From the NCBI RefSeq assembly GCF_014195655.1, contig NZ_JACICD010000003.1:372001-436000 (forward strand): a stretch of DNA of 64,000 nucleotides. Direction: 5' to 3'. Below the pieces are notes generated by a model. That model was not told the origin of the DNA. It saw only the letters and a list, made by a program, of their open reading frames with translations, and did not search any database. A program made the position numbers and the translations under genes. Positions 1 to 64,000 of the stretch are shown in pieces; the stretch's first letter is position 1; each line of letters starts with the position of its first letter. Origin of the DNA: Ancylobacter tetraedralis. Its GTDB lineage: Bacteria; Pseudomonadota; Alphaproteobacteria; Rhizobiales; Xanthobacteraceae.

Positions 1-359
1 TAGATGCGGGCGACGAATTCCAGGTTCTCGCGCACCGACAGGTCGGCATAGAGGCTGAAACGCTGCGTCATGTAGCCGACATGGCGGCGGATGGCCCGCG
101 ACTGGGTGAGGATGTCATAGCCCAGGCACGTGCCATGCCCGGAATCCGGGGTCAGCAAGCCGCACAGCATGCGGATGGTCGTCGTCTTGCCCGAGCCGTT
201 GGGCCCGAGGAAGCCGTAGATCTGCCCCCGGCGCACGCGCATGGAGAGGTCGCGCACCACCGCCCGGTCGCCGAACGACTTGCTCAGCCCCTCGACCTCG
301 ATGACATAATCCGCCGCATCCCCACCGGGAGCGGCAGGGCCCGCCGCGCTTCCCGTCAC
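1..359 (-). CDS. ABC exporter ATP-binding subunit, YbhF-like (partial)
   Basis: ATPase of a multidrug-type ABC exporter; only the N-terminal ~119 residues are present because the gene runs off the left edge. Translation of the minus strand shows the N-terminal beta strand (VIEVEGLSKSFGDRAV), a Walker A loop GPNGSGKTT and the Q-loop region (HVGYMTQRFSLYADLSVREN), which is typical of the first half of an ABC ATPase. The GTG start overlaps the stop codon of the upstream membrane-fusion gene (GTGA), so the two are translationally coupled. The order TetR regulator, HlyD-like protein, ATPase matches the ybhG-ybhF exporter arrangement (CecR-regulated in E. coli). The permease genes and any second ATPase half would lie beyond the window. 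The substrate is unknown. Confidence 0.85.
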   Translation of the reverse strand, partial: MTGSAAGPAAPGGDAADYVIEVEGLSKSFGDRAVVRDLSMRVRRGQIYGFLGPNGSGKTTTIRMLCGLLTPDSGHGTCLGYDILTQSRAIRRHVGYMTQRFSLYADLSVRENLEFVARI

Positions 360-1327
360 GGCGCGACCTCGACGGTGATCGGCTGGCCGGGCCGAAGCGC
401 CCCGGGCGTCTCGGCCTTCGCCTCCAGCAGGATGACCAGCTTGGAACGCTCGTCGAGGCTGTAGATGACCGGCGGCGTGTATTCCGCGCTCGGCGCGATG
501 TAGGTCACCCGCGCGGGCGTCGGCGCGCAGCCGTCGCAGCTCACGATGACGCGGGTGCCGAGCTTGAAGCGCGCCAGATCGGGTTCCGGCACGAAGAAAC
601 GCAGCTTGATGAGGTCCGGCGGCAGGATGGAGACGACTGGCCGGCCCGCCGGCACCAGTTCGCCCGGCCGGAAATACACCGTCTCGATCGAGCCGGCCAC
701 GGTGGCGGCGAGGTTGCGCCGCTCCAGCCGGATGCGGGCGGAGGCGAGGCTCGCCTGCGCCGCGTCGACCTGCCGCTGCGCCTGATCGATCTGCTGGTCT
801 CGCGAGCCCATGCCGGCGACCTTGATCTGCTGGATGATCTCGTCCAGCGCGGCCTGGTTCTGGTCATAGGTATGCTGGGCGGTATCCAGCGCGGCTTTGG
901 AGCCGACCGCCTTGGCATAGAGTTCCTTCTGCCGCTCCAGCTCGATGCGCGAGAGGTCGAGCGCGGCCGAGGCGCGGCGGCGGCTCGCGTCCAGCACCGC
1001 GATTTCCTCGGGCCGCTGGCTGCTCGCCTTGAGATCGGCGAGGCGCGCGCGCGCCTGTTCCAGGCTGGCGCTGGCCGCATCCACCTCCGCCTGCTGCAGC
1101 ACCGGATCGATCTCGAACAGGGGCGTTCCCGGCGTCACCGCCACGCCCTCGTCGACGGCAAGCCGCGCCACGCGGCCCGCCTCGTCCGGACCGACGAAGA
1201 TGAGATCCCCCTCGGCATAGCCCTGATAGCGCGGCGGGCCCGCCTGGGAACAGGCCGCGAGCGTGAGGGCGAGCGCGCCCGCCACCATCACCCCGACAAC
1301 ATCGCCGATCTTCAAGGCTCTCTCCAT
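356..1327 (-). CDS. HlyD/YbhG-family periplasmic adaptor lipoprotein
   Basis: Membrane-fusion (periplasmic adaptor) subunit, 323 aa, that should connect the inner-membrane ABC exporter to the outer membrane. The N-terminus has a hydrophobic segment ending in a lipobox (LAAC, Cys at about residue 26), so it is probably a lipoprotein. A biotinyl-lipoyl-like half follows (GRVARLAVDEGVAVTPGTPL), then a long alanine/glutamine-rich coiled coil at about residues 75-195, then the second lipoyl half and a beta-barrel (VYFRPGELVPAGRPV). It overlaps the upstream TetR gene by 16 bp and the downstream ATPase gene by 4 bp, a tight operon. Size and layout fit YbhG rather than the larger HlyD of type I secretion. 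The transported compound cannot be read from the sequence. Confidence 0.9.
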   Translation of the reverse strand: MERALKIGDVVGVMVAGALALTLAACSQAGPPRYQGYAEGDLIFVGPDEAGRVARLAVDEGVAVTPGTPLFEIDPVLQQAEVDAASASLEQARARLADLKASSQRPEEIAVLDASRRRASAALDLSRIELERQKELYAKAVGSKAALDTAQHTYDQNQAALDEIIQQIKVAGMGSRDQQIDQAQRQVDAAQASLASARIRLERRNLAATVAGSIETVYFRPGELVPAGRPVVSILPPDLIKLRFFVPEPDLARFKLGTRVIVSCDGCAPTPARVTYIAPSAEYTPPVIYSLDERSKLVILLEAKAETPGALRPGQPITVEVAP

Positions 1328-2004
1328 CCCAGGCCACGCAGCACCACTTCCGCATGGGCGTCCAGCATGGCGCTGACATCAAGCGGTTCGGTTCGCCGAA
1401 AAAGGCCCTCCCATACCGCAGCCACCAATAGCGGGGCGACAAGCAATTGCGGAAAGCGCAGGCCGGCGTCGGACGTGATCTCGCCCCGTTGCAGCGCGCG
1501 CGCATTGATGGCGCGCAACAGATCGAGCCCGCGTGCAACCACCTCGCGATAATAGAAATCGGCCAGCGCGGGGAAGCGCTCGCCCTCGCCCAGCATCAGC
1601 CGAATGATATGGCGACGCGGCGAGTGCACCGCCTCCTGCGCCAGATGGCGGAACAGCAGGGTGAGGAAATCGCGCGTGCTGCCCGTATAGGCCGCCAGCT
1701 CACGCTCCATCGTGCCCAGCACGGGATCCACCGCATCGCGCACCAGCCCCTCGAACAGCGCCGCCTTATCCTCGAAATGGAGATAGAGCGTGCCCTTGGC
1801 GATACCGGCGCGGGCCGCCACGTCCTGCATGCGGGCGGCCGCGAAGCCGGATTCGGCGAAGACCGCCAGCGCGGCATCGAGGATGACACGCCGACGCTGC
1901 GCCGGCTCCAGCCGCTCGGCGCGGCGCCGGGTGCCGCCGGGCGACACCTCGCCGGAGGCGGCGGCGCGTGATGGCCCGTTCGATGGGATTGCGCGGTCGC
2001 GCAC
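1312..2004 (-). CDS. TetR-family transcriptional repressor of the exporter operon
   Basis: 230 aa regulator with a GTG start. After a basic N-terminal tail of about 33 residues comes a canonical TetR helix-turn-helix (ILDAALAVFAESGFAAARMQ, then VAARAGIAKGTLYLHF) at about residues 38-85, followed by an all-helical ligand-binding domain. It is the first gene of the exporter operon and overlaps the adaptor gene. A palindrome typical of TetR operators lies 14 bp upstream of the start, so autoregulation together with the transport genes is likely. It corresponds in position to CecR (YbiH) of the ybhGFSR operon, but the inducer is unknown. The true start could be a little further downstream because the first 30 residues look dispensable. 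Confidence 0.88.
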   Translation of the reverse strand: MRDRAIPSNGPSRAAASGEVSPGGTRRRAERLEPAQRRRVILDAALAVFAESGFAAARMQDVAARAGIAKGTLYLHFEDKAALFEGLVRDAVDPVLGTMERELAAYTGSTRDFLTLLFRHLAQEAVHSPRRHIIRLMLGEGERFPALADFYYREVVARGLDLLRAINARALQRGEITSDAGLRFPQLLVAPLLVAAVWEGLFRRTEPLDVSAMLDAHAEVVLRGLGWREP

Positions 2005-2017
2005 GGCTGTCTCTCAC

Positions 2018-2035
2018 TGACTGACTGGTCAGTCA
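2018..2035. promoter_or_regulatory. TetR-type operator palindrome
   Basis: Perfect inverted repeat TGACTGA-CTGG-TCAGTCA with 7-bp arms and a 4-bp centre, just upstream of the TetR gene start. Arms containing TGACTG/CAGTCA are characteristic of TetR operators, so this is the probable autoregulatory site. Confidence 0.75.
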
Positions 2036-2070
2036 TATCAAGTCGAACGCCCCGCCGCGACCCCGTAAAC

Positions 2071-2100
2071 GCAAAACGGGCGCCCCGCTGGAGCGCCCGT
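2071..2100 (-). terminator. Intrinsic terminator of the phytase-like esterase gene
   Basis: On the minus strand ACGGGCGC pairs with GCGCCCGT around a 9-nt loop and is followed by TTTTGCGTTT. It lies about 55 bp past the stop codon of the minus-strand esterase gene. Confidence 0.7.
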
Positions 2101-2154
2101 CCGCTTGTCCGATGAGGACCGCCCGATCCAGGATCGAGCGGCCCGCACACGCCG

Positions 2155-4395
2155 TCAGTTCGCCAGCTTGCCGATGGCGAGGAACTGTGTCTCGCCCGAC
2201 GAGTCCTTCACGCCGTCATTGTCGGTGACGATGAAGGCGTTGCCGTCGGCGTCGATGGCGAAGCTCTCCACCTTGTCCAGCACATAGCCGTGCGGGGCGG
2301 CGAGCAGCGGCAGCAGGTCCTTGACCTCGGTCTTGACCAGCACCGGCGCGGCCGCCTCGCTGCCGAGCGCCACCGGGGTGACACCCTTGAGCGAGACGAA
2401 GTTGAGCTTCTTCAACTTCGCGGCCGGCCCCACCTGGTTGTCGCGCTCGATGACGATCAGGCCGTCCTTGTAGGCGGTGATTTCCGAGAGCCCGACCCAG
2501 CCCTTGGCGGCCGTGTTGAGCGGGTAGCGCACATAAGACCAGCTCTTGGCCGCCGGCTTGTAGGCGAGCAGCTTGACGAAGCCCTTGGGATCGTCCTTCC
2601 ACTCGCGCTGCACGGCGATCCACACTGTCTCGTCCGCCCCGGTGCCGGTGACGGTGACGCCCTCGAAACCGTAGCGGGTAGCCTGCGCCGCCACCGCTTC
2701 CGGCAGGGCGATCTCTTCCGCGATGGCGCCATCCGCGCCCACCCGCAGCAGAAGGTTCTGCGTCGGGTTTTCCTTCTTCTCCGGATTGCCTTCGGAAACC
2801 AGCCAGAAGCCGCCCTCGGGACGCACGGCGATGCCTTCGAGGTCGATGCCCTTGGCCGGCTTGCCGTCACGCGTCACAACCGTGGCGGCGGTGATCTTGG
2901 CCGGCAGCGCGGAGGCGTCGACGGTGAGAATGCGCGCCTGCGCATAGGCGCTGTCGGTCACCGCGTAGAGCTTGCCCGGCTGCGTGGCATCCGCCGCGAA
3001 GCCCGAGAGAGCGCCCCACCAGATCGGCAGCCCGTCCGGGCCGTTCTGCGCCTCGATGGTGGGATAGGCCGGCTTGGCGCCCGGCTGGCGCTCATACACC
3101 GTCACGACCGAGCCGATGCCGCCATCTTCCCGCAGGTCGGTCTCGCTGGCGGTGACGAACAGGTTGCGCGAAGGAATGGCGATCAGCCCTTCCGGCCCGA
3201 TGCCGCCCGGCAGCACCTGCAGGAATTCCGGCGCCTCAGCGCCCCCCTTGTCGCGATAGACGAAGATGAGCGAGCCGCGCTCGGAGCCGAGGAACAGCAG
3301 GCGATCGTCGCCGAAGGTCGCGACCTCGGCGCCCTCCATCTCGATGCCCTTCTTGTTGCGGTGCTCGGGATAATGGCCGAGGCCGACCGCGATGTGCTCG
3401 GGCGCCGCGCCGGATTCGAACAGCAGCGCGCCTTTCTTGTCGAAGATGCTGAAGCCGCGCGAGCCGCCCTTCCAGTCGCCCTCATTGGCGATCACGAAGC
3501 GCTCGTCGTCGATCCATTGCACGGTGTCGGGCTCGCGGGGAACGCCCTTGGCCGAGCCGGAAAGGTCGATCACCGAGTCCTTCTTGGTATCGATGTGATC
3601 GAGATCCACCGTGCCGGCGGGGAAATGGTTCGTCACCTTGCCGGAGGCGAGGTCGACGATGACGATGTGGTTGTTTTCCTGCAGCGTGACGACGACCTCG
3701 TTGCGCGAATTGATGTCGAGATATTCCGGCTCCGGATCTTCCGGCGCGATCGTGGCGAGGCCGGTGAGATCGACGATCCTTTTAGAGGCGGCGTCGACCA
3801 CGCCGTTCGTCACCTTGAAATAGGTGAGGTTGCCGGCGGGGGCCTGCGGCAGCGCGCCGTCATTGATCTCCTCGTCGCGCTCATTCTCGATCGCGATGGC
3901 GAGATAGCTGCCATCCGGGCTCTTGGTGATCGAATCCGGCTGTCCGCCCAAGTCATGCGTGGCCTCGACCTTGCGGCTGGCAATGTCGACCACCGCGAGA
4001 TGGCCAGACGGGTTCGACTTCGATGGCGAGGTATTGACGCCGACATAGACCTTGTCGCCGATCACCACGCTGGTTGTGGGCTCGCCCTCCAGCGCCACCA
4101 CGCCGGCGGGCTTGGGGGCCTTGGGATCGGTGATGTCGATGAAGCCGATGCGCTTGCCCGGGCTGTCGCTATAGATCAGCGTCTTGCCATCGCCGGTGAA
4201 GGTGATGATCTCGGCCGAGGTCGCCTTGGCCGCGTCGGCACCTGCCGGCAGGTTGTCGATCACGTTGAACGTGGCGATGCGGTTGAACGGCGCGGGCGCC
4301 GAGATGGGCGCCGGGCCGGCTGTCTGGGCCAGCGCGGCCGAGGCGGCGAGGCCGAACACCAGCGCCGAAACGCCGGCGAGAAGATAAGAGCGCAT
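2155..4395 (-). CDS. Secreted esterase-like/phytase-like beta-propeller protein
   Basis: 746 aa exported protein. A Sec signal peptide is clear (hydrophobic core, cleavage after ASAALA, residues 1-23). Residues ~40-400 contain a beta-propeller with repeated strands of the type KTLIYSDS, GKRIGFIDI, HLAVVDIASRKVE and HIVIVDLASGKV, as in choice-of-anchor/alkaline phosphatase-like propellers. The C-terminal third (SGFAADATQPGKLYAVTDS, IDLEGIAVRPEGGFWLVSE) matches the 'esterase-like activity of phytase' domain (PF13449 type). Proteins of this kind are periplasmic or secreted phosphoesterases. The substrate is not established. It is transcribed alone, has its own terminator, and sits divergent from the TRAP transporter genes. 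Confidence 0.82.
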   Translation of the reverse strand: MRSYLLAGVSALVFGLAASAALAQTAGPAPISAPAPFNRIATFNVIDNLPAGADAAKATSAEIITFTGDGKTLIYSDSPGKRIGFIDITDPKAPKPAGVVALEGEPTTSVVIGDKVYVGVNTSPSKSNPSGHLAVVDIASRKVEATHDLGGQPDSITKSPDGSYLAIAIENERDEEINDGALPQAPAGNLTYFKVTNGVVDAASKRIVDLTGLATIAPEDPEPEYLDINSRNEVVVTLQENNHIVIVDLASGKVTNHFPAGTVDLDHIDTKKDSVIDLSGSAKGVPREPDTVQWIDDERFVIANEGDWKGGSRGFSIFDKKGALLFESGAAPEHIAVGLGHYPEHRNKKGIEMEGAEVATFGDDRLLFLGSERGSLIFVYRDKGGAEAPEFLQVLPGGIGPEGLIAIPSRNLFVTASETDLREDGGIGSVVTVYERQPGAKPAYPTIEAQNGPDGLPIWWGALSGFAADATQPGKLYAVTDSAYAQARILTVDASALPAKITAATVVTRDGKPAKGIDLEGIAVRPEGGFWLVSEGNPEKKENPTQNLLLRVGADGAIAEEIALPEAVAAQATRYGFEGVTVTGTGADETVWIAVQREWKDDPKGFVKLLAYKPAAKSWSYVRYPLNTAAKGWVGLSEITAYKDGLIVIERDNQVGPAAKLKKLNFVSLKGVTPVALGSEAAAPVLVKTEVKDLLPLLAAPHGYVLDKVESFAIDADGNAFIVTDNDGVKDSSGETQFLAIGKLAN

Positions 4396-4683
4396 GGAAG
4401 GTTCCCCGTCCTGATGCGGGCGGGCGCCGCGGCGCAGCGCAGCGCGTCCCGCTGATGGCGCCTTTCAACGGCTTGCGAATGACAGGGCGATGACGGTTCA
4501 ACTGCGAAACCGTGGGGAACGTGGCCAGCATTCGACTTTCGTACGGCCCGGTTGACGCTGAGGAAGTGAATTATCGCTTGCACTTGCCTCTTCGTCATCG
4601 TCTCCTTGGTTCATCGGGACAAGGCGCTCAAGCGCCGCCCGGCGGGCACGACCCGCGAGGAAACGCCACAGGAGGAACCGCCC

Positions 4684-5823
4684 ATGACCGACATGTCGGG
4701 CAGGAACGCTGACGTGCGCCCGGACGCACGCACCAGTCGTCGCCGCTTCATCGCCACCGCCGCCGCCGCGGCCGGTGCCACCGCTCTCGCCGCTCCCGCC
4801 GTGCATGCACAGGCGCCGATCCGGCTGAAATTCCAGTCGACCTGGCCCAACAAGGACATTTTCCACGAATTCGCCGGCGATTATGTGAAGCGCGTCAACG
4901 CCATGACCGGCGGGCGCGTCGAGCTGGAACTGCTGCCGGCGGGCTCCGTCGTGCCGGCCTTCCAGATGCTCGACGCGGTATCCTCCGGCATCCTCGACGG
5001 CGGCCACGGCGTCGCCGCCTATTGGTACGGCAAGAACAAGGCCTTCTCGCTGTTCGGCACTGCGCCCGCCTTCGGCTGGGATGCCGACGAACTGCTGGGC
5101 TGGGTCCGCTATGGCGGTGGGCAGGCGCTGTATGACGACCTCGTGCAGAACACGCTCAAGCTGAACGTCGTCGGCATGCTGTCGGGCCCGATGCCGAGCC
5201 AGCCGCTGGGCTGGTTCAAGAAGGAAATCACCAGCGCCGCCGACATGAAGGGCATGAAATACCGCACCGTCGGCCTCGGCGCCGACCTGTTCAAGGAATT
5301 CGGCGCGGCGGTGACCATCGTTCCCGGCGGAGAGATCGTGCCCGCCATCGATCGCGGCCTGCTGGACGGGGCGGAGTTCAATAACCCCTCCTCCGACCTC
5401 GTGCTGGGCTTCCCGGACGTGGCCAAGGTCTACATGCTCGGCAGCTACCATCAGGCGCTCGAGTGCTTCGAGATCCTGTTCAACAAGACCAAGTTCGAGA
5501 GCCTGCCCAAGGACGTGCAGGAAATCCTGCGCGGCGCCTCCGATGCGACCTCCGCCACCATGATGTGGAAGGCGCAGGACCGCTATTCCAAGGACCTGGA
5601 GGCCATCAAGGCGCGCGGCGTGAAGGTGCTGCCGACACCCAAGCCCGTCCTGGAGGCGCAGCTGAAGGCCTGGGACGTGGTGATCGCCAATCTCTCGGCC
5701 GATCCGGTGTTCAAGAAGGTGGTCGACAGCCAGAAGGAATGGGCCAAGCGGATCGTGGGCTTCCGGCTGGAATATGAGCCGGATTCCAAGTTCGCCTACG
5801 ACCACTTCTTCAAGACGGCCTGA
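4684..5823 (+). CDS. dctP: TRAP transporter substrate-binding protein (DctP family)
   Basis: 379 aa periplasmic solute receptor of a tripartite ATP-independent periplasmic transporter. The start is placed at the ATG preceded by AGGAGG; an in-frame upstream extension to 4606 lacks signal-peptide logic. The N-terminus is a Tat signal: twin-arginine motif SRRRFIA followed by an alanine-rich stretch and AVHAQA cleavage. The mature part has DctP hallmarks (LKFQSTWPNKDIFHEF, GAEFNNPSSDLVLGFPDVAK). It resembles the TakP/'mannitol/chloroaromatic' subgroup, whose members bind organic and keto acids; the ligand here is inferred only at that level. dctQ and dctM follow on the same strand after an unusually long 495-bp gap. 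Confidence 0.92.
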   Translation: MTDMSGRNADVRPDARTSRRRFIATAAAAAGATALAAPAVHAQAPIRLKFQSTWPNKDIFHEFAGDYVKRVNAMTGGRVELELLPAGSVVPAFQMLDAVSSGILDGGHGVAAYWYGKNKAFSLFGTAPAFGWDADELLGWVRYGGGQALYDDLVQNTLKLNVVGMLSGPMPSQPLGWFKKEITSAADMKGMKYRTVGLGADLFKEFGAAVTIVPGGEIVPAIDRGLLDGAEFNNPSSDLVLGFPDVAKVYMLGSYHQALECFEILFNKTKFESLPKDVQEILRGASDATSATMMWKAQDRYSKDLEAIKARGVKVLPTPKPVLEAQLKAWDVVIANLSADPVFKKVVDSQKEWAKRIVGFRLEYEPDSKFAYDHFFKTA

Positions 5824-6318
5824 GGTGGCAGCGGCGGGTGCGCCTGGCTGGGGTCCCTTGCATGAACTCCGGTTCTCCGGGAAGGCTCCAGCCGCCTCAC
5901 TCGACCCGTTTTCGGCCCGCGGACCCGTATCCACGTCGCCTGAAAACGCGTCGGCGCACCCGGCCGGTCGCTCGCATCGCGCCCGACAGGGTGGTCATCG
6001 CCCTGCCGCCCCCGCGGCCGGAAACGCGCTGCGCTGAAGGTCGCGCCTCGGCACGCCTTCGGTCATCGGCCTCTCCGGCCGGCTTGCGCCCCGTGCGTGC
6101 CGACGCATGCGCGGGGAAGGTCGAGGAGGTTGGCCCGCAACGGACGCGTGCGGCCCACCGCGCGAGGCGACGGCGCCGCGCGGCACGATCCGCCTTCCGA
6201 AGGCCGGCTCTGCGACCGACCTAGCGCACCTGCCCAGCGCACCGACCCATCGCACCTGCCCTTGTGCGCCCACCCCTGTGCAACCGCCATCGCCCCGCCC
6301 TCCCCCCGAGGCCCTGCC
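5824..6318. other. Long GC-rich gap inside the TRAP operon
   Basis: 495 bp between dctP and dctQ with no convincing gene on either strand; frames here are antisense or out-of-frame GC-rich reading. Two near copies of CGCACCTGCCC occur at about 6229 and 6253. I see no strong terminator or promoter. Confidence 0.5.
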
Positions 6319-6957
6319 ATGCAATCCATCCTCCTCGGCGTCGACCGGCTGAACGCCTTCATCGGCAAGCTGTTTTCCTGGTGCATCGTCATCCTCATGC
6401 TGGCGATCTGCTACGAGGTGTTCCGCCGTTACGTGCTGCGCGATCCCACGACCTGGGCCTACGACGTCAGCCTGATGCTCTACGGCACGCTGTTCATGAT
6501 GGCGGGCGCCTACACGCTCTCGCGCAACGGCCATGTGCGCGGCGATTTCCTCTACCGAAAATGGCGGCCGACGACGCAGGCCCGCACCGATCTGGTGCTC
6601 TATTTCCTGTTCTATTTTCCCGGCATCCTGGCGCTGATCTATGCCGGCTGGGGCTATTTTCAGCTGTCCTACATGCTCAACGAGCATTCCTCCTTCAGCC
6701 CGGACGGGCCGGTGATCTGGCCGTTCAAGGCCATCATCCCGTTTGTCGGGGTGATGATGCTGCTGCAGGGTGTGGTGGAGGTGGTGCGCTGCCTCATCTG
6801 CATCCGCGATGGCGACTGGCCCCAGCGGCTGCACGATGTGGAGGAGATGGAGAAAATCATCCTCGACGAGGCCGCCGCCAAGGCCGAGCAGCAGTCCCGG
6901 CAGGAGGCAACCCTCACCGCCATCGAGCGGGATGCCACCACAAGGGGGTCGCTGTGA
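6319..6957 (+). CDS. dctQ: TRAP transporter small permease (DctQ family)
   Basis: 212 aa small membrane subunit of the TRAP transporter. The chosen ATG gives four transmembrane helices at about residues 17-35, 48-68, 91-113 and 134-155, the number expected for DctQ, plus an unusually long charged C-terminal tail (EEMEKIILDEAAAKAEQQSR) of about 45 residues. An in-frame extension upstream would add non-hydrophobic arginine-rich sequence and is rejected. It works with DctM as the membrane complex that takes substrate from the periplasmic receptor using a sodium or proton gradient. Its TGA overlaps the DctM ATG (TGATG-like junction), which indicates coupled translation. Confidence 0.9.
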   Translation: MQSILLGVDRLNAFIGKLFSWCIVILMLAICYEVFRRYVLRDPTTWAYDVSLMLYGTLFMMAGAYTLSRNGHVRGDFLYRKWRPTTQARTDLVLYFLFYFPGILALIYAGWGYFQLSYMLNEHSSFSPDGPVIWPFKAIIPFVGVMMLLQGVVEVVRCLICIRDGDWPQRLHDVEEMEKIILDEAAAKAEQQSRQEATLTAIERDATTRGSL

Positions 6958-8285
6958 TGTTCATCTCCGATCCCGCCCTCGGCATCGTGATGCTGGTGCT
7001 GTTCCTCATCTTCCTGATGCTCGGCTTCCCCATCGCCTTCACGCTCATGGCGCTGGGCGTCGGCTTTGGCTATTTCACGCAAGGCGACAGCATCTTCAAC
7101 CTGTTCGTCCAGCGCACCTATTCGGTGATGGCGAATGACGTGCTGATCTCGATCCCGCTCTTCCTGTTCATGGGCTACGTGATCGAGCGCGCCAATATTC
7201 TCGACCGGCTGTTCCGCGCCATCCAGCTCGCCGCCGGCTGGATCCCCGGCTCGCTCGCGGTGGCGACGCTGATCACCTGCGCGCTGTTCGCCACCGCCAC
7301 TGGCATTGTCGGCGCCGTGGTGACGCTGATGGGGCTGCTCGCCTTCCCCGCCATGCTGCGCGCCGGCTACGACACCAAGATCGCCTCGGGCGTGGTCTGC
7401 GCCGGCGGGTGCCTGGGCATCCTCATCCCGCCGAGCGTGATGCTCATCCTCTACGGCGCCACGGCCGGCGTCTCGGTGGTGAAGCTCTACGCCGCCGCCT
7501 TCATTCCCGGCATCGCGCTGGCGGGCATGTACATGCTGTATGTGATCATCCGCGTGATCATCAATCCGGCGCTGGCGCCCAAGCTGCCGGCGGAGGAGCG
7601 CAACGTGCCGGCCGGCGAGATCGCGCTGGCGCTGCTCACCTCGTTCCTGCCGCTGGTCGCGCTGATCGTCTCGGTGCTGGGTTGCATCATCTTCGGCCTC
7701 GCGACCCCCTCGGAAGCCGCCGCCATCGGCGCGATGGGCGCCATCCTGCTGGCACTCGCCTACCGCACCTTCAGCGTCGAGAAGCTGAAGGATTCCGTGT
7801 TCCTCACCGCCCGTGCCTCCGCCATGGTGTGCTGGCTGTTCGTGGGTTCGGCGGTGTTCTCCGCCGTTTTCGCCCTGCTCGGCGGCCAGCGCGTGGTGGA
7901 AGAGTTCATCATGTCGCTGGATCTGGGGCCGGTCGGCTTCCTGATCCTCACGCAGATCATCATCTTCGTGCTCGGCTGGCCGCTGGAATGGACGGAGATC
8001 ATCGTCATCTTCCTGCCGATCTTCCTGCCGCTGCTCGACCATTTCGGCATCGACCCGATCTTCTTCGGCGTGCTGGTGGCGCTGAACCTGCAGACCTCGT
8101 TCCTCTCGCCGCCCGTGGCCATGGCGCCGTTCTACCTGAAGGGCGTGGCGCCCAAGCATGTCTCGATCGACGAGATCTTCTCCGGCGTGATGCCCTTCAT
8201 CCTCATCGTCGTCTTCGCGATGGCGCTGCTCTACATCTTCCCGGGCTTTGCCCTGTGGCTGCCGAACTACCTTTATGGCGGCTGA
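6957..8285 (+). CDS. dctM: TRAP transporter large permease (DctM family)
   Basis: 442 aa large permease subunit. The start ATG shares a base with the dctQ stop codon. The protein is almost entirely hydrophobic with about 12 membrane segments, and contains family-typical segments such as LGFPIAFTLMALGV near the N-terminus, the helical-hairpin-like GGCLGILIPPSVMLILYGA near residue 150, and a second hairpin at LNLQTSFLSPPVAMAPFYLK near residue 385. Together with DctP and DctQ it forms a secondary high-affinity uptake system, probably for an organic acid. A strong terminator follows 28 bp after the stop codon. Confidence 0.94.
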   Translation: MFISDPALGIVMLVLFLIFLMLGFPIAFTLMALGVGFGYFTQGDSIFNLFVQRTYSVMANDVLISIPLFLFMGYVIERANILDRLFRAIQLAAGWIPGSLAVATLITCALFATATGIVGAVVTLMGLLAFPAMLRAGYDTKIASGVVCAGGCLGILIPPSVMLILYGATAGVSVVKLYAAAFIPGIALAGMYMLYVIIRVIINPALAPKLPAEERNVPAGEIALALLTSFLPLVALIVSVLGCIIFGLATPSEAAAIGAMGAILLALAYRTFSVEKLKDSVFLTARASAMVCWLFVGSAVFSAVFALLGGQRVVEEFIMSLDLGPVGFLILTQIIIFVLGWPLEWTEIIVIFLPIFLPLLDHFGIDPIFFGVLVALNLQTSFLSPPVAMAPFYLKGVAPKHVSIDEIFSGVMPFILIVVFAMALLYIFPGFALWLPNYLYGG

Positions 8286-8313
8286 GCCGGGCCGGCTCAT
8301 GGGCTACTTAACG

Positions 8314-8340
8314 AAACGGGTCCTTGCGGACCCGTTTCAG
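8314..8340. terminator. Strong intrinsic terminator after dctM
   Basis: AAACGGGTCC pairs perfectly with GGACCCGTTT around TTGC (10-bp stem, 4-nt loop), flanked by A's and T's on both sides, so it can serve dctM on the plus strand and the converging HerA-like gene on the minus strand. Confidence 0.8.
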
Positions 8341-8363
8341 TTTGCCGGCTCTTGATGGTCGCC

Positions 8364-9866
8364 TCAGGCGGAGGCGGGCAGACCCTTGGGGTCGCCGGGC
8401 GCGGTCTTCCAGCCGAGCGTGGGAAAGCGCACCACGCGGCGGCCGCGGAAATCCGCCTCGCACACGAGATGGCCGCGCTCTTCCATATAGGTCAGCAGCC
8501 AGCGCCCGCGCGAGGGCGAGCGGCTGCCATAGGCGCGCGCCAGCGCCTCGTCGGCCGGCGAAGGCGCGCCGTCCATGCCGGCGCGGGCCAGCAGCAGGAA
8601 CACGCCCTGCATCTCCTCGGGCAGGCCGGCCGCCTGCGCCACCGCGCGCTGCCAGTCCTCATCCTCGGCCCGCGCATCCAGTCCGGCGCGGGCGATGGCC
8701 AGCCGGCGGGTGAACTCGGCAAGGTCCGGCACCCGGGAGCCGACCCGCCGCACGCGACAATGCACGAGGAAATCGGGGTAGAGCGCCGCCGCCGAGCGGA
8801 ACGGCGCCTCCGGATCGGCCACGAACTGGCGCACGATCTCGGCGACCAGCGCCTCGCGCTCGGCATCGAACGCGGCCGCCACGGCAGGATCCACCGGCGC
8901 GGGCACGGGCGCGGGCGCCACTTCCAGCGTCTCCAGAATCTCCTCGGTGGCGCGCCGCTCCACCGGGCGCGCCGGTTGGGGCGGTGGCTCGGTGGCGAGA
9001 TCGTCGAAGATCAGGTCCTGGATCTGGGCCGTGCCCAGTTCCGGCGGGGGCATCAGCTCGGGCCGGCCGTTGCGGCTGGCGGTCTCCACATGGCCGATCT
9101 TCACCGGCAGCGGGCGACGCGACAAAGCCGGGCCCAGTGCCACGAAGGACCCGGTATTGAGATCGCGGAAGCTCTCCGCCTGCCGCTTGTCCATGCCGAG
9201 CAGATCGGCGGCGCGCGCCATGTCGATATCGAGGAAGGTGCGGCCCATCAGGAAGTTGGAGGCTTCCGCCGCCACGTTCTTGGCCAGCTTGGCGAGGCGC
9301 TGGGTGGCGATGACGCCGGCCAGCCCGCGCTTGCGGCCGCGGCACATGAGGTTGGTCATGGCCGAGAGCGAGACGCGGCGCGCCTCGTCGGAAATCTCGC
9401 TGGCGCCGGACGGGGCGAAAAGCTGCGCCTCGTCGACGATCACCAGCATCGGATACCAGTGCTCGCGGTCGGCATCGAACAGGCCGCTCAGGAACGCCGC
9501 CGCCGAGCGCATCTGCGCATCGGCATCCAGCCCTTCGAGATTGAACACGACGGAGGCCCGGTGGCGGCGAATGCGCGCGGCGATGCGCTGGATTTCGCCG
9601 ACCGTGCGCTCGGCATCGATCACCACATGGCCGAAGCGCTCGCCGAAGCCGACAAAGTCGCCTTCCGGGTCGATGATCGCCTGCTGTACATGGCCGGCGC
9701 TCTGCTCCAGCAGGCGGCGCAGCAGATGCGACTTGCCGGAGCCGGAATTGCCCTGCACGAGGAGGCGCGTGGAAAGAAGCTCCTCCAGATCGAGCCGCAC
9801 CGGCTGGCCGGCCGTGCTGGTCCCGAGCTCGATACCGATCTTCATTCCGTTCCCGCGATCCTTCAT
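8364..9866 (-). CDS. HerA/DUF87-like P-loop ATPase
   Basis: 500 aa ATPase of the HerA-FtsK superfamily. Walker A is GNSGSGKS at residues 39-46, Walker B is LVIVDEAQ at 142-149, and the segment CRGRKRGLAGVIATQR at about 176-191 is the typical sensor/arginine region of HerA-type helicases. The C-terminal ~90 residues look like a winged-helix unit (RGRWLLTYMEERGHL). Archaeal HerA pairs with the nuclease NurA in end resection, but no NurA is nearby here, so this is an orphan bacterial relative of unknown function. An internal ATG at 9845 (start MKIGIEL) is an equally good start, with a GGGAACGG purine stretch before it. It diverges from the DUF488 gene. Confidence 0.82.
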   Translation of the reverse strand: MKDRGNGMKIGIELGTSTAGQPVRLDLEELLSTRLLVQGNSGSGKSHLLRRLLEQSAGHVQQAIIDPEGDFVGFGERFGHVVIDAERTVGEIQRIAARIRRHRASVVFNLEGLDADAQMRSAAAFLSGLFDADREHWYPMLVIVDEAQLFAPSGASEISDEARRVSLSAMTNLMCRGRKRGLAGVIATQRLAKLAKNVAAEASNFLMGRTFLDIDMARAADLLGMDKRQAESFRDLNTGSFVALGPALSRRPLPVKIGHVETASRNGRPELMPPPELGTAQIQDLIFDDLATEPPPQPARPVERRATEEILETLEVAPAPVPAPVDPAVAAAFDAEREALVAEIVRQFVADPEAPFRSAAALYPDFLVHCRVRRVGSRVPDLAEFTRRLAIARAGLDARAEDEDWQRAVAQAAGLPEEMQGVFLLLARAGMDGAPSPADEALARAYGSRSPSRGRWLLTYMEERGHLVCEADFRGRRVVRFPTLGWKTAPGDPKGLPASA

Positions 9867-10084
9867 TGTGAGCCCCTGCCTAGCACGCGCGCGCGACCCG
9901 CTTCAGGGACTTGACGGAGGAACTCCACAGATTCGGCGGGCGGCGGCAAGCGCGCACCGCCATCCCGGGCGAATGCCAAGCCGAAGCGGCGATAGGACGG
10001 CGGGATCAATCCCCGATCGACCCTCGGCCGCGCGGGATGACGAGAACCCTCGACGCCCCCCTGCTCCTGTGCCACACCTCCCTC

Positions 10085-10540
10085 ATGTCCGCGCCTCTCT
10101 TCACCATCGGCTATGAACAGGTCGCCTCCGGCGCCGTGCTCGACACATTGCGCACGGCCGGCGTCGAATTGCTGGTGGATGTGCGAGCCGTTGCCGCCTC
10201 GCGCCGCGCGGGATTCTCCAAGAGCCAGCTGGCCGCCGGCGTCGCGGGGCTCGATATCGGCTACCTGCATTTGCGCGGCCTCGGCACGCCGGCGGAGGGG
10301 CGCCAGGCGGCCCGCACCGGCCATTATGGCGAGCTGCGCCGCATCTACGATCTCCACCTCGCCACGCCCACCGCGCGCGAGCAACTGGACGAACTCACCA
10401 CGCTGGTGAAGGCCGGCCGGCGGGTGTGCCTGTTGTGCTATGAGCGCCATCCCGAGCATTGCCACCGCCAGATGATCGCCGATCTCGTGTGCGAGCGCGT
10501 GGGCATGCCGGTCGAGCACCTGTTCGCGCCGCCGGTCTGA
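10085..10540 (+). CDS. DUF488 family protein
   Basis: 151 aa cytosolic protein of the DUF488 family. The start is chosen so that the protein begins MSAPLFTIGYEQ, as members of this family do; an in-frame ATG at 10037 would add 16 residues. Family hallmarks are TIGYE at the N-terminus, LLVDVRAVAASRRAGFSKSQL near residue 27, and the conserved CYERHPEHCHR motif near residue 118, whose cysteines and histidines look like a metal or catalytic site. The molecular function of DUF488 is not established. It is a single-gene unit divergent from the HerA-like ATPase. Confidence 0.88.
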   Translation: MSAPLFTIGYEQVASGAVLDTLRTAGVELLVDVRAVAASRRAGFSKSQLAAGVAGLDIGYLHLRGLGTPAEGRQAARTGHYGELRRIYDLHLATPTAREQLDELTTLVKAGRRVCLLCYERHPEHCHRQMIADLVCERVGMPVEHLFAPPV

Positions 10541-10690
10541 CGCCGCGCCCTGTCTGCGACAACACGCCGCACAACGACACCTCACTCAAGGGCAGGCCTC
10601 AATCTTCGGTTGATTGAGCACAACCGCCGCCAAGTGCTCGGATCGGTTGCACGCAGACACCTTTTCCACCTACCAGATTGCTGAGCGCCG

Positions 10691-11551
10691 ATGCCCGGTT
10701 CGCCGACGTCGTGCCGTGCGTGCACCTTTGCGCGCGCCTTCGGGCCGCGCGCCGGCACGTATCTTCCGCTGCCCCGCGCCCGGGACCTTCGGCGCGCCGG
10801 TGCTGTCGCGGGCGCGTGGACGACCCGCCTGCTGGCGGCCCTGCTCGCCGCCGGCCTCGTGTTCCCCGCCGAGGCGCAGGAGGGGGCTCAGGAAGCGGCA
10901 GAATTCTCGCTGCGCAACCGGCTCTATTTCTTCACGGGCATCGATATCGCCCGCGACAATGCCTATGGCTGGGGCGGCGCGGCATGGGCGCCGTTTGCCG
11001 CCATGGACCAGGAGGGGCTGCGCCTGCGCGCGCAGATCGGCGGCGGGCAATATAGCTACCGCACCGATGCCGTGCCCGGCGGCTGGAACCATGTGACCAA
11101 GCAGGAGGGCGAGGTGCTGGCCGGCTGGCAGTGGCTGCGCGGGCCGCACGCGCTCGCCCTCTACGTCGGCGCCAACGTGATCGACAACCGGCTCGACCTG
11201 CCCGACCCGAGCAACCCCGATCAGGGCGTCGCGGTCGGCGCCAAGTTCACCGCCGAATGGTTCTACCGCCTTGATGAGAACTGGACCTTCTCCGCGGCGC
11301 TATCCGGCTCCACCGCCGACGGCACCGGCCATGCCCGCGCCACCGCCGCGCGCCGTATGAACGCGTGGTGCGAACTGGGCATGGAGGCCGGCGCCTCCAC
11401 CGACTGGCTGTCGCAGGATGCGCGCGGCGGCCTGTTCATCGCCACCAATTCCCTGCCCGGCTGGCAGCTGCGCGCGGCCGGCGGCTGGCGCTGGAGCAGC
11501 GACAGCGATGACAGTCCCTACGCCACGCTGTCGCTCTTCATGCCCTATTGA
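10691..11551 (+). CDS. bcsS: Cellulose biosynthesis protein BcsS-like exported protein
   Basis: 286 aa protein that is probably exported to the outer membrane. An unusual ~40-residue basic N-terminal extension precedes a hydrophobic stretch ending VFPAEAQ at about residue 63, so the real start may be downstream with a non-ATG codon. The mature domain (FFTGIDIARDNAYGWGGAAW, then LRLRAQIGGGQYSYRT) alternates short amphipathic strands and matches the BcsS family found with rhizobial cellulose genes. It ends in an aromatic residue (LSLFMPY), typical of beta-barrels. No other bcs genes are in the window, so a role in cellulose export is family-based only. Confidence 0.7.
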   Translation: MPGSPTSCRACTFARAFGPRAGTYLPLPRARDLRRAGAVAGAWTTRLLAALLAAGLVFPAEAQEGAQEAAEFSLRNRLYFFTGIDIARDNAYGWGGAAWAPFAAMDQEGLRLRAQIGGGQYSYRTDAVPGGWNHVTKQEGEVLAGWQWLRGPHALALYVGANVIDNRLDLPDPSNPDQGVAVGAKFTAEWFYRLDENWTFSAALSGSTADGTGHARATAARRMNAWCELGMEAGASTDWLSQDARGGLFIATNSLPGWQLRAAGGWRWSSDSDDSPYATLSLFMPY

Positions 11552-11563
11552 CCGCCGCGCGCG

Positions 11564-13243
11564 TCAGGCATCCTCGGCCTTCATCGCCTCCAGCGCGGCG
11601 CTCGCGTCCACATCCGCGCGAGCGGCGATGGCGTGGATTTCCAGCGCCTCCAGTTCCTCGCGCGTATCGATGTCGAGAAAAGCGCCCTCCCCCTCCACCG
11701 GCAGCTCGACCACCGCCTCGGCATGGGCGGCGATGAGATGACGCGCGCCGACATCGCCGGTCAGCGCCATCAGCTCGGCAAACAGAGGACGGGCCCAGGC
11801 AACCGGGTTGCCCCGCCGCCCCGCCGCCACCGGCACGGCGATCAGCTGGCCGGATGCCGGATCGATGGCACGGATGAGCGCGTCGACCAGCGTGGGACCG
11901 ACGCTCGGCATGTCGCCGAGCAGCACCGCCGCCGCCTCGGTCTCCTCCGGCAGCGCGGCGAGGCCGGTGCGCAGCGAGGTGGACAGCCCCCCGGCAAAAT
12001 CGGGATTATGGGCGAAGACGACGTCGAGCCCCTCCAACGCCGCGCGCACCTTCTCCGCCTCATGGCCGGTGACGACGATGACCGGGCGCGCCGCCGAGCC
12101 GAGCGCCGCCTGCACCGCGCGGCGCACCAGCGGCTCGCCGTCCAGCGGCGCGGAAAGCTTGTGCGCGTGCGGCATCCGCGTGCCGCGCCCCGCCGCCAGC
12201 ACGATGGCCGCGCGCGGGCCGTGTGCGGCGCCCGGCATCGGCGCCGGGGCGATCTCACGCGGCTGCGGCCGTGTCGGTATTTCCATCAGCAATCCTCCCA
12301 CCCCCATCGCGGTGATGTCGGCGCGCGAGACGGCAAGGCCCGCCAGCAGCCGGTGCAGCACCCAGTCGAAGCCGTTCTCCTTCGGACTGCGCGCGCAGCC
12401 GGGCGCGCCCAGCACCGGCACGCCACCAACGCGCCCGACCAGCAGAAGGTTGCCCGGATCCACCGGCATGCCGAGATGCTCGATCGCCCCGCCCGCCGCC
12501 TCGATGGCGGCAGGAATCACATCGCGGCGATCGGCGATGGCCGAGGCACCGAACACCAGCACGAGTTCGGCGCCGCCGGCCACGGCGTCCGCGAGCGCGG
12601 CGGCGAGCGCCGCTTCCGCATGCGGCACCCGCCATTCGCGGGCGATGGTCGCGCCGGTCGGCGCGAGGCGAGCCTGGGTGACGCGCAGCGTCTTGGCGAT
12701 CACCTTGTCCGCCAGCCCCGGGAGCAGCGTGGAAATGACCGCGACCCGCCTCAGCTTATAGGGCGCCACCTCCACCAGCGGGCGGAACAGCCGGCCAACG
12801 GCAGTCATCGCCTCGCCCGGCACGGCGAAGGGAATGATCTTCACCGTCGCCACCATTTCGCCCAAAGCCACCGCCCGGAAGGGCGGCAGCGTCGCCAGGG
12901 TCACGGCCTCGCTGATCTCGTTGAGCGCGTCGACGCCGGCCCGGTCGACCAGCAGCACGCCCGCGGCTTGCGCCCGCAGGTTGACCCGGCCGGTGAAGGG
13001 AGCATCCGCCTCCGCCTGCGGCCCGGCAATGGCCGCCGCGACGGCGGCCGCGGCCGCGTCCTCGCCCACATCCCCCGGCTCCAGCCGCGCCGCGACGATC
13101 TCCGTGATACCCGCCTGCGCCAGCCGGGCGATCAGCGGCGCATCCAGCACCATGCCCTTGCGCAGGTCGACGCCCGGCAGGCGCAGAGAATGCACCGCGA
13201 CCGCGCCCTCGACCTCCTCAAGCGGAACGGTACCGAACTTCAC
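11564..13243 (-). CDS. Molybdopterin-binding/NTP-transferase fusion (MoCF + MobA-like domains)
   Basis: 559 aa two-domain protein. The N-terminal ~340 residues form a MoCF/MoeA-like molybdopterin-binding domain (LPGVDLRKGMVLDAPLIARL; VFGASAIADRRDVIPAAI). The C-terminal ~195 residues are a MobA/MocA-type nucleotidyltransferase with the nucleotide-binding loop AAIVLAAGRGTRM and the metal-binding LLGDMPSV. It should convert molybdopterin to its cytidine dinucleotide form for xanthine dehydrogenase or CO dehydrogenase-type enzymes. The GTG start overlaps the stop of the XdhC gene (GTGA); a longer in-frame extension is arginine-rich and rejected. It ends a three-gene maturation operon. Confidence 0.88.
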   Translation of the reverse strand: MKFGTVPLEEVEGAVAVHSLRLPGVDLRKGMVLDAPLIARLAQAGITEIVAARLEPGDVGEDAAAAAVAAAIAGPQAEADAPFTGRVNLRAQAAGVLLVDRAGVDALNEISEAVTLATLPPFRAVALGEMVATVKIIPFAVPGEAMTAVGRLFRPLVEVAPYKLRRVAVISTLLPGLADKVIAKTLRVTQARLAPTGATIAREWRVPHAEAALAAALADAVAGGAELVLVFGASAIADRRDVIPAAIEAAGGAIEHLGMPVDPGNLLLVGRVGGVPVLGAPGCARSPKENGFDWVLHRLLAGLAVSRADITAMGVGGLLMEIPTRPQPREIAPAPMPGAAHGPRAAIVLAAGRGTRMPHAHKLSAPLDGEPLVRRAVQAALGSAARPVIVVTGHEAEKVRAALEGLDVVFAHNPDFAGGLSTSLRTGLAALPEETEAAAVLLGDMPSVGPTLVDALIRAIDPASGQLIAVPVAAGRRGNPVAWARPLFAELMALTGDVGARHLIAAHAEAVVELPVEGEGAFLDIDTREELEALEIHAIAARADVDASAALEAMKAEDA

Positions 13244-13941
13244 GCCGCGCGCTCCCGCGCCGGTGCGCGGCGTCGCAGGTCCGCGATCACCTCGCCCAGA
13301 ATGGAGACGGCGATTTCCGCCGGGCTCACCGCGCCGATATCGAGCCCGATCGGCGCATGGATGCGCGCCAGCGCCTCGCGCGCCAGCCCCTGTGCCGCAA
13401 GCCTCTCCAGCCGCGCGGCATGTGTCTTCCGCGAGCCCAGCGCGCCGACATAGAAGCACTCGCGCGCCAGCGCCTCGACCAGTGCCGGATCGTCGATCTT
13501 CGAGTCATGGGTCAGCGCGGCAAAGGCGGTGAAGGCATCGAGCCGCAGTTCCGGCAGCACCACGTCTGGCCACTCCGCGCGTAGGTCGATCGCGGGGAAG
13601 CGCTCGGGCGTCGCGAAGGCGGTGCGCGGATCGATGATGATCACCGTGAAGCCGGCGCTCGCCGCCATCGGCGCCAGCGCCTGCGAGATATGCACCGCGC
13701 CGGTGATGACCAGCCGGGGCGAGGGCACCTGCACGGTGAGGAAGAGGCGCTCGTTGCCCGCTTCCACCAGCCGGCTGCGGCCGGTGCGCAGCGCTTCCGT
13801 GAGCGGCTCGGCCAAGGGATCGCCGGCGATCTCGGCTGGGCGGACCACGCGCTGGCGCCCGCTGCCGAGCTCGGTGACGAGAAGCGTGGGCCGGCGGGCG
13901 GCGCGCTCGGCGTTGAGCGCTTCAAGAACCGCGAGTTTCAT
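13240..13941 (-). CDS. XdhC family protein, C-terminal Rossmann part
   Basis: 233 aa protein covering the XdhC C-terminal Rossmann domain (VITGAVHISQALAPMAASAG, then YVGALGSRKTHAARLERL and HAPIGLDIGAVSPAEIAVSI). XdhC-family proteins deliver and sulfurate the molybdenum cofactor for xanthine dehydrogenase-like hydroxylases. The N-terminal XdhC/CoxI domain is encoded by the separate upstream gene, whose stop codon overlaps this ATG (ATGA), so the protein is split rather than broken. Overlap with the downstream MoCF/MobA gene is also 4 bp. No molybdenum hydroxylase structural genes are visible in the window. Confidence 0.88.
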   Translation of the reverse strand: MKLAVLEALNAERAARRPTLLVTELGSGRQRVVRPAEIAGDPLAEPLTEALRTGRSRLVEAGNERLFLTVQVPSPRLVITGAVHISQALAPMAASAGFTVIIIDPRTAFATPERFPAIDLRAEWPDVVLPELRLDAFTAFAALTHDSKIDDPALVEALARECFYVGALGSRKTHAARLERLAAQGLAREALARIHAPIGLDIGAVSPAEIAVSILGEVIADLRRRAPARERAA

Positions 13942-14264
13942 CAGTCCACCTTCTCGACATAGACGGCGATGCGCCCGCCACAGGACAGCCCGACCTGCCA
14001 GGCGGTGGCGTCGGCCACGCCGAATTCGAGCAGGCGCGGCGCGCCCTGCGCGATTACCTCGGCGGCTTCCGCGACGACCGCGCCCTCCACGCAGCCCCCC
14101 GATACCGAGCCGAGGAAATTGCCCTCCCCGTCAATGGCCAAATGGCTGCCGACCGGGCGCGGCGCCGAACCCCAGGTCTCGACCACGGTGGCGAGCGCCA
14201 CGGCCCGCCCCTCGCGCCGCCAGCGGGCCGCGGCTTCCAGAACGTCTTCCTCGCGCGCGAACAT
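13941..14264 (-). CDS. XdhC/CoxI N-terminal domain protein
   Basis: 107 aa protein corresponding to the N-terminal XdhC_CoxI domain alone. The start at 14264 follows the purine-rich GGGAGAACGGC and gives MFAREEDVLEAA, the usual opening of the family; an upstream extension to 14309 is possible but unlikely. Conserved segments are LATVVETWGSAPRPVGSHLA and GNFLGSVSGGCVEGAVV, where the SGGCVEG cysteine is thought to handle the cofactor or sulfur in this family. First gene of the three-gene maturation operon, divergent from the KamA-like gene about 90 bp away. Confidence 0.88.
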   Translation of the reverse strand: MFAREEDVLEAAARWRREGRAVALATVVETWGSAPRPVGSHLAIDGEGNFLGSVSGGCVEGAVVAEAAEVIAQGAPRLLEFGVADATAWQVGLSCGGRIAVYVEKVD

Positions 14265-14353
14265 GCCGTTCTCCCGATAGGTACCGTCATCTTTATCGCA
14301 GAGCAGCACGCCCGCGCTTGCCGATAAAGCACGAAGCGATCAAAAAGCCGCGC

Positions 14354-15472
14354 ATGACATTGCCCGCAACCGCTCCCGCCCCCTCTCCGCCGGCCGCGAC
14401 CCTGCCGCGCACGCTGCGCCGCCTCGACGAACTGACCGAGGCCGGCCTGCTGCCCGCGCCGGCGGATCGCCCGGGTGCGCTCGATGCCGTCGCCGCGCGC
14501 TATGCCGTGGCGGTGACGCCGGTTCTCGCCGGCCTCATCGACCCGGCCGACCGCGCCGACCCCATCGCCCACCAGTTCCTGCCCGATGCGCGCGAGCTGG
14601 AGACGCGGCCGCAGGAGCTGGCCGACCCGATCGGCGACAGCGCGCACAGCCCGGTGCCCGGCATCGTCCACCGCTATCCCGACCGGGTATTGCTGAAGCT
14701 GGTCGGCGTCTGCGCCGTCTATTGCCGCTTCTGCTTCCGCCGCGAGATGGTCGGCCCCGGAGCCGAAAGCAGCCTGTCGGACGCGGCGCTGGACGGCGCG
14801 CTGGCCTATGTCGCGGGCCATCCCGAGATCTGGGAAGTGGTCGTCACCGGCGGCGATCCGCTGGTCGCCGCGCCGCGCCGGCTTGCCGAGCTGATGGCGC
14901 GGCTCGCGGCCATCCGCCATGTGAAGATCGTGCGCTTCCACACGCGCGTGCCGGTCGCCGCGCCCGAGCGCATTACCCCCGCGCTGGTGGAGGCGCTGCG
15001 CGTGGCGGGGCTCACCACCTATGTCGCCGTGCATGCCAATCATGAACGCGAGCTGGGGCCGCAAGCGCGCGCCGCGCTGGCCCGGCTGGCCGATGCGGGG
15101 ATCGCGCTGGTGGGCCAGAGCGTGCTGCTGGCCGGCATCAATGACGAGGCAGAAACACTCGCCGCGCTGTTCCGCGCGCTGGTGGAGTGCCGGGTGAAGC
15201 CCTATTACCTGCATCATCCGGACCTTGCGCCCGGCACCGCGCATTTCCGCCTGCCGCTGTCGCGCGGGCAGGAGCTGATGCAGGCGCTGCGCGGGCGCGT
15301 CTCCGGCCTCGCTTTGCCGACCTATGTGCTCGACATTCCCGGCGGCTACGGCAAGGTGCCAGTCGGCCCCGGCTATCTCGAACCAACGCCCGAGGGCTGG
15401 CGCGTCACCGATTATTGCGGCGGCGTGCATGCCTATGCCGAGGGCGTGGACGCCCCGGATGTCGGCGCGTGA
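14354..15472 (+). CDS. Lysine 2,3-aminomutase-like radical SAM protein
   Basis: 372 aa radical SAM enzyme of the KamA/EpmB group. The iron-sulfur binding motif CAVYCRFC (Cys120, Cys124, Cys127, the CxxxCxxC form) is intact. Downstream are the beta-strand RFHTRVPVAAPERITPAL, the HPDLAPGTAHFRLPLSRG region and PGGYGKVPV, which in KamA hold substrate and PLP. Lysine 2,3-aminomutase makes beta-lysine; EpmB does this to supply the modification of elongation factor P. At 372 aa it is between EpmB and KamA in length, and no efp or epmA is beside it, so the substrate is assigned only by family. Its TGA overlaps the GTG start of the next gene. Confidence 0.85.
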   Translation: MTLPATAPAPSPPAATLPRTLRRLDELTEAGLLPAPADRPGALDAVAARYAVAVTPVLAGLIDPADRADPIAHQFLPDARELETRPQELADPIGDSAHSPVPGIVHRYPDRVLLKLVGVCAVYCRFCFRREMVGPGAESSLSDAALDGALAYVAGHPEIWEVVVTGGDPLVAAPRRLAELMARLAAIRHVKIVRFHTRVPVAAPERITPALVEALRVAGLTTYVAVHANHERELGPQARAALARLADAGIALVGQSVLLAGINDEAETLAALFRALVECRVKPYYLHHPDLAPGTAHFRLPLSRGQELMQALRGRVSGLALPTYVLDIPGGYGKVPVGPGYLEPTPEGWRVTDYCGGVHAYAEGVDAPDVGA

Positions 15473-16656
15473 GGCCGCCAGAGCGCGTGGACGTGGTCGT
15501 GCTCGGCGCCGGCGCGGCCGGCATGATGTGCGCCTGGGAGGCCGGCAAGCGCGGGCGTAGCGTGATCGTCATCGATCACGCCCGCGCGCCGGGCGAGAAG
15601 ATCCGCATTTCCGGTGGCGGGCGGTGCAACTTCACCCATCTCGACTCCGCGCCGCGCACCTATCTCTCCGCCAATCCCGGTTTCGCCATCTCGGCGCTCA
15701 AGCGCTACACGCCGCAGGATTTCGTCCGTCGGGTCGACCAGCACGGCATCGCCTGGCACGAGAAGACGCGCGGCCAGTTGTTCTGCGACGGCTCGGCGCG
15801 GCAGATCGTCGACATGCTGACACGCGGCCTCGCGGATGCCGGCGCCGAGCTGCGCCTCGCCACCACCGTCACCGACATCGAACGCAGCGCCGACGGCTTC
15901 ACGCTGGCCACCTCGACGGGCCCGCTCGCCTGCCGCGCGCTGGTCGTGGCGACGGGGGGCAAGTCGATCCCCAAGATGGGGGCCACGGGTCTGGGCTATG
16001 AGCTGGCCGCGCGCTTCGGGCTCAACGTGCTACCGACCCGGCCGGGGCTGGTGCCGCTGACGCTGGATCCTTTGCAGCTGGAGCGGCTCGCCCCGCTCGC
16101 CGGCGTGGCGGTGGAGGCACGCGTGCGCCACGGCAAGACGCGCTTCGAGGATGGGCTGCTCTTCACCCATCGCGGCCTCAGCGGGCCGGCCATCCTGCAG
16201 ATATCGTCCTACTGGCGCGAGGGCGAGGAGATCGAGATCGCGCTGGCGCCGGCCACCGACGTTTTCGCCCGGCTGCGCGAGGCGCGCGCCCGCCACGGAC
16301 GGCAGGCCGCGTCCAGCGTGCTCGCCGAGTTCCTGCCCAAGCGGCTGGCCCAGCGGATCGGCGAGCAGGAAACCGGGGCGAAGAACCTCGCCGACCTCCC
16401 GGACACGCTGCTGCGCGCCATCGAGGCGGCGGTGAACGGCTGGCGCCTGAAGCCCACGGCCTCCGAGGGCTACCGCACCGCCGAGGTGACGCTGGGCGGC
16501 GTCGACACGGCCGGGCTCGATTCGCGCAGCATGCAGGCGCGACATGTGCCGAGCCTCTATTTCATCGGCGAGGTGGTGGATGTCACCGGCTGGCTCGGCG
16601 GCTATAATTTCCAGTGGGCATGGTCCTCCGGCTGGGTAGCCGGGCAGAGCGTCTAG
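15469..16656 (+). CDS. HI0933/YhiN-family FAD-dependent oxidoreductase
   Basis: 395 aa flavoprotein. The GTG start overlaps the KamA-like stop (GTGA), so the two genes are coupled. It begins with a dinucleotide-binding fold, VDVVVLGAGAAGMMCAWEAG (GxGxxG at about residues 13-18), and has family motifs GEKIRISGGGRCNFT near residue 45, VATGGKSIPKMGATGLGYEL near 160, and the C-terminal FIGEVVDVTGWLGGYNFQWA. This matches the HI0933-like (YhiN) family, whose members bind FAD; the physiological substrate is not known. Convergent with the flavin reductase gene. Confidence 0.88.
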   Translation: MRPPERVDVVVLGAGAAGMMCAWEAGKRGRSVIVIDHARAPGEKIRISGGGRCNFTHLDSAPRTYLSANPGFAISALKRYTPQDFVRRVDQHGIAWHEKTRGQLFCDGSARQIVDMLTRGLADAGAELRLATTVTDIERSADGFTLATSTGPLACRALVVATGGKSIPKMGATGLGYELAARFGLNVLPTRPGLVPLTLDPLQLERLAPLAGVAVEARVRHGKTRFEDGLLFTHRGLSGPAILQISSYWREGEEIEIALAPATDVFARLREARARHGRQAASSVLAEFLPKRLAQRIGEQETGAKNLADLPDTLLRAIEAAVNGWRLKPTASEGYRTAEVTLGGVDTAGLDSRSMQARHVPSLYFIGEVVDVTGWLGGYNFQWAWSSGWVAGQSV

Positions 16657-16703
16657 GGCGCTTTCGGACGGCGAACCCGCAGGGGCGCGCGGGGAACCGC
16701 CGG

Positions 16704-17252
16704 CTAGACGGTCAGGAAGCTTCGGCCGAGATAAGCCAGCTTGGCACGGTCCGCGCCCAGCGTGACCGCTTCCACCCGCCCCACCAGCACGTCATGCGTG
16801 GCGATGGTGCGCACTTCGACCAGCCGGCACTCGAACGCGGCGATGGCATCGCGCAGGCACGGAACGCCGAGCCGGCCCTCGTGCCAGGTGCCCGTGGCGA
16901 ACCGCTCCTCGCCGGACATGCCGCCCGCCCCGCCGCCCTTGCCGCCGAACACCTGCGCCACCGCCTGCTGCTCGCCGGCGAGCATGTTGACGGCGAAGAC
17001 GCCCGCCTGGCGGAAGGCCGGGGCGGAATGGATACGCCGGTTGAGGCAGACCAGCAGGGTCGGCGGGCTGTCCGAGACCGAGGCAACCGCCGTGGCGGTG
17101 AAACCGGCGCGCCCGCTCGCGCCGCGCGTGGTGACGACATGGACGGCCGCCACCAGCCGGCTCATCGCCTCGCGATAGAGCCCCGCCTCGACCGCTCCGC
17201 CAGCGCCGTGCACTGCCGCATGCTCGGCGTCCTGCCGCGTCGTCTCGTCCAC
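16704..17252 (-). CDS. Flavin reductase family protein
   Basis: 182 aa flavin reductase-like domain protein (FMN-binding split barrel, HpaC/RutF type). The GTG start at 17252 is preceded by GGGAGG at good spacing; a 60-residue upstream extension rich in Arg is rejected. The motifs LVAAVHVVTTRGASGRAGFT, TATAVASVSDSPPTLLVCLN and FAVNMLAGEQQAVA are those of short-chain flavin reductases that supply reduced FMN or FAD to a monooxygenase. No oxygenase partner lies next to it, so the pathway is unknown. Confidence 0.87.
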   Translation of the reverse strand: MDETTRQDAEHAAVHGAGGAVEAGLYREAMSRLVAAVHVVTTRGASGRAGFTATAVASVSDSPPTLLVCLNRRIHSAPAFRQAGVFAVNMLAGEQQAVAQVFGGKGGGAGGMSGEERFATGTWHEGRLGVPCLRDAIAAFECRLVEVRTIATHDVLVGRVEAVTLGADRAKLAYLGRSFLTV

Positions 17253-17654
17253 CTCTGCCTCCCTTTGCCGGCCCGGCTCCCTGAGGTTGGCGGGCGGCTT
17301 CCTGTGCATAACTCCCCGGCGGCGACTTGGGAAACCGGCGACTTCGGAAACCACGCACCCGCGCCTGCGGCGACCCGGACAATGCGTCAAAAAAGTGAAG
17401 GTGGGATGCAGATTCGGTGACGTGGTAGCCATCCAGCAAAATATTGAAGAACAAGGATATTTTGTGTTTTAGTATTATAATACCCATACATCAGCCGTTT
17501 CGATCGATTGCATTTCGTCTTTCGATCGAATTGTATCGGAGCGCGACGCGCGCTATGAGAGATGTGCGCCTACGTGACAGGCACGATCACAATATGTGCA
17601 ATCCAGCCGCACGACGCGACTTCCAAGACCGGTTGAGGGGAACCGTAACCTAAA
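17253..17654. promoter_or_regulatory. AT-rich promoter region upstream of the liv operon
   Basis: 402 bp without a gene and much more AT-rich than its surroundings. It contains a perfect TATAAT at 17476-17481 (no good -35 box at 17 bp spacing) and two direct repeats TTTCGATCGA at 17498-17507 and 17520-17529, start to start 22 bp or two helical turns. This is a plausible regulator-binding site controlling livH and the genes after it. Confidence 0.55.
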
Positions 17655-18572
17655 ATGGATGTATTCATTCAGCAGCTCATCAACGGGCTGACGCTCGGTT
17701 CGATCTATGGCTTGATCGCGATCGGCTACACCATGGTGTTCGGCATCATCGGCATGGTGAACTTCGCCCATGGCGACGTGTTCATGGTGTCGAGCTTCAT
17801 CGCGCTGATCTGCTTCCTGCTGGTCACGACGGTGCTGGGCATCACCTCGATCTTCCTCGCGCTGGCCATCGTGCTGGTGGTGGCGATGTTCTTCACCTCG
17901 CTCACCAACTGGGCCATCGAGCGGGTCGCCTATCGCCCGCTGCGCGGCTCGTTCCGCCTCGCGCCGATGATCTCGGCGATCGGCATGTCGATCTTCCTCG
18001 CCAATTTCGTCCAGGTCTCGCAGGGCCCGCGCAACAAGCCGGTTCCCCCGATGGTGACGGACGTGATCGTGCTGATGGACAATAACGGCTATCAGGTCAC
18101 GCTGGCCTGGAAGCAGGTCATCATCATGGCGGTCACGGCCGTGCTGCTGATGGGCTTCTGGTATCTGGTGCAGAAGACCTCGCTCGGCCGGGCCCAGCGC
18201 GCCGTCGAACAGGACCGCAAGATGGCGGCGCTGCTCGGCATCAATGTCGACCACACCATCTCGCTTACCTTCGTCATCGGCGCCGCTCTCGCCGCCGTCG
18301 CTGGCGTCATGTACCTGATGTATTATGGCGTGGCCCATTTCGCCGACGGTTTCGTGCCCGGCGTGAAGGCCTTTACGGCGGCTGTTCTTGGCGGCATCGG
18401 CTCGCTGCCGGGCGCCGTTCTCGGCGGGCTGCTGATCGGCCTGATCGAGGTGTTCTGGTCGGCCTATTTCTCCATCGAGTACAAGGACGTCGCGGCCTTC
18501 TCGATCCTCGCCATCACCCTGATCTTCATGCCGCAGGGCCTGCTCGGCCGGCCGGAAGTCGAGAAGGTCTGA
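17655..18572 (+). CDS. livH: Branched-chain amino acid ABC transporter permease LivH
   Basis: 305 aa inner-membrane permease with about eight to nine hydrophobic helices. It begins MDVFIQQLINGLTLGSIYGL, the invariant LivH opening, and contains the coupling-loop segment QDRKMAALLGINVDHTISLT that contacts the ATPases. With LivM it makes the channel of a high-affinity importer for leucine, isoleucine, valine or related amides. livM starts 12 bp after its stop codon. This is the first gene of a six-gene operon that ends with the periplasmic receptor. Confidence 0.93.
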   Translation: MDVFIQQLINGLTLGSIYGLIAIGYTMVFGIIGMVNFAHGDVFMVSSFIALICFLLVTTVLGITSIFLALAIVLVVAMFFTSLTNWAIERVAYRPLRGSFRLAPMISAIGMSIFLANFVQVSQGPRNKPVPPMVTDVIVLMDNNGYQVTLAWKQVIIMAVTAVLLMGFWYLVQKTSLGRAQRAVEQDRKMAALLGINVDHTISLTFVIGAALAAVAGVMYLMYYGVAHFADGFVPGVKAFTAAVLGGIGSLPGAVLGGLLIGLIEVFWSAYFSIEYKDVAAFSILAITLIFMPQGLLGRPEVEKV

Positions 18573-18584
18573 GGTCAAGCCACC

Positions 18585-20030
18585 ATGGCAGTTCAGCTTG
18601 CTGAAACCGCGCCGCCCACGGCGAAGGCGTCCCCGTCCAGTTCGGTGATGGCCCACGCGTTCAAGGACGCGGTGATCACCGGCCTCATCGCCCTCGGCCT
18701 GTTCGCCCCGCTGATCGGATTCGAGACCGTCATCATCGATGGCGCGCTCGGGCTCGACTACCGTCCAGGGACGCTGGCGGTGATGGTCGGCATCATCTTC
18801 GTCGGCCGCCTCCTCCTCAACCTCACGGTGTGGTCGCCCAACCGCAAGCCGAGCGTGCGCAGCGGCCCCACCATCTTTGACCGTGCCGGGACCACGATCG
18901 GCCCGGCGATGAAGCCGTTGCTGCTCGCCTTTGCGGTCGGCTTCCCGTTCATTGCCGCCTTTGCGATGGGGGGGATGAACGAGAGCCGCTACCTGATCGA
19001 CCTCGGTATCCTGATCCTCACCTATGTGATGCTTGGTTGGGGCCTCAACATCGTGGTGGGTCTCGCGGGCCTGCTCGACCTCGGCTATGTCGCATTCTAT
19101 GCGGTGGGCGCCTATACCTACGCGCTGCTCGCCACCTCGGCGCCGATCAACGACTTCTTTGCCGGCTTTCTCGGCGAAACCTTCTGGGCCAACTGGGCCT
19201 TCTGGATCTGCCTGCCCATGGCGGGCGTGTTCGCGGGACTGTGGGGCATGATGCTCGGCTTCCCGGTGCTGCGCCTGCGTGGCGACTATCTCGCCATCGT
19301 GACGCTGGCCTTCGGCGAAATCATCCGCCTGGTGCTGATCAACTGGGTGGACTTCACCGGCGGTGGCGCGGGCATCGCCTCGATCCCGCGGGCGACCTTC
19401 TTCGGTGTTCCGTTCACCGCGGGCGAAAATGGATTTGCGGCGCTGTTCGGGCTTCAATTCAACCCGATGCACCGCATCATCTTCCTCTATTTCGTGATCC
19501 TTGCGCTGGCCCTGATCACCGCCTTCGCCACCGTCCGCTTGCGTCGCCTGCCGGTCGGGCGGGCCTGGGAAGCGCTGCGCGAGGATGAGATCGCGTGCCG
19601 CTCGCTCGGCATCAACACCACCAACGTGAAGCTCTCGGCCTTCGCCACCGGCGCCATGTTCGGCGGATTCGCGGGCTGTTTCTTCGCGGTGCGTGCCGGC
19701 TTCGTCAGCCCGGAGAGCTTCACCTTCGACATTTCGGCGATGATTCTCGCCATTGTCGTTCTGGGTGGCATGGGCTCGCAGATCGGTGTCGCGGTGGCGG
19801 CGGCGGTGATGATCGGCGGCATGGAAATGCTGCGCAATCTCGGCTTCCTCAACCAGATCTTCGGCGGCGATTTCGACCCGAGCCTGTACCGCATGCTGAT
19901 CTTCGGCTTTGCCATGGTCGCCATCATGGTCTGGAAGCCGCGCGGGCTGGTCTCCACCCGTGACCCCACCATCTTCCTGAAGGAGCGAAAGGCTGTGTCG
20001 GGCGACCACGTCAAGGAGGGGCACGGCTGA
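18585..20030 (+). CDS. livM: Branched-chain amino acid ABC transporter permease LivM
   Basis: 481 aa permease, the second membrane subunit. It is longer than many LivM proteins because of an N-terminal extension of about 110 residues with additional hydrophobic segments before the conserved core ([40 protein letters not shown]). The coupling loop [20 protein letters not shown] near residue 330 is typical. The stop codon overlaps the ATG of livG by one base. Works with LivH in substrate translocation. Confidence 0.93.
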
Positions 20031-20997
20031 TGGCACCCTCTCCCGCTGCCGCCGGCCTTCCCAATTGGGAAGCCGACCCGATCCTCGCCGTCGAACACCT
20101 GTTCATGCGCTTCGGCGGCCTGATCGCGGTGAACGACCTGTCCTTCAAGGTCGGGCGCGGTGACATCACCGCGCTCATCGGGCCCAACGGGGCCGGCAAG
20201 ACCACGGTGTTCAACTGCATTACCGGCTTCTACAAGCCGAGCGAAGGCCGCCTTGTGCTGGCGCATGGCCATGCGCCCACGGCCGAGGAGCTTGCCCGCG
20301 TCACGCTCATCGGCGAGCGCGCGCTGGTCGGGCGCAATTCGAGCGTCTACCTGCTCGAACGCATGCCGGACTATCGCGTCTCCGGTGAGGCCAAGGTGGC
20401 CCGCACCTTCCAGAACATCCGCCTGTTCACCGGCATGACCGTGCTGGAGAACCTCATGGTGGCGCAGCACAACACGCTGATGGTGGCCTCCGGCTTCTCG
20501 CTCAAGGGTCTGTTCGGGCTGCCGGGCTGGAACGCGGCCCAGCGCGCCGCCACCGAGAAGGCGAAGTACTGGCTGGAGAAGGTCAACCTCACCGATCGCG
20601 CCGACGACCCGGCCGGCGACCTGCCCTACGGCGCCCAGCGCCGCCTGGAGATTGCCCGCGCCATGTGCTCGGAGCCGATCCTGCTGTGTCTCGACGAGCC
20701 TGCGGCCGGCCTCAATCCGCGCGAGAGCCTGGAGCTGAACACGCTGCTGCGCACCATCCGCGCCGAGCACGGCACCTCGATCCTGCTGATCGAGCACGAC
20801 ATGAGCGTCGTGATGGAGATTTCCGACCATGTCGTCGTGCTCGACTATGGCACCAAGATTTCCGACGGCACGCCCGAGGCGGTGAAGAACGACCCGCGCG
20901 TGATCGCCGCCTATCTCGGGGTCGACGAGGACGCGGTCGAAGAGGTCGAGGCCGAGATCGACGCGGAGATCGCGGCCCATTCGACGGGAGCGCATTC

Positions 20998-21001
<4 letters not shown>
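20030..21001 (+). CDS. livG: Branched-chain amino acid ABC transporter ATPase LivG
   Basis: 323 aa ATPase, longer than the usual ~255 aa. Walker A GPNGAGKT lies near residue 50, the signature region DLPYGAQRRLEIARAM near 200 and Walker B ILLCLDEPAAGL near 221. Two additions explain the length: an insertion of roughly 30 residues (from AHGHAPTAEELARVTLIGER on) between Walker A and the Q-loop FQNIRLF, and an acidic C-terminal tail (EEVEAEIDAEIA). It hydrolyses ATP to drive import with LivF. Stop codon overlaps the GTG start of livF. Confidence 0.92.
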
Positions 21002-21774
<773 letters not shown>

Positions 21775-21775
21775 C

Positions 21776-22252
21776 ATGGCTCATTCCAGCGGATCCCTCA
21801 TCTCTCAGGGCGCGCCGAGCAGTCTCGCCGTCGTGGTGCCGGCCCTGGTCATCGTCGCCGTTATCGCCAGCGCGGTGGTTGCGCCCTGGTTTGTGGTCGA
21901 GGTCTCGCGCGGCGACTTTACCCTCGTCACCCTGTTCCTGGGCGGCGGCGCGGCGTGGCTTACCGGCCGCTCCGTGGCCGGCACCTGGCGCAGCTACCGG
22001 CAGGCGCTCATCTACGCGCTGCTGCTGGGCTGCGTGGTGCGCTTCTTCCACTTCGCGCTTTTCCTCGGCACGCTGCTGTCGTGGCACTATTTCCTGACCG
22101 ACACGGCCTTCCTCATCGCGGTCGCCACGCTCGGCTTCCGTTCGGAACGTGCACGCCAGATGGCGACACGCTATGGTTGGATCTATCGTCAGTCGGGACC
22201 GTTCGGCTGGGTCGAGGGTGGCCCTGCCGAATCACTCGGGACGCGCGCGTGA
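21776..22252 (+). CDS. DUF6867 membrane protein of the liv operon
   Basis: 158 aa membrane protein with about four predicted helices (residues ~18-38, 47-64, 74-97 and 99-118) and a soluble C-terminal tail ending in YGWIYRQSGPFGWVEGG. Proteins of this family (DUF6867) are encoded inside alphaproteobacterial Liv operons, as here between livF and livK. The function is unknown; its place suggests an accessory role in amino acid import. Start codon lies one base after the livF stop. Confidence 0.8.
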   Translation: MAHSSGSLISQGAPSSLAVVVPALVIVAVIASAVVAPWFVVEVSRGDFTLVTLFLGGGAAWLTGRSVAGTWRSYRQALIYALLLGCVVRFFHFALFLGTLLSWHYFLTDTAFLIAVATLGFRSERARQMATRYGWIYRQSGPFGWVEGGPAESLGTRA

Positions 22253-22382
22253 GCGTCCTCACCATCGGTTTCGCTTGCTCGTCGACAAGAGCACGAAAAA
22301 GGGCATGATAACGGCCGGAGCACTTGCTGCCGCGCCGCTCAGGCTGCGAAAAATCAAACTTCCAGGACTAGGAGAGAAGTTC

Positions 22383-23483
22383 ATGAAGAAGCTTCTGTTG
22401 GCCGGCCTCGCGCTCGGCGCCATGGCGGCCCTGGCCGTTCCGGCCTCGGCGCAGGTCAAAGTCGGCGTCGGCGGCCCGATCACCGGCGCGAACGCCACCT
22501 TCGGCGCCCAGCTGAAGAACGGTGCCGAGCAGTGGGCCACCGATGTGAACGCGGCCGGCGGCCTGCTCGGCCAGAAGGTCGAGATCGTCGTCGGTGACGA
22601 CGCCTCCAAGCCCGAGCAGGGCGTCTCGGTGGCGAACAAGTTCATCGCCGACGGCGTGAAGTTCGTGATCGGCCACTTCAACTCGGGCGTGTCCATCCCC
22701 GCCTCCGAGCAGTATGCCGAAGCCGGCGTGCTGGCCATCTCCCCCGCTTCGACCAACCCGAAGCTGACCGAGCGCGGCCTCGCCAACGTGTTCCGCACCT
22801 GCGGCCGTGACGACCAGCAGGGCCTCGTGGCGGCCGAGTACATCGAGAAGAACCTGAAGGGCAAGAAGATTGCCATCGTCCACGACAAGACCCCCTACGG
22901 CAAGGGTCTGGCGGACGAGACCCAGAAGTCGATGAACAAGGCGGGCATCAAGGAAGTCATCTACGAGGGTATCAACCCCGGCGAGAAGGACTATTCGGCT
23001 CTCGTCTCCAAGCTCAAGGGCGCGAATGTCGACGTGCTCTATTATGGTGGCCTGCACACCGAAGCCGGCCTGCTCGTGCGCCAGATGCGCGATCAGGGCC
23101 TGAAGACGGTCCTGTTCTCGGGTGATGGCATCACCGACAAGGAATTCTGGACCATCGCCGGCCCCGGCGCGGAAGGCACCCTGATGACCTTCGGCCCGGA
23201 TCCGCGCAAGAACCCCGCCGCGACCAAGGTCGTCGACGAGTTCAAGAAGAAGGGCATCGATCCGGAAGGTTACGTGCTCTATTCCTACGCCGCTGGCCAG
23301 GTGATCCAGCAGGCTGTCGAGGCGACCAAGTCGCTCGACACCGCCAAGGTCGCCGAGTACATCCACTCCGGCAAGGCGTTCGACACCGTTCTCGGCAAGC
23401 TGACCTTCGACAAGAAGGGCGACCGCACCAACCTCGACTACGTCGTCTACGTCTGGAAGGACGGCGGCTACACCGAGCTCTGA
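22383..23483 (+). CDS. livK: Branched-chain amino acid-binding protein LivK/LivJ
   Basis: 366 aa periplasmic receptor. The start is at the ATG after AGGAGAG; it gives a clean Sec signal peptide (MKKLLLAGLALGAMAALAVP, cleavage after ASA near residue 23). The mature domain is a type I periplasmic-binding protein (VKVGVGGPITGANATFGAQL; VKFVIGHFNSGVSIPASEQY; VLYYGGLHTEAGLLVRQMRD), matching Leu/Ile/Val-binding proteins. Codon use is strongly biased, as expected for an abundant receptor. A 130-bp spacer separates it from DUF6867, and tandem hairpins follow. Confidence 0.95.
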   Translation: MKKLLLAGLALGAMAALAVPASAQVKVGVGGPITGANATFGAQLKNGAEQWATDVNAAGGLLGQKVEIVVGDDASKPEQGVSVANKFIADGVKFVIGHFNSGVSIPASEQYAEAGVLAISPASTNPKLTERGLANVFRTCGRDDQQGLVAAEYIEKNLKGKKIAIVHDKTPYGKGLADETQKSMNKAGIKEVIYEGINPGEKDYSALVSKLKGANVDVLYYGGLHTEAGLLVRQMRDQGLKTVLFSGDGITDKEFWTIAGPGAEGTLMTFGPDPRKNPAATKVVDEFKKKGIDPEGYVLYSYAAGQVIQQAVEATKSLDTAKVAEYIHSGKAFDTVLGKLTFDKKGDRTNLDYVVYVWKDGGYTEL

Positions 23484-23495
23484 GGCGGCGTATCT

Positions 23496-23567
23496 CGCGA
23501 AGCGCCCCGCTGGCGCTTCGCGGTAGCCCTGAATTGACGAAACCCGCCGGTTCACTCCGGCGGGTTT
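23496..23567 (+). terminator. Tandem hairpins terminating the liv operon
   Basis: Two perfect stem-loops in a row: CGCGAAGCGCC/GGCGCTTCGCG (23496-23522, 5-nt loop) and AAACCCGCCGG/CCGGCGGGTTT (23540-23567, 6-nt loop) followed by TGTTTTGG. The second is a classical intrinsic terminator and the first may stabilise the receptor mRNA. Confidence 0.8.
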
Positions 23568-23712
23568 TGTTTTGGTGGTGGGGCGGGCAAACCGTCATTC
23601 TGTGCCGAGACGTGGACGCGTGCAGGCCCGGCGACGGCCTTGTCCGCCCCTTCATGAAGCGGCGCGCGATCCGCCACCATCTGGCGGGAGCAGGCGGCGC
23701 CGCGCGAGGATG

Positions 23713-24444
23713 TCAGCCGAAGCTGCCCAGCGCCGGGAAGGTCTCCAGCATCCAGTAGCTGAACGTCGCCATCCAGCCCGAAAGGAAGCCGATGCCGGTG
23801 AGCACCAAAAGCGCGCCCATGGCTTTCTCCACCACCGGCAGATAGCGCCGCGCATGCACCAGCAGGCCCAGCGCGGGGCGGGCCATCGCCGCCACCAGCA
23901 TGAAGGGCACGCCAAGCCCGGCCGAATAGACCGCCAGCAGCCCCGCCCCGCGCGTCAGCGTCTGTTCGCTCGCGGCGACCGCGAGAATGGCGGCGAGCAC
24001 CGGCCCGATGCACGGCGTCCAGCCGAAGGCGAAGGCAAGGCCCATCACATAGGCGCCCGCCAGCGTGGACGGCGCATCCACATGCACGCGCCGGGTCCGG
24101 GTCATCCAGCTGAACTTGAGAATGCCGAGGAAGTGCAGCCCCATCAACAGGATGGCGACGCCCGCGACGATCGACAGTTCCTGCGAGTAAAGCCTGAGAT
24201 ACCCGCCGACCACCGAGGCGCCCGCGCCCAGCGCGACAAAGACCGTGGAAAATCCCGCGACGAACAGCACCGCCGCCCCCAGCGTGCGCCGGGCCGCGGC
24301 GTCGGTCGGCGCCTTGTGCGTGATCTGGTCGAGGCTGGTTCCGGCGAGGTAGCACAGATAGGGCGGCACCAGCGGCAGCACGCAGGGCGAGGCAAAGCTG
24401 GCAATGCCGGCGACAAAAGCGGCCGGTAGGGTGACGTCGGCCAT
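23713..24444 (-). CDS. ccdA: Cytochrome c biogenesis protein CcdA/DsbD-like
   Basis: 243 aa membrane protein with six or seven hydrophobic helices. It carries the two conserved cysteines of CcdA, in FASPCVLPLVPPYLCYLAG near residue 20 and FGWTPCIGPVLAAIL near residue 135, which relay reducing power from cytoplasmic thioredoxin to the periplasm. The target is usually apocytochrome c or periplasmic thiol proteins. The ATG at 24444 is chosen because it puts the first cysteine helix at the expected distance; longer in-frame extensions are implausible. Divergent from the P1 peptidase gene. Confidence 0.9.
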   Translation of the reverse strand: MADVTLPAAFVAGIASFASPCVLPLVPPYLCYLAGTSLDQITHKAPTDAAARRTLGAAVLFVAGFSTVFVALGAGASVVGGYLRLYSQELSIVAGVAILLMGLHFLGILKFSWMTRTRRVHVDAPSTLAGAYVMGLAFAFGWTPCIGPVLAAILAVAASEQTLTRGAGLLAVYSAGLGVPFMLVAAMARPALGLLVHARRYLPVVEKAMGALLVLTGIGFLSGWMATFSYWMLETFPALGSFG

Positions 24445-24565
24445 GAAATGGGCAACCTTGGTGGGTGCGGGGATGATCCCAATGCACGGCCGGCGGCGCT
24501 TAGGCAATGCGGCCGGTTGGTCTCTCCCCGTGATGTGAAGCCGCCCGACGAGGTTCCCCTGCCCG

Positions 24566-25570
24566 ATGCGAAACCTGATCACCGATGTTGCCGGCCTGAA
24601 GGTCGGCCATGCCACCGACCTCGCCCTCGCCTCCGGCGTCACCGCCATCCTGTTTGACGCCCCGACCGTCGCCTCGGTCGATGTTCGTGGCGGCGGGCCC
24701 GGCACCCGCGAGACCGACCTGCTCGCCCCCGACGAAACGGTCGGCGCCATCCACGCCATCACCCTGTCCGGCGGCTCTGCCTTCGGCCTCGACGCGGCGG
24801 GGGGCGTGATGGCCGCGCTGGCCGAGCGCGGCATCGGCTATCCCGTGGGCCCGGCGATCGTGCCCATCGTGCCGGGCGCGGTGCTGTTCGATCTTGTCAA
24901 TGGCGGCGACAAGAACTGGGGACGCTTCTCTCCCTATCGCGATCTCGGCTATGCGGCGGCGATGGCGGCCGGGCTGGAGGTGCCGCTCGGCACCGTCGGC
25001 GCCGGCACCGGGGCAACGACGGTAAACCTGAAGGGCGGGCTCGGCTCCGCCTCCATGGTCGCCGCGTCCGGCCACACGGTCGGCGCCATCGTTGCGGTCA
25101 ATGCCTGCGGCGCCACCAATCTCGGCGAGGAGGGGCATTTCTGGGCGGCGCCGTTCGAGACGGGCGGAGAATTCGGTGGCCTCGGTCTGCCCTCGCCGCT
25201 GCCGCCACTGCCCGAGCGGCCGGCGCTCAAGGGGCTGCCGCCCGGCGCCAACACGACCATCGCGCTGGTCGCGACCGATGCCGTGCTGACCAAGGCGCAA
25301 TGCAAGCGCCTCGCGGTGATGGCCCATGACGGCTACGCGCACGCCATCTGGCCAGTGCACACCCCGCTGGATGGCGACACCATCTTCGCCGCCGCCACGG
25401 GGCTGCGTCCGCTGGCCGACCCCATCTTCGATCTCGCGCTGATCGGCGACGCCATTGTGCGCACGCTCGCACGCGCCTGCGCCCGCGCGGTCTATGAGGC
25501 GACCGCGCTGCCGCAGCCGGGCACGCTGCCGGCGTGGCGGGACCAGTGGCCAGGCCAGAGGCGAGCCTGA
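24566..25570 (+). CDS. P1 (S58) family peptidase, NylC/DmpA-like
   Basis: 334 aa N-terminal nucleophile hydrolase. Features are VAGLKVGHATDLALASGVTA at the N-terminus, the glycine-rich LSGGSAFGLDAAGGVM near residue 70, GTVGAGTGATTVNLKGGLGS near 145, and a probable autocleavage site between Asn229 and Thr230 (GANTT), which would expose the catalytic threonine as in the nylon oligomer hydrolase NylC and the DmpA aminopeptidases. The natural substrate is probably a small peptide or amide. No signal peptide is seen, so it should be cytoplasmic. A perfect terminator follows. Confidence 0.87.
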   Translation: MRNLITDVAGLKVGHATDLALASGVTAILFDAPTVASVDVRGGGPGTRETDLLAPDETVGAIHAITLSGGSAFGLDAAGGVMAALAERGIGYPVGPAIVPIVPGAVLFDLVNGGDKNWGRFSPYRDLGYAAAMAAGLEVPLGTVGAGTGATTVNLKGGLGSASMVAASGHTVGAIVAVNACGATNLGEEGHFWAAPFETGGEFGGLGLPSPLPPLPERPALKGLPPGANTTIALVATDAVLTKAQCKRLAVMAHDGYAHAIWPVHTPLDGDTIFAAATGLRPLADPIFDLALIGDAIVRTLARACARAVYEATALPQPGTLPAWRDQWPGQRRA

Positions 25571-25582
25571 CGCGGGAGGACA

Positions 25583-25610
25583 GGACGGCCGGAACCACTT
25601 CCGGCCGTCC
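25583..25610. terminator. Intrinsic terminator hairpin after the P1 peptidase
   Basis: GGACGGCCGGAA pairs perfectly with TTCCGGCCGTCC around CCAC (12-bp stem, 4-nt loop), 13 bp after the stop codon. The downstream T-run is weak (ATTGTG). Confidence 0.65.
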
Positions 25611-25694
25611 ATTGTGCTACGCCCTCAGATCACGACCCGGGCAGCGCGCCTTTGAGGAGCGTCCGCCGAGACGTGCCCCCTGAGGCGTGCAGGC

Positions 25695-26093
25695 TCACGG
25701 GCAGGCTTCCCAGAAACCCGTGGTCTGCTGCGGATTGGTGTAGAACCAGCAGTAGTTCGGATGCGGCGGCGGACCGGCCAGGGAGACCGCCGCGGCGCCC
25801 GCGAGGAAGCCGACAGCCGCACCCGCCGCCACGGCACCGCCGGTCGGCCAATAGCGGTAGGGATTTGTCACCACCACCGCTCCGCGCGGACCGTAATAGG
25901 CGCCATGCGGCGCCGCATAACCGCGGTTCGGGTAGAACCCCGGACCACGGGGATAATAGCCCGGGCCGCCGGCCGCGGCACAGCCGCGCGGGCCACAGGC
26001 CGCCGCGCGCCACGCGCTCGCTTCCGGGATGGCCATGAACAGCCCACCCGCCGCGACGGCAGCCAGCACCACCAGATGTCGCAACTTGCTCAT
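25695..26093 (-). CDS. Small secreted Gly/Pro/Tyr-rich protein
   Basis: 132 aa exported protein not assigned to a characterised family. The signal peptide is clear (VVLAAVAAGGLFMAIPEASA, cleavage near residue 27). Next is a Gly/Pro/Tyr-rich stretch (GPGYYPRGPGFYPNRGYAAP), then a hydrophobic glycine-alanine segment (GGAVAAGAAVGFLAGAAAVS) at about residues 85-104 and a C-terminus with aromatic residues and Cys (NYCWFYTNPQQTTGFWEACP). Two pairs of cysteines could form disulfides. Similar small secreted proteins are common in Hyphomicrobiales; the role is unknown. Confidence 0.75.
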   Translation of the reverse strand: MSKLRHLVVLAAVAAGGLFMAIPEASAWRAAACGPRGCAAAGGPGYYPRGPGFYPNRGYAAPHGAYYGPRGAVVVTNPYRYWPTGGAVAAGAAVGFLAGAAAVSLAGPPPHPNYCWFYTNPQQTTGFWEACP

Positions 26094-26369
26094 TGTAAAA
26101 CGTCCCCCTCAAACCGTGCCGGGCGGCGCGCCAATACGCGCCGATGCACCGCGACTCGGGAGATTAATGCATGGTGGTTCCATCCGCATCCAGCGCTACG
26201 CAACCGCGCCGTTAATTGCCGCTCCGTGATCACCATGCTAGAGGATTTCAGATGGGTACCGGTTCGTTCGGAAAGCTCTAGGTCTTTGTTTCTCCGCGTT
26301 TTCTTTATGTGAACCGAAACCCGCCTCGCTCCAAGATGCCTCAGGGCCGGCCCTGCCGGAGACGCCATC

Positions 26370-27056
26370 ATGACCCACCGCCCCCTCATCCTCGCCCCTT
26401 CCATCCTCGCCAGCGACTTCGCCCGCTTCGGCGAGGAAGTGCAGGCCGTCGACGCGGCGGGCGCGGACTGGATCCACATCGACGTGATGGACGGGCACTT
26501 CGTGCCCAACATCTCCTTCGGCCCGGACGTGGTGAAGGCCATCCGCCCGCTCTCCGCCAAGCCGTTCGACGTGCACCTGATGATCGCGCCGGTCGATCCC
26601 TATCTCGAAGCCTTCGCCAAGGCCGGCGCCGACCACATCAGCGTCCACGCCGAAGCCGGACCGCATCTGCACCGCTCGCTGCAGGCCATCCGCGCGCTCG
26701 GCAAGAAGGCCGGCGTCGCGCTCAACCCCGCCACCCCGGCCAGTGCGATCGAGCATGTGCTCGATGTGATCGACCTCGTCATCGTGATGACGGTGAACCC
26801 CGGCTTCGGCGGCCAGGCCTTCATCGCGCCGGTCATGGACAAGGTGCGCCAGATTTCCGCGATGATCGGCGACCGGCCGATCGACATCGAGATCGACGGC
26901 GGCGTGACGAAGGACACGGCGAGCGTCTGCATCGCGGCGGGCGCCAACGCGCTGGTGGCGGGCTCGGCGGTGTTCAAGGGAGGCGCCGGCAGCTATGCCG
27001 GCAACATCAAGGCGATCCGCGAGGCGGCGGCGCGCACGCGCGGCGAACTGGTATAG
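26370..27056 (+). CDS. rpe: Ribulose-phosphate 3-epimerase
   Basis: 228 aa TIM-barrel enzyme interconverting ribulose 5-phosphate and xylulose 5-phosphate in the pentose phosphate and Calvin cycles. Motifs: [35 protein letters not shown] (metal-binding Asp and catalytic region), [34 protein letters not shown] and [11 protein letters not shown] with the second catalytic Asp. Full length. A small hypothetical gene follows 45 bp downstream. Confidence 0.96.
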
Positions 27057-27100
27057 CCGTCGGCATCGTCGATCATGCACCTGTCTGGGAGCGGGAATCC

Positions 27101-27325
27101 GTGAACACGAACCCGAATGGCGACGAACTCAGGAAGATCCTGTGCCGCCTCGAAATGGGCATGGTGCTCACCGTGCCGGACCGGTGGCTCGAGCGAAACA
27201 TCGTCGGCACCCGCGTGAGCCGCGCCCTGCTGGTGGAGGAAATCGCCCACCAGTTCCATTGCATCTGCCATCTGGAAATCGACGGCATCCGGTTCGAGCG
27301 GCAGGGCTTCCCGTTCACCGGCTGA
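27101..27325 (+). CDS. Small hypothetical protein between rpe and purB
   Basis: 74 aa protein with a GTG start preceded by GGGAGCGGGA. The composition is normal for a soluble protein (ILCRLEMGMVLTVPDRWLER, then LVEEIAHQFHCICHLEIDGI) with a CIC pair near residue 56. I do not recognise a family. It lies between rpe and purB on the same strand. The antisense frame at the same place lacks plausible composition and is regarded as a shadow. Confidence 0.55.
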   Translation: MNTNPNGDELRKILCRLEMGMVLTVPDRWLERNIVGTRVSRALLVEEIAHQFHCICHLEIDGIRFERQGFPFTG

Positions 27326-27400
27326 GCGGGCGCCGCATTTGTCCCACCCCGTGGGATCTGCTAATGCGCGAGGGTCCATCGTCAGCCGAAAGAGCCGCCC

Positions 27401-28708
27401 GTGATCCCGCGCTATACCCGCCCCGAGATGGCCGCCATCTGGGAGCCGCAGACCCGCTTCCGCATCTGGTTCGAGATCGAGGCGCACGCCACCGATGCGC
27501 TGGCCGAGATCGGCGTGGTGCCGAAGGAGGCCGCGGCGAAGATCTGGGAGATGGCGAAGGACGCCACATTCGATGTCGATCGCATCGACGAGATCGAGGC
27601 GGTGACCAAGCATGACGTCATCGCCTTCCTCACGCATCTCTCCGAGATCGTCGGGCCGGAGGCGCGTTTCGTCCATCAGGGCATGACCTCATCGGACGTG
27701 CTGGACACCTGCCTCAACGTGCAGTTGGTGCGCGCCGCCGATATCCTGATCAAGGATGTCGACCGCCTGCTGGCGGCCCTTGAGACCCGCGCCTTCGAGC
27801 ACAAGCTCACCCCGACCATCGGCCGCTCGCATGGCATTCATGCCGAACCGACCACGTTCGGCCTCAAGCTGGCGCAGGCCTATGCCGAGTTCACCCGCAA
27901 CCGTGCCCGGCTGGTCGCGGCGCGCGAGGAAGTGGCCACCTGCGCCATCTCCGGCGCGGTCGGCACCTTCGCGCAGATCGACCCGCGGGTTGAGGAATAT
28001 GTGGCGGAGAAGATGGGGCTGAAGGTCGAGCCGGTCTCGACCCAGGTCATCCCGCGCGACCGCCACGCCGCCTATTTCGCCGCGCTCGGCGTGGTCGCCT
28101 CCTCGATGGAGCGCGTCGCCATCGAGATCCGCCATCTGCAGCGCACCGAGGTTCTGGAGGCCGAGGAATTCTTCTCCGCCGGCCAGAAGGGCTCGTCGGC
28201 CATGCCGCACAAGCGCAACCCGGTGCTGACCGAGAACATTACCGGCCTCGCCCGCCTCGTGCGCGGCATGGTCACGCCGGCGCTGGAGAATGTGGCGCTG
28301 TGGCACGAGCGGGACATCTCGCACTCCTCGGTGGAGCGCATGATCGGCCCCGACGCCACGGTGACGCTCGATTTCGCGCTGAACCGGCTTGCCGGCGTGG
28401 TCGAAAAGCTGCTGGTCTACCCCGAGACCATGCAGAGGAATCTCGACCGCCTCGGCGGGCTGGTGCACTCCCAGCGGGTGCTGCTGGCGCTCACCCAGAA
28501 GGGGGCGAGCCGCGAGGACGCGTATCGGCTGGTGCAGCGCAACGCCATGCCGGTCTGGCGCGGCGAAGGCGAGTTCCAGACGCTGCTGACCCATGACGCG
28601 GATGTGCGCCACTATCTGTCGGCCGAGGAGATCGCCGAGAAATTCGATCTCGGCTACCACCTCAAGCATGTCGACACGATCTTCCGCCGCGTGTTCGGGC
28701 GGGTCTGA
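27401..28708 (+). CDS. purB: Adenylosuccinate lyase
   Basis: 435 aa fumarase-superfamily enzyme that performs two fumarate-releasing steps in purine synthesis (SAICAR to AICAR, adenylosuccinate to AMP). It starts with GTG, giving the typical MIPRYTRPEM. Conserved elements are VHQGMTSSDVLDTC, TIGRSHGIHAEPTTFG with the catalytic His, and the superfamily signature GSSAMPHKRNPVLTEN. The other pur genes in the window (purC, purSQL) lie 5 kb downstream in a separate cluster. A perfect hairpin follows. Confidence 0.96.
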   Translation: MIPRYTRPEMAAIWEPQTRFRIWFEIEAHATDALAEIGVVPKEAAAKIWEMAKDATFDVDRIDEIEAVTKHDVIAFLTHLSEIVGPEARFVHQGMTSSDVLDTCLNVQLVRAADILIKDVDRLLAALETRAFEHKLTPTIGRSHGIHAEPTTFGLKLAQAYAEFTRNRARLVAAREEVATCAISGAVGTFAQIDPRVEEYVAEKMGLKVEPVSTQVIPRDRHAAYFAALGVVASSMERVAIEIRHLQRTEVLEAEEFFSAGQKGSSAMPHKRNPVLTENITGLARLVRGMVTPALENVALWHERDISHSSVERMIGPDATVTLDFALNRLAGVVEKLLVYPETMQRNLDRLGGLVHSQRVLLALTQKGASREDAYRLVQRNAMPVWRGEGEFQTLLTHDADVRHYLSAEEIAEKFDLGYHLKHVDTIFRRVFGRV

Positions 28709-28727
28709 TAAAAAAGACGATGCCTGA

Positions 28728-28757
28728 CGAAAAAAGGGCGGCTCCGAGCCGCCCTTT
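28728..28757. terminator. Bidirectional terminator between purB and SH3 protein gene
   Basis: AAAGGGCGGCT pairs with AGCCGCCCTTT around CCG, with an extra A-run on the left side, so it can end purB (plus) and the converging SH3-domain gene (minus). Confidence 0.75.
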
Positions 28758-28780
28758 CCCAACATGGCGCTCAACCCGGA

Positions 28781-29602
28781 TCACCGACCGGGGAAGCCGC
28801 GTCCGCCAATGCCGCCGCCGCGATAGCCGCCGCCCCCGCCAAAGCCACCCATCGGCCGGTACATGACCGGGCGCGGACCGGCGAACCCGCCGCGATAGCC
28901 GGGAGCACCCCGATACATCGCGCCGCCGCGATAGACCGGACCACCGCGATAGCCGGGTCCGCCGCGATAGACCGGGCCGCCGCGATAACCGGGACCGGCC
29001 CAGGCGCCCCAGTTGGGCGGACGCGGACCCGCTCCGGCCCAGCCCGGCGCGCCACCGCGCCAGCCCGGGGTGCGCCAATTCGCCGGCACGCCGCCGCCGC
29101 GACCATAGACAGGGCCACCGCGCCAGTTGCCGGGAGGAGGTCCGCCACGCCAGGTGCCGGGAGGCGGGCCCCAGTAATTGCCGCGCCCTCCCCAGTAACC
29201 GGGGCCGCCCCAGTAGCCGGGACCACCGCCCCAATAGCCGGGACCGCCCCAGCCCCAGCTGGAACCCGCAACGGCGCCCAGCGCGAACGCGCCGACGCCA
29301 AGGCCGATATTGCTGTCATACCCGTCATCGTAATAGCCGGGCTGGACCACGACATTGGTGCCGCCGCGGAACGACAGATAGTTCGCATTCACATAGCCAC
29401 CGGCCGCGCGGCACCAGTTGGACGTGCAGTTACCGGCATCGACCCGCGTGCCCGCCCGCAACGCGCCGATGACGGCGTAGCGTGTGCCGGGACCGCTGCG
29501 CACGTTCAGATCGGTGGTGACGACGGCAGGGCGGGCGATGGCCGCTGCGCTGCCGGCGATCAGCAGACCCACCGCGAGCATCAGGCTCTTGGGCAAACGC
29601 AT
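28781..29602 (-). CDS. Secreted SH3b-domain protein with Gly/Pro/Tyr repeats
   Basis: 273 aa exported protein. Signal peptide residues 1-24 (ending AAAIARPA), then one bacterial SH3 domain at about residues 27-75 (TTDLNVRSGPGTRYAVIGAL; two cysteines at NCTSNWC). The rest, residues ~90-273, is low-complexity: short Gly-Pro-Tyr-Trp repeats such as GPGYWGG and GGPVYRGGPGYRG in many copies. SH3b domains often bind cell-wall peptides, so an envelope role is likely but unproved. The next gene upstream on the same strand is a much larger protein with six related SH3b domains. Confidence 0.82.
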   Translation of the reverse strand: MRLPKSLMLAVGLLIAGSAAAIARPAVVTTDLNVRSGPGTRYAVIGALRAGTRVDAGNCTSNWCRAAGGYVNANYLSFRGGTNVVVQPGYYDDGYDSNIGLGVGAFALGAVAGSSWGWGGPGYWGGGPGYWGGPGYWGGRGNYWGPPPGTWRGGPPPGNWRGGPVYGRGGGVPANWRTPGWRGGAPGWAGAGPRPPNWGAWAGPGYRGGPVYRGGPGYRGGPVYRGGAMYRGAPGYRGGFAGPRPVMYRPMGGFGGGGGYRGGGIGGRGFPGR

Positions 29603-29773
29603 GGCACTTCTCCCTCGAACTTAACTGCGGGCGCGCGCGAGAAGATTCCCGGGTCTTCGCCCTCGCAGGCCTTCGCAGGCCGACACCTCAATGTGGTGTA
29701 GCAACCGTTTTCAGCGGAATTGGTTGCAATACCTACCCCGCCCGCGCCATCACGGCCGCGTCATCGCGCGCGC

Positions 29774-32395
29774 CTATGGACGCCAGACCACCGGACGCCC
29801 GTCATACCAGGGGCCGGCGGCATAGGGCCCCTGCCAGTGCGGGCCGAGGCCGGAATAGAAGCTCGCCCGCTGCGGCAGCGCGCCCTCCCCGCGGCGCGAC
29901 CCGTAGGTATTGCCGGCGCGGTCACCGAAGCGGGGCGCGTCGCCATAGCCGGGATGCATGTTCCAATAGGTCGGCCGCCCGCCCCAGTAGCTCGGGCGCG
30001 CACCCCAGTAGCTCGGGCGGTTGGCGCCATCCAGACCCGGCCCCCAATAGCCCGGCCCCCAGCTGGCCCGCCAGGTCGAGTCCCAGCCATAGCCGTAGCG
30101 TGGCACGGGCGCGACATAGCCGCCGCCCACATAGAGCGCCGGTCGCGCGGTGGGGCGGTCCCAGCCGCCGGTCCAGCCATCCACGACCGTGCCCACCGCC
30201 GCCGCCACCCCGACCACGGGCGCCGCCAGCGTGGCCAGCACCGCGCCGCCCAGCGTCGGTACGCCGGCAGCGGGATAGATGGGATAGGTGCCGCCCGGAA
30301 CGGTCTCGCCGGGATAGCTGACATAGGTCGGGGTCTGCGTGGCGGTGGGATAGGATGCCGAGGGATCGACATAGGACGCGTTGGCATAGCCCGCCGAGGC
30401 AAGGCTCGCGGGACGCACCACGACGCGCGTGGTGCCCGCGGGCGCACCCGCCATGTCCATGGCCGGCCCGGCCGCGAGCCGGCGGGCGTTCACATAGCCA
30501 TAGGGCGTTTCACACCACGCCCCGTCGCAACCGGCCAGATCGACCTTCGTGCCCGCCGCCAGCGTGCCGGTGACGGCATAGCCAGTGCCGGGGCCGCTGC
30601 GGATATTCGCCGCCGCGGTGGTGACGGTTGCCGCCGTGGTGGCCGCAGTGGTGGCGACGGGGGCAAGGCCTGCCTCGATCGCCGAATTCGCGGAAATCGA
30701 TCCGGCGGCAGCCCGCGAGATCGGCACGCTTGTGGCCGGCGGCGCGGAGGCCATGCCGATTCCCGGCGCATAGGCGCGGCCAGCCGGCGCGGCGGCCGTG
30801 GCGCGGTCGGTAGCGACGATCGGCGCCCCGGTCGCGGCCTGCGCCATCGGCGCCGTGCCGATTGCCGGCACCGGCTGGTCGCGTGTCGCGGACGGGGCGA
30901 CGGGGCGGACGCTGACACGGCCGATGCTGACATGGCGGACGCTGACATAGCCATATTGCGTCCGGCACCACGCACCGGCGCAGGATTCGATGTTCACCGG
31001 CATGCCGGCCGGAAGCGTGCCCAGCACGCCGTACCGTACGCCCGGCCCGGAGCGCGCCTTGACGCTGGCCGTCGTCGCCGCGTTGGCGGCGGATACGCCC
31101 GGAGCGACACCGAGCGACATATTCGGCTGGGTCTGAGGCGACAAGGTTTGCGGCGACAAGGTTTGCGGCGGCTGGGCCTGCGGCGGCAGCACCTGTGCCA
31201 CCGCGCCGCGCGAGAGCACATAGAGGCTGATATAGCCCTCGTTGGTCTGGCACCAGCCATTGGCACAGCCCGTCACCTCCACCTTCGTGGCGTCCGGCAG
31301 GGTCCCGGTGATGTCGTAGTCGGTGCCCGGCCCGGAACGCACATTGGCGGTGCCGATGGTGGTGCGCGGGCCGGCCATGCTGGCATTGTCGCTGGCACCA
31401 CCCGCCCCCAGCGTCACCGGCGCAGCTGCGGCCGCGCCGGCCCCATAGCCCAGCGCCGCCGCACCGCTCGCTGCCGGCATCGCAGAAGTCGGGGCGAGCG
31501 CGACAGCGGCGCGCGCGGCTACCGGTGGAGCCGCGATTGGTGGAGCGAGGGAAGGGGCAGCTGTCGCGGCCCCGCCGGGACCGGGCGCAGCCCGCGCGAT
31601 CTGGCGAGCGCTGACATAGCCGTATTGTGTCTGGCACCAGCTGCCCGCACAGGAGACGACGCTCACCGGGAAGCCCGATGGCAGCGTGCCGAGCACGCCA
31701 TAGCGTCCACCCGGCCCGGAGCGCACTGTCGCGTTCCGGGTCACGATCGCATTGGCGGGTGTCGCCGGAGCACCATCGGCGGAAGTTGACGGCTGAGCCT
31801 GCGGCGGCAGCACCTGCGCCACCGCGCCGCGTGAGAGCACATAGAGGCTGATATAGCCCTCGTTGGTCTGGCACCAGCCATTGGCGCAGCCCGTCACCTC
31901 CACCTTCGTGGCGTCCGGCAGCGTCCTGGTGATGTCGTAATCGGTGCCCGGCCCGGAACGCACATTGGCGGTGCCGATGGTGGTGCGCGGGCCGGCCATG
32001 CTGGCATTGTCGCTGGCGCCGCCGGTTCCGGCGGCAAGCACGGGCGCAGCGGCCGTCCCGGGCGCATAGCCCAGCGCCGCGGCACCGCTCACTCCCGGCA
32101 CCGCCATGGGTTGCGGCAGCGCCGGCGCGCCCTGCAGCACCGCGCCGGCACTGACATAGCCATATTGCGTGCGGCACCAGGCGCCGGCGCAGGAAACCAC
32201 GTCCACGGGTGTGCCCGCCACCAACGTGCCGAGCATCGCGTAATTCGCGCCCGGCCCCCCGCGCAGTTCCGCCGTGCGACCCATCGTGGCAGGCGCGGCG
32301 AAAGCGGCCAGCGTTCCGGCTGCGATCGTTCCGGCTGTCAGCGTCCCCGCGACCGCAACGCCGCTGGCCCGCGCGAAGGATGTCGTGAACCGCAT
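29774..32395 (-). CDS. Large secreted protein with six SH3b repeats
   Basis: 873 aa exported protein. The ATG at 32395 follows GGGGAGG and gives a signal peptide (VAVAGTLTAGTIAAGTLAAF, cleavage near AFA-AP); an upstream in-frame extension of 38 residues is rejected. It contains six SH3b domains with the recurring core RSGPG...Y.V.GTL....V.V..C...WC.T..GYVS, separated by Ala/Pro-rich linkers, and a C-terminal Gly/Tyr/Trp-rich tail of ~200 residues like that of the neighbouring SH3 protein. Repeats 2 and 4 are nearly identical at DNA level. Probably a cell-envelope or peptidoglycan-associated protein; function not known. Confidence 0.82.
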   Translation of the reverse strand: MRFTTSFARASGVAVAGTLTAGTIAAGTLAAFAAPATMGRTAELRGGPGANYAMLGTLVAGTPVDVVSCAGAWCRTQYGYVSAGAVLQGAPALPQPMAVPGVSGAAALGYAPGTAAAPVLAAGTGGASDNASMAGPRTTIGTANVRSGPGTDYDITRTLPDATKVEVTGCANGWCQTNEGYISLYVLSRGAVAQVLPPQAQPSTSADGAPATPANAIVTRNATVRSGPGGRYGVLGTLPSGFPVSVVSCAGSWCQTQYGYVSARQIARAAPGPGGAATAAPSLAPPIAAPPVAARAAVALAPTSAMPAASGAAALGYGAGAAAAAPVTLGAGGASDNASMAGPRTTIGTANVRSGPGTDYDITGTLPDATKVEVTGCANGWCQTNEGYISLYVLSRGAVAQVLPPQAQPPQTLSPQTLSPQTQPNMSLGVAPGVSAANAATTASVKARSGPGVRYGVLGTLPAGMPVNIESCAGAWCRTQYGYVSVRHVSIGRVSVRPVAPSATRDQPVPAIGTAPMAQAATGAPIVATDRATAAAPAGRAYAPGIGMASAPPATSVPISRAAAGSISANSAIEAGLAPVATTAATTAATVTTAAANIRSGPGTGYAVTGTLAAGTKVDLAGCDGAWCETPYGYVNARRLAAGPAMDMAGAPAGTTRVVVRPASLASAGYANASYVDPSASYPTATQTPTYVSYPGETVPGGTYPIYPAAGVPTLGGAVLATLAAPVVGVAAAVGTVVDGWTGGWDRPTARPALYVGGGYVAPVPRYGYGWDSTWRASWGPGYWGPGLDGANRPSYWGARPSYWGGRPTYWNMHPGYGDAPRFGDRAGNTYGSRRGEGALPQRASFYSGLGPHWQGPYAAGPWYDGRPVVWRP
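31177..31396. repeat. Internal direct repeat, copy A (SH3b repeat)
   Basis: About 220 bp, nearly identical to 31798-32017 (offset 621 bp; I count six mismatches). It encodes the same SH3b unit and linker in the large SH3b protein, so it reflects a recent duplication or gene conversion. Confidence 0.85.
31798..32017. repeat. Internal direct repeat, copy B (SH3b repeat)
   Basis: Second copy of the 220-bp repeat. In the aligned SH3b unit the protein differs by a single residue (TRTLPD here, TGTLPD in copy A); the other changes are silent, which suggests recent origin or ongoing homogenisation. Confidence 0.85.
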
Positions 32396-32560
32396 CGGCG
32401 CCTCCCCAACCGCCGCCCGCCCGCCTGGGCAGCAACGGCCATCCTCACGCTTGACCGGAATCCGGCGGTGGCGCAACGAAATGGGGAAAAGATGGTTGCC
32501 AACGTGCAACCCGCAGCATCGCCGCCCTGCGATTCGCCGGCGGCACGCGGAAATTCACGC

Positions 32561-32593
32561 AAAAAATCCCTCCCGGAGATGGCCCGGGAGGGA
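32561..32593 (-). terminator. Intrinsic terminator of the zeta-subunit gene
   Basis: Minus strand: TCCCTCCCGG pairs with CCGGGAGGGA around a 7-nt loop and is followed by six T's (AAAAAA at 32561-32566 on the plus strand). It lies 48 bp after the stop codon. Confidence 0.85.
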
Positions 32594-32640
32594 TGTTCCG
32601 CCGCTCTCACGGCGAGACGTGCCTCAGACGGAAGCCCGCC

Positions 32641-32964
32641 TCAGGTGCCGGATTTCAGCTGCGCCAAGGCCTGCTCAAGCAGTTCGTCCATGGTGCGGCG
32701 GATGCGGTGCTCGGAGACGTCGAGGCTCTTGGCCTCGAAATCGGCCTTCAGCTTGCGGAAGACGTCATCATCGCCGGCTTCCTCGAGGTCGGCCTCGATG
32801 AGCGTGCGAGCATAGGCATCGGCTTCCTCGCCCGTCAGACCCAGCTTGCCGGCGGCCCACAGGCCAAGCGCGCGGTTGCGGCGCGCGTGGGCCTTGAACT
32901 TCAAGGTCTCGTCATGGGCGTACTTGGCTTCGAACCCATCTTGGCGCTTATCGAATGTGCTCAT
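32641..32964 (-). CDS. F1Fo-ATP synthase inhibitor zeta subunit (DUF1476)
   Basis: 107 aa soluble helical protein of the DUF1476 family, the alphaproteobacterial ATPase inhibitor zeta subunit first shown in Paracoccus. The N-terminal segment (STFDKRQDGFEAKYAHDETL) is the inhibitory region that blocks F1-ATPase rotation in the hydrolytic direction; the rest (ARRNRALGLWAAGKLGLTGE; EHRIRRTMDELLEQALAQLK) is the four-helix anchor domain. Full length. Transcribed alone, divergent from purC, with its own strong terminator. Confidence 0.93.
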   Translation of the reverse strand: MSTFDKRQDGFEAKYAHDETLKFKAHARRNRALGLWAAGKLGLTGEEADAYARTLIEADLEEAGDDDVFRKLKADFEAKSLDVSEHRIRRTMDELLEQALAQLKSGT

Positions 32965-33355
32965 GGCTTCGCCCTGTCTCTAGGTCAGTCGCGGGCTTGA
33001 TTATCGCGCCCGGCCCCCCAAATCAACGCCATCGACGCCCCCACGCGGTGATGTAGGTCAATGTGACGCTTGGCCAAGGGGGTATCGGCGGCGCATGCGG
33101 AAGAGATCGCGCATTTGAAACCGACCCTGCGAAACCTACCATGTGAAACCAACAGGGCACGTGCACGAAACTTGCACGCTGTCACGTTTGTATCCGCTCC
33201 CCCGATCGGCTAGTGTCCGCCGGTGGGCGCCACCTACCGGCGATACGAATCGTCACGGCGCTCCATACCGCAGAAAATGCTCGGCGCCCCAGCCGCTAAC
33301 TCGGAACCGGAGCCCCGGCACCCTAATGGACTTCCTCAACCGACGGTACCCACCC
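32965..33355. other. Divergent intergenic region, zeta subunit / purC
   Basis: 391 bp between divergently transcribed genes. No RNA gene or protein gene can be supported. It must carry both promoters but I see no clear -35/-10 pair. An in-frame ATG for purC at 33326 falls here. Confidence 0.45.
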
Positions 33356-34135
33356 ATGAGCCGCCGCCGCCGCATTTATGAAGGTAAGGCGAAAGTCCTC
33401 TATGAGGGCCCTGAGCCTGGCACGCTGATCCAGCACTTCAAGGATGACGCCACTGCCTTCAACAACAAGAAGCACGACGTCATCGACGGCAAAGGCGTGC
33501 TGAACAACCGAATCTCGGAATATGTCTTCCTGAAGCTGAACGAGATCGGCGTTCCCACGCATTTCATCAAGCGGTTGAACATGCGCGAGCAGCTCATCCG
33601 CGAGGTCGAGATCATCCCGCTCGAAGTGGTCGTGCGCAACGTCGCCGCCGGCTCGCTGTCGACGCGGCTCGGTATCGAGGAAGGCACGCAGCTGCCCCGC
33701 TCGATCATCGAGTTCTATTACAAGAACGACGAGCTCAACGACCCGATGGTGTCGGAAGAGCACATCACGGCGTTCGGCTGGGCCACCACCCAGGAAATCG
33801 ACGACATCATCGCTCTCGCCATCCGCGTGAACGACTTCCTCTCCGGCCTGTTCCTCGGCGTCGGCATTCGCCTCGTCGATTTCAAGATGGAATGCGGCCG
33901 GCTGTGGGAAAACGATCTCATGCGGATCGTCGTGGCCGATGAGATCAGCCCCGATTCCTGCCGGCTGTGGGACATCAAGTCGAACGACAAGCTCGACAAG
34001 GACCGCTTCCGCCGCGACATGGGCGGCCTCGTCGAGGCCTATTCCGAAGTCGCGCGCCGTCTCGGCATCATTTCCGAGAACGAGCGGCTGCAGGGTGGCC
34101 CCGTGCTGGTGAAGTCCGAACAGCCCGAAAAGTGA
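33356..34135 (+). CDS. purC: Phosphoribosylaminoimidazole-succinocarboxamide synthase
   Basis: 259 aa SAICAR synthetase, the step joining aspartate to CAIR in purine synthesis. The start is set at [13 protein letters not shown], as in related proteins; an in-frame ATG at 33326 would add 10 residues and cannot be excluded. Motifs: [60 protein letters not shown] and the C-terminal [20 protein letters not shown]. Followed by a terminator-like hairpin, then purS. Confidence 0.95.
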
Positions 34136-34216
34136 GATGAACGCCCCCGGCCTCGCCATATTCGTGGGGCAGCCATCCACAATCGACCGTTGAGCCGTTC
34201 GCGGCCAAGTGATAGG

Positions 34217-34247
34217 CGGGGGCCCGCAAAGCCCCCGTTTCTGTTTT
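34217..34247 (+). terminator. Hairpin between purC and purS
   Basis: CGGGGGC pairs with GCCCCCG around a 7-nt loop, followed by TTTCTGTTTT. It may terminate or attenuate purC transcription before the purSQL genes. Confidence 0.6.
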
Positions 34248-34287
34248 CTCCCGTTCTCTTATCAAGAACGTCCTCGAGAGTGATCCC

Positions 34288-34530
34288 ATGAAGGCGCGCG
34301 TTCTCGTCACCCTGAAATCCGCCGTGCTCGACCCGCAGGGCAAGGCCATCGAGGGCGCCCTGCGCTCGCTGGGCGTGCCCGGCATTTCCAGCGTCCGCCA
34401 GGGCAAGGTGTTCGACGTCGAATTCGACGGATCCGACCCGGCCAAGGCCGAGGCGACGCTGAAGGACGCCTGCGAGAAGCTTCTCGCCAATACGGTGATC
34501 GAAACCTACCGCATCGAGTTCGTGGGCTGA
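34288..34530 (+). CDS. purS: Phosphoribosylformylglycinamidine synthase subunit PurS
   Basis: 80 aa small subunit of the three-part FGAM synthase (PurS-PurQ-PurL), which bridges the glutaminase PurQ and the synthase PurL. Conserved [33 protein letters not shown] and the C-terminal [10 protein letters not shown]. Separated by only 5 bp from purQ, and clearly co-transcribed with purQ and purL. Confidence 0.95.
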
Positions 34531-34535
34531 GCGCG

Positions 34536-35234
34536 ATGAAAGCGGCCGTCATCCTCTTTCCCGGCTCGAACCGCGAGGGCGATGTCGCCAGCGCGCTCAA
34601 GCATGTCACCGGCGTTACGCCCAGCATCGTCTGGCACGCAGACACCGAGCTGCCCGCCGGCACCGATCTCGTCGTGCTGCCCGGCGGCTTCTCCTATGGC
34701 GATTACCTGCGCTGCGGCGCCATTGCGGCGCGCGCCGCCATCATGGATGCCGTGCGCGCCCACGCGGCGCGCGGCGGGCTGGTGCTCGGCATCTGCAACG
34801 GCTTCCAGATCCTGTGCGAGAGCGGGCTGCTGCCCGGCGTGCTGGTGCGCAACGCGCGCCTGCGCTTCGTCTGCCGCGAGGCGCTGCTGAAGGTCGAGCG
34901 CAGCGACACGCCCTTCACCCGCCGCTACGCCAAGGGCGCGATCGTGCGTTATCCCGTGGCGCATGGCGAGGGCAACTACACCGCCGACACCGAGATGCTG
35001 AAGCGGCTTGAGGGCGAGGGCCGCGTGGTCTTCCGCTATGTCATGGCTGACGGCAAGCGGGACGATACGCAGGTGCTCAACGGCGCCGCCAATTCCATTG
35101 CCGGCATCGTCTCCGAAAAGCTCAACGTGCTCGGGCTGATGCCGCACCCCGAGAACCATGTCGACCCGCTGCTCGGGCCGACCGATGGACGCGCCTTGTT
35201 CGAAAGCATAGCGGGCGTGCTGGAGCGGGCCTGA
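34536..35234 (+). CDS. purQ: Phosphoribosylformylglycinamidine synthase subunit PurQ
   Basis: 232 aa class I glutamine amidotransferase that feeds ammonia to PurL. Motifs: [40 protein letters not shown], the nucleophile Cys in [20 protein letters not shown] (near residue 87) and the His/Glu dyad in [16 protein letters not shown] near residue 200. Full length; purL follows after 49 bp. Confidence 0.96.
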
Positions 35235-35283
35235 GCCTTGCGCTCGCCCCCTCCCCGCCGCGCAACGGAATGACGGCCCTCGC

Positions 35284-37497
<2,214 letters not shown>

Positions 37498-37510
37498 GGG
37501 AGCATCCGCG

Positions 37511-37744
37511 ATGGCCATGGAAGCCACCGAAATCGAACGGCTGATCCGGGAGGGTCTGCCGGATGCGGCGGTCGAGATCCGCGACCTCGCCGGCGACGGC
37601 AATCATTATGCGGCGACCGTCGTGTCCGCGAGCTTTCGCGGCAAGAGCCGCGTGCAGCAGCACCAGATGGTCTATGCCACGCTGAAGGGCCAGATGGGCG
37701 GCATATTGCACGCGCTGGCGCTTCAGACCAATGTACCGGACTGA
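37511..37744 (+). CDS. BolA family protein
   Basis: 77 aa BolA-like protein. The family core is GDGNHYAATVVSASFRGKSR with the conserved His, followed by RVQQHQMVYATLKGQMGGIL, the class II KH-like fold. BolA proteins bind monothiol glutaredoxins through a shared iron-sulfur cluster; the partner grxD is encoded 84 bp downstream on the same strand, which supports this role in iron-sulfur trafficking or iron sensing. Confidence 0.93.
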   Translation: MAMEATEIERLIREGLPDAAVEIRDLAGDGNHYAATVVSASFRGKSRVQQHQMVYATLKGQMGGILHALALQTNVPD

Positions 37745-37828
37745 AGCTGGCGGCCGAGACTGCCAGGCCTCCCGTGAGGGAGGTCGCCACCCCCACTCGC
37801 GACGCCCGCACGGGCAGAGGGCAATGCC

Positions 37829-38167
37829 ATGAGCATTCACGATTTCATCGACAGCCAGGTGAAGAGCAACGACGTCGTCGTCTTCATGAAGGGCACGCCG
37901 CAATTCCCGATGTGCGGCTTCTCCGGCCAGGTCGCGCAGATCTTCACGCTGCTCGGCGTGGACTACAAGGGCGTCAACGTTCTGGATTCCGACGAGATGC
38001 GCCAGGGCATCAAGGAATTCACCAACTGGCCGACCATTCCGCAGATCTTCGTCAAGGGCGAGTTCATCGGCGGTTGCGACATCGTGCGCGAAATGTACCA
38101 GTCCGGCGAGCTGCAGGGCCTGCTGGAAGAGAAGGGCGTACCGGTGATGGGCCGCGCCACGGCGTGA
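37829..38167 (+). CDS. grxD: Monothiol glutaredoxin Grx4
   Basis: 112 aa monothiol glutaredoxin with the CGFS active site (QFPMCGFSGQVAQIF, Cys near residue 30) and glutathione-binding motifs NWPTIPQIFVKGEFIGGCDI. It carries a [2Fe-2S] cluster shared with BolA and delivers iron-sulfur clusters. Downstream of purL and bolA, an arrangement common in alphaproteobacteria. A UUCG-loop terminator follows. Confidence 0.95.
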   Translation: MSIHDFIDSQVKSNDVVVFMKGTPQFPMCGFSGQVAQIFTLLGVDYKGVNVLDSDEMRQGIKEFTNWPTIPQIFVKGEFIGGCDIVREMYQSGELQGLLEEKGVPVMGRATA

Positions 38168-38187
38168 GCCTGTCCACCCGCGGAACG

Positions 38188-38217
38188 AAAAAGGCCGTCC
38201 TTCGGGGCGGCCTTTTT
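38188..38217 (+). terminator. Intrinsic terminator after grxD
   Basis: AAAAAGGCCGTCC pairs with GGGCGGCCTTTTT around a TTCG tetraloop (one T-G pair), then TTAT. Textbook terminator. Confidence 0.9.
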
Positions 38218-38274
38218 TATGTCGGGATGCCGCGCCATGCCGGATTGCGCCGATGGCGGCCTTGCCGGGTCGCC

Positions 38275-38306
38275 CAACAAAAAAGCCGCCCCGAAGGGCG
38301 GCTTTT
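38275..38306 (-). terminator. Intrinsic terminator of rpsD
   Basis: AAAAGCCGCCC pairs with GGGCGGCTTTT around CGAA, with extra A's at 38279-38281 giving a T-run on the minus strand. It lies just past the minus-strand rpsD stop. Confidence 0.85.
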
Positions 38307-38338
38307 CCGTTTGGTCGCAGCTGGGTCGCAAGACCCGA

Positions 38339-38956
38339 TCAGCGCGAGTAATACTCGACGACCAGATTGGGCTCCATCACGACCGGATAGGGCACCTCGT
38401 TGAGCTCGGGCACGCGGACGAACTTGGCCGTCACCTTGTTGCCGTCGACTTCGAGATAATCCGGCACGTCACGCTCGCCCGAGGCGGCCGCTTCCATGAC
38501 CAGCGCGAGCTGCTTGGAGGCTTCCTTCACCTCGATCACGTCGCCGACCTTCACCTGGTAGCTCGGCACGTTGACGCGACGGCCGTTCACCTTGATGTGG
38601 CCGTGGCTCACGAACTGGCGGGCGGCGAACACGGTCGGGACGAACTTGGCGCGGTAGATCACGGCGTCGAGACGGCGCTCGAGGAGGCCGATCAGGTTGG
38701 CGCCGGTATCGCCCTTGAGGCGGGAGGCTTCGACATAGACGGCGTAGAACTGCTTCTCGCCGATCGAGCCGTAATAGCCCTTGAGCTTCTGCTTGGCGCG
38801 CAGCTGCACGCCGAAGTCGGAAACCTTGCCCTTGCGGCGCTGGCCGTGCTGGCCGGGGCCATATTCACGCTTGTTGATGGGGCTCTTCGGGCGACCCCAG
38901 ATGTTTTCGCCCATACGGCGGTCAAGCTTGTGCTTGGCTGCTACGCGCTTGCTCAT
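38339..38956 (-). CDS. rpsD: 30S ribosomal protein S4
   Basis: 205 aa primary rRNA-binding protein of the small subunit. The start at 38956 follows GAGAGGA and gives [20 protein letters not shown]; the long in-frame upstream region is not S4-like. Recognisable segments are [20 protein letters not shown], the S4 RNA-binding domain [20 protein letters not shown] and [20 protein letters not shown]. Codon use is highly biased as in ribosomal genes. Monocistronic with its own terminator. Confidence 0.97.
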
Positions 38957-39170
38957 GCGCTGGTCCTCTCGCAAGTTGCGGGTTGGATCGCGCCCCCTCC
39001 TCTCCTCCCTGATGGAAGGCGACAGGTCATCCCCGAACGCGCCGGAGACATCCATGGGTGCGTGAAACGTAACACGGGGCCGTTGCCGACCCCGTGCGTG
39101 AGCGGGTGCATAGGCGGGAAAGGCCGGCAGGTCAAGGGCTGCGGCGGCGTCCCCGCCTTTGCGCCCGCAA

Positions 39171-40436
39171 TCAGCGCCCCTTGCGCAGCGCCGCCAGCAC
39201 GTCGAGCCCGGCATAGCCGTTCGGCTCCTGGCCGATCTTGCGCTGGAAATCGGCCACCGCCTTCATCGTCATGTTGCCGACTCGCCCGTCCGTGCCGCCG
39301 GTATCGAAGCCCGCGCGGGTGAGCCGCTTCTGGACCTCCTGCACCTCCGCCAGCGTCAGCGTCCGCTCGCCGCCGGGGAAGGGTGTGATGAAGGGCGCAC
39401 CGCCCAGCACACGGTCGCCGAGATGGCAGACCGCCAGCGCATAGTTCATGGACGGGTTGTAGCTGCGCACCGCATAGAAATTCTGCGTCAGCAGGAAGCA
39501 CGGCCCCTCCGGCCCGGCCGGCGCCCAGAGCCGTGCCCGCGCCTTGGGCAACGCGAAACGCCCGCCGCCCGCCGGCTTCACGCCGAGCCTGCCCCACTCC
39601 TCCACCGTGCGCCAGGTCTTGGCGTCGGCGGCCGATTCGGGCACGCCATCCATGCGCACCTCGATTCCCCAGGGCAGGCCGCGCTGGTAATTGCCGCGCT
39701 TGAGCAGATAGCGCGAGGAACCGGCCAGCGCATCGGCCACCGAATAGGGCGAGGGCGTGCCATCGCCGTCATAGTCGATGCCGAGATTGAGCCAGACTTC
39801 CGGCATCCACTGCGTATGGCCCATTGCCCCCGCCCAGGAGCCGAGCATCTCGTCCGGGCTCGCCCATCCACGCTGCACGACGGCGAGCGCGTTGATGAAT
39901 TCGGTCTCCCAGTAGCTTCGCCGGCGCGGCTCGCCCCAGGCCAGCGCCCCAAGCGAGGGGAAAACCGGCTTCATATGATCCGGGTCGTCTACCAGTTCGC
40001 CAAAGGCGCTCTCCATGCCCCAGAGGCCGAGCAGCACATCCGGCTCGACGCCGAAATCGCCGTGCAGGCGACGGAGCAGCGCGGCGTTCTTCTTCGCCGC
40101 CGCCTGGCCGGTCATCAGCCGCCATTCGGAAATGCGGCGGTTGAGATATTGCCAGAGTTCCTCGCGAAACTCGGGCTGGGCGCTGTCCTTGGCATAGACC
40201 GAGAGGTCCGGCTCCAGTCCCCGCGTCACCCGGTCATAGACGGCATCGGAAATGCCCTTGGCACGCGCGCGGGCGCGAAAACTCACCACCCACGCATCGA
40301 ACGGCTGGGCCGCCGTCTGCGCGCTCGCCGCGCCACCGGCCAACGCCAGCGCGCCCGCTCCCATCAGGAAGGCGCGGCGTGTCGGCGCCAGCGTCGACGT
40401 CTGGCCGGCGGGGCGAGCGAAGGCGTCAAGCGTCAC
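39171..40436 (-). CDS. Lytic murein transglycosylase with PG-binding domain (MltB-like)
   Basis: 421 aa exported peptidoglycan-cleaving enzyme. The N-terminus has a twin-arginine-like signal ([20 protein letters not shown], cleavage near residue 41). The SLT_2 catalytic domain (about residues 45-345) has [20 protein letters not shown] with the catalytic Glu, [20 protein letters not shown] and [22 protein letters not shown]-terminal peptidoglycan-binding domain ([20 protein letters not shown]) fills the last ~65 residues. It cleaves the MurNAc-GlcNAc bond with anhydro ring formation. Upstream lies murI on the same strand. Confidence 0.9.
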
Positions 40437-40535
40437 GGACGAATCTCCCGCGGCGCGGAATGCCGCTGGGGCATGGTGGGTGCGGATGATGTCGTCCGCA
40501 AGGCGTCGGGATGAGACGAGACGTGCCTCGGCTCG

Positions 40536-41540
40536 CTAGCCGCCACGCCCTCGCCCGCTGGCTGCGGGCGATCCGACGGCCGGCAGTGACATTGGCACAA
40601 GTTCGCCGGCGCGGCTGGCGCGGCCGACGATGCGCTCCACCAGCCGCGAATCGAGCGGATGGCCGGTGGAGAACAGGCGCAGCGGCGCCGGGCTCGCCGC
40701 GAAGGCGACCGGACCGATCAGCGAACTCAGCCGGCGGGCGATGGCGGGAGCCGGGTCGATCCAGCGCACCGGCCAGGGCGCCACCGCGCGCAGCCGTTCC
40801 AGCACCAGCGGATAATGCGTGCAGGCCAGCACGACCGTGTCGGTGCGCCTGCCCGCCTCGTGCACGAAGGCCGGGGCGATCTCGGCGGCGAACGCCTCGT
40901 CCTCCACCGTCTCGCCCGCCATGACGGCCTCGGCGAGCGGTGCCAGCCGGGTCGAGCCGACCAGCGTGACACGGCAATCGCCCGCGAAGTCGCGGATCAA
41001 AGCCTGCGTGTAGTCGCGCTTCACGGTGCCCGGCGTGGCGAGCACGCTGACCTGCTTGGTGAGCGAGCTTTCGCAGGCTGGCTTGATGGCCGGGACCGTG
41101 CCGACGAAGGGAATGGAATATTGCGCGCGCAGCGCCGGCAGAACCAGCGTCGAGGCGGTGTTGCAGGCGATAACGACCGCATCCGGCGCCAGGCGGGCGA
41201 TCAGCGCATCCATCACCGCCGTTACCCGGCCGATCAGGTCCGGCTCGCTGCGGGGGCCATAGGGAAAGCCGGCATCGTCCGCCGCGTAGACAAAGCGCGC
41301 ATCGGGCCGGGCTCGCGCCAGTTCGCGGAAAACCGAGAGCCCGCCAAGCCCCGAATCGAACACCAGGATCGTGGGCGCGCGCAGCGTGGGCGCGGAAGCG
41401 ATATCGGATAGCGGCACGGCGGATGGCCCCGTTGAACGAGGGTGCGGGACGCCGTGAACGCTGCCAGGAACGCGGCCCTCGGCGCCCTGAAGGAGCGCCG
41501 GAGAACCAGAAGCAGAAACGGGCGAAGCCTCGATACGCAT
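40536..41540 (-). CDS. murI: Glutamate racemase
   Basis: 334 aa enzyme producing D-glutamate for peptidoglycan. The start at 41540 is chosen because GGAGGA precedes it by about 7 bp; it leaves a ~45-residue N-terminal tail before the domain (TILVFDSGLGGLSVFRELAR). The two catalytic cysteines are in AVVIACNTASTLVLPALRAQ and TVVLACTHYPLVLERLRAVA. A glycine/arginine-rich C-terminal tail is unusual but not disturbing. The neighbouring transglycosylase acts on the same polymer. Confidence 0.93.
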   Translation of the reverse strand: MRIEASPVSASGSPALLQGAEGRVPGSVHGVPHPRSTGPSAVPLSDIASAPTLRAPTILVFDSGLGGLSVFRELARARPDARFVYAADDAGFPYGPRSEPDLIGRVTAVMDALIARLAPDAVVIACNTASTLVLPALRAQYSIPFVGTVPAIKPACESSLTKQVSVLATPGTVKRDYTQALIRDFAGDCRVTLVGSTRLAPLAEAVMAGETVEDEAFAAEIAPAFVHEAGRRTDTVVLACTHYPLVLERLRAVAPWPVRWIDPAPAIARRLSSLIGPVAFAASPAPLRLFSTGHPLDSRLVERIVGRASRAGELVPMSLPAVGSPAASGRGRGG

Positions 41541-41662
41541 CTGATGTCCTCCATCCCGGGCAGCATTGTGGCGCATCAAGGTGAACGGATCGTTGCCGCC
41601 GTCAGCCATCCCTCGCAGCCCATCCCTGGGAAGCCGTCCCTGGGAAGCCGTCGGTCCGGCGC

Positions 41663-42532
41663 TCAGCCTTCGGCGTCGCCCTCCCCACCCCCGGCCGGCT
41701 CGGCGGGCTTGCTGGTCGCCTTCCTGGCAGGCTTCATGCCCAGCCGGGCCGCGGTGCGCGCCTCGCGCGTCTGCCGCCCTTCCACCAGCGCGGTGATTAT
41801 CCCGTGCAGCGTGGCGACATCCTGCCGGGTCAGCCCGACCCGGTGGAAGATGTTGCGGATATTGCGAATGGTGACCGGCTTCTTCTGCTCGGAGCGGAAG
41901 AACAGCGCCTCGTCGAGTTCGTGTTCAAGATGGTCGAAAAAGGCCAGCAGGTCCTGCTTGTCGGCGAGCGGGTAGCGATCCGGCTGTTGGAAGGGCAGAG
42001 CCCCGCCAGAGGTGAGCTTGAACCACTCATAGCCGACCACCGCCACCGCCATGCCCAGGTTGAGCGAGGCAAAGGCCGGGTTGACCGGCAGGGTGAGAAT
42101 CACGTCGGCGAGCGAAACCTCTTCGGTATAGAGGCCCGTGCGCTCGCGCCCGAACAGCAACCCCACGGTCTCGCCGGCGGCGGTGCGCGAGACAGCCTCG
42201 ACCGCCACCGCATCCGCCCCGAGCACGGATTTCTGCATGCCGCGCTCGCGCGCCGTCGCGGCGACGATGAAGTTGAGGTCCGCCACCGCCGAGCGCAGAT
42301 CCGGGAACACCTGCGCGCCCTCCAGAATGCGATCGGCACCGGAGGCGAAGGTCACGGCCTTCGGGTTCGGCCAGCCCTCGCGCGGATTGACGAGGCGCAG
42401 CCGCGACAGGCCGAAATTGCCCATGGCGCGCACGGCCGAGCCGATATTCTCGCCAAGCTGCGGCTCGACGAGAATGACGACGGGTCCGCCTTCCGGCCAG
42501 GGCCGGGTCGAATCGGTGCCGGCGCCGGACAT
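41663..42532 (-). CDS. trmJ: RNA methyltransferase, TrmH family group 1 (TrmJ-like)
   Basis: 289 aa SpoU-class 2'-O-methyltransferase. After a short leader, VVILVEPQLGENIGSAVRAM is motif 1; GLLFGRERTGLYTEEVSLAD and LPVNPAFASLNLGMAVAVVG are motifs 2 and 3 that form the trefoil knot and bind SAM. The C-terminal helical extension (FFRSEQKKPVTIRNIRNIFH) is characteristic of TrmJ, which modifies position 32 of tRNAs. The Ala/Lys/Pro-rich tail (KPARKATSKPAEPAGG) is not conserved. The start at MSGAGTD is preferred over a long arginine-rich extension. Confidence 0.88.
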   Translation of the reverse strand: MSGAGTDSTRPWPEGGPVVILVEPQLGENIGSAVRAMGNFGLSRLRLVNPREGWPNPKAVTFASGADRILEGAQVFPDLRSAVADLNFIVAATARERGMQKSVLGADAVAVEAVSRTAAGETVGLLFGRERTGLYTEEVSLADVILTLPVNPAFASLNLGMAVAVVGYEWFKLTSGGALPFQQPDRYPLADKQDLLAFFDHLEHELDEALFFRSEQKKPVTIRNIRNIFHRVGLTRQDVATLHGIITALVEGRQTREARTAARLGMKPARKATSKPAEPAGGGEGDAEG

Positions 42533-42958
42533 CAGGTCGAGCTCCGGCGCATGAGAACGAGAGGGATAAGCGCGCACATGCAGCCGTCCTAACCGAAGTC
42601 CCGGCAAAACTGAACGGGCTTCGCGCAGGAACCTGCCGCGCAGGAACGCCGCGTCGCCGCGACGAATGGCTCCCCCGCCGCTGCGCGCCCTTCCGGCGGC
42701 GCGCCCCGCGCCGGTCGAGCGCGGCTCCATGCGCGGGTCATTCCATCCGCCGTCCACTACCCGCCGCGGCCCATCAATCGCGCCGTTTGCGCGCCGTTTC
42801 CGCGCCCTTCCCGCCCCGTTTGCGACAATCGGCAAAAGTCGACGCGGGAACGGCTTTCGCTTGCCGTTGCGGCGCGGTATCACGCCTTTACCGGCGCCCG
42901 CCGCGCGGACGGACGTCGAGGCCCCATTACGATCTGCATCCGCGCGAGGTGGAACCCC
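42533..42958. other. Divergent intergenic region, trmJ / icd
   Basis: 426 bp, very GC-rich and low in complexity (CGCGCAGGAACCTGC followed by CGCGCAGGAACGCCGC near 42623-42655). No gene or RNA is supported. The icd ribosome-binding site GAGGTGGAA sits at its right end. Confidence 0.45.
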
Positions 42959-44170
42959 ATGGCGAAAATCAAGGTCGCGAATCCCGTCGTCGAACTCGAC
43001 GGCGACGAGATGACGCGCATCATCTGGCAGTACATCAAGGACAAGCTGATCCATCCCTATCTCGATGTGGATCTCGAATATTACGATCTCAGCATCGAGA
43101 ACCGCGACGCGACCGACGACCAGGTCACGATCGACGCCGCCGAAGCGATCAAGCGGGTCGGCGTCGGCGTGAAATGCGCCACCATCACCGCCGACGAGGC
43201 GCGCGTGAAGGAATTCGGCCTCAAGAAGATGTGGCGCTCGCCCAATGGCACGATCCGCAACATCCTCGGCGGTGTGATCTTCCGCGAGCCGATCATCGCC
43301 AAGAACGTGCCGCGCCTCGTGCCCGGCTGGACGCAGCCCATCATCGTCGGCCGCCACGCCTTCGGCGACCAGTACCGCGCCACCGACTTCAAGGTGCCCG
43401 GCAAGGGCAAGCTGACCATCAAGTTCGTCGGCGAGGACGGCACCACGATCGAGCACGACGTCTACGACTTCCCGGGTTCGGGTGTCGCCATGGCGATGTA
43501 CAATATCGATGAATCCATCATCGAATTCGCCCGCGCCTCGCTCAACTATGGCTTGATGCGGAATTATCCAGTCTATCTCTCCACCAAGAACACGATCCTC
43601 AAGCAGTATGATGGCCGGTTCAAGGAGATCTTCCAGAACATCTACGAAACCGAATTCAAGGCCGAATTCGAGAAGCGGAAGATCTGGTACGAGCACCGCC
43701 TGATCGACGACATGGTCGCTTCCGCGCTGAAATGGTCCGGTGGCTATGTATGGGCCTGCAAGAACTATGACGGCGACGTGCAGTCCGACATCGTGGCGCA
43801 GGGCTTCGGCTCGCTCGGCCTCATGACTTCCGTGCTGATGACCCCGGACGGCAAGACCGTCGAAGCTGAAGCGGCGCACGGCACCGTCACCCGCCATTAC
43901 CGCGAGCACCAGAAGGGCAAGGAGACCTCGACCAACTCCATCGCCTCGATCTTCGCCTGGACGCGCGGTCTCGCCCATCGCGCCAAGCTCGACGACAATG
44001 CCGCCCTCGCCACTTTCGCGCTCACGCTGGAAAAGGTGTGCGTGGACACGGTCGAGAGTGGCTACATGACCAAGGACCTCGCCCTGCTGGTCGGCGCCGA
44101 CCAGAAGTGGCTTTCCACCACCGGGTTCCTCGACAAGATCTCCGAGAACCTGCAGGAGGCGCTGGCCTGA
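42959..44170 (+). CDS. icd: NADP-dependent isocitrate dehydrogenase
   Basis: 403 aa TCA-cycle enzyme of the eukaryote-like homodimeric type common in alphaproteobacteria. Motifs: [20 protein letters not shown], the substrate-binding region [40 protein letters not shown] with metal-binding Asp, and [20 protein letters not shown]. Converts isocitrate and NADP to 2-oxoglutarate and NADPH. Strong terminator after the gene. Confidence 0.97.
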
Positions 44171-44181
44171 AGGCCGGCAGG

Positions 44182-44216
44182 ACCGGGGCGCGGCATACCC
44201 GCGCTCCGGTTTTTTG
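44182..44216 (+). terminator. Intrinsic terminator after icd
   Basis: ACCGGGGCGCGG pairs with CCGCGCTCCGGT (one G-T pair) around a 5-nt loop and is followed by six T's. Confidence 0.85.
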
Positions 44217-44516
44217 CACGGGGTCGCGGCGCCGTTCGCCCAGGCTCGCGCGATTGCCCACTCCCCGCGCGCCAGGATTATCCAGACGACGCGGGCGCAC
44301 CGGCAGGCACCCGTTGCCCCGCTCGCTGCGCGTATTGGCGCTTGCCAGCCTCAGGGCATCGCCGGCGGTTGCGCGCATCGACGTCTCAGGAAAGCAACGC
44401 CTCACGGGCTCCGGCCGCGTGCGCCCTGCCCGGCCGGACCTACCCGCGCCGGTCTTCGATGCCTGCGGCCGTCGCAGATCCGACCAGCCCTTCGCGCCCG
44501 CAAAACGCGCGCCCGC
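44217..44516. other. Non-coding stretch between icd and channel gene
   Basis: About 300 bp between convergent genes, very GC-rich. I see no protein or RNA gene in it. Confidence 0.45.
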
Positions 44517-45764
44517 TCAACTGCCCTGTTCGTCCCTGGGCAGCATTTCCTCGGCGACGATGTCGGACCGGCGGCGGATCGGCTGTGCCGTTTCAGCATC
44601 CCGGGCCATGGCGAGAATGCGCTCGCCGACTTCCGGATGACGGCGGATCACGTCCGCGACGTCATCGGCATCCAGCATGAGCAGCATGGAGCGGCTGCGC
44701 GCCCGCGCCGTGGCCGCCCGTCGCGCCGTATGAAGCAGCGCCCGCTCGCCGAAGAACTGCCCTTCTGTCAACACGATGGTACTGTCGGGAAATTCCAGCG
44801 CCACTTCGCCGGAGGCGATGAAATACATCGAGCGCGCCTCCTCGCCGCGGCGCACGATGATCTCGCCAGGCTGGGCCGTATGGGCTGACAGGATCTTGTG
44901 AATCTCCCCGATGCCCTTGGCGTCGAGGTCCGCGAACAGCGGCACGCGCGCCACCATGCCCCAGGTGATGATGAAGTCGCGGCGCTTGATCACATCCGCG
45001 AAAGCCGTGGCGATAATGCCGACTGGCAGGGCGATCATGATGATGCCGGTGATCATGGTCAGACCCGCGACCATCCTTCCCGCCACGGTCTTCGGGAAGA
45101 CATCGCCATAGCCGACCGTCGTCACCGTCGTCATCGCCCACCACATGGCGGCGGGAATCGACCCCAGACTGTCGGGCTGAACCTGACCTTCCACCAGATA
45201 CATGGCGGTCGCCGAAATCAGCACCGCCGCCGCCAGAAGCCAGAAACAGGCCAGCAGCGCCTGCCGCTCACCGTGCAGCACCTCCAGCAGCGACTGCATC
45301 CCCGGCGAATAGCGCGCCAGCTTCACGAAGCGCAGCAGGCGAAGCACGGCCAGCGTGCGCAGGTTGAATCCCAACGAGGCCGACAGCAGGAAGGGCAGCC
45401 ACGCCACAAGATCGACGAGCGCGGCCGGCGTTCGCATGTGGCGCAGCCGGGCGCTTGTCGCCGACATGCCGCGATAGCGCGGATCCTCGGGAGCCACCCA
45501 CACTCGCAGTCCGTATTCGAGAGAGAATATGGCGAGCGAGAAGATCTCGAAGGCCCGAAACAGCACCTGGTCGCGCAAGGCCAGGCTCGGCACCGTCTCC
45601 AGCACGGCCGCAACGACGTTCACGACAATGAGCACGATCAGCGCCCGATTGACCCGCTCCGCGAGCCTGTCACGGAGCGAATCGCGCTCGAGTACCTCAT
45701 AGCAGCGTCGACGCTGCGCCCGCCGCCAGGAAGCGGAAAGCCAGCCTTCGTTCTTCGCCGCCAT
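44517..45764 (-). CDS. Cyclic-nucleotide-gated potassium channel
   Basis: 415 aa membrane protein with a six-helix voltage-sensor/pore architecture and a C-terminal cyclic-nucleotide-binding domain, like MlotiK1 of Mesorhizobium. The S4-like helix has only spaced arginines (RTLAVLRLLRFVKLARYSPG), the pore helix and selectivity filter are WWAMTTVTTVGYGDVFP, and the CNB domain (residues ~290-400) holds FIASGEVALEFPDSTIVLTE, FFGERALLHTARRAATARAR. The GERALL and R-ATA residues form the phosphate-binding cassette. Start at 45764 is preceded by GGGGGAGG. Located 26 bp after the alaS stop on the same strand. Confidence 0.9.
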   Translation of the reverse strand: MAAKNEGWLSASWRRAQRRRCYEVLERDSLRDRLAERVNRALIVLIVVNVVAAVLETVPSLALRDQVLFRAFEIFSLAIFSLEYGLRVWVAPEDPRYRGMSATSARLRHMRTPAALVDLVAWLPFLLSASLGFNLRTLAVLRLLRFVKLARYSPGMQSLLEVLHGERQALLACFWLLAAAVLISATAMYLVEGQVQPDSLGSIPAAMWWAMTTVTTVGYGDVFPKTVAGRMVAGLTMITGIIMIALPVGIIATAFADVIKRRDFIITWGMVARVPLFADLDAKGIGEIHKILSAHTAQPGEIIVRRGEEARSMYFIASGEVALEFPDSTIVLTEGQFFGERALLHTARRAATARARSRSMLLMLDADDVADVIRRHPEVGERILAMARDAETAQPIRRRSDIVAEEMLPRDEQGS

Positions 45765-45790
45765 GCCGGCCTCCCCCGCCACCGGCACGC

Positions 45791-48442
45791 TCAGCCGGCG
45801 AGGGCGCTCTCGATCGCCGCCAGCGCCTCGGCGGCGCGCTCGCCGTCCGGGCCGCCAGCCTGCGCCATGTCGGCACGCCCGCCGCCGCCCTTGCCGCCGA
45901 GTGCCTCCGCCCCGCGCCGCACCAGCGCGACGGCATCATAGGTGCCGGTGAGATCCTCGGTCACGCCCACCACGATGCCCGCGCGCCCCTCCTCGGTCAC
46001 GCCGACAATCGCGACAATGCCCGAGCCGAGACGCTTCTTGCCTTCGTCCACCAGGCTCTTGAGGTCCTTCAGATCGATGCCGGTGACCTGACGCGCCAGC
46101 AGCTTGACCGAACCGACCATGCGCAACGGCTCCTCGCCCGCCGTGCCGCCGCCCATGGCCAGCTTGCGTCGCGCCTCACCCAGTTCGCGCTCAAGCTTGC
46201 GCCGCTCCTCGACCAATTGCCCGACACGGGCCTCCACCTCCGGCACGGATGCCTTGAGCAACCCCGCCGCGGCCCGCAGCGCACGCGTCTGCTCGTTGAG
46301 GTGATGGCGGGCGACGTCGGCTGTCATCGCCTCGATGCGGCGCACGCCAGCCGCCACCGCGCTCTCGCCGAGCACCGAAACAAGGCCGATATCGCCGGTG
46401 CGCGACACATGGGTGCCGCCGCACAGTTCCACCGAATAGGGCGCCCCGTTGCCCGGATCCGTCCCCATGGAAACGACGCGCACCTCCTCGCCATATTTCT
46501 CGCCGAACAGCGCGCGCGCGCCCGAGGTAATGGCGTCGTCCACCGCCATAAGCCGCGTCACTACCGGCTCGTTGCGCAGCACCATTCGGTTGGCGATGTC
46601 CTCGACCGCACGCAGCTCGGCCTCCTCCAGCGGGCGCGGATGGCTGAAATCAAACCGCAGCCGGTCCGGCGCCACCAGGGATCCCTTCTGCGCGACATGG
46701 TCGCCGAGCACCCGGCGCAGGGCTTCGTGCAGCAGATGGGTGGCCGAATGATTGGCGCGAATCGCCTGGCGGCGCTCGCCATCCACCACCAGAGCCAGCG
46801 CCGCGCCGACGGCGAGCGTGCCGCTCTCGACCTCGACCTCGTGCACGAAGATCTCGCCGAGTTTCTTCTGGGTGCCGAGCACGCGCGCCGTGAGGCCGCC
46901 TTCGCCGGTAAACCTGCCGGTATCACCGACCTGACCGCCGGATTCGCCGTAGAACGGCGTCTGGTTCAGCACGACGAGCCCGCGCGTGCCGGCACCGATC
47001 TCATTGACGCGCCGTCCGTCGGCGATCAGTGCGGTGACCGCCCCTTCGGCCGTCTGCGTCTCGTAGCCGAGGAACTCGCTGGCCCCGACATCATCGCGCA
47101 CTCCGAACCACACGGTATCGGTCGCCGCCTCGCCAGACCCAGCCCAGGAGGCGCGCGCCTCGGCCCGCTGACGCTCCATCGCCGCGCTGAAGGCAGGGAC
47201 ATCGACCGAGATGCCGCGGGCACGCAGGGCATCCTCCGTCAGGTCGAGCGGGAAGCCGAACGTGTCATACAGCTTGAACGCCGTCTCTCCCGAGAACTTC
47301 GCGCCGGAACCGAGACCCTCGCTCTCGCCCTCGAGAATCGACAGGCCACGCTCCAGCGTCTTGCGGAAGCGGGTCTCTTCGAGCCGCAGCGTTTCCGTCA
47401 CCAGCGCTTCGGCGCGCACGATCTCCGGATAGGCACGCCCCATCTCGCGCACCAGCACCGGCACCAGGCGGTGCATCAGCGGATCGCGGGCGCCGAGCAA
47501 CTGCGCGTGGCGCATCGCGCGGCGCATGATGCGGCGTAGAACATAGCCACGCCCTTCATTGGAGGGCAGGACGCCATCCGAGACCAGGAAAGTCGCGGCG
47601 CGCAGATGATCGGCGATGACACGATGGCTGGCCTTCTGCGGCCCGGTCGCCGGCACGTCCGTGAGTTCCTCGACCGCGCCGGTCAGCGCCCGCATGAGGT
47701 CGATCTCGTAATTGTCATGCGTGCCCTGCAGCACGGCGGAAATGCGCTCGAGACCCATACCGGTGTCGATCGACGGCCGCGGCAGACTGACCCGCTCGCC
47801 ACCCGGCAGTTGCTCGAACTGCATGAAGACGAGATTCCAGATCTCGATGAAACGGTCGCCATCGGCATCGGGCGAACCGGGCGGGCCGCCGGGTATATGC
47901 GCGCCGTGATCGTAGAAGATCTCCGAGCAGGGGCCACAGGGGCCCGTGTCGCCCATCTGCCAGAAATTGTCGGACGTCGGAATGCGGATGATCTTGGATT
48001 CGGGCAGCCCGGCAATGCGCTTCCACAAGCCGAACGCCTCATCGTCCTCCGAATAGACGGTGACGAGCAGCTTATCGACCGGCAGCTCGAACTCGCGAGT
48101 GATGAGGTTCCACGCGAACTCGATGGCGTTCTCCTTGAAATAATCGCCAAAGGAGAAATTGCCGAGCATTTCGAAGAAGGTATGGTGCCTGGCCGTATAC
48201 CCGACATTATCGAGGTCGTTATGCTTGCCGCCCGCGCGCACGCATTTCTGCGAGGTGGCCGCACGCGAATAGGGACGCTTCTCGACACCGGTGAAGACGT
48301 TCTTGAACTGCACCATCCCGGCATTGGTGAACATCAATGTCGGGTCGTTGCGCGGCACGAGCGGCGAGGACTCCACCACCTGGTGACCGTTCTTCGCGAA
48401 ATAGTCGAGGAAGGTCGATCGTATCTCGTTAACGCCGCTCAT
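45791..48442 (-). CDS. alaS: Alanyl-tRNA synthetase
   Basis: 883 aa class II synthetase charging tRNA-Ala. Start [20 protein letters not shown]; an upstream 66-residue extension is rejected. Motif 1-2 region [20 protein letters not shown] and [20 protein letters not shown], motif 3 at [20 protein letters not shown], the editing-domain zinc site [16 protein letters not shown] and [13 protein letters not shown], and the C-terminal DHHA1 domain ([16 protein letters not shown]). In alphaproteobacteria alaS and recA are usual neighbours, as here. Confidence 0.97.
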
Positions 48443-48693
48443 CGAAACAGGTCCGTCGAATTCACCAGGTAACCGGCGCGGTGCAGCCGCCGGCCCACGC
48501 CTCGCGGCGCGCGAGCACGGTTCTAACGACGCTCCAAGGGCTTGTCCAGAAACGCACGGGCCACCCGAAGCGACCTGTCGAAAACAGGGCCGGCGCCCCT
48601 TCGGCCGCGTCCCGGGCGGACAGATCGCCCACCCCTTCACTCAAACAGGCGGCACAGCCGCACCAGGCTCCGGCCGGCCGCGCAAAGGCCTTC

Positions 48694-49776
48694 TCAGCCC
48701 TCCGCCTCGCCGCCGCCCTCTTCATCTCCCGGACCAGCCAGGATCTGCTCGGCGATGAGACCCGCATTCTGGCGGATCGCCGCCTCGATCCGTGCCGCTA
48801 GGTCCGGATTCTGGCGCAGGAAGGTCTTGGAGTTCTCACGCCCCTGACCGAGCCGCTGGCTGTCATGGGAGAACCAAGCACCTGACTTGTCCACCACCCC
48901 GGCCTTGACGCCGAGATCGAGCAATTCGCCCATCTTCGACACGCCCTCGCCATACATGATGTCGAACTCGACCTGCTTGAAGGGCGGCGCCAGCTTGTTC
49001 TTGACCACCTTCACGCGGGTCTGGTTGCCCACCACTTCCTCGCGCTCCTTGATCGAGCCGATACGGCGGATGTCGAGGCGGACCGAGGCGTAGAATTTCA
49101 ACGCATTGCCGCCCGTGGTAGTCTCCGGGCTGCCATACATCACCCCGATCTTCATGCGGATCTGGTTGATGAAGATGACCATGGTGTGCGAGCGATTGAT
49201 GGAGGCGGTCAGCTTGCGCAGAGCCTGGCTCATCAGCCGCGCCTGCATGCCGGGCTGGTTGTCGCCCATCTCGCCGTCGAGTTCGGCGCGCGGGGTCAGC
49301 GCCGCCACCGAATCGACCACCAGAACGTCCACCGCGCCCGAGCGCACCAGCGTGTCAGCAATCTCCAGCGCCTGTTCGCCGGCATCCGGCTGGGAGATCA
49401 GCAGATTGTCGAGATCGACCCCCAGCTTGCGGGCATAGATCGGGTCGAGCGCATGCTCGGCGTCGATGAAGGCGCAAACGCCGCCCTTTTTCTGGGCTTC
49501 CGCGATCGTATGCAGCGCCAGCGTGGTCTTGCCCGAGGATTCTGGCCCGAAAATTTCAACGACGCGGCCACGCGGCAGGCCGCCAATGCCGAGCGCGATG
49601 TCAAGACCGAGCGATCCGGTGGAGACCGTCTCGATCTCCATGATCTTGTCGTTCTTGCCAAGGCGCATGATCGAGCCCTTGCCAAAATGGCGCTCGATCT
49701 GGGTGAGAGCGGCGTCCAGCGCCTTGGTCTTGTCCATGGAAGATCCTTCGACGAGTCGCAACGTCGCCTGAGTCAT
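48694..49776 (-). CDS. recA: Recombinase A
   Basis: 360 aa strand-exchange ATPase and SOS coprotease. Walker [10 protein letters not shown] in [20 protein letters not shown], Walker [19 protein letters not shown], loop L2 [20 protein letters not shown], and an acidic C-terminus ending [13 protein letters not shown]. Start at 49776 follows GGGAG; an internal ATG at 49737 ([16 protein letters not shown]) is the start used in many relatives. An alphaproteobacterial SOS box lies 80 bp upstream, so RecA is damage-inducible through LexA. Confidence 0.97.
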
Positions 49777-49854
49777 TGCCGCGCTCCCGGTTGCATGCAA
49801 GTGGTTAATGAATCTTCGCCTGATCCTGCCAGCAACGTACTCGTTTTGTTCGAC

Positions 49855-49869
49855 GTTCGCAATATGTTC
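49855..49869 (-). promoter_or_regulatory. LexA/SOS box upstream of recA
   Basis: GTTC-GCAATAT-GTTC (GAAC-N7-GAAC on the coding strand), the alphaproteobacterial LexA recognition sequence, about 80 bp upstream of the recA start. Confidence 0.88.
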
Positions 49870-50067
49870 TTCCGGAGCTTACGGTAGGCCAAGTTTGGGG
49901 CTGGGGGCGCTATCGCTTTTTGTCGTTCTGGCGGTTGGCGCCCGCTAACATTATTTGTCCCGCTTCCGGCCGAAATCCATTGGGAGTGCTGGATTTTAAG
50001 GCCCGGACCCATAAGGGGGGCGGCATCGCGGGCTCGGTGTGATTCACGGCTTCCGGAGGAAGTGCGG

Positions 50068-50309
50068 ATGAATCGGGATCGTTTCTGGCTGACGGATGCA
50101 TTTTCGCTCATATCGCGCCGCATCTGCCGACGGATACGCGCGGCAAGCCGCGGGTTGATGACCGACGCGTGATCAGCGGCATCATCCATGTCGTGAAATC
50201 CGGCGGACGGTGGATCGATGCGCCGCCGGACTACGGGCCACGCAAGACACTCTACAATCGTCATGTCCGCTGGGTCGCCAAAGGCGTCTGGCTTGATCTC
50301 TTTCATGCT
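50068..50309 (+). pseudogene. Truncated, frameshifted IS5-family transposase remnant
   Basis: A 5' start (MNRDRFWLTDAF) at 50068 continues, after a one-base shift near 50104, into FAHIAPHLPTDTRGKPRVDD, RRVISGIIHVVKSGGRWIDA, PPDYGPRKTLYNRHVRWVAK. This is the N-terminal quarter of an IS5-family (IS427-like) transposase. The sequence then stops resembling a transposase at about 50305 and reads straight into the antisense of the GapR-like pseudogene, so the rest of the IS, including the catalytic region, was lost at that junction. No terminal inverted repeat is evident. Confidence 0.75.
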
Positions 50310-50532
50310 CAGGCAAGCGCTGGCGGTCCCTCGGTCCAGGTGCTCATCGGCTTCATCGCCCGAATTCGGATGCACGCGTTGATCGCCTTGGGCGAATAGC
50401 CCTCCGCCTTCGCCTCGGCGTTCAGCGCGGCTTCGTCCTTCGAAAACTGCTTCTTCGCCTCGCGGATTGCCTCCTTCGCTCAATATAGGCGCGCAGCTTC
50501 TCGGCACTTGCGGTAATGGTCCCACGGCTCAT
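50309..50532 (-). pseudogene. Frameshifted GapR/DUF2312-like gene remnant
   Basis: The minus strand begins MSRGTITASAEKLRAYIER and, after a one-base shift near 50476, continues EAIREAKKQFSKDEAALNAE, AKAEGYSPKAINACIRIRAM, KP. This is the helical pattern of DUF2312/GapR-like nucleoid proteins, many of which are phage-borne (IERLEEEK...EAKGxGFD...IRLRK). The unshifted frame hits a stop. The 3' end abuts the IS5 remnant and its last residues are probably not original. Confidence 0.6.
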
Positions 50533-50568
50533 CTCATCGCCCTCCAAGGCGTCGGGAGGATCTCTCGG

Positions 50569-50820
50569 TCAGTGGGAAAACAGGTCGGCCACCGGCAGTG
50601 CCGGCCGGTCGGCGGGAGACGTCGTCTTCAACTCGGTGGCCAGAAACGCGGTGGTGATTTCCACCAGCTCTCTCGCCACCTTGGCGCGGCGGCCGGAGTG
50701 CCGGGCCCGCTCGCGCTCATATTCGGCGGTCTTCTCCGCCCGCACCCGGCGCAGCTTGTGCGCCGCCATCTGTGTCGGCGTGGGCCTGGGGTTGGCGGTC
50801 TTCACATAGATCCGCGCCAT
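50569..50820 (-). CDS. Small hypothetical, phage-like basic protein
   Basis: 83 aa, lysine/arginine-rich first half (MARIYVKTANPRPTPTQMAA, HKLRRVRAEKTAEYERERAR), then a helical C-terminal part (ELVEITTAFLATELKTTSPA). Start at 50820 follows GGAGG; a GTG at 50841 overlaps the upstream gene's stop by 4 bp and could also be used. No family recognised. Coupled to the upstream HTH-like gene. Confidence 0.55.
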   Translation of the reverse strand: MARIYVKTANPRPTPTQMAAHKLRRVRAEKTAEYERERARHSGRRAKVARELVEITTAFLATELKTTSPADRPALPVADLFSH

Positions 50821-50837
50821 CGTCGCCTCCGGGGTGA

Positions 50838-51200
50838 TCACACCTCGCCCAGCGCCGCGCGCGCCGCCTGAAGGCTCGCATCCACCGCGCGAACCTCGCT
50901 CTCAGGAGCGCGGCCAGCTTTCGCCGCAAGGAAGGCGCGCTCGGTTTCCAGCTTGCGGATTTCGGATGCGAGTTCGCGATCCACGGTGGCCAGGAGCCAT
51001 TCGTAGACATGCTTTTTGATCGCCTTGATGCGCCCTCGCCGAAGGTTTTCCATCGTGCCGGGGGACAGGCCAACGCGCCTTGCAACAAGGGGGCGCACCG
51101 CAGTGATGTTCAAGCCGGTCCCCTCCGCCTCTTTCTTCTCGAGGCGCTTGACCAGATGCGACGCCAGATCTTCGTCGCTGAAGGCATTCGCGCGGATCAT
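50838..51200 (-). CDS. Hypothetical protein with possible helix-turn-helix
   Basis: 120 aa. The segment ITAVRPLVARRVGLSPGTME followed by NLRRGRIKAIKKHVYEWLLA looks like a DNA-binding helix-turn-helix, and the C-terminal half (ASEIRKLETERAFLAAKAGR) is a probable coiled coil. Upstream in-frame starts at 51224 and 51230 exist; none has a strong ribosome-binding site. It overlaps the next gene by 3-4 bp. Context is the decayed phage-like region. Function unknown. Confidence 0.55.
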   Translation of the reverse strand: MIRANAFSDEDLASHLVKRLEKKEAEGTGLNITAVRPLVARRVGLSPGTMENLRRGRIKAIKKHVYEWLLATVDRELASEIRKLETERAFLAAKAGRAPESEVRAVDASLQAARAALGEV

Positions 51201-51540
51201 TCGTCCATCACCGGTGGATGACATGTCCATCTAATCCGTGCTCTTGTAGGGGCACCGAATAGATGGACATCGGAGATTGATCGAGATCCCGCAGACCCGG
51301 GCTGGCTTCGCACCCACCACGGCGCGCCCGCTCGACACCACACGCCAAGCCGCCGTTCTGGTCGGGCCTCTCCCCGGCAAGGGAGAGCGCGACGAGACGC
51401 CGGGAATGAACAAAGTCCCCGCCGCCTGAAAAGGGCTCAGCCAGCTTCACCACATCGCAGAAGAGGCGCGACGCCGGTTCGACGGGTCGCCCGAAGAAGG
51501 TCGCGGCAACGAACTCCTCGGAGCTCGGGTTCAGCAGGCT
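51201..51540. other. Gap with an uncertain minus-strand frame
   Basis: 340 bp without an assigned gene. On the minus strand, directly after the TGA at 51541 and in the same frame, an open stretch reads SLLNPSSEEFVAATFFGRPV then EPASRLFCDVVKLAEPFSGG and continues to 51208. It has gene-like codons but no ATG, so it may be a decayed gene or a GTG-started small one (GTG at 51453). Confidence 0.35.
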
Positions 51541-51876
51541 TCACAGCGCCTCGATCGAGGTCGGGCGCGCCTTGCGACAAGCGTGCACATGATAGAATTT
51601 CTGTCCCGGGAACTCATGAAGACGCAGGCCAATCATTCCGCACGACGAGTGGCAGACATCGGCCACCACATAAACCTTCCCCTGCTCGGGAGCGGCGCAT
51701 GGCTCCGCTGAGAATACCGTACCGTCATCACCCACGATAAAATCGTTGGCGCCAAACGGATCGATGCACACAACGACATCGCCCGGCACGATGCTCGTGC
51801 TGTCGTCGAAGCGCAGGCGCGGCGCACGGGCCGGGCCGCCCAGAGGGAAATCAATGATCCTGCGGCGGAGGCCCAT
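51541..51876 (-). CDS. Small phage-like protein with SH3-like beta core
   Basis: 111 aa protein. The core (IVPGDVVVCIDPFGANDFIV, then GKVYVVADVCHSSCGMIGLR, LHEFPG.KFYHVHACRKARP) has the alternating pattern of the small 'VVCVD...G..Y.V' proteins that are frequent in rhizobial prophages and end in a R-P-T-[DS]-I motif, here RPTSIEAL. Function unknown. The start ATG at 51876 is preceded by GGGGTGGAG. Confidence 0.6.
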   Translation of the reverse strand: MGLRRRIIDFPLGGPARAPRLRFDDSTSIVPGDVVVCIDPFGANDFIVGDDGTVFSAEPCAAPEQGKVYVVADVCHSSCGMIGLRLHEFPGQKFYHVHACRKARPTSIEAL

Positions 51877-51902
51877 CACTCCACCCCGGAGTTCGCGAGA
51901 TC

Positions 51903-52367
51903 GTGGTGATAGAGCGCTGCATAGGGAGGCTCCTCGCCCGCAGCCATCGCGCGCAAGCAGAGGATGGAGACGTCATTGCATCTATTCGGAAAGCTGAAGC
52001 GGTGGATAAACTCCTCCGCTATCGCAACGTGCGCAGGATCCGAGCCATGCTTCCGCTTGTCTCGTCCACCGAAGCGTTCGGCTATTACCTCGTCGGAAGC
52101 CGTCTTTGGTACGCCTACCGCGCTCTTGCCGACATCGCTCTCGCGCGCGGCGCGATCGACGAGGCCGGCTTGGCCACCATCGCGGCCGACGTGCTGGCCT
52201 GCCTCGACGGAGGAGAGGATGAGGTCATCGGAAAGGCGGACACCGCCAAGGCCCGGGCGTTCGCTGCGGAAGAGGCGCGCAAGATATTCGCCGAGGCGCG
52301 CACACTTCGAGAGAAGCAGGCCAAGGCCGTAGGACCAGGCGCCGAACCCGACGCCAAGGAGGAATGA
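51903..52367 (+). CDS. Hypothetical protein of the accessory region
   Basis: Up to 154 aa from a GTG at 51903, though the start may lie further in because the divergent gene begins only 26 bp away. The plus frame has strong GC bias at third positions and a sensible Ala/Glu/Arg-rich helical sequence (LRYRNVRRIRAMLPLVSSTE, AFGYYLVGSRLWYAYRALAD, ending in a Lys/Glu-rich helix). The overlapping minus-strand frame lacks this. No family recognised. Confidence 0.5.
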   Translation: MVIERCIGRLLARSHRAQAEDGDVIASIRKAEAVDKLLRYRNVRRIRAMLPLVSSTEAFGYYLVGSRLWYAYRALADIALARGAIDEAGLATIAADVLACLDGGEDEVIGKADTAKARAFAAEEARKIFAEARTLREKQAKAVGPGAEPDAKEE

Positions 52368-52659
52368 CGTCGCGCTCATTGTGCGGGCTCCGGATGGGGT
52401 GCGGGCTCGGTCGCGAGATGAGGCGATGGCGCGCTGCATAGGCCGTGAACCGATCGAGCGCGCCAATCAATGCCCCACCTCGCGTAGAGAGATGAGTGGA
52501 CTCAATCAGTAATTGATTTGAATTTTCAACAGCTTGCGGCGACACACCAACACGTGGGCGTGATGGCCGGTAACTTTTTCCGCGATTGCGACGGTCAGTC
52601 GGCAATGCATACAATGACCCTGTGGGAGCCCAAGAAAAGCGCTCTCAGGGGGAGCCATC

Positions 52660-52929
52660 ATGCATCGTGGTGTGGGCGACTGGCCGGTCGCAGAACCGGT
52701 GCCAGTGCAGGATGAGTTTGTCACCCAGGTCGCAGAAATCGAACTTCTTGGAGACAATGCTCGCATTGTCCTTTGCACCCCAAGACACATCCCCGGAACC
52801 GATCAATACGAGAGGGATTTAGTGTCCAAACTCGTTGCTCCCGTCAGAGACGCGCTTGCCATGCTCGACTTCTGCCGTGCAGCGCTTCAACCGCAAGGGA
52901 ACGTCGTGCCCTTCATCCCGCATCACTGA
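52660..52929 (+). CDS. Small phage-like hypothetical protein
   Basis: 89 aa with an ATG after GGGGGAG. The central part (DEFVTQVAEIELLGDNARIV, LCTPRHIPGTDQYERDLVSK, LVAPVRDALAMLDFC) resembles small proteins in rhizobial prophage early regions that share an 'I-LGDNxR-x-E/D..IVxxLVxPVxA' pattern. Function unknown. Its end overlaps the end of the convergent Cro-like pseudogene by a few bases. Confidence 0.6.
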   Translation: MHRGVGDWPVAEPVPVQDEFVTQVAEIELLGDNARIVLCTPRHIPGTDQYERDLVSKLVAPVRDALAMLDFCRAALQPQGNVVPFIPHH

Positions 52930-53181
52930 GCGGCCTCCGCACCCCCGCGCATGCCAAAAATGGCGGTGCCGCGATTTTTTGTGCTTGGCAAGTTCTGCCT
53001 GGACGATCGGATAATGCGTCGCTGGGACACGACGGCGGGCGCGCCAATTTGCTACAGACGAAACCGAAGAATGACCGATCAATCACACCGCGGACGTGTT
53101 GCCGCCCAGGGCGGCGATCACCTCGTCAACCGTTGTGATGACGGCAGGTGCCTCGGCATCCGCAGTGATGATAGCGTTCAT
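52923..53181 (-). pseudogene. Cro/YdaS-like regulator, broken by a stop codon and a frameshift
   Basis: Minus strand from ATG 53181: MNAIITADAEAPAVITTVDE, VIAALGGNTSAV, then TGA at 53083-53085, then in the same frame LIGHSSVSSVANWRARRRVP, ATHYPIVQAELAKHKK. An A6 run (T's at 52975-52980 on the plus strand) then shifts the frame; one base removed restores NRGTAIFGMRGGAEAAQ and a stop at 52923. Reading the TGA as CGA gives a complete small HTH protein of the Cro/YdaS type with the typical NWRARxRxP motif. It diverges from the XRE repressor gene across two operators, like a phage cI/cro switch. Confidence 0.72.
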
Positions 53182-53188
53182 AGCATCG

Positions 53189-53213
53189 AAATTATCACGT
53201 TATGTGATAATTT
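53189..53213. promoter_or_regulatory. Operator palindrome O1 (CAC-N5-GTG type)
   Basis: Perfect inverted repeat AAATTATCAC-GTTAT-GTGATAATTT, 8 bp upstream of the Cro-like pseudogene start and about 57 bp upstream of the XRE gene start. Probable repressor-binding site. Confidence 0.78.
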
Positions 53214-53236
53214 TAAGCACCACAAAACGGATATTT

Positions 53237-53254
53237 TAATCACATTCTGTGAAT
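53237..53254. promoter_or_regulatory. Operator palindrome O2 (CAC-N5-GTG type)
   Basis: TTAATCAC-ATTCT-GTGAATGA, an imperfect copy of O1 with the same CAC-N5-GTG centre, 45 bp from it centre to centre and 15 bp upstream of the XRE gene ATG. Confidence 0.65.
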
Positions 53255-53269
53255 GAGATGATTGCGCCC

Positions 53270-53581
53270 ATGACTGAGGCGGACAGGCCATTCATAGAGA
53301 TCGGCGAGCGGATCGCACGTCTCCGATTTTTTCTCGGGTACAAGACCCAGGCCGATTTCGCGCGCTTCCTAGGGGTGGCCGCAAATCTTCTCAGCATGAT
53401 GGAAACTGGCTTGCGCCGCCCGACGAGCGACTTTGCCCTTCTGCTGCAGTCGCGCACAGGAGCCGACATGCATTGGCTCTATACGGGGTCAACGGCGAAC
53501 ATGCCGCTTCGCTTCCAGCCCATGCTCGATACGGCGGCGCCGGAACGCGCCCGTCGCGGGCGCCCGAGCAAGTCGCAGTGA
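53270..53581 (+). CDS. XRE-family (phage repressor-like) transcriptional regulator
   Basis: 103 aa DNA-binding protein. A lambda-repressor-like HTH occupies residues ~10-65 (RIARLRFFLGYKTQADFARF, LGVAANLLSMMETGLRRPTS), followed by a short tail ending RRGRPSKSQ. The ATG at 53270 is preferred to a GTG at 53249 because that GTG lies inside operator O2. It faces a broken Cro-like gene across two palindromes, so it is probably the surviving repressor of a decayed phage-type switch, acting on O1/O2 and perhaps on the related pair at 55.84-55.90 kb. Confidence 0.8.
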   Translation: MTEADRPFIEIGERIARLRFFLGYKTQADFARFLGVAANLLSMMETGLRRPTSDFALLLQSRTGADMHWLYTGSTANMPLRFQPMLDTAAPERARRGRPSKSQ

Positions 53582-53728
53582 ACTAAACCTTTTCGCGCAT
53601 TAACCATCACTGCGTCAGTTGGCGCAGCTGTGCCGGGCGTCAGCCCATTGCGGCACAGAATACCTTAAAGTAGTGTCAACCTACCATGGCGCCGCCGTTA
53701 CCCCCAGAGCGCCAGGAGAGGTGCGCTC

Positions 53729-55813
53729 GTGCCCAAGAACCATGGACCCTTAGACTTGGCTTTATTGGCTATTTCTCTCGTGCTTGGGCTGGCTGTCTAC
53801 TCGGTTAATCGGGGGTTCGACGTTTCATTTGATCAATTGAACTACCATTATTACACTGCCTTTGCATATCTCAATGATCGCATCGACATCGACGCGGCAC
53901 CGGCGCAGATCATACACAGTTACTTCAACCCTCTGGTCTATCTTCCTTTCTATGTCCTGCTGGAGAATGCCGGTCCTTTAGGCACGAGCATCAGCTTGGC
54001 CATCATCCACTCTGCCAACTACGTATTGGTCGGCTTGATAACGTCGTTTTTGGTTTCTCGGCATAGCGCCATCTACCGATGGTCATGTGTTGCCGCAGCG
54101 ACCGTGATCGCTCTCGCCAGCCCCATGGCCCTTTCCGAAGTCGGGACTTCATTCGCCGATATCCTCTCCGCAATTCCAGTTCTGATCTCGGTCGCCATCC
54201 TAGTTTCATCTTCTGGGACAGCCGCCCGCGGGCTCCTGCTGAGCGGGCTCCTTATCGGCGCGGCTACCGCGCTCAAGCTGACCAATGGCACATTCGCGAT
54301 CTCGCTGGGAGCGACCTGCCTTATCTGCGCGCCCGGCATGTACGGCCGGTTGCGAGCGGCGTCATTGGCGAGCATAGGCCTTGTCGCCGGTTTCATCACT
54401 GTCGGCGGAACTTGGTCCCTGACGCTCTGGACCAGATTCGGAAACCCGATTTTTCCCTATTACAACTCGATCTTCCGCTCCCCTGACTTCCCACCGACAT
54501 CGGACATCGACCGAAGATACATCCCGGAAAGCATCCTCGATGGCGTGGCATATCCCTTCCGATGGGCAATCGGAATCGTGCCAGCCCCGGAGATTGGCTT
54601 TCAGGATGCGCGCTTCGCCGCGCTGATCGTGTTGCTGGCGCTTTGCGGGGCCATGGCATTGATCGGCCGGCGCTCAACAACGTCATCTATTCGATCGTGG
54701 GCGACCCCGGGCGTCAGGCTCGCCGCGTTCTGGATGGTCTCATTTATCGTGTGGCTCACGGTCTTTGCGATCCAGCGCTACATCGTGGTCTTGGAGCTTC
54801 TCTGCGGCCCGTTGGCCGTCTTGACGGTGCAATGGCTGTTCGGCGGCAGATATCGGATCGTCCAGATCGCCGCTTGCGGAGCATTGGCGGTTGCCGCAGT
54901 GCTGACCGTAAAGGTCCCGGACTGGGGACACATCGCTTTCACCTCTGAACCCTATGGACTGGAAGTTCCCGCCGAGATCCGTGGCGACCACATATTCCTG
55001 ATGGCAGGAGAGCCGGTTTCACACGTCATCCCCGCACTGTCGCCGAACGCCAGATTCTACGGCGTCTGGGAGTATGAGCAGACGATGGCAGCCGCGGGTA
55101 CTACATTCACCCGTCGCCTCCAGCAGGCCATTCGAGAAGCCGGCACGACGCGAATCTTCGTCATCGCCAACTACCCGATGACTATGGCGACACGGCTCCA
55201 CGTCGGGAGTTACGGCTTGCAGTCCAAAATGGATTGCATCCCGATAACCGGCTTCGCCTATGGCGAGCGTACGAACTTCGCTTGTGAACTCCAGCAAGTG
55301 GAGGGCACCGGCGCTCTGGCGGCTGTTCTGCCCCCGGACGAGCCCGTCATCTTTGGCTCGGGCGGTGATGGATTTGCCATCCTCGCTTCTGAGACCAACT
55401 CCGATTGGCGGGGGGCCGGCCCTACTGCCGTACTTCAGGATGGCCACGGGCCCAGTTTGCTATTTCGTCGGCCGGACGGGCACATTCCTAGCCGAAGTCT
55501 GCGAGTAGATATTGCCTATGAAGTCGCTCCTGGAGATGACAGCGGCATCGAGATCATACCGAAGATAAATGGCCGAACGCCAGATCAGAGCTTGACCGAG
55601 GCGGATCCAATCCATTCGATCAAGATAGTCAAGACTTGCATCGCGGAGACGGCTTTGGCGAGATCCGAAGAAGGGCCGCATGTCGTTCGGCTGACGCTTC
55701 GCCTGGACCGATCTAGCAAAGAACCGAGACCCGTTCTGGTGCGTTCGGTGCGGTGGCGTTCTGACGAGGCCGCCTGCATTGCTTCCAAGCCCGCAGCGCT
55801 CTCTGTCGACTAG
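53729..55813 (+). CDS. GT-C-like membrane glycosyltransferase of the accessory region
   Basis: 694 aa integral membrane protein. About ten to twelve hydrophobic helices fill residues 8-430; the first periplasmic loop has FDQLNYHYYTAFAYLNDRID then APAQIIHSYFNPLVYLPFYV, the kind of acidic/aromatic loop found in GT-C (GT87/DUF2029-like) lipid-linked glycosyltransferases. The remaining ~260 residues are a soluble periplasmic domain. Codon use is less GC-biased than in core genes (many ATT, TTT, GAT), a sign of transfer. GTG start preceded by AGGAGAGG. It stands alone between the XRE repressor and a second operator pair; donor and acceptor are unknown. Confidence 0.68.
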   Translation: MPKNHGPLDLALLAISLVLGLAVYSVNRGFDVSFDQLNYHYYTAFAYLNDRIDIDAAPAQIIHSYFNPLVYLPFYVLLENAGPLGTSISLAIIHSANYVLVGLITSFLVSRHSAIYRWSCVAAATVIALASPMALSEVGTSFADILSAIPVLISVAILVSSSGTAARGLLLSGLLIGAATALKLTNGTFAISLGATCLICAPGMYGRLRAASLASIGLVAGFITVGGTWSLTLWTRFGNPIFPYYNSIFRSPDFPPTSDIDRRYIPESILDGVAYPFRWAIGIVPAPEIGFQDARFAALIVLLALCGAMALIGRRSTTSSIRSWATPGVRLAAFWMVSFIVWLTVFAIQRYIVVLELLCGPLAVLTVQWLFGGRYRIVQIAACGALAVAAVLTVKVPDWGHIAFTSEPYGLEVPAEIRGDHIFLMAGEPVSHVIPALSPNARFYGVWEYEQTMAAAGTTFTRRLQQAIREAGTTRIFVIANYPMTMATRLHVGSYGLQSKMDCIPITGFAYGERTNFACELQQVEGTGALAAVLPPDEPVIFGSGGDGFAILASETNSDWRGAGPTAVLQDGHGPSLLFRRPDGHIPSRSLRVDIAYEVAPGDDSGIEIIPKINGRTPDQSLTEADPIHSIKIVKTCIAETALARSEEGPHVVRLTLRLDRSSKEPRPVLVRSVRWRSDEAACIASKPAALSVD

Positions 55814-55840
55814 CGGCTAAGAGGGCGATCCTCTCATCAT

Positions 55841-55869
55841 AAAAATCATCACAAATAGTGATGATTTTT
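55841..55869. promoter_or_regulatory. Operator-like palindrome O3, also terminator-like
   Basis: Perfect inverted repeat AAAAATCATCAC-AAATA-GTGATGATTTTT (12-bp arms), same CAC-N5-GTG centre as O1. Because T's follow on the plus strand it could also terminate the glycosyltransferase gene that ends 28 bp before. Confidence 0.6.
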
Positions 55870-55875
55870 TGCTTA

Positions 55876-55900
55876 TAATTATCACAACACGTGACATTAA
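55876..55900. promoter_or_regulatory. Operator-like palindrome O4 (CAC-N5-GTG type)
   Basis: TAATTATCAC-AACAC-GTGACATTAA. The reverse complement of its left part, GTGATAATTATAAGC, matches the right arm and flank of O1 (GTGATAATTTTAAGC) at all but one position. Confidence 0.55.
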
Positions 55901-55901
55901 C

Positions 55902-55931
55902 GCGCGCATCAGCCCCGCGGCTGATGCGCGC
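55902..55931. repeat. Perfect 13-bp hairpin
   Basis: GCGCGCATCAGCC pairs with GGCTGATGCGCGC around CCGC. There is no T-run on either side, so it is not a standard terminator. It lies directly beside operator-like O4. Confidence 0.6.
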
Positions 55932-55999
55932 CCGGCGGCGGCTTCCCCGCCGTCCAAGCCCCGCCGATCGCTGGGCGTGCTCCCTTTTTTTGCTGATGG

Positions 56000-56014
56000 G
56001 AACGAGACGATAAC
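56000..56014. promoter_or_regulatory. Degenerate SOS-box-like site
   Basis: GAAC-GAGACGA-TAAC followed by AAGCGAG, resembling the intact boxes at 56641 and 63290 (both followed by AAGCG) with one base lost from the second half-site. Probably a decayed copy. Confidence 0.35.
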
Positions 56015-56036
56015 AAGCGAGCACCGGTTCTGGATG

Positions 56037-56303
56037 TGAACCGCCCCTAGATTCCTGGACGCCTTCTTCCCTAAATTTTGAGGCAAGGAGGCCCCGATGG
56101 GCAAAGCGAACTTCACCGAGGACTTCAAGCGCGACGCGGTCCTTCAGATCACCGAGCGGGGCTATCCGATTGCGGAGGTGGCGGCGCGGCTGGGGATCAG
56201 CAAGTACTCGCTCTACGAGTGGAGGAAACGGTACGGCAAGCCTGCCGCCGTGGCCCACGATGACGATCAGGCTGCCGAGGTCCGCCAGCTTAGGTTACCA
56301 TGA
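56037..56303 (+). mobile_element. IS3-family insertion sequence remnant (left end)
   Basis: Begins at TGAACCGCCCC (56037-56047), a typical IS3-family terminal repeat, followed by the start of OrfA at 56097: MGKANFTEDFKRDAVLQITE, RGYPIAEVAARLGISKYSLY, EWRKRYGKPAA. This is the HTH of an IS3 OrfA. The frame ends prematurely at 56303 soon after AAEVRQL, where a full OrfA would continue into a leucine zipper; OrfB and the right end are missing. A 5' fragment of an insertion sequence, not mobile. Confidence 0.78.
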
Positions 56304-56340
56304 GCATTGATTGACATTCCAGCACCGGCGGGTGTGGCGT

Positions 56341-56607
56341 CTACCCCACTTCTCCATGGCGATTGATCCACCGCGACGGACGCCCCCTCGGATAGCCCCA
56401 AGACGCGCCTCTACGGGCCTCGTCCACCCGCCGCCGCAACACAGCCTGCCCAAGCAGAAGGGCGCGTATGGTCGCCCTAGCGTCCCCTGCGCACGTCTCC
56501 AGCGCCTCGTCTATGGCCTCCTCGGGGACGGTGAAGGCGTCGCCCTCGGTGGATGATTCGGGTGCCTCAGGCGGGGCGGAAGGCTGGACGTGGGCGTTCA
56601 CAGGCAT
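56341..56607 (-). CDS. SOS-linked small companion protein, copy 1
   Basis: 88 aa, family not recognised. After a Pro/Glu-rich leader the core is AIDEALETCAGDARATIRAL, LLGQAVLRRRVDEARRG, then SWGYPRGRPSRW. It is clearly related to the protein at 63026-63250: both share I-D-x(2-3)-L-E-x-C-x-(G/D)-D-A-R-x-x-I-R-x-L and an Arg-Pro-rich C-terminus. Start ATG 56607 is preceded by GAGGAGAGCC. A GAAC-N7-GAAC SOS box lies 34 bp upstream, between this gene and the divergent SRAP gene. DNA-damage induction is expected; the molecular role is unknown. Confidence 0.65.
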   Translation of the reverse strand: MPVNAHVQPSAPPEAPESSTEGDAFTVPEEAIDEALETCAGDARATIRALLLGQAVLRRRVDEARRGASWGYPRGRPSRWINRHGEVG

Positions 56608-56640
56608 GGGCGGCTCTCCTCGTCCATCATCGAAACATGA

Positions 56641-56655
56641 GAACGAAGAGGGAAC
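56641..56655. promoter_or_regulatory. LexA/SOS box between small protein and SRAP gene
   Basis: GAAC-GAAGAGG-GAAC, the alphaproteobacterial SOS box, in a 110-bp divergent promoter region. It can control the small protein (34 bp away) and the SRAP gene (63 bp away). Confidence 0.78.
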
Positions 56656-56717
56656 AAGCGAGAACCCCGAGCCTTCCCCTGCTACGCTGCCGAGGACGCA
56701 GCGAGGGACCGGGAGCC

Positions 56718-57443
56718 ATGTGCGGACGCTACAGTCAGCAATATACGTGGGCAGAGGTGCACGCCTTCAGCCAGCCGCTCACGCTCACGGGTCCCGCCTC
56801 GAACCTCCAGCCGCATTACAACATCGCCCCTACCGAAATGGCCGGGGTGCTGGTTCCCCAAGCGGACGGCTCCCTGCGCTATGAGCGGATGCGCTGGCAA
56901 CTCGTGCCGCGCTGGTGGAAGAAAAGCCTCAAGGAGGTTCCCGCCACGTTCAACGCGCGAGCCGAGGAGGTAGCGGACAAGCCGATGTTCCGCGATGCCT
57001 TCCGCTCCCGCCGCTGCATCATCCCGGCGTCAGGTTTCTTTGAATGGAGCGGGCCGAAAGGGGATAGACAGCCTTGGTACATCACCGCCGCATCGGGCGA
57101 GTTGCTCGGCTTCGCGGGCCTCTATGACCGGTGGAGGAACCCCGAGACGGGCGAGGAGGTGCCGAGTTGCACCATCATCGTCACCACGGCGAACAGCTTC
57201 ATGGGGCAGATACACGACCGTATGCCGGTCATCCTCGACAGGGCGGACTGGCAGGCGTGGATTGAGGAGCCGCGCGAGGATTTGCTGAGGCCAGCCCCGG
57301 AGGGACCGTTGCGGCGCTGGAGGGTGACGCAGGCGATGAACAGCAGCCGCTACAAGGAGGCGGATGCGATTGAGCCGGTGGAGCCGGAAGGTGGATCGGC
57401 CAGTGCCAAGCGGGGGACCATAGCAACTTGCCAGGGTGATTAG
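56718..57443 (+). CDS. SRAP-domain DNA-protein crosslink protein (YedK/HMCES), copy 1
   Basis: 241 aa SOS-response-associated peptidase. It starts MCGRYSQQYTW, exposing the catalytic Cys2 after Met removal; Asn and Arg of the active site are in ATFNARAEEVADKPMFRDAF; the catalytic Glu is in IIPASGFFEWSGPKGDRQPW; the His is in IHDRMPVILDRADWQAWIEE. SRAP proteins form a covalent thiazolidine link with abasic sites in single-stranded DNA and protect them. GGGAG precedes the ATG. SOS box upstream, small companion gene divergent, tRNA-Glu about 180 bp downstream. Confidence 0.92.
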   Translation: MCGRYSQQYTWAEVHAFSQPLTLTGPASNLQPHYNIAPTEMAGVLVPQADGSLRYERMRWQLVPRWWKKSLKEVPATFNARAEEVADKPMFRDAFRSRRCIIPASGFFEWSGPKGDRQPWYITAASGELLGFAGLYDRWRNPETGEEVPSCTIIVTTANSFMGQIHDRMPVILDRADWQAWIEEPREDLLRPAPEGPLRRWRVTQAMNSSRYKEADAIEPVEPEGGSASAKRGTIATCQGD

Positions 57444-57522
57444 CAGCCCATTCGCTAGCGCCACACTGAGCTTCTTCAGGATCGGAGCCGCGCGGCTGAG
57501 TCGTCCTGCCACACCCCCCGCA

Positions 57523-57558
57523 TCCATTTGGGGTTCAATGCGGGGGTCCATTTGGGGT
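57523..57558. repeat. Two direct repeats near tRNA-Glu 3' end
   Basis: TCCATTTGGGGT at 57523-57534 and 57547-57558, 24 bp apart, followed by CCACCCCCAAAATTACG. Located 66-100 bp from the 3' end of tRNA-Glu; they could be arm-type sites of a lost integrase. Confidence 0.45.
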
Positions 57559-57623
57559 CCACCCCCAAAATTACGTCAGAGATTATTGAGTGATTTCAAA
57601 AACTTGCACATCGGCAAGCAGAC

Positions 57624-57698
57624 TGGCGCGCCCTAGGGGAGTCGAACCCCTCTCTCCACCGTGAAAGGGTGGCGTCCTAACCGATAGACGAAGGGCGC
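57624..57698 (-). tRNA. tRNA-Glu (TTC)
   Basis: Full cloverleaf on the minus strand: acceptor GCGCCCT/AGGGCGC, D arm GTCTATCGGTTAGGAC, anticodon loop CTTTCAC with TTC, T arm GGGGTTCGACTCCCC, and CCA encoded. Its 3' end faces the accessory region at 49.9-57.6 kb. Confidence 0.93.
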
Positions 57699-58176
57699 GC
57701 AGGCCGGGTTCTTATAGGCAAGCCGGCGGCGGTGCACAAGCGGTCCCTGCGCCCGTCATCCACAGGCTTGCGACGTCGCGTCCCTCATCCCGGCACCTAT
57801 CCGCTTGCGGCGGAATGCGAGTGTCATCCCGGCAAGATGTAGCAACGGGTGCGGCGACCCACGCTGGCCGGCCGCGAGACAAGCCCGGCCGCACTCGTGA
57901 TCTCCTGCTGCGGCGATGCGTGTTCGCGCGGGCAAGCGTCCCTCTTCGCAGTCCGGCATCCATACCGTGGCGAGACGACGCCGCGGTGAAGGGGTCCGGC
58001 AGGATCGAACACGGAAATGGCGCCCGACATAAACGGGCGCCTCGCGAGCCGTCCACCTGCCCGCCTGCCCGCCTGCCCGCCTGCCGCACCAGCCCGCGCT
58101 GGTGCGGCCCGACACTGTCCCCTTGCCCGGCGGGCACCCTGCCCGGCCCCGATCCGGGGCTATCGCTCCGGCGACC
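57699..58176. other. Non-coding region upstream of tRNA-Glu
   Basis: 478 bp with no supported gene. Holds a hairpin GGCGCCCG/CGGGCGCC (58019-58041) and a short tandem repeat of CCCGCCTG at about 58066-58085. TTATAG near 57711 could be part of the tRNA-Glu promoter. Confidence 0.45.
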
Positions 58177-58599
58177 TCACCATTTGCCGGTGTTCGGCAT
58201 GGAGGACCAAGGCTCCTGCGGGGGGCGGGCGCCGCCCTTCTGGAGCAGTTCGATCGAGATATTGTCCGGCGAGCGGACGAAGGCCATGTAGCCGTCGCGC
58301 GGCGGGCGGTTGATGGTCACGCCGCCGTCCTGCAGCTTCTGGCAGGTGGCATAGATATCGTCGACCTCATAGGCGAGATGGCCGAAATTGCGGCCTTCGC
58401 CATAGGGTTCCGGATCCCAGTTATAGGTGAGCTCCAGCTCGGCGACGCCCTTCTGGCCCGGCGCGGCGAGGAAGACCAGCGTGTAGCGCCCCTGCGGCAC
58501 CTCCTTGCGCCGCACCTCCTCGAGGCCCAGCTTGTTGACGTAGAAATCCAGCGAAGCATCGATGTCGGTGACGCGAACCATGGTGTGAAGGTACTTCAT
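58177..58599 (-). CDS. gloA: Lactoylglutathione lyase (glyoxalase I)
   Basis: 140 aa VOC-fold metalloenzyme that isomerises the methylglyoxal-glutathione adduct. Expected metal ligands are visible: His5 ([10 protein letters not shown]), Glu56 ([20 protein letters not shown]), His74 ([10 protein letters not shown]) and Glu117 ([10 protein letters not shown]). Full length. Divergent from the sirtuin gene across 74 bp. Confidence 0.95.
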
Positions 58600-58673
58600 G
58601 GGTCCTCTTGGAGCGGTCTTCTTGGGGGCTTGTCGCGGCGCCGACGGCGCCGGTGACGATAGTGGCTGAAGAT

Positions 58674-59444
58674 ATGACGATGGACGATGACATCAAGGCA
58701 GCATGCACCGAACTCGGCGCAATCCTCGCCGGCATGCGGCGCGGCGTCGCCTTCACCGGAGCCGGCCTGTCGACCGAAAGCGGCATTCCCGATTTCCGCT
58801 CGCCGGGCGGGCTGTGGACGCGCAACAAGCCCATCGACTATGGCGCCTTCCTGTCGGACCGGGCGATGCGCCGCGAGGCCTGGCGTCGCCGCTTCGCCAT
58901 GGAGGAGGCTTTCGCCGGCGCGGCGCCCGGGCGCGGCCACCGCCGGCTGGCACAATGGCTGGCGGGTGGTCAGCTGGCCGGCATCGTCACGCAGAACATA
59001 GACGGCCTGCACCAGGCCTCGGGTGTGCCGGACGAGCGTCTGGTGGAACTGCACGGCAACACGACCTATGCCACCTGCCTCGACTGCGGCGAACGCTATG
59101 AGCTCGACTGGGTGCGCCAGCGCTTCGAGGCGCACGCGCTCGCGGTGCCCGACTGCCTCGACTGCGGCGGCCCCATAAAGACCGCCACCATCTCCTTCGG
59201 CCAGCCCATGCCGAGGACGGCCATGGTGCGCGCGCACGAGCTGACGCGCGCCTGCGACGTGTTCCTCGCCATCGGCTCCTCGCTGGTGGTCTGGCCCGCC
59301 GCGGGCTTTCCCGTCGAGGCCAAGCGGCACGGCGCCACGCTGGTGATCATCAACCGCGAGCCGACCGAGTTCGACGAAATCGCCGATCTCGTGATCCACG
59401 CCGATATCGGCGACGTGCTCGACGCGGCCGCCGAAACGAAATGA
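58674..59444 (+). CDS. Sir2-family NAD-dependent protein deacylase
   Basis: 256 aa class sirtuin. Motifs: [20 protein letters not shown] (NAD-binding), [20 protein letters not shown] with catalytic His in ELHGN, a zinc site of two CxxC pairs ([10 protein letters not shown] and [10 protein letters not shown]), and [20 protein letters not shown]. It removes acetyl or acyl groups from lysines, making nicotinamide. The start at MTMDDDIK is chosen; an in-frame 22-residue extension from 58608 is possible. Like alphaproteobacterial CobB-type sirtuins. Confidence 0.92.
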
Positions 59445-59694
59445 GCGCGCGTGCGGATGACGCGCCATGCAGGGCACCGCGAGGCCGCCGTGCCCGCCCG
59501 CTTTCCCCACCTGATGCCGGGAAGCCACTTGACGCAACTGCCGTGCGCGAACCGAATCAATTTGGGTGTTTTCGTGGCGTCTTCGGGTGCTATGCTTTGC
59601 GAGAGTAGAATCATGAAACGCTGGCAGGACGGGCGCTGGCAGCATGGGCGCCGGCTGGATAGCGGTGCCCGGCGTTCGCGGGGGTGAGTGGCCG

Positions 59695-60297
59695 ATGGTG
59701 TCGGACGGTACGGTGCCACGACATGGCGCAGGCGAGCGTCGTTCGCTTGAAGACGAGGCGGATGCCACCGGCACAGGCGAGGGTCCGCTCGTCCAGATCG
59801 CCGGCACCATCAAATGGTTCGACCTTTCCAAGGGCTATGGTTTCGTCGTGCCGGATAATGGCGGCGGCGACGTTCTGCTGCATGTCACCTGCCTGCGGCG
59901 TGGCGGCTTTACCACGGCGCAGGAGGGCGCGCGGGTGGTGTGCGAGGTGGTCGCCCGTGACCGCGGCTTCCAGGCGCTGCGCGTGATTTCGATGGACGCC
60001 TCCACTGCCCTGCATCACAGCCAGCTGCCGCAGGCGCGCACCCATGTCACGGTGCAGCCGGTCGGCGGCTTTGAACGGGCCTGGGTCAAGTGGTTCAACC
60101 GCCTGCGCGGCTTCGGCTTCCTGTCGCGCGGCGAGGGCACCGAGGACATTTTCGTCCATATGGAGACGCTCCGGCGCCACGGCCTCACTGAGCTGCGCCC
60201 CGGCCAGATGGTACTGGTGCGCTTCGGGCCCGGACCCAAGGGGCTGATGGCGGCCGAGGTGCGGCCCGACGGGGCCTCGACGCCCTCCTCGCACTAG
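59695..60297 (+). CDS. Double cold-shock-domain protein
   Basis: 200 aa with two cold-shock domains: residues ~36-100 (AGTIKWFDLSKGYGFVVPDN, with RNP1-like KGYGFV) and ~130-195 (AWVKWFNRLRGFGFLSRGEG, RNP2-like DIFVHMETLRRHGL). This long two-domain CspA form is typical of alphaproteobacteria and binds single-stranded nucleic acid. Start at 59695 follows GGGGGTGAG. A DUF192 gene is downstream, the usual alphaproteobacterial neighbour. Confidence 0.9.
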   Translation: MVSDGTVPRHGAGERRSLEDEADATGTGEGPLVQIAGTIKWFDLSKGYGFVVPDNGGGDVLLHVTCLRRGGFTTAQEGARVVCEVVARDRGFQALRVISMDASTALHHSQLPQARTHVTVQPVGGFERAWVKWFNRLRGFGFLSRGEGTEDIFVHMETLRRHGLTELRPGQMVLVRFGPGPKGLMAAEVRPDGASTPSSH

Positions 60298-60448
60298 CGC
60301 ATAATTCGGTCGGCTCAAGCGTGCCGGCCATCGCCACCGGGCTTGAGCCCTCGCGGCCAGTGCTTTGTCCAGCCGGGTGAGCCCGCGCGAGGCAAGGCGG
60401 CATTGGGCTCCATAGCATCAAGGGAAGGCGCCCGGCGCCCGGTTCCAT

Positions 60449-61000
60449 ATGAGTTTTTCTGCTTCTCCGGCCGCGCCTTACCCGGCGGCCCTTGCCTCGC
60501 CCCTGCCCGCCTCAATCCATGTGCCACCTGCTGCCCGGCCATCATCGCCGGCGTGGTTCATGGGCATGCTGGCACTCATTTTCGCGCTGATTCTCCTCGT
60601 CCATCCGGCCATGAGCGCGGTGTTCGAGCCGCTGACGATCCAGACCAAAAAGGGCCCGGTGGCCTTCACCGTCGAGATGGCGACCACCCCGGCGGAGCGC
60701 GCCAAGGGGCTGATGTACCGCACGGAACTGGCGCCGAATGCCGGCATGCTGTTCGATTTCGGCGTCGAGCAGCCGATCTACATGTGGATGAAGAACACCT
60801 ATATCCCGCTCGACATGGTGTTCATCCGCGCCGATGGGCGGATCGCCAGCATTGCCGAGAACACCACGCCGCTCTCGACGCAGACCATCGAATCCGGCGG
60901 TTCGGTCAAGGCGGTGCTGGAACTGGCCGGCGGCACGGCCAAGGCGCGGGGCCTCGCGGTCGGCGACCAGGTCGTCCACCCCCTCTTCGCGCCGAAGTAA
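60449..61000 (+). CDS. DUF192 family exported protein
   Basis: 183 aa, possibly starting later at ATG 60559 or 60565, which would leave a simple N-terminal signal anchor (MLALIFALILLVHPAMSAVF). The DUF192 domain (residues ~60-180) has TVEMATTPAERAKGLMYRTE, MLFDFGVEQPIYMWMKNTYI and PLDMVFIRADGRIASIAENT, all diagnostic. It should be periplasmic or membrane-attached. The function of DUF192 is not known. Between the cold-shock gene and tRNA-Pro. Confidence 0.88.
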   Translation: MSFSASPAAPYPAALASPLPASIHVPPAARPSSPAWFMGMLALIFALILLVHPAMSAVFEPLTIQTKKGPVAFTVEMATTPAERAKGLMYRTELAPNAGMLFDFGVEQPIYMWMKNTYIPLDMVFIRADGRIASIAENTTPLSTQTIESGGSVKAVLELAGGTAKARGLAVGDQVVHPLFAPK

Positions 61001-61110
61001 CGTGGCCCTGTAACCGCAGTCTGTTGACCGCCGCGCGTCAGCCGCGGCTTGACGCGGCACGCGGCGGATGCGATGCCGCAGGACACGTGCTTTGGCACAT
61101 GTTCGGGTTT

Positions 61111-61187
61111 CGGGGCATAGCGCAGTCCGGTAGCGCGGGAGTTTTGGGAACTTCAGGTCGCAGGTTCGAATCCTGCTGCCCCGACCA
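61111..61187 (+). tRNA. tRNA-Pro (TGG)
   Basis: 77-nt cloverleaf: acceptor CGGGGCA/TGCCCCG, anticodon loop TTTTGGGAA with TGG, T arm CAGGTTCGAATCCTG, CCA encoded. Confidence 0.93.
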
Positions 61188-61493
61188 CCCACCTTGATGG
61201 CCGAGCCGACGAGTTGCGCGCCCCCAGCCCGGCCCGGCCGACCGCCGGAAGCCCCTCTTTGGCAAGCCGGATCCCCTGTGAGCATTGGACGAGCCGCCGC
61301 GTTGCGCGCGCCCGACGCCCGATGGGCGCGATGCCCGCTTGCCAGAACGCGACCCTCGTCTTAAGCAATCTTCAGGTAGCCGTCTGGGGCGCCGCCGGAT
61401 CGCGTGTAAGGGTTTTCAGAGGCTCGCGGCGCGCCGAGCCTCGGCCATCCGCAAGGCGAGGCAGCCCGTGCGCCGGGCAAGGGAGCGAGTTGA
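61188..61493. other. Non-coding region tRNA-Pro to NDUFS4-like gene
   Basis: 306 bp with no supported gene. The end carries the purine-rich GGGAGCGAGTTGA before the NDUFS4-like ATG. Confidence 0.45.
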
Positions 61494-61799
61494 ATGGTTG
61501 CACGCATCTACAAGCCGACCCGCAACGCCATGCAGTCCGGCACGGCCAAGACCAAGCTCTGGGTGCTCGACTACGAGCCCGAGGCGCCGCGTCAGGTCGA
61601 GCCTCTGATGGGCTATACCAGTTCGTCGGACATGAAGAGCCAGCTTCGCCTGCGCTTCGAGACCAAGGAAGAAGCGATCGCCTATGCCGAGCGGCATGGG
61701 ATTGCCTACCAGGTGCAGGAGCCGAAGGAGCCGGTGCGCCGCCGCATCGCCTATTCCGACAATTTCAGCTTCCGCCGCCAGGGGCAATGGACCCACTGA
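61494..61799 (+). CDS. NDUFS4-like ETC complex I subunit
   Basis: 101 aa protein of the ETC_C1_NDUFA4/NDUFS4 family, an alphaproteobacterial accessory subunit of NADH:quinone oxidoreductase shared with mitochondria. Motifs: VARIYKPTRNAMQSGTAKTK, WVLDYEPEAPRQVEPLMGYT, QLRLRFETKEEAIAYAERHG and the C-terminal YSDNFSFRRQGQWTH. It lies between tRNA-Pro and tRNA-Arg, the usual location. Confidence 0.93.
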   Translation: MVARIYKPTRNAMQSGTAKTKLWVLDYEPEAPRQVEPLMGYTSSSDMKSQLRLRFETKEEAIAYAERHGIAYQVQEPKEPVRRRIAYSDNFSFRRQGQWTH

Positions 61800-61860
61800 G
61801 CCACCCCGAGGGCGCCTGCTCCCTCGCAACGACGTGCCGCCTGCCGCGCGGCGCGTTTCA

Positions 61861-61937
61861 GGCCGCGTAGCTCAGCTGGATAGAGCAGCCGCCTTCTAAG
61901 CGGCAGGTCGCTGGTTCGAGCCCAGCCGCGGTCGCCA
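61861..61937 (+). tRNA. tRNA-Arg (TCT)
   Basis: 77-nt cloverleaf: acceptor GGCCGCG/CGCGGTC, D arm GCTCAGCTGGATAGAGC, anticodon loop CTTCTAA with TCT, T arm CTGGTTCGAGCCCAG, CCA encoded. Its 3' end faces the accessory stretch from 61.95 kb to the window edge. Confidence 0.93.
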
Positions 61938-62072
61938 GTTTTATCGCGTGGCATCAGTCACTTAAGATGATGCCCTGATGCTATCTATTGAGAACAGAAG
62001 AAGCACATTTTGGCCGCTGTGGCGGCGTTCGTGACAATAAGTCCCGAGATAGTCCCGAGCAGGACGCGCCGC

Positions 62073-62726
62073 ATGTGCAACCTCTACAGCCACCATTCGA
62101 ACATCCAGGCGATCACCGATTTGGTCGGCACGCTGCGCAACGGCGCCGGCAACCTCGCCCCGCAATCGGGCATCTATCCCGACTATCCCGCCCCCATTGT
62201 GCGGACGGGAACGGATGGCGAGCGGGAGATCGTCATGGCGCGCTGGGGCATGCCGTCGCCGGCCTTCGCGCTTGAGGGCAAGAAGACCGACAAGGGCGTC
62301 ACCAATATCCGCAACACCTCCTCGCCGCACTGGCGGCGCTGGCTCGGCATCGAGCACCGGTGTCTTGTGCCCTTCACGAGCTTTTCCGAGCCGCCGGCGG
62401 GGGCAAAAGGGCCGGAGACGTGGAAGTGGTTTGCGCTCTCGGCCGAAGAGCCCCTCGCCTTCTTCGCTGGGCTCTGGACGGCCTGGACCAGCGTCCGGAA
62501 GCTCAAGGAAGGCCCGGTGACGGCGGATCTCTACGGCTTCCTAACCACCGAGCCAAACGCCGTCGTCGGCGCCGTGCATGGAAAGGCCATGCCGGTGATT
62601 CTCACCACGGCCGAGGAGCGCGAGGCCTGGCTGCGGGCGCCGTGGAGCGAGGCCAAGGCGCTGCAGCGGCCTCTGTCCGATGATGCCGTGGCGGTAGTCG
62701 AAAGGCCGATCGACGCGACAGGTTAA
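62073..62726 (+). CDS. SRAP-domain protein (YedK/HMCES), copy 2
   Basis: 217 aa and divergent from copy 1. The start at 62073 after GAGCAGGACG gives [12 protein letters not shown] with the catalytic Cys2. The Asn/Arg loop is [17 protein letters not shown], Glu is in [20 protein letters not shown], and His is in [20 protein letters not shown]. All catalytic residues are present, although FFEW is replaced by SFSE. It covalently protects abasic sites. First gene after tRNA-Arg; its TAA shares bases with the TAA of the convergent small protein gene. No SOS box directly upstream. Confidence 0.9.
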
Positions 62727-63016
62727 CTTGCCTTGCCGCCCTTGACGACGACAAAGGCGCGCATGGGCTCATCGGGCGGACGGCGTGGCGGCCAGTCCAG
62801 CAGGCGCGCGCGGCAGCCCCGCCGATAGGGGTGCGTTTCCCGCCGGTGGTAGCAATCGGATGATAGCTGCTTGATCAGCTCATCGAGGTCGATCTCGGGA
62901 CCGTAGCACGCCGCCAGCCGCGCGAGCTTGTATACGCCATATCGTTCGCAGCGCTCGCAATGCACGCGCACGGTGACATAAGGAAAATCCGACAGCCTCG
63001 AGCCTGCGTCGGACAC
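62723..63016 (-). CDS. Small zinc-ribbon-like protein
   Basis: 97 aa. It has a CxxC pair ([20 protein letters not shown]) and later cysteines ([20 protein letters not shown]), a pattern like small zinc-ribbon proteins common in Hyphomicrobiales mobile regions. It is just downstream of the companion protein on the same strand, so it is probably in the same SOS-controlled unit. Its stop overlaps that of the convergent SRAP gene in a shared TTAA. Function unknown. Confidence 0.65.
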
Positions 63017-63025
63017 CGCCCGCCC

Positions 63026-63250
63026 CTATGCCGCCCGTGGTGCCGGCCGGGCGCGGATGAATCCACGCGACGCCGCGCGAATAGCGGTCGAGCGCAGCCG
63101 GGCCATCTCGTCCTGCAGCTTGACGTTGGACATGATCAGCACCCGAATTGCCTCGCGCGCGTCGTCACCACACAGCTCCAGCATGATGTCGATATCCGCG
63201 TCACTGGCGACAAACGGTACAGGTTCAGCAGATGGCTGCGCACTCGTCAT
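63026..63250 (-). CDS. SOS-linked small companion protein, copy 2
   Basis: 74 aa protein; the start at 63250 follows GAGGAG at 7-bp spacing. The core (DIDIMLELCGDDAREAIRVL, IMSNVKLQDEMARLRSTAI, ASRGFIRARPAPRAA) is homologous to the 56341-56607 protein. The helix after DDAR could be a short coiled coil. A GAAC-N7-GAAC SOS box is 40 bp upstream. The zinc-ribbon gene is immediately downstream and an SRAP gene is convergent. No known function. Confidence 0.7.
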   Translation of the reverse strand: MTSAQPSAEPVPFVASDADIDIMLELCGDDAREAIRVLIMSNVKLQDEMARLRSTAIRAASRGFIRARPAPRAA

Positions 63251-63289
63251 GGGCATCTCCTCGCGTGGCTGGCCGGATTGATTCCATGA

Positions 63290-63304
63290 GAACAAACTGA
63301 GAAC
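63290..63304 (-). promoter_or_regulatory. LexA/SOS box upstream of companion gene copy 2
   Basis: GAAC-AAACTGA-GAAC, an alphaproteobacterial SOS box, 40 bp upstream of the 74-aa gene start. GAACAAGCG on its right side is identical to copy 1. Confidence 0.78.
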
Positions 63305-63637
63305 AAGCGGAATGTGCAGATTGCTCCGAGCTGCCGGTGTCCGGCCTACGGCGGGGACATCAGACTCGGCCAAAGAATGTGGACGGCGAGCAGACGAACC
63401 GCTTTGCCCCGTCGCGGAACCTCGACGGCCTTTCAGCGACGTCCGCTTTGCGCCGCCATCTCGGCCATTGATCTGGTAACCGCCGCTGCGCAAAAGGGAC
63501 ATTAGCAAGGTGGGGCACGTCAGCACCTTTGCGCCACAACCAGAAGTTCGCCGTGACGACAATGACTGGCCGGTTCGGAGCTGGCAATTTTGCACCGAAC
63601 GGCTTTTCTAAATTAGGAGCCTCACAGCGCCTCAGGC
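63305..63637. other. Non-coding gap in the tRNA-Arg accessory region
   Basis: 333 bp, less GC-biased than core DNA. The plus and minus frames here lack recognisable protein patterns. Confidence 0.4.
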
Positions 63638-64000
63638 TTATGGCGCCACCCCGCCTTTTTTCAGTAGCGCTGCCCCGATGCGGAAGAGGTCGGGCATGTC
63701 GTAGCGCCCATCTGATCGGCTTGTAAGAACGCCCATCTTGGTCAGGCGGTTGGCTAGGTCTGGCTCTCGATCCAGAAGGCCGGGATTCTGAGATGAACCG
63801 GTTAATACTGGAGGGAGGGCATTCTCTTTGCGCGCAATTTTCACGGCAGCTTCTACGGTGGCGTTCTCCGTCCAGGCGTCAAAGAAGACCTGTGGCGCTG
63901 CCGGCACTCGTAGACCCGCGAGGGGCTGTAGAACCCGCTTGATCCAGGGGTATTCGGTGTTGAGCTGCTCGATGCGGACTTTAGACGCTTCCCGGAGTCC
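63638..64000 (-). CDS. Partial hypothetical protein with winged-helix-like C-terminus
   Basis: The C-terminal ~120 residues of a gene that runs off the right edge (frame open to base 64000: ASKVRIEQLNTEYPWIKRVL, QPLAGLRVPAAPQVFFDAWT). The end (LANRLTKMGVLTSRSDGRYD, MPDLFRIGAALLKKGGVAP) reads like a winged-helix domain at the end of a large P-loop/STAND-type ATPase, but with no ATPase part visible I cannot name it. An internal GTG at 63907 could be mistaken for a start. Confidence 0.6.
   Translation of the reverse strand, partial: GLREASKVRIEQLNTEYPWIKRVLQPLAGLRVPAAPQVFFDAWTENATVEAAVKIARKENALPPVLTGSSQNPGLLDREPDLANRLTKMGVLTSRSDGRYDMPDLFRIGAALLKKGGVAP

What the first reader, a model, noticed from the sequence alone, without database searches (positions are those of the whole stretch)
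56341..63304. Two SOS-controlled units pairing an SRAP protein with the same small companion protein
The sequence shows two SRAP genes (56718-57443, 62073-62726), each next to a small protein gene (88 aa at 56341, 74 aa at 63026). The two small proteins are homologous (ID-x-x-L-E-x-C-x-D-A-R-x-x-I-R-x-L). Both have an exact GAAC-N7-GAAC SOS box 34-40 bp upstream, and both boxes are followed by AAGCG. SRAP proteins crosslink abasic sites; a damage-induced partner of this kind is not described to my knowledge. Each unit sits at the 3' side of a tRNA gene, where integrases usually sit.
Basis: partly seen in the sequence, partly recalled or inferred. Interest (0 to 1): 0.75.

Follow-up and report, generated by a model that had tools for sequence, protein, structure and literature searches.

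The report
Mobile DNA-damage-switch-controlled small protein family
A family of small, uncharacterised proteins in soil bacteria related to rhizobia appears to be switched on by the DNA-damage alarm and often sits beside, but is not tied to, genes for a protein that grips damaged DNA, making it a new candidate player in DNA repair.

Summary
The window carries two SRAP genes, each near a homologous small gene with an exact alphaproteobacterial SOS box upstream; recA (in this window) and lexA carry the same kind of box.

The small protein is an unnamed family found in 36 of 297 genomes of the order; of 289 class-wide genomes only the window's own matched. Of 125 copies examined, 85 have an exact SOS box within 250 bp upstream (control 0.8%). 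An SRAP gene lies within 2 kb of 33 of 125, far above chance, in several layouts. But 92 of 125 have no SRAP that near, and 60 of those still have the box. It is thus a LexA-regulon family that repeatedly settles beside SRAP, in a few loci beside Ku, not a dedicated SRAP partner.

Only unit 1's SRAP shares the box. Unit 2's companion heads a likely operon with a 97-aa Cys-rich protein and converges on its SRAP. All 23 copies within 2.5 kb of a tRNA lie on its 3' side, as expected of island cargo. No significant Pfam, NCBIfam, PHROG or solved-fold match was found. A second SOS-box small family ('TYY') turned up. Function is inferred, not shown.

The parts
56341..56607 (-). companion 1, 88 aa small protein predicted helical
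   Evidence: family member; RBS-like GAGGAG before the ATG
56641..56655 (.). SOS box GAACGAAGAGGGAAC, between companion 1 and the divergent SRAP1
   Evidence: 33 bases from companion start, 62 bases from SRAP1 start
56718..57443 (+). SRAP1, canonical SRAP (MCGRYS...)
   Evidence: PF02586 E 2.5e-63
56097..56303 (+). transposase HTH fragment next to the cut 3' end of unit 1
   Evidence: PF01527 E 1.5e-12; relative L097 aligns at 94% only over 56355-57383 and has a P0007-like gene behind its companion
57624..57698 (-). tRNA-Glu; unit 1 on its 3' side
61861..61937 (+). tRNA-Arg; unit 2 on its 3' side
61992..62006 (+). one-mismatch SOS-like site before SRAP2, probably chance
62073..62726 (+). SRAP2, divergent SRAP subfamily (MCNLYS...)
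   Evidence: PF02586 E 1.9e-22
62723..63016 (-). 97-aa Cys-rich, zinc-ribbon-like protein (by eye; GTG start), likely second gene of the companion 2 operon, tail-to-tail with SRAP2
   Evidence: 9 nt behind companion 2; tblastn relative behind the companion in L122, similar ORFs behind the companion in L122, L128, L133; no significant family match
63026..63250 (-). companion 2, 74 aa
63290..63304 (.). SOS box GAACAAACTGAGAAC of companion 2
   Evidence: 39 bases from start
49855..49869 (-). SOS box of recA (positive control within the window)
   Evidence: recA 48694-49800(-)

Best explanation
The companion belongs to an undescribed, LexA-repressed small-protein family of Hyphomicrobiales. It behaves as mobile cargo, in about a fifth of the copies close to the 3' end of a tRNA gene. 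On DNA damage RecA-stimulated LexA cleavage frees the promoter (inferred from the box); the companion is made together with variable small partners: SRAP from the same box in unit 1, a Cys-rich 97-aa protein behind it in unit 2, P0007-like, TYY or zinc-ribbon-like proteins elsewhere. The protein is predicted as a short helix, a GGD turn, a long helix with coiled-coil character (so probably a dimer) and a basic tail S-x-G-Y-x-R-G-R. Most likely role: an adaptor or accessory factor that brings damage-tolerance proteins (SRAP at abasic sites, in a few other genomes Ku or a DnaE2-like polymerase) to damaged DNA, with SRAP a frequent but not obligatory client. Shown by computation: family, boxes, layouts, neighbours, tRNA-3' position. 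Inferred: induction, dimer, DNA contact, mobility, adaptor role. I put about 0.9 on LexA control, 0.75 on mobile cargo and 0.35 on the adaptor role.
For: Exact box in 85 of 125 copies against 0.8% of control windows; recA and lexA of the same genome carry it. Two promoter designs hold the box in opposite orientations (46 GTTC-type, overlapping the likely -35; 39 GAAC-type, often behind a TTGACT). SRAP within 2 kb of 33 of 125: divergent 15, convergent 11, same-strand downstream 6, other 1; a Mesorhizobium plasmid has SOS box - companion-like gene - companion - P0007 - SRAP on one strand. Both SRAP subfamilies are involved (ORF clusters of 25 and 8 loci, identified by their positions). Other repair neighbours: Ku in 3 loci (L083, L146, L147), LigD in 3, two of them SRAP-linked, a DNA polymerase III alpha (DnaE2-like by eye) hit in 1 of 95 neighbour proteins, probably L113. 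tRNA: 23 of 23 on the 3' side. Model: helices 29-38 and 43-68; the best profile match in the PDB is a designed coiled coil (whole-sequence E 0.0093, single stretches 19 or worse).
Against: No expression or binding data. 40 of 125 copies lack an exact box, 33 of these 40 also any one-mismatch box within 160 bp. Of the 25 neighbour families shown for SRAP-less copies (of 104 found) only Ku and the polymerase are repair genes, so the adaptor role rests on a minority of loci. The model is of middling confidence (pLDDT 70.5, pTM 0.38) and has no PDB fold match. Phage integrase domains were found in only 2 of 88 proteins from loci near a tRNA, and 9.7% of control positions in the same loci are also within 2.5 kb of a tRNA, against 23 of 125 copies. 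The three Ku loci are close relatives (Ku 83-87% identical). Having SRAP near does not go with having the box (independent-pairs test, median p 1).
Confidence: 0.55

Rival explanations
1. Dedicated SRAP partner: the companion binds SRAP and controls its crosslinking or autoprocessing; SRAP-less copies act in trans on an SRAP elsewhere in the genome.
For: SRAP link far above chance, at least 5 gains or losses forced on the tree; shared divergent box (8 of the 11 SRAPs with an exact box) and a co-directional gene row on a Mesorhizobium plasmid; SRAP is present in 91 of 101 relatives, so a trans partner is usually available.
Against: 92 of 125 copies have no SRAP within 2 kb; G001 and G029 have the companion but no SRAP match (a search that missed one of the three SRAPs that one search found in G000); at least 53 of the 101 relatives have SRAP without a companion match (91 with SRAP, 38 with companion).
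Confidence: 0.15
2. SOS-induced growth or division brake (or another effector of the host) that moves on islands, with SRAP as mere fellow cargo.
For: Small, SOS-boxed, multi-copy, highly variable partners, tRNA-3' position. SOS-induced small division inhibitors exist in Caulobacter (SidA, DidA; recalled, not read here).
Against: SRAP recurs as neighbour, Ku and a polymerase in a few loci; predicted soluble helices and a basic tail rather than a membrane segment (sequence by eye).
Confidence: 0.2
3. Element-protecting factor: the companion and its partners serve the mobile element (damage-timed excision, transfer or silencing of the host response).
For: tRNA-3' position in 23 of 23; plasmid copies within 4 kb of psiB or of a recombinase gene; a protein identical to the own genome's third copy is encoded on an IMG/VR viral contig.
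Against: No match of P0001 in 50,697 phage records, hits on only 6 viral contigs over five scans; integrase domains in 2 of 88 proteins scanned nearby.
Confidence: 0.15
4. Clustering without shared function: SRAP and companion are both SOS-type genes of islands and merely end up side by side. (Not exclusive of the other rivals.)
For: Varied layouts; unit 2's SRAP lacks an exact box of its own; TYY, another SOS-box family, is also a frequent neighbour.
Against: The Mesorhizobium gene row and the shared divergent boxes probably tie expression together.
Confidence: 0.25

Closest known systems
SRAP / YedK / HMCES gene neighbourhoods (Aravind, Anand and Iyer 2013, PMC3765255)
   Same: SRAP beside SOS genes; SRAP-Ku neighbourhoods with two Zn-ribbon-like small domains are described there (abstract, passages and part 1 of the Findings section read)
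   Different: The parts read name no helical small protein of this kind; here the companion has its own SOS box and mostly lives without SRAP nearby.
Alphaproteobacterial LexA regulon (GTTC-N7-GTTC box)
   Same: box sequence and its presence at recA and lexA; motif stated in PMC3323433 and PMC8565304 (passages read)
   Different: Companion and TYY proteins have no significant match in Pfam, NCBIfam, PHROGs or PADLOC (of TYY P0004 in Pfam and P0006 in the other three); I recognised no paper on them in the listings
Small SOS-induced proteins such as SidA and DidA of Caulobacter, DdrR of Acinetobacter (recalled)
   Same: short, LexA-type or damage-controlled, lineage-restricted
   Different: no sequence comparison was made; target and mechanism unknown here
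AAA+ clamp-loader lid (RFC small subunit, AAA_assoc_2) and UBA-like helices
   Same: helix-GGD-x-R-x-x-I-x-A-L pattern, weak profile hits (E 0.33-0.76 for RFC chains, 0.08-0.11 for AAA_assoc_2)
   Different: hits are below significance and the predicted fold is a hairpin with a long second helix; no fold match

Membership tests
SRAP (PF02586), both window genes | Pfam SRAP domain over curated cut-off | tested here: met
   213.9 and 80.3 bits against 27.1
SRAP (PF02586), both window genes | Cys at position 2 plus conserved Asn, Glu and His | tested here: met
   by eye on the translations, no alignment made: MC..., FNARAEE/TNIRN, FFEW/FSEP, IHDRMP/VHGKAMP; residue roles from PMC3765255
SRAP (PF02586), both window genes | crosslinks abasic sites | not testable with these tools
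   needs biochemistry
LexA regulon (companion 1 and 2) | GTTC-N7-GTTC box in the promoter, shared with recA and lexA of the genome | tested here: met
LexA regulon (companion 1 and 2) | LexA binding and damage induction | not testable with these tools
   needs EMSA and expression data
LexA regulon (SRAP2) | own exact box | tested here: not met
   only a one-mismatch site, absent in L089, L090, L092, L102
dedicated SRAP partner | companion found only or mainly with SRAP | tested here: not met
   33 of 125 within 2 kb, 92 not
dedicated SRAP partner | association above chance | tested here: met
   13 of 59 within 5 kb against about 0.3% expected each
known protein family (Pfam, NCBIfam, PHROGs, PADLOC) | significant profile match of the companion | tested here: not met
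   best E 0.043, under every cut-off
AAA+ lid or UBA-like domain | significant profile or fold match | tested here: not met
   E 0.08 or worse; no Foldseek match
cargo of tRNA-integrating islands | position at the 3' side of tRNA genes | tested here: met
   23 of 23 of the copies within 2.5 kb of a tRNA; the other 102 of 125 have no tRNA that near
cargo of tRNA-integrating islands | integrase and flanking direct repeats | tested here: inconclusive
   integrase domain in 2 of 88 neighbour proteins; no tRNA-end repeat recognised among the families listed around the two units (13 of 13, and the 20 shown of 27)

The most novel reading that the evidence does not exclude
Hyphomicrobiales own a pool of undescribed LexA-controlled small proteins (the companion family and the TYY family, with variable zinc-ribbon partners) that travel to tRNA 3' ends and plug into abasic-site protection (SRAP), end joining (Ku) and mutagenic synthesis (DnaE2) alike: a shared, exchangeable SOS adaptor kit, whose helix-GGD-helix core may imitate the lid of clamp loaders.
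Probability: 0.25. Interest if true: 0.8.

Novelty: new variant of a known kind. Interest (0 to 1): 0.55.

Why it matters
SRAP proteins protect abasic sites across bacteria and eukaryotes, yet their bacterial partners are poorly known. A multi-copy, SOS-boxed small-protein family repeatedly found beside SRAP, and in a few loci beside Ku or a DnaE2-like polymerase, gives testable candidates, and suggests that part of the alphaproteobacterial SOS response is mobile and exchanged between genomes.

Tried and rejected
A strict SRAP partner: rejected as the general role, because most copies have no SRAP near. A UBA fold: suggested by the GIP1_N hit and weak hits to two chains that I recall as UBA domains (1wj7 and TNK1), but the model shows a hairpin with one long helix and no fold match. 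AAA+ lid: the profile scored 17.5 bits on the RFC segment against at most 3.1 in 60 column shuffles, but that segment was picked as one of the best PDB hits, so the control is biased; kept only as a lead. Phage origin: no match in the phage collection and hits on 6 viral contigs (none). SOS control of SRAP2: not supported. Other recurrent neighbour families: of the clusters shown, most of the large ones I read as antisense frames or conserved synteny in related genomes, apart from SRAP and the small partners. Direct repeats at the tRNA ends: none recognised.

Rows left out: 5 of the 75 places were not fetched; the 61 places down to E 3e-9 of 76 were used. 7 of 132 companion hits in the fetched loci (E above 1e-8; 3 of them with a box) were dropped before the counts of 125. 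Some loci are near-copies (L081 and L108 are the same plasmid region), so counts are not independent; nor are the 23 tRNA cases. In one search two of the SRAP rows (a second piece of a G068 gene and a below-cut-off G048 row) were left out and the third SRAP of G000 was added. In one search only 95 of 192 listed neighbour proteins were given, and 88 of 149 (one of 150 had been dropped for length); 24 loci, mostly in conserved synteny, were skipped by hand before the list. Searches show only the first 25 of 104 and 96 families. The first look scored at most 19 candidates per genome, so 36 of 297 is a lower bound. The TYY check covers 20 of the 36 places.
Full report
Setting. The window is G000:C3:372001-436000 of a 5.0-Mb draft genome. 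Same-genus handle G011 matches Ancylobacter pratisalsi by the identical plasmid place, and 8 of 11 named relatives are Ancylobacter (Xanthobacteraceae, Hyphomicrobiales by the lineage).

Check of the observation. The AAGCG is probably not a separate signal: read on the companion strand it is CGCTTGTTC, and CTTGTTC is the usual start of the 46 GTTC-type boxes, where it looks like the -35 element. Box counts in one window are weak evidence, but one of the four boxes belongs to recA, and lexA elsewhere in the genome has one too. GTTC-N7-GTTC is the published alphaproteobacterial LexA motif (passages of PMC3323433 and PMC8565304).

The family. The two companions and a third copy at G000:C4:413412-413633 are the clear members in this genome. 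The third has an SOS box 37 bases before its start and no SRAP: the genome's three SRAP hits are C3:428718, C3:434073 and C2:536186. Profile A1 finds the family in 38 of 101 relatives at E 1e-3, profile A2 in 36 of 297 genomes of the order at E 1e-6, and in the class sample of 289 genomes only in the window's own genome. No significant match was found in Pfam, NCBIfam, PHROGs or PADLOC.

SOS control. I fetched stretches around the copies and 6 annotated plasmid regions; 128 loci were used. Of 125 companion ORFs at E 1e-8 or better, 85 have an exact box within 250 bp upstream; 178 of 22,003 random windows of the same loci do. The median distance from box to the start codon I chose is 33 bases. 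Boxes come in both orientations inside two different promoter designs, which suggests that LexA control has been kept or regained rather than simply inherited. Of the 40 without an exact box, 10 end in LH or LLN, most of them one chromosomal subfamily. SOS box and SRAP are not coupled: 25 of 33 SRAP-near and 60 of 92 other copies have the box.

SRAP link. In the 101 relatives 13 of 59 companions (E 1e-9), or 14 of 76 (E 1e-3), lie within 5 kb of one of 136 SRAPs; about 0.3% would be expected per copy. In the wider set 33 of 125 have SRAP within 2 kb and 36 within 5 kb; of the 33, 15 are divergent, 11 convergent, 6 downstream on the same strand and 1 other. The tree needs 19 changes of this label, 5 or more forced by supported branches; shuffles need 29 on average and none of 500 as few as 19, so the label is partly inherited as well as repeatedly gained or lost. 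The tree rests on few columns. In the Mesorhizobium plasmid region L084 an SOS box is followed on one strand by a companion-like gene, a companion, the 121-aa P0007 and SRAP. SRAP genes of these loci have an exact box of their own within 250 bp in 11 of 34 cases; in 8 of the 11 it is the box of the divergent companion.

Partners. The gene behind the companion varies: P0007-like (12 loci by clustering, 5 by tblastn at 1e-6), TYY (10 by clustering, 24 of 128 loci anywhere in the stretch by tblastn), and several Cys-rich families including the window's 97-aa protein. In unit 1 this place is lost: relative L097 aligns at 94% only over 56355-57383 and has a P0007-like gene behind its companion, where the window has other DNA with a transposase fragment. 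TYY proved to be an SOS-box family of its own: 36 places in 26 of 297 genomes, and 16 of 20 places examined, none with a companion detected in the 2-kb stretch, have an exact box upstream, one of them in this genome. Ku is the repair gene seen most often beside SRAP-less copies (3 of 95 neighbour proteins; L083, L146, L147); a DNA polymerase III alpha family hit appears once, probably a DnaE2-like gene in L113. Aravind and colleagues described SRAP with Ku and two Zn-ribbon domains (PMC3765255, Findings section part 1 and passages read), which fits this network.

Mobility. 23 of 125 companions lie within 2.5 kb of a tRNA gene (426 of 4,371 control positions in the same loci, 9.7%, do), all 23 on its 3' side, beside ten kinds of tRNA; some of the 23 are near-copies. 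That is the side where tRNA-targeting elements insert (general knowledge). Phage integrase domains occur in 2 of 88 proteins scanned from these loci, so many may be old remnants. A protein identical to the genome's third copy is encoded on an IMG/VR viral contig.

Structure. AlphaFold2 with 13 sequences gives helices 29-38 and 43-68 and a weak third, 79-84 (pLDDT 70.5, pTM 0.38). Foldseek finds nothing in the PDB. A 66-row profile hits a designed coiled coil best (whole-sequence E 0.0093, single stretches 19 or worse), then an RFC small subunit (0.33) and, at about 1, two chains that I recall as UBA domains. I read this as a helical hairpin whose long helix probably pairs with another copy, followed by a basic tail; that is inference.

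Verdict. The companion is better described as a probably mobile LexA-regulon family with SRAP as a frequent neighbour. A function in damage tolerance is likely, the adaptor mechanism is a hypothesis. That I know of nothing in print on it rests on the listings of searches of an open-access library only.

Noticed in passing
L229-L248; G000:C1:771490-771717: TYY family (about 82 aa, TYYVALPF...): 16 of 20 copies without a detected companion have an exact SOS box upstream; one of them (L242) has an SRAP in the stretch; no significant match in the family libraries searched.
   Followed up: partly
48694-49869: recA with its SOS box lies in the same window, about 6.5 kb from unit 1.
   Followed up: yes
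55996-56025: 30-nt stretch 77% identical to the unit 1 promoter region (56637-56666), with a decayed box: possible relic of a further SOS promoter.
   Followed up: no
L125, L126: The ORF directly behind the companion looks like a second companion-like helix fused to a Cys-rich domain.
   Followed up: no
L084 5741-5953: A second, distant companion-like gene (HMM E 1e-4) stands first behind the SOS box of the Mesorhizobium companion - P0007 - SRAP gene row; psiB and a gene annotated 'type VI secretion protein ImpB' lie within 4 kb.
   Followed up: partly
L136, L138, L169, L170, L173-L175, L181, L182: A chromosomal subfamily of genus g24 and one relative, ending in LH or a similar pair, without exact SOS box and with conserved synteny.
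   Followed up: no
63638 to beyond 64000 (L018 13639-16472, 18247-19110): A large ATPase-like ORF and an ORF with a ParA/MinD-like motif follow unit 2, then an endolysin-like gene (all by eye); possible mobile element remnant.
   Followed up: no
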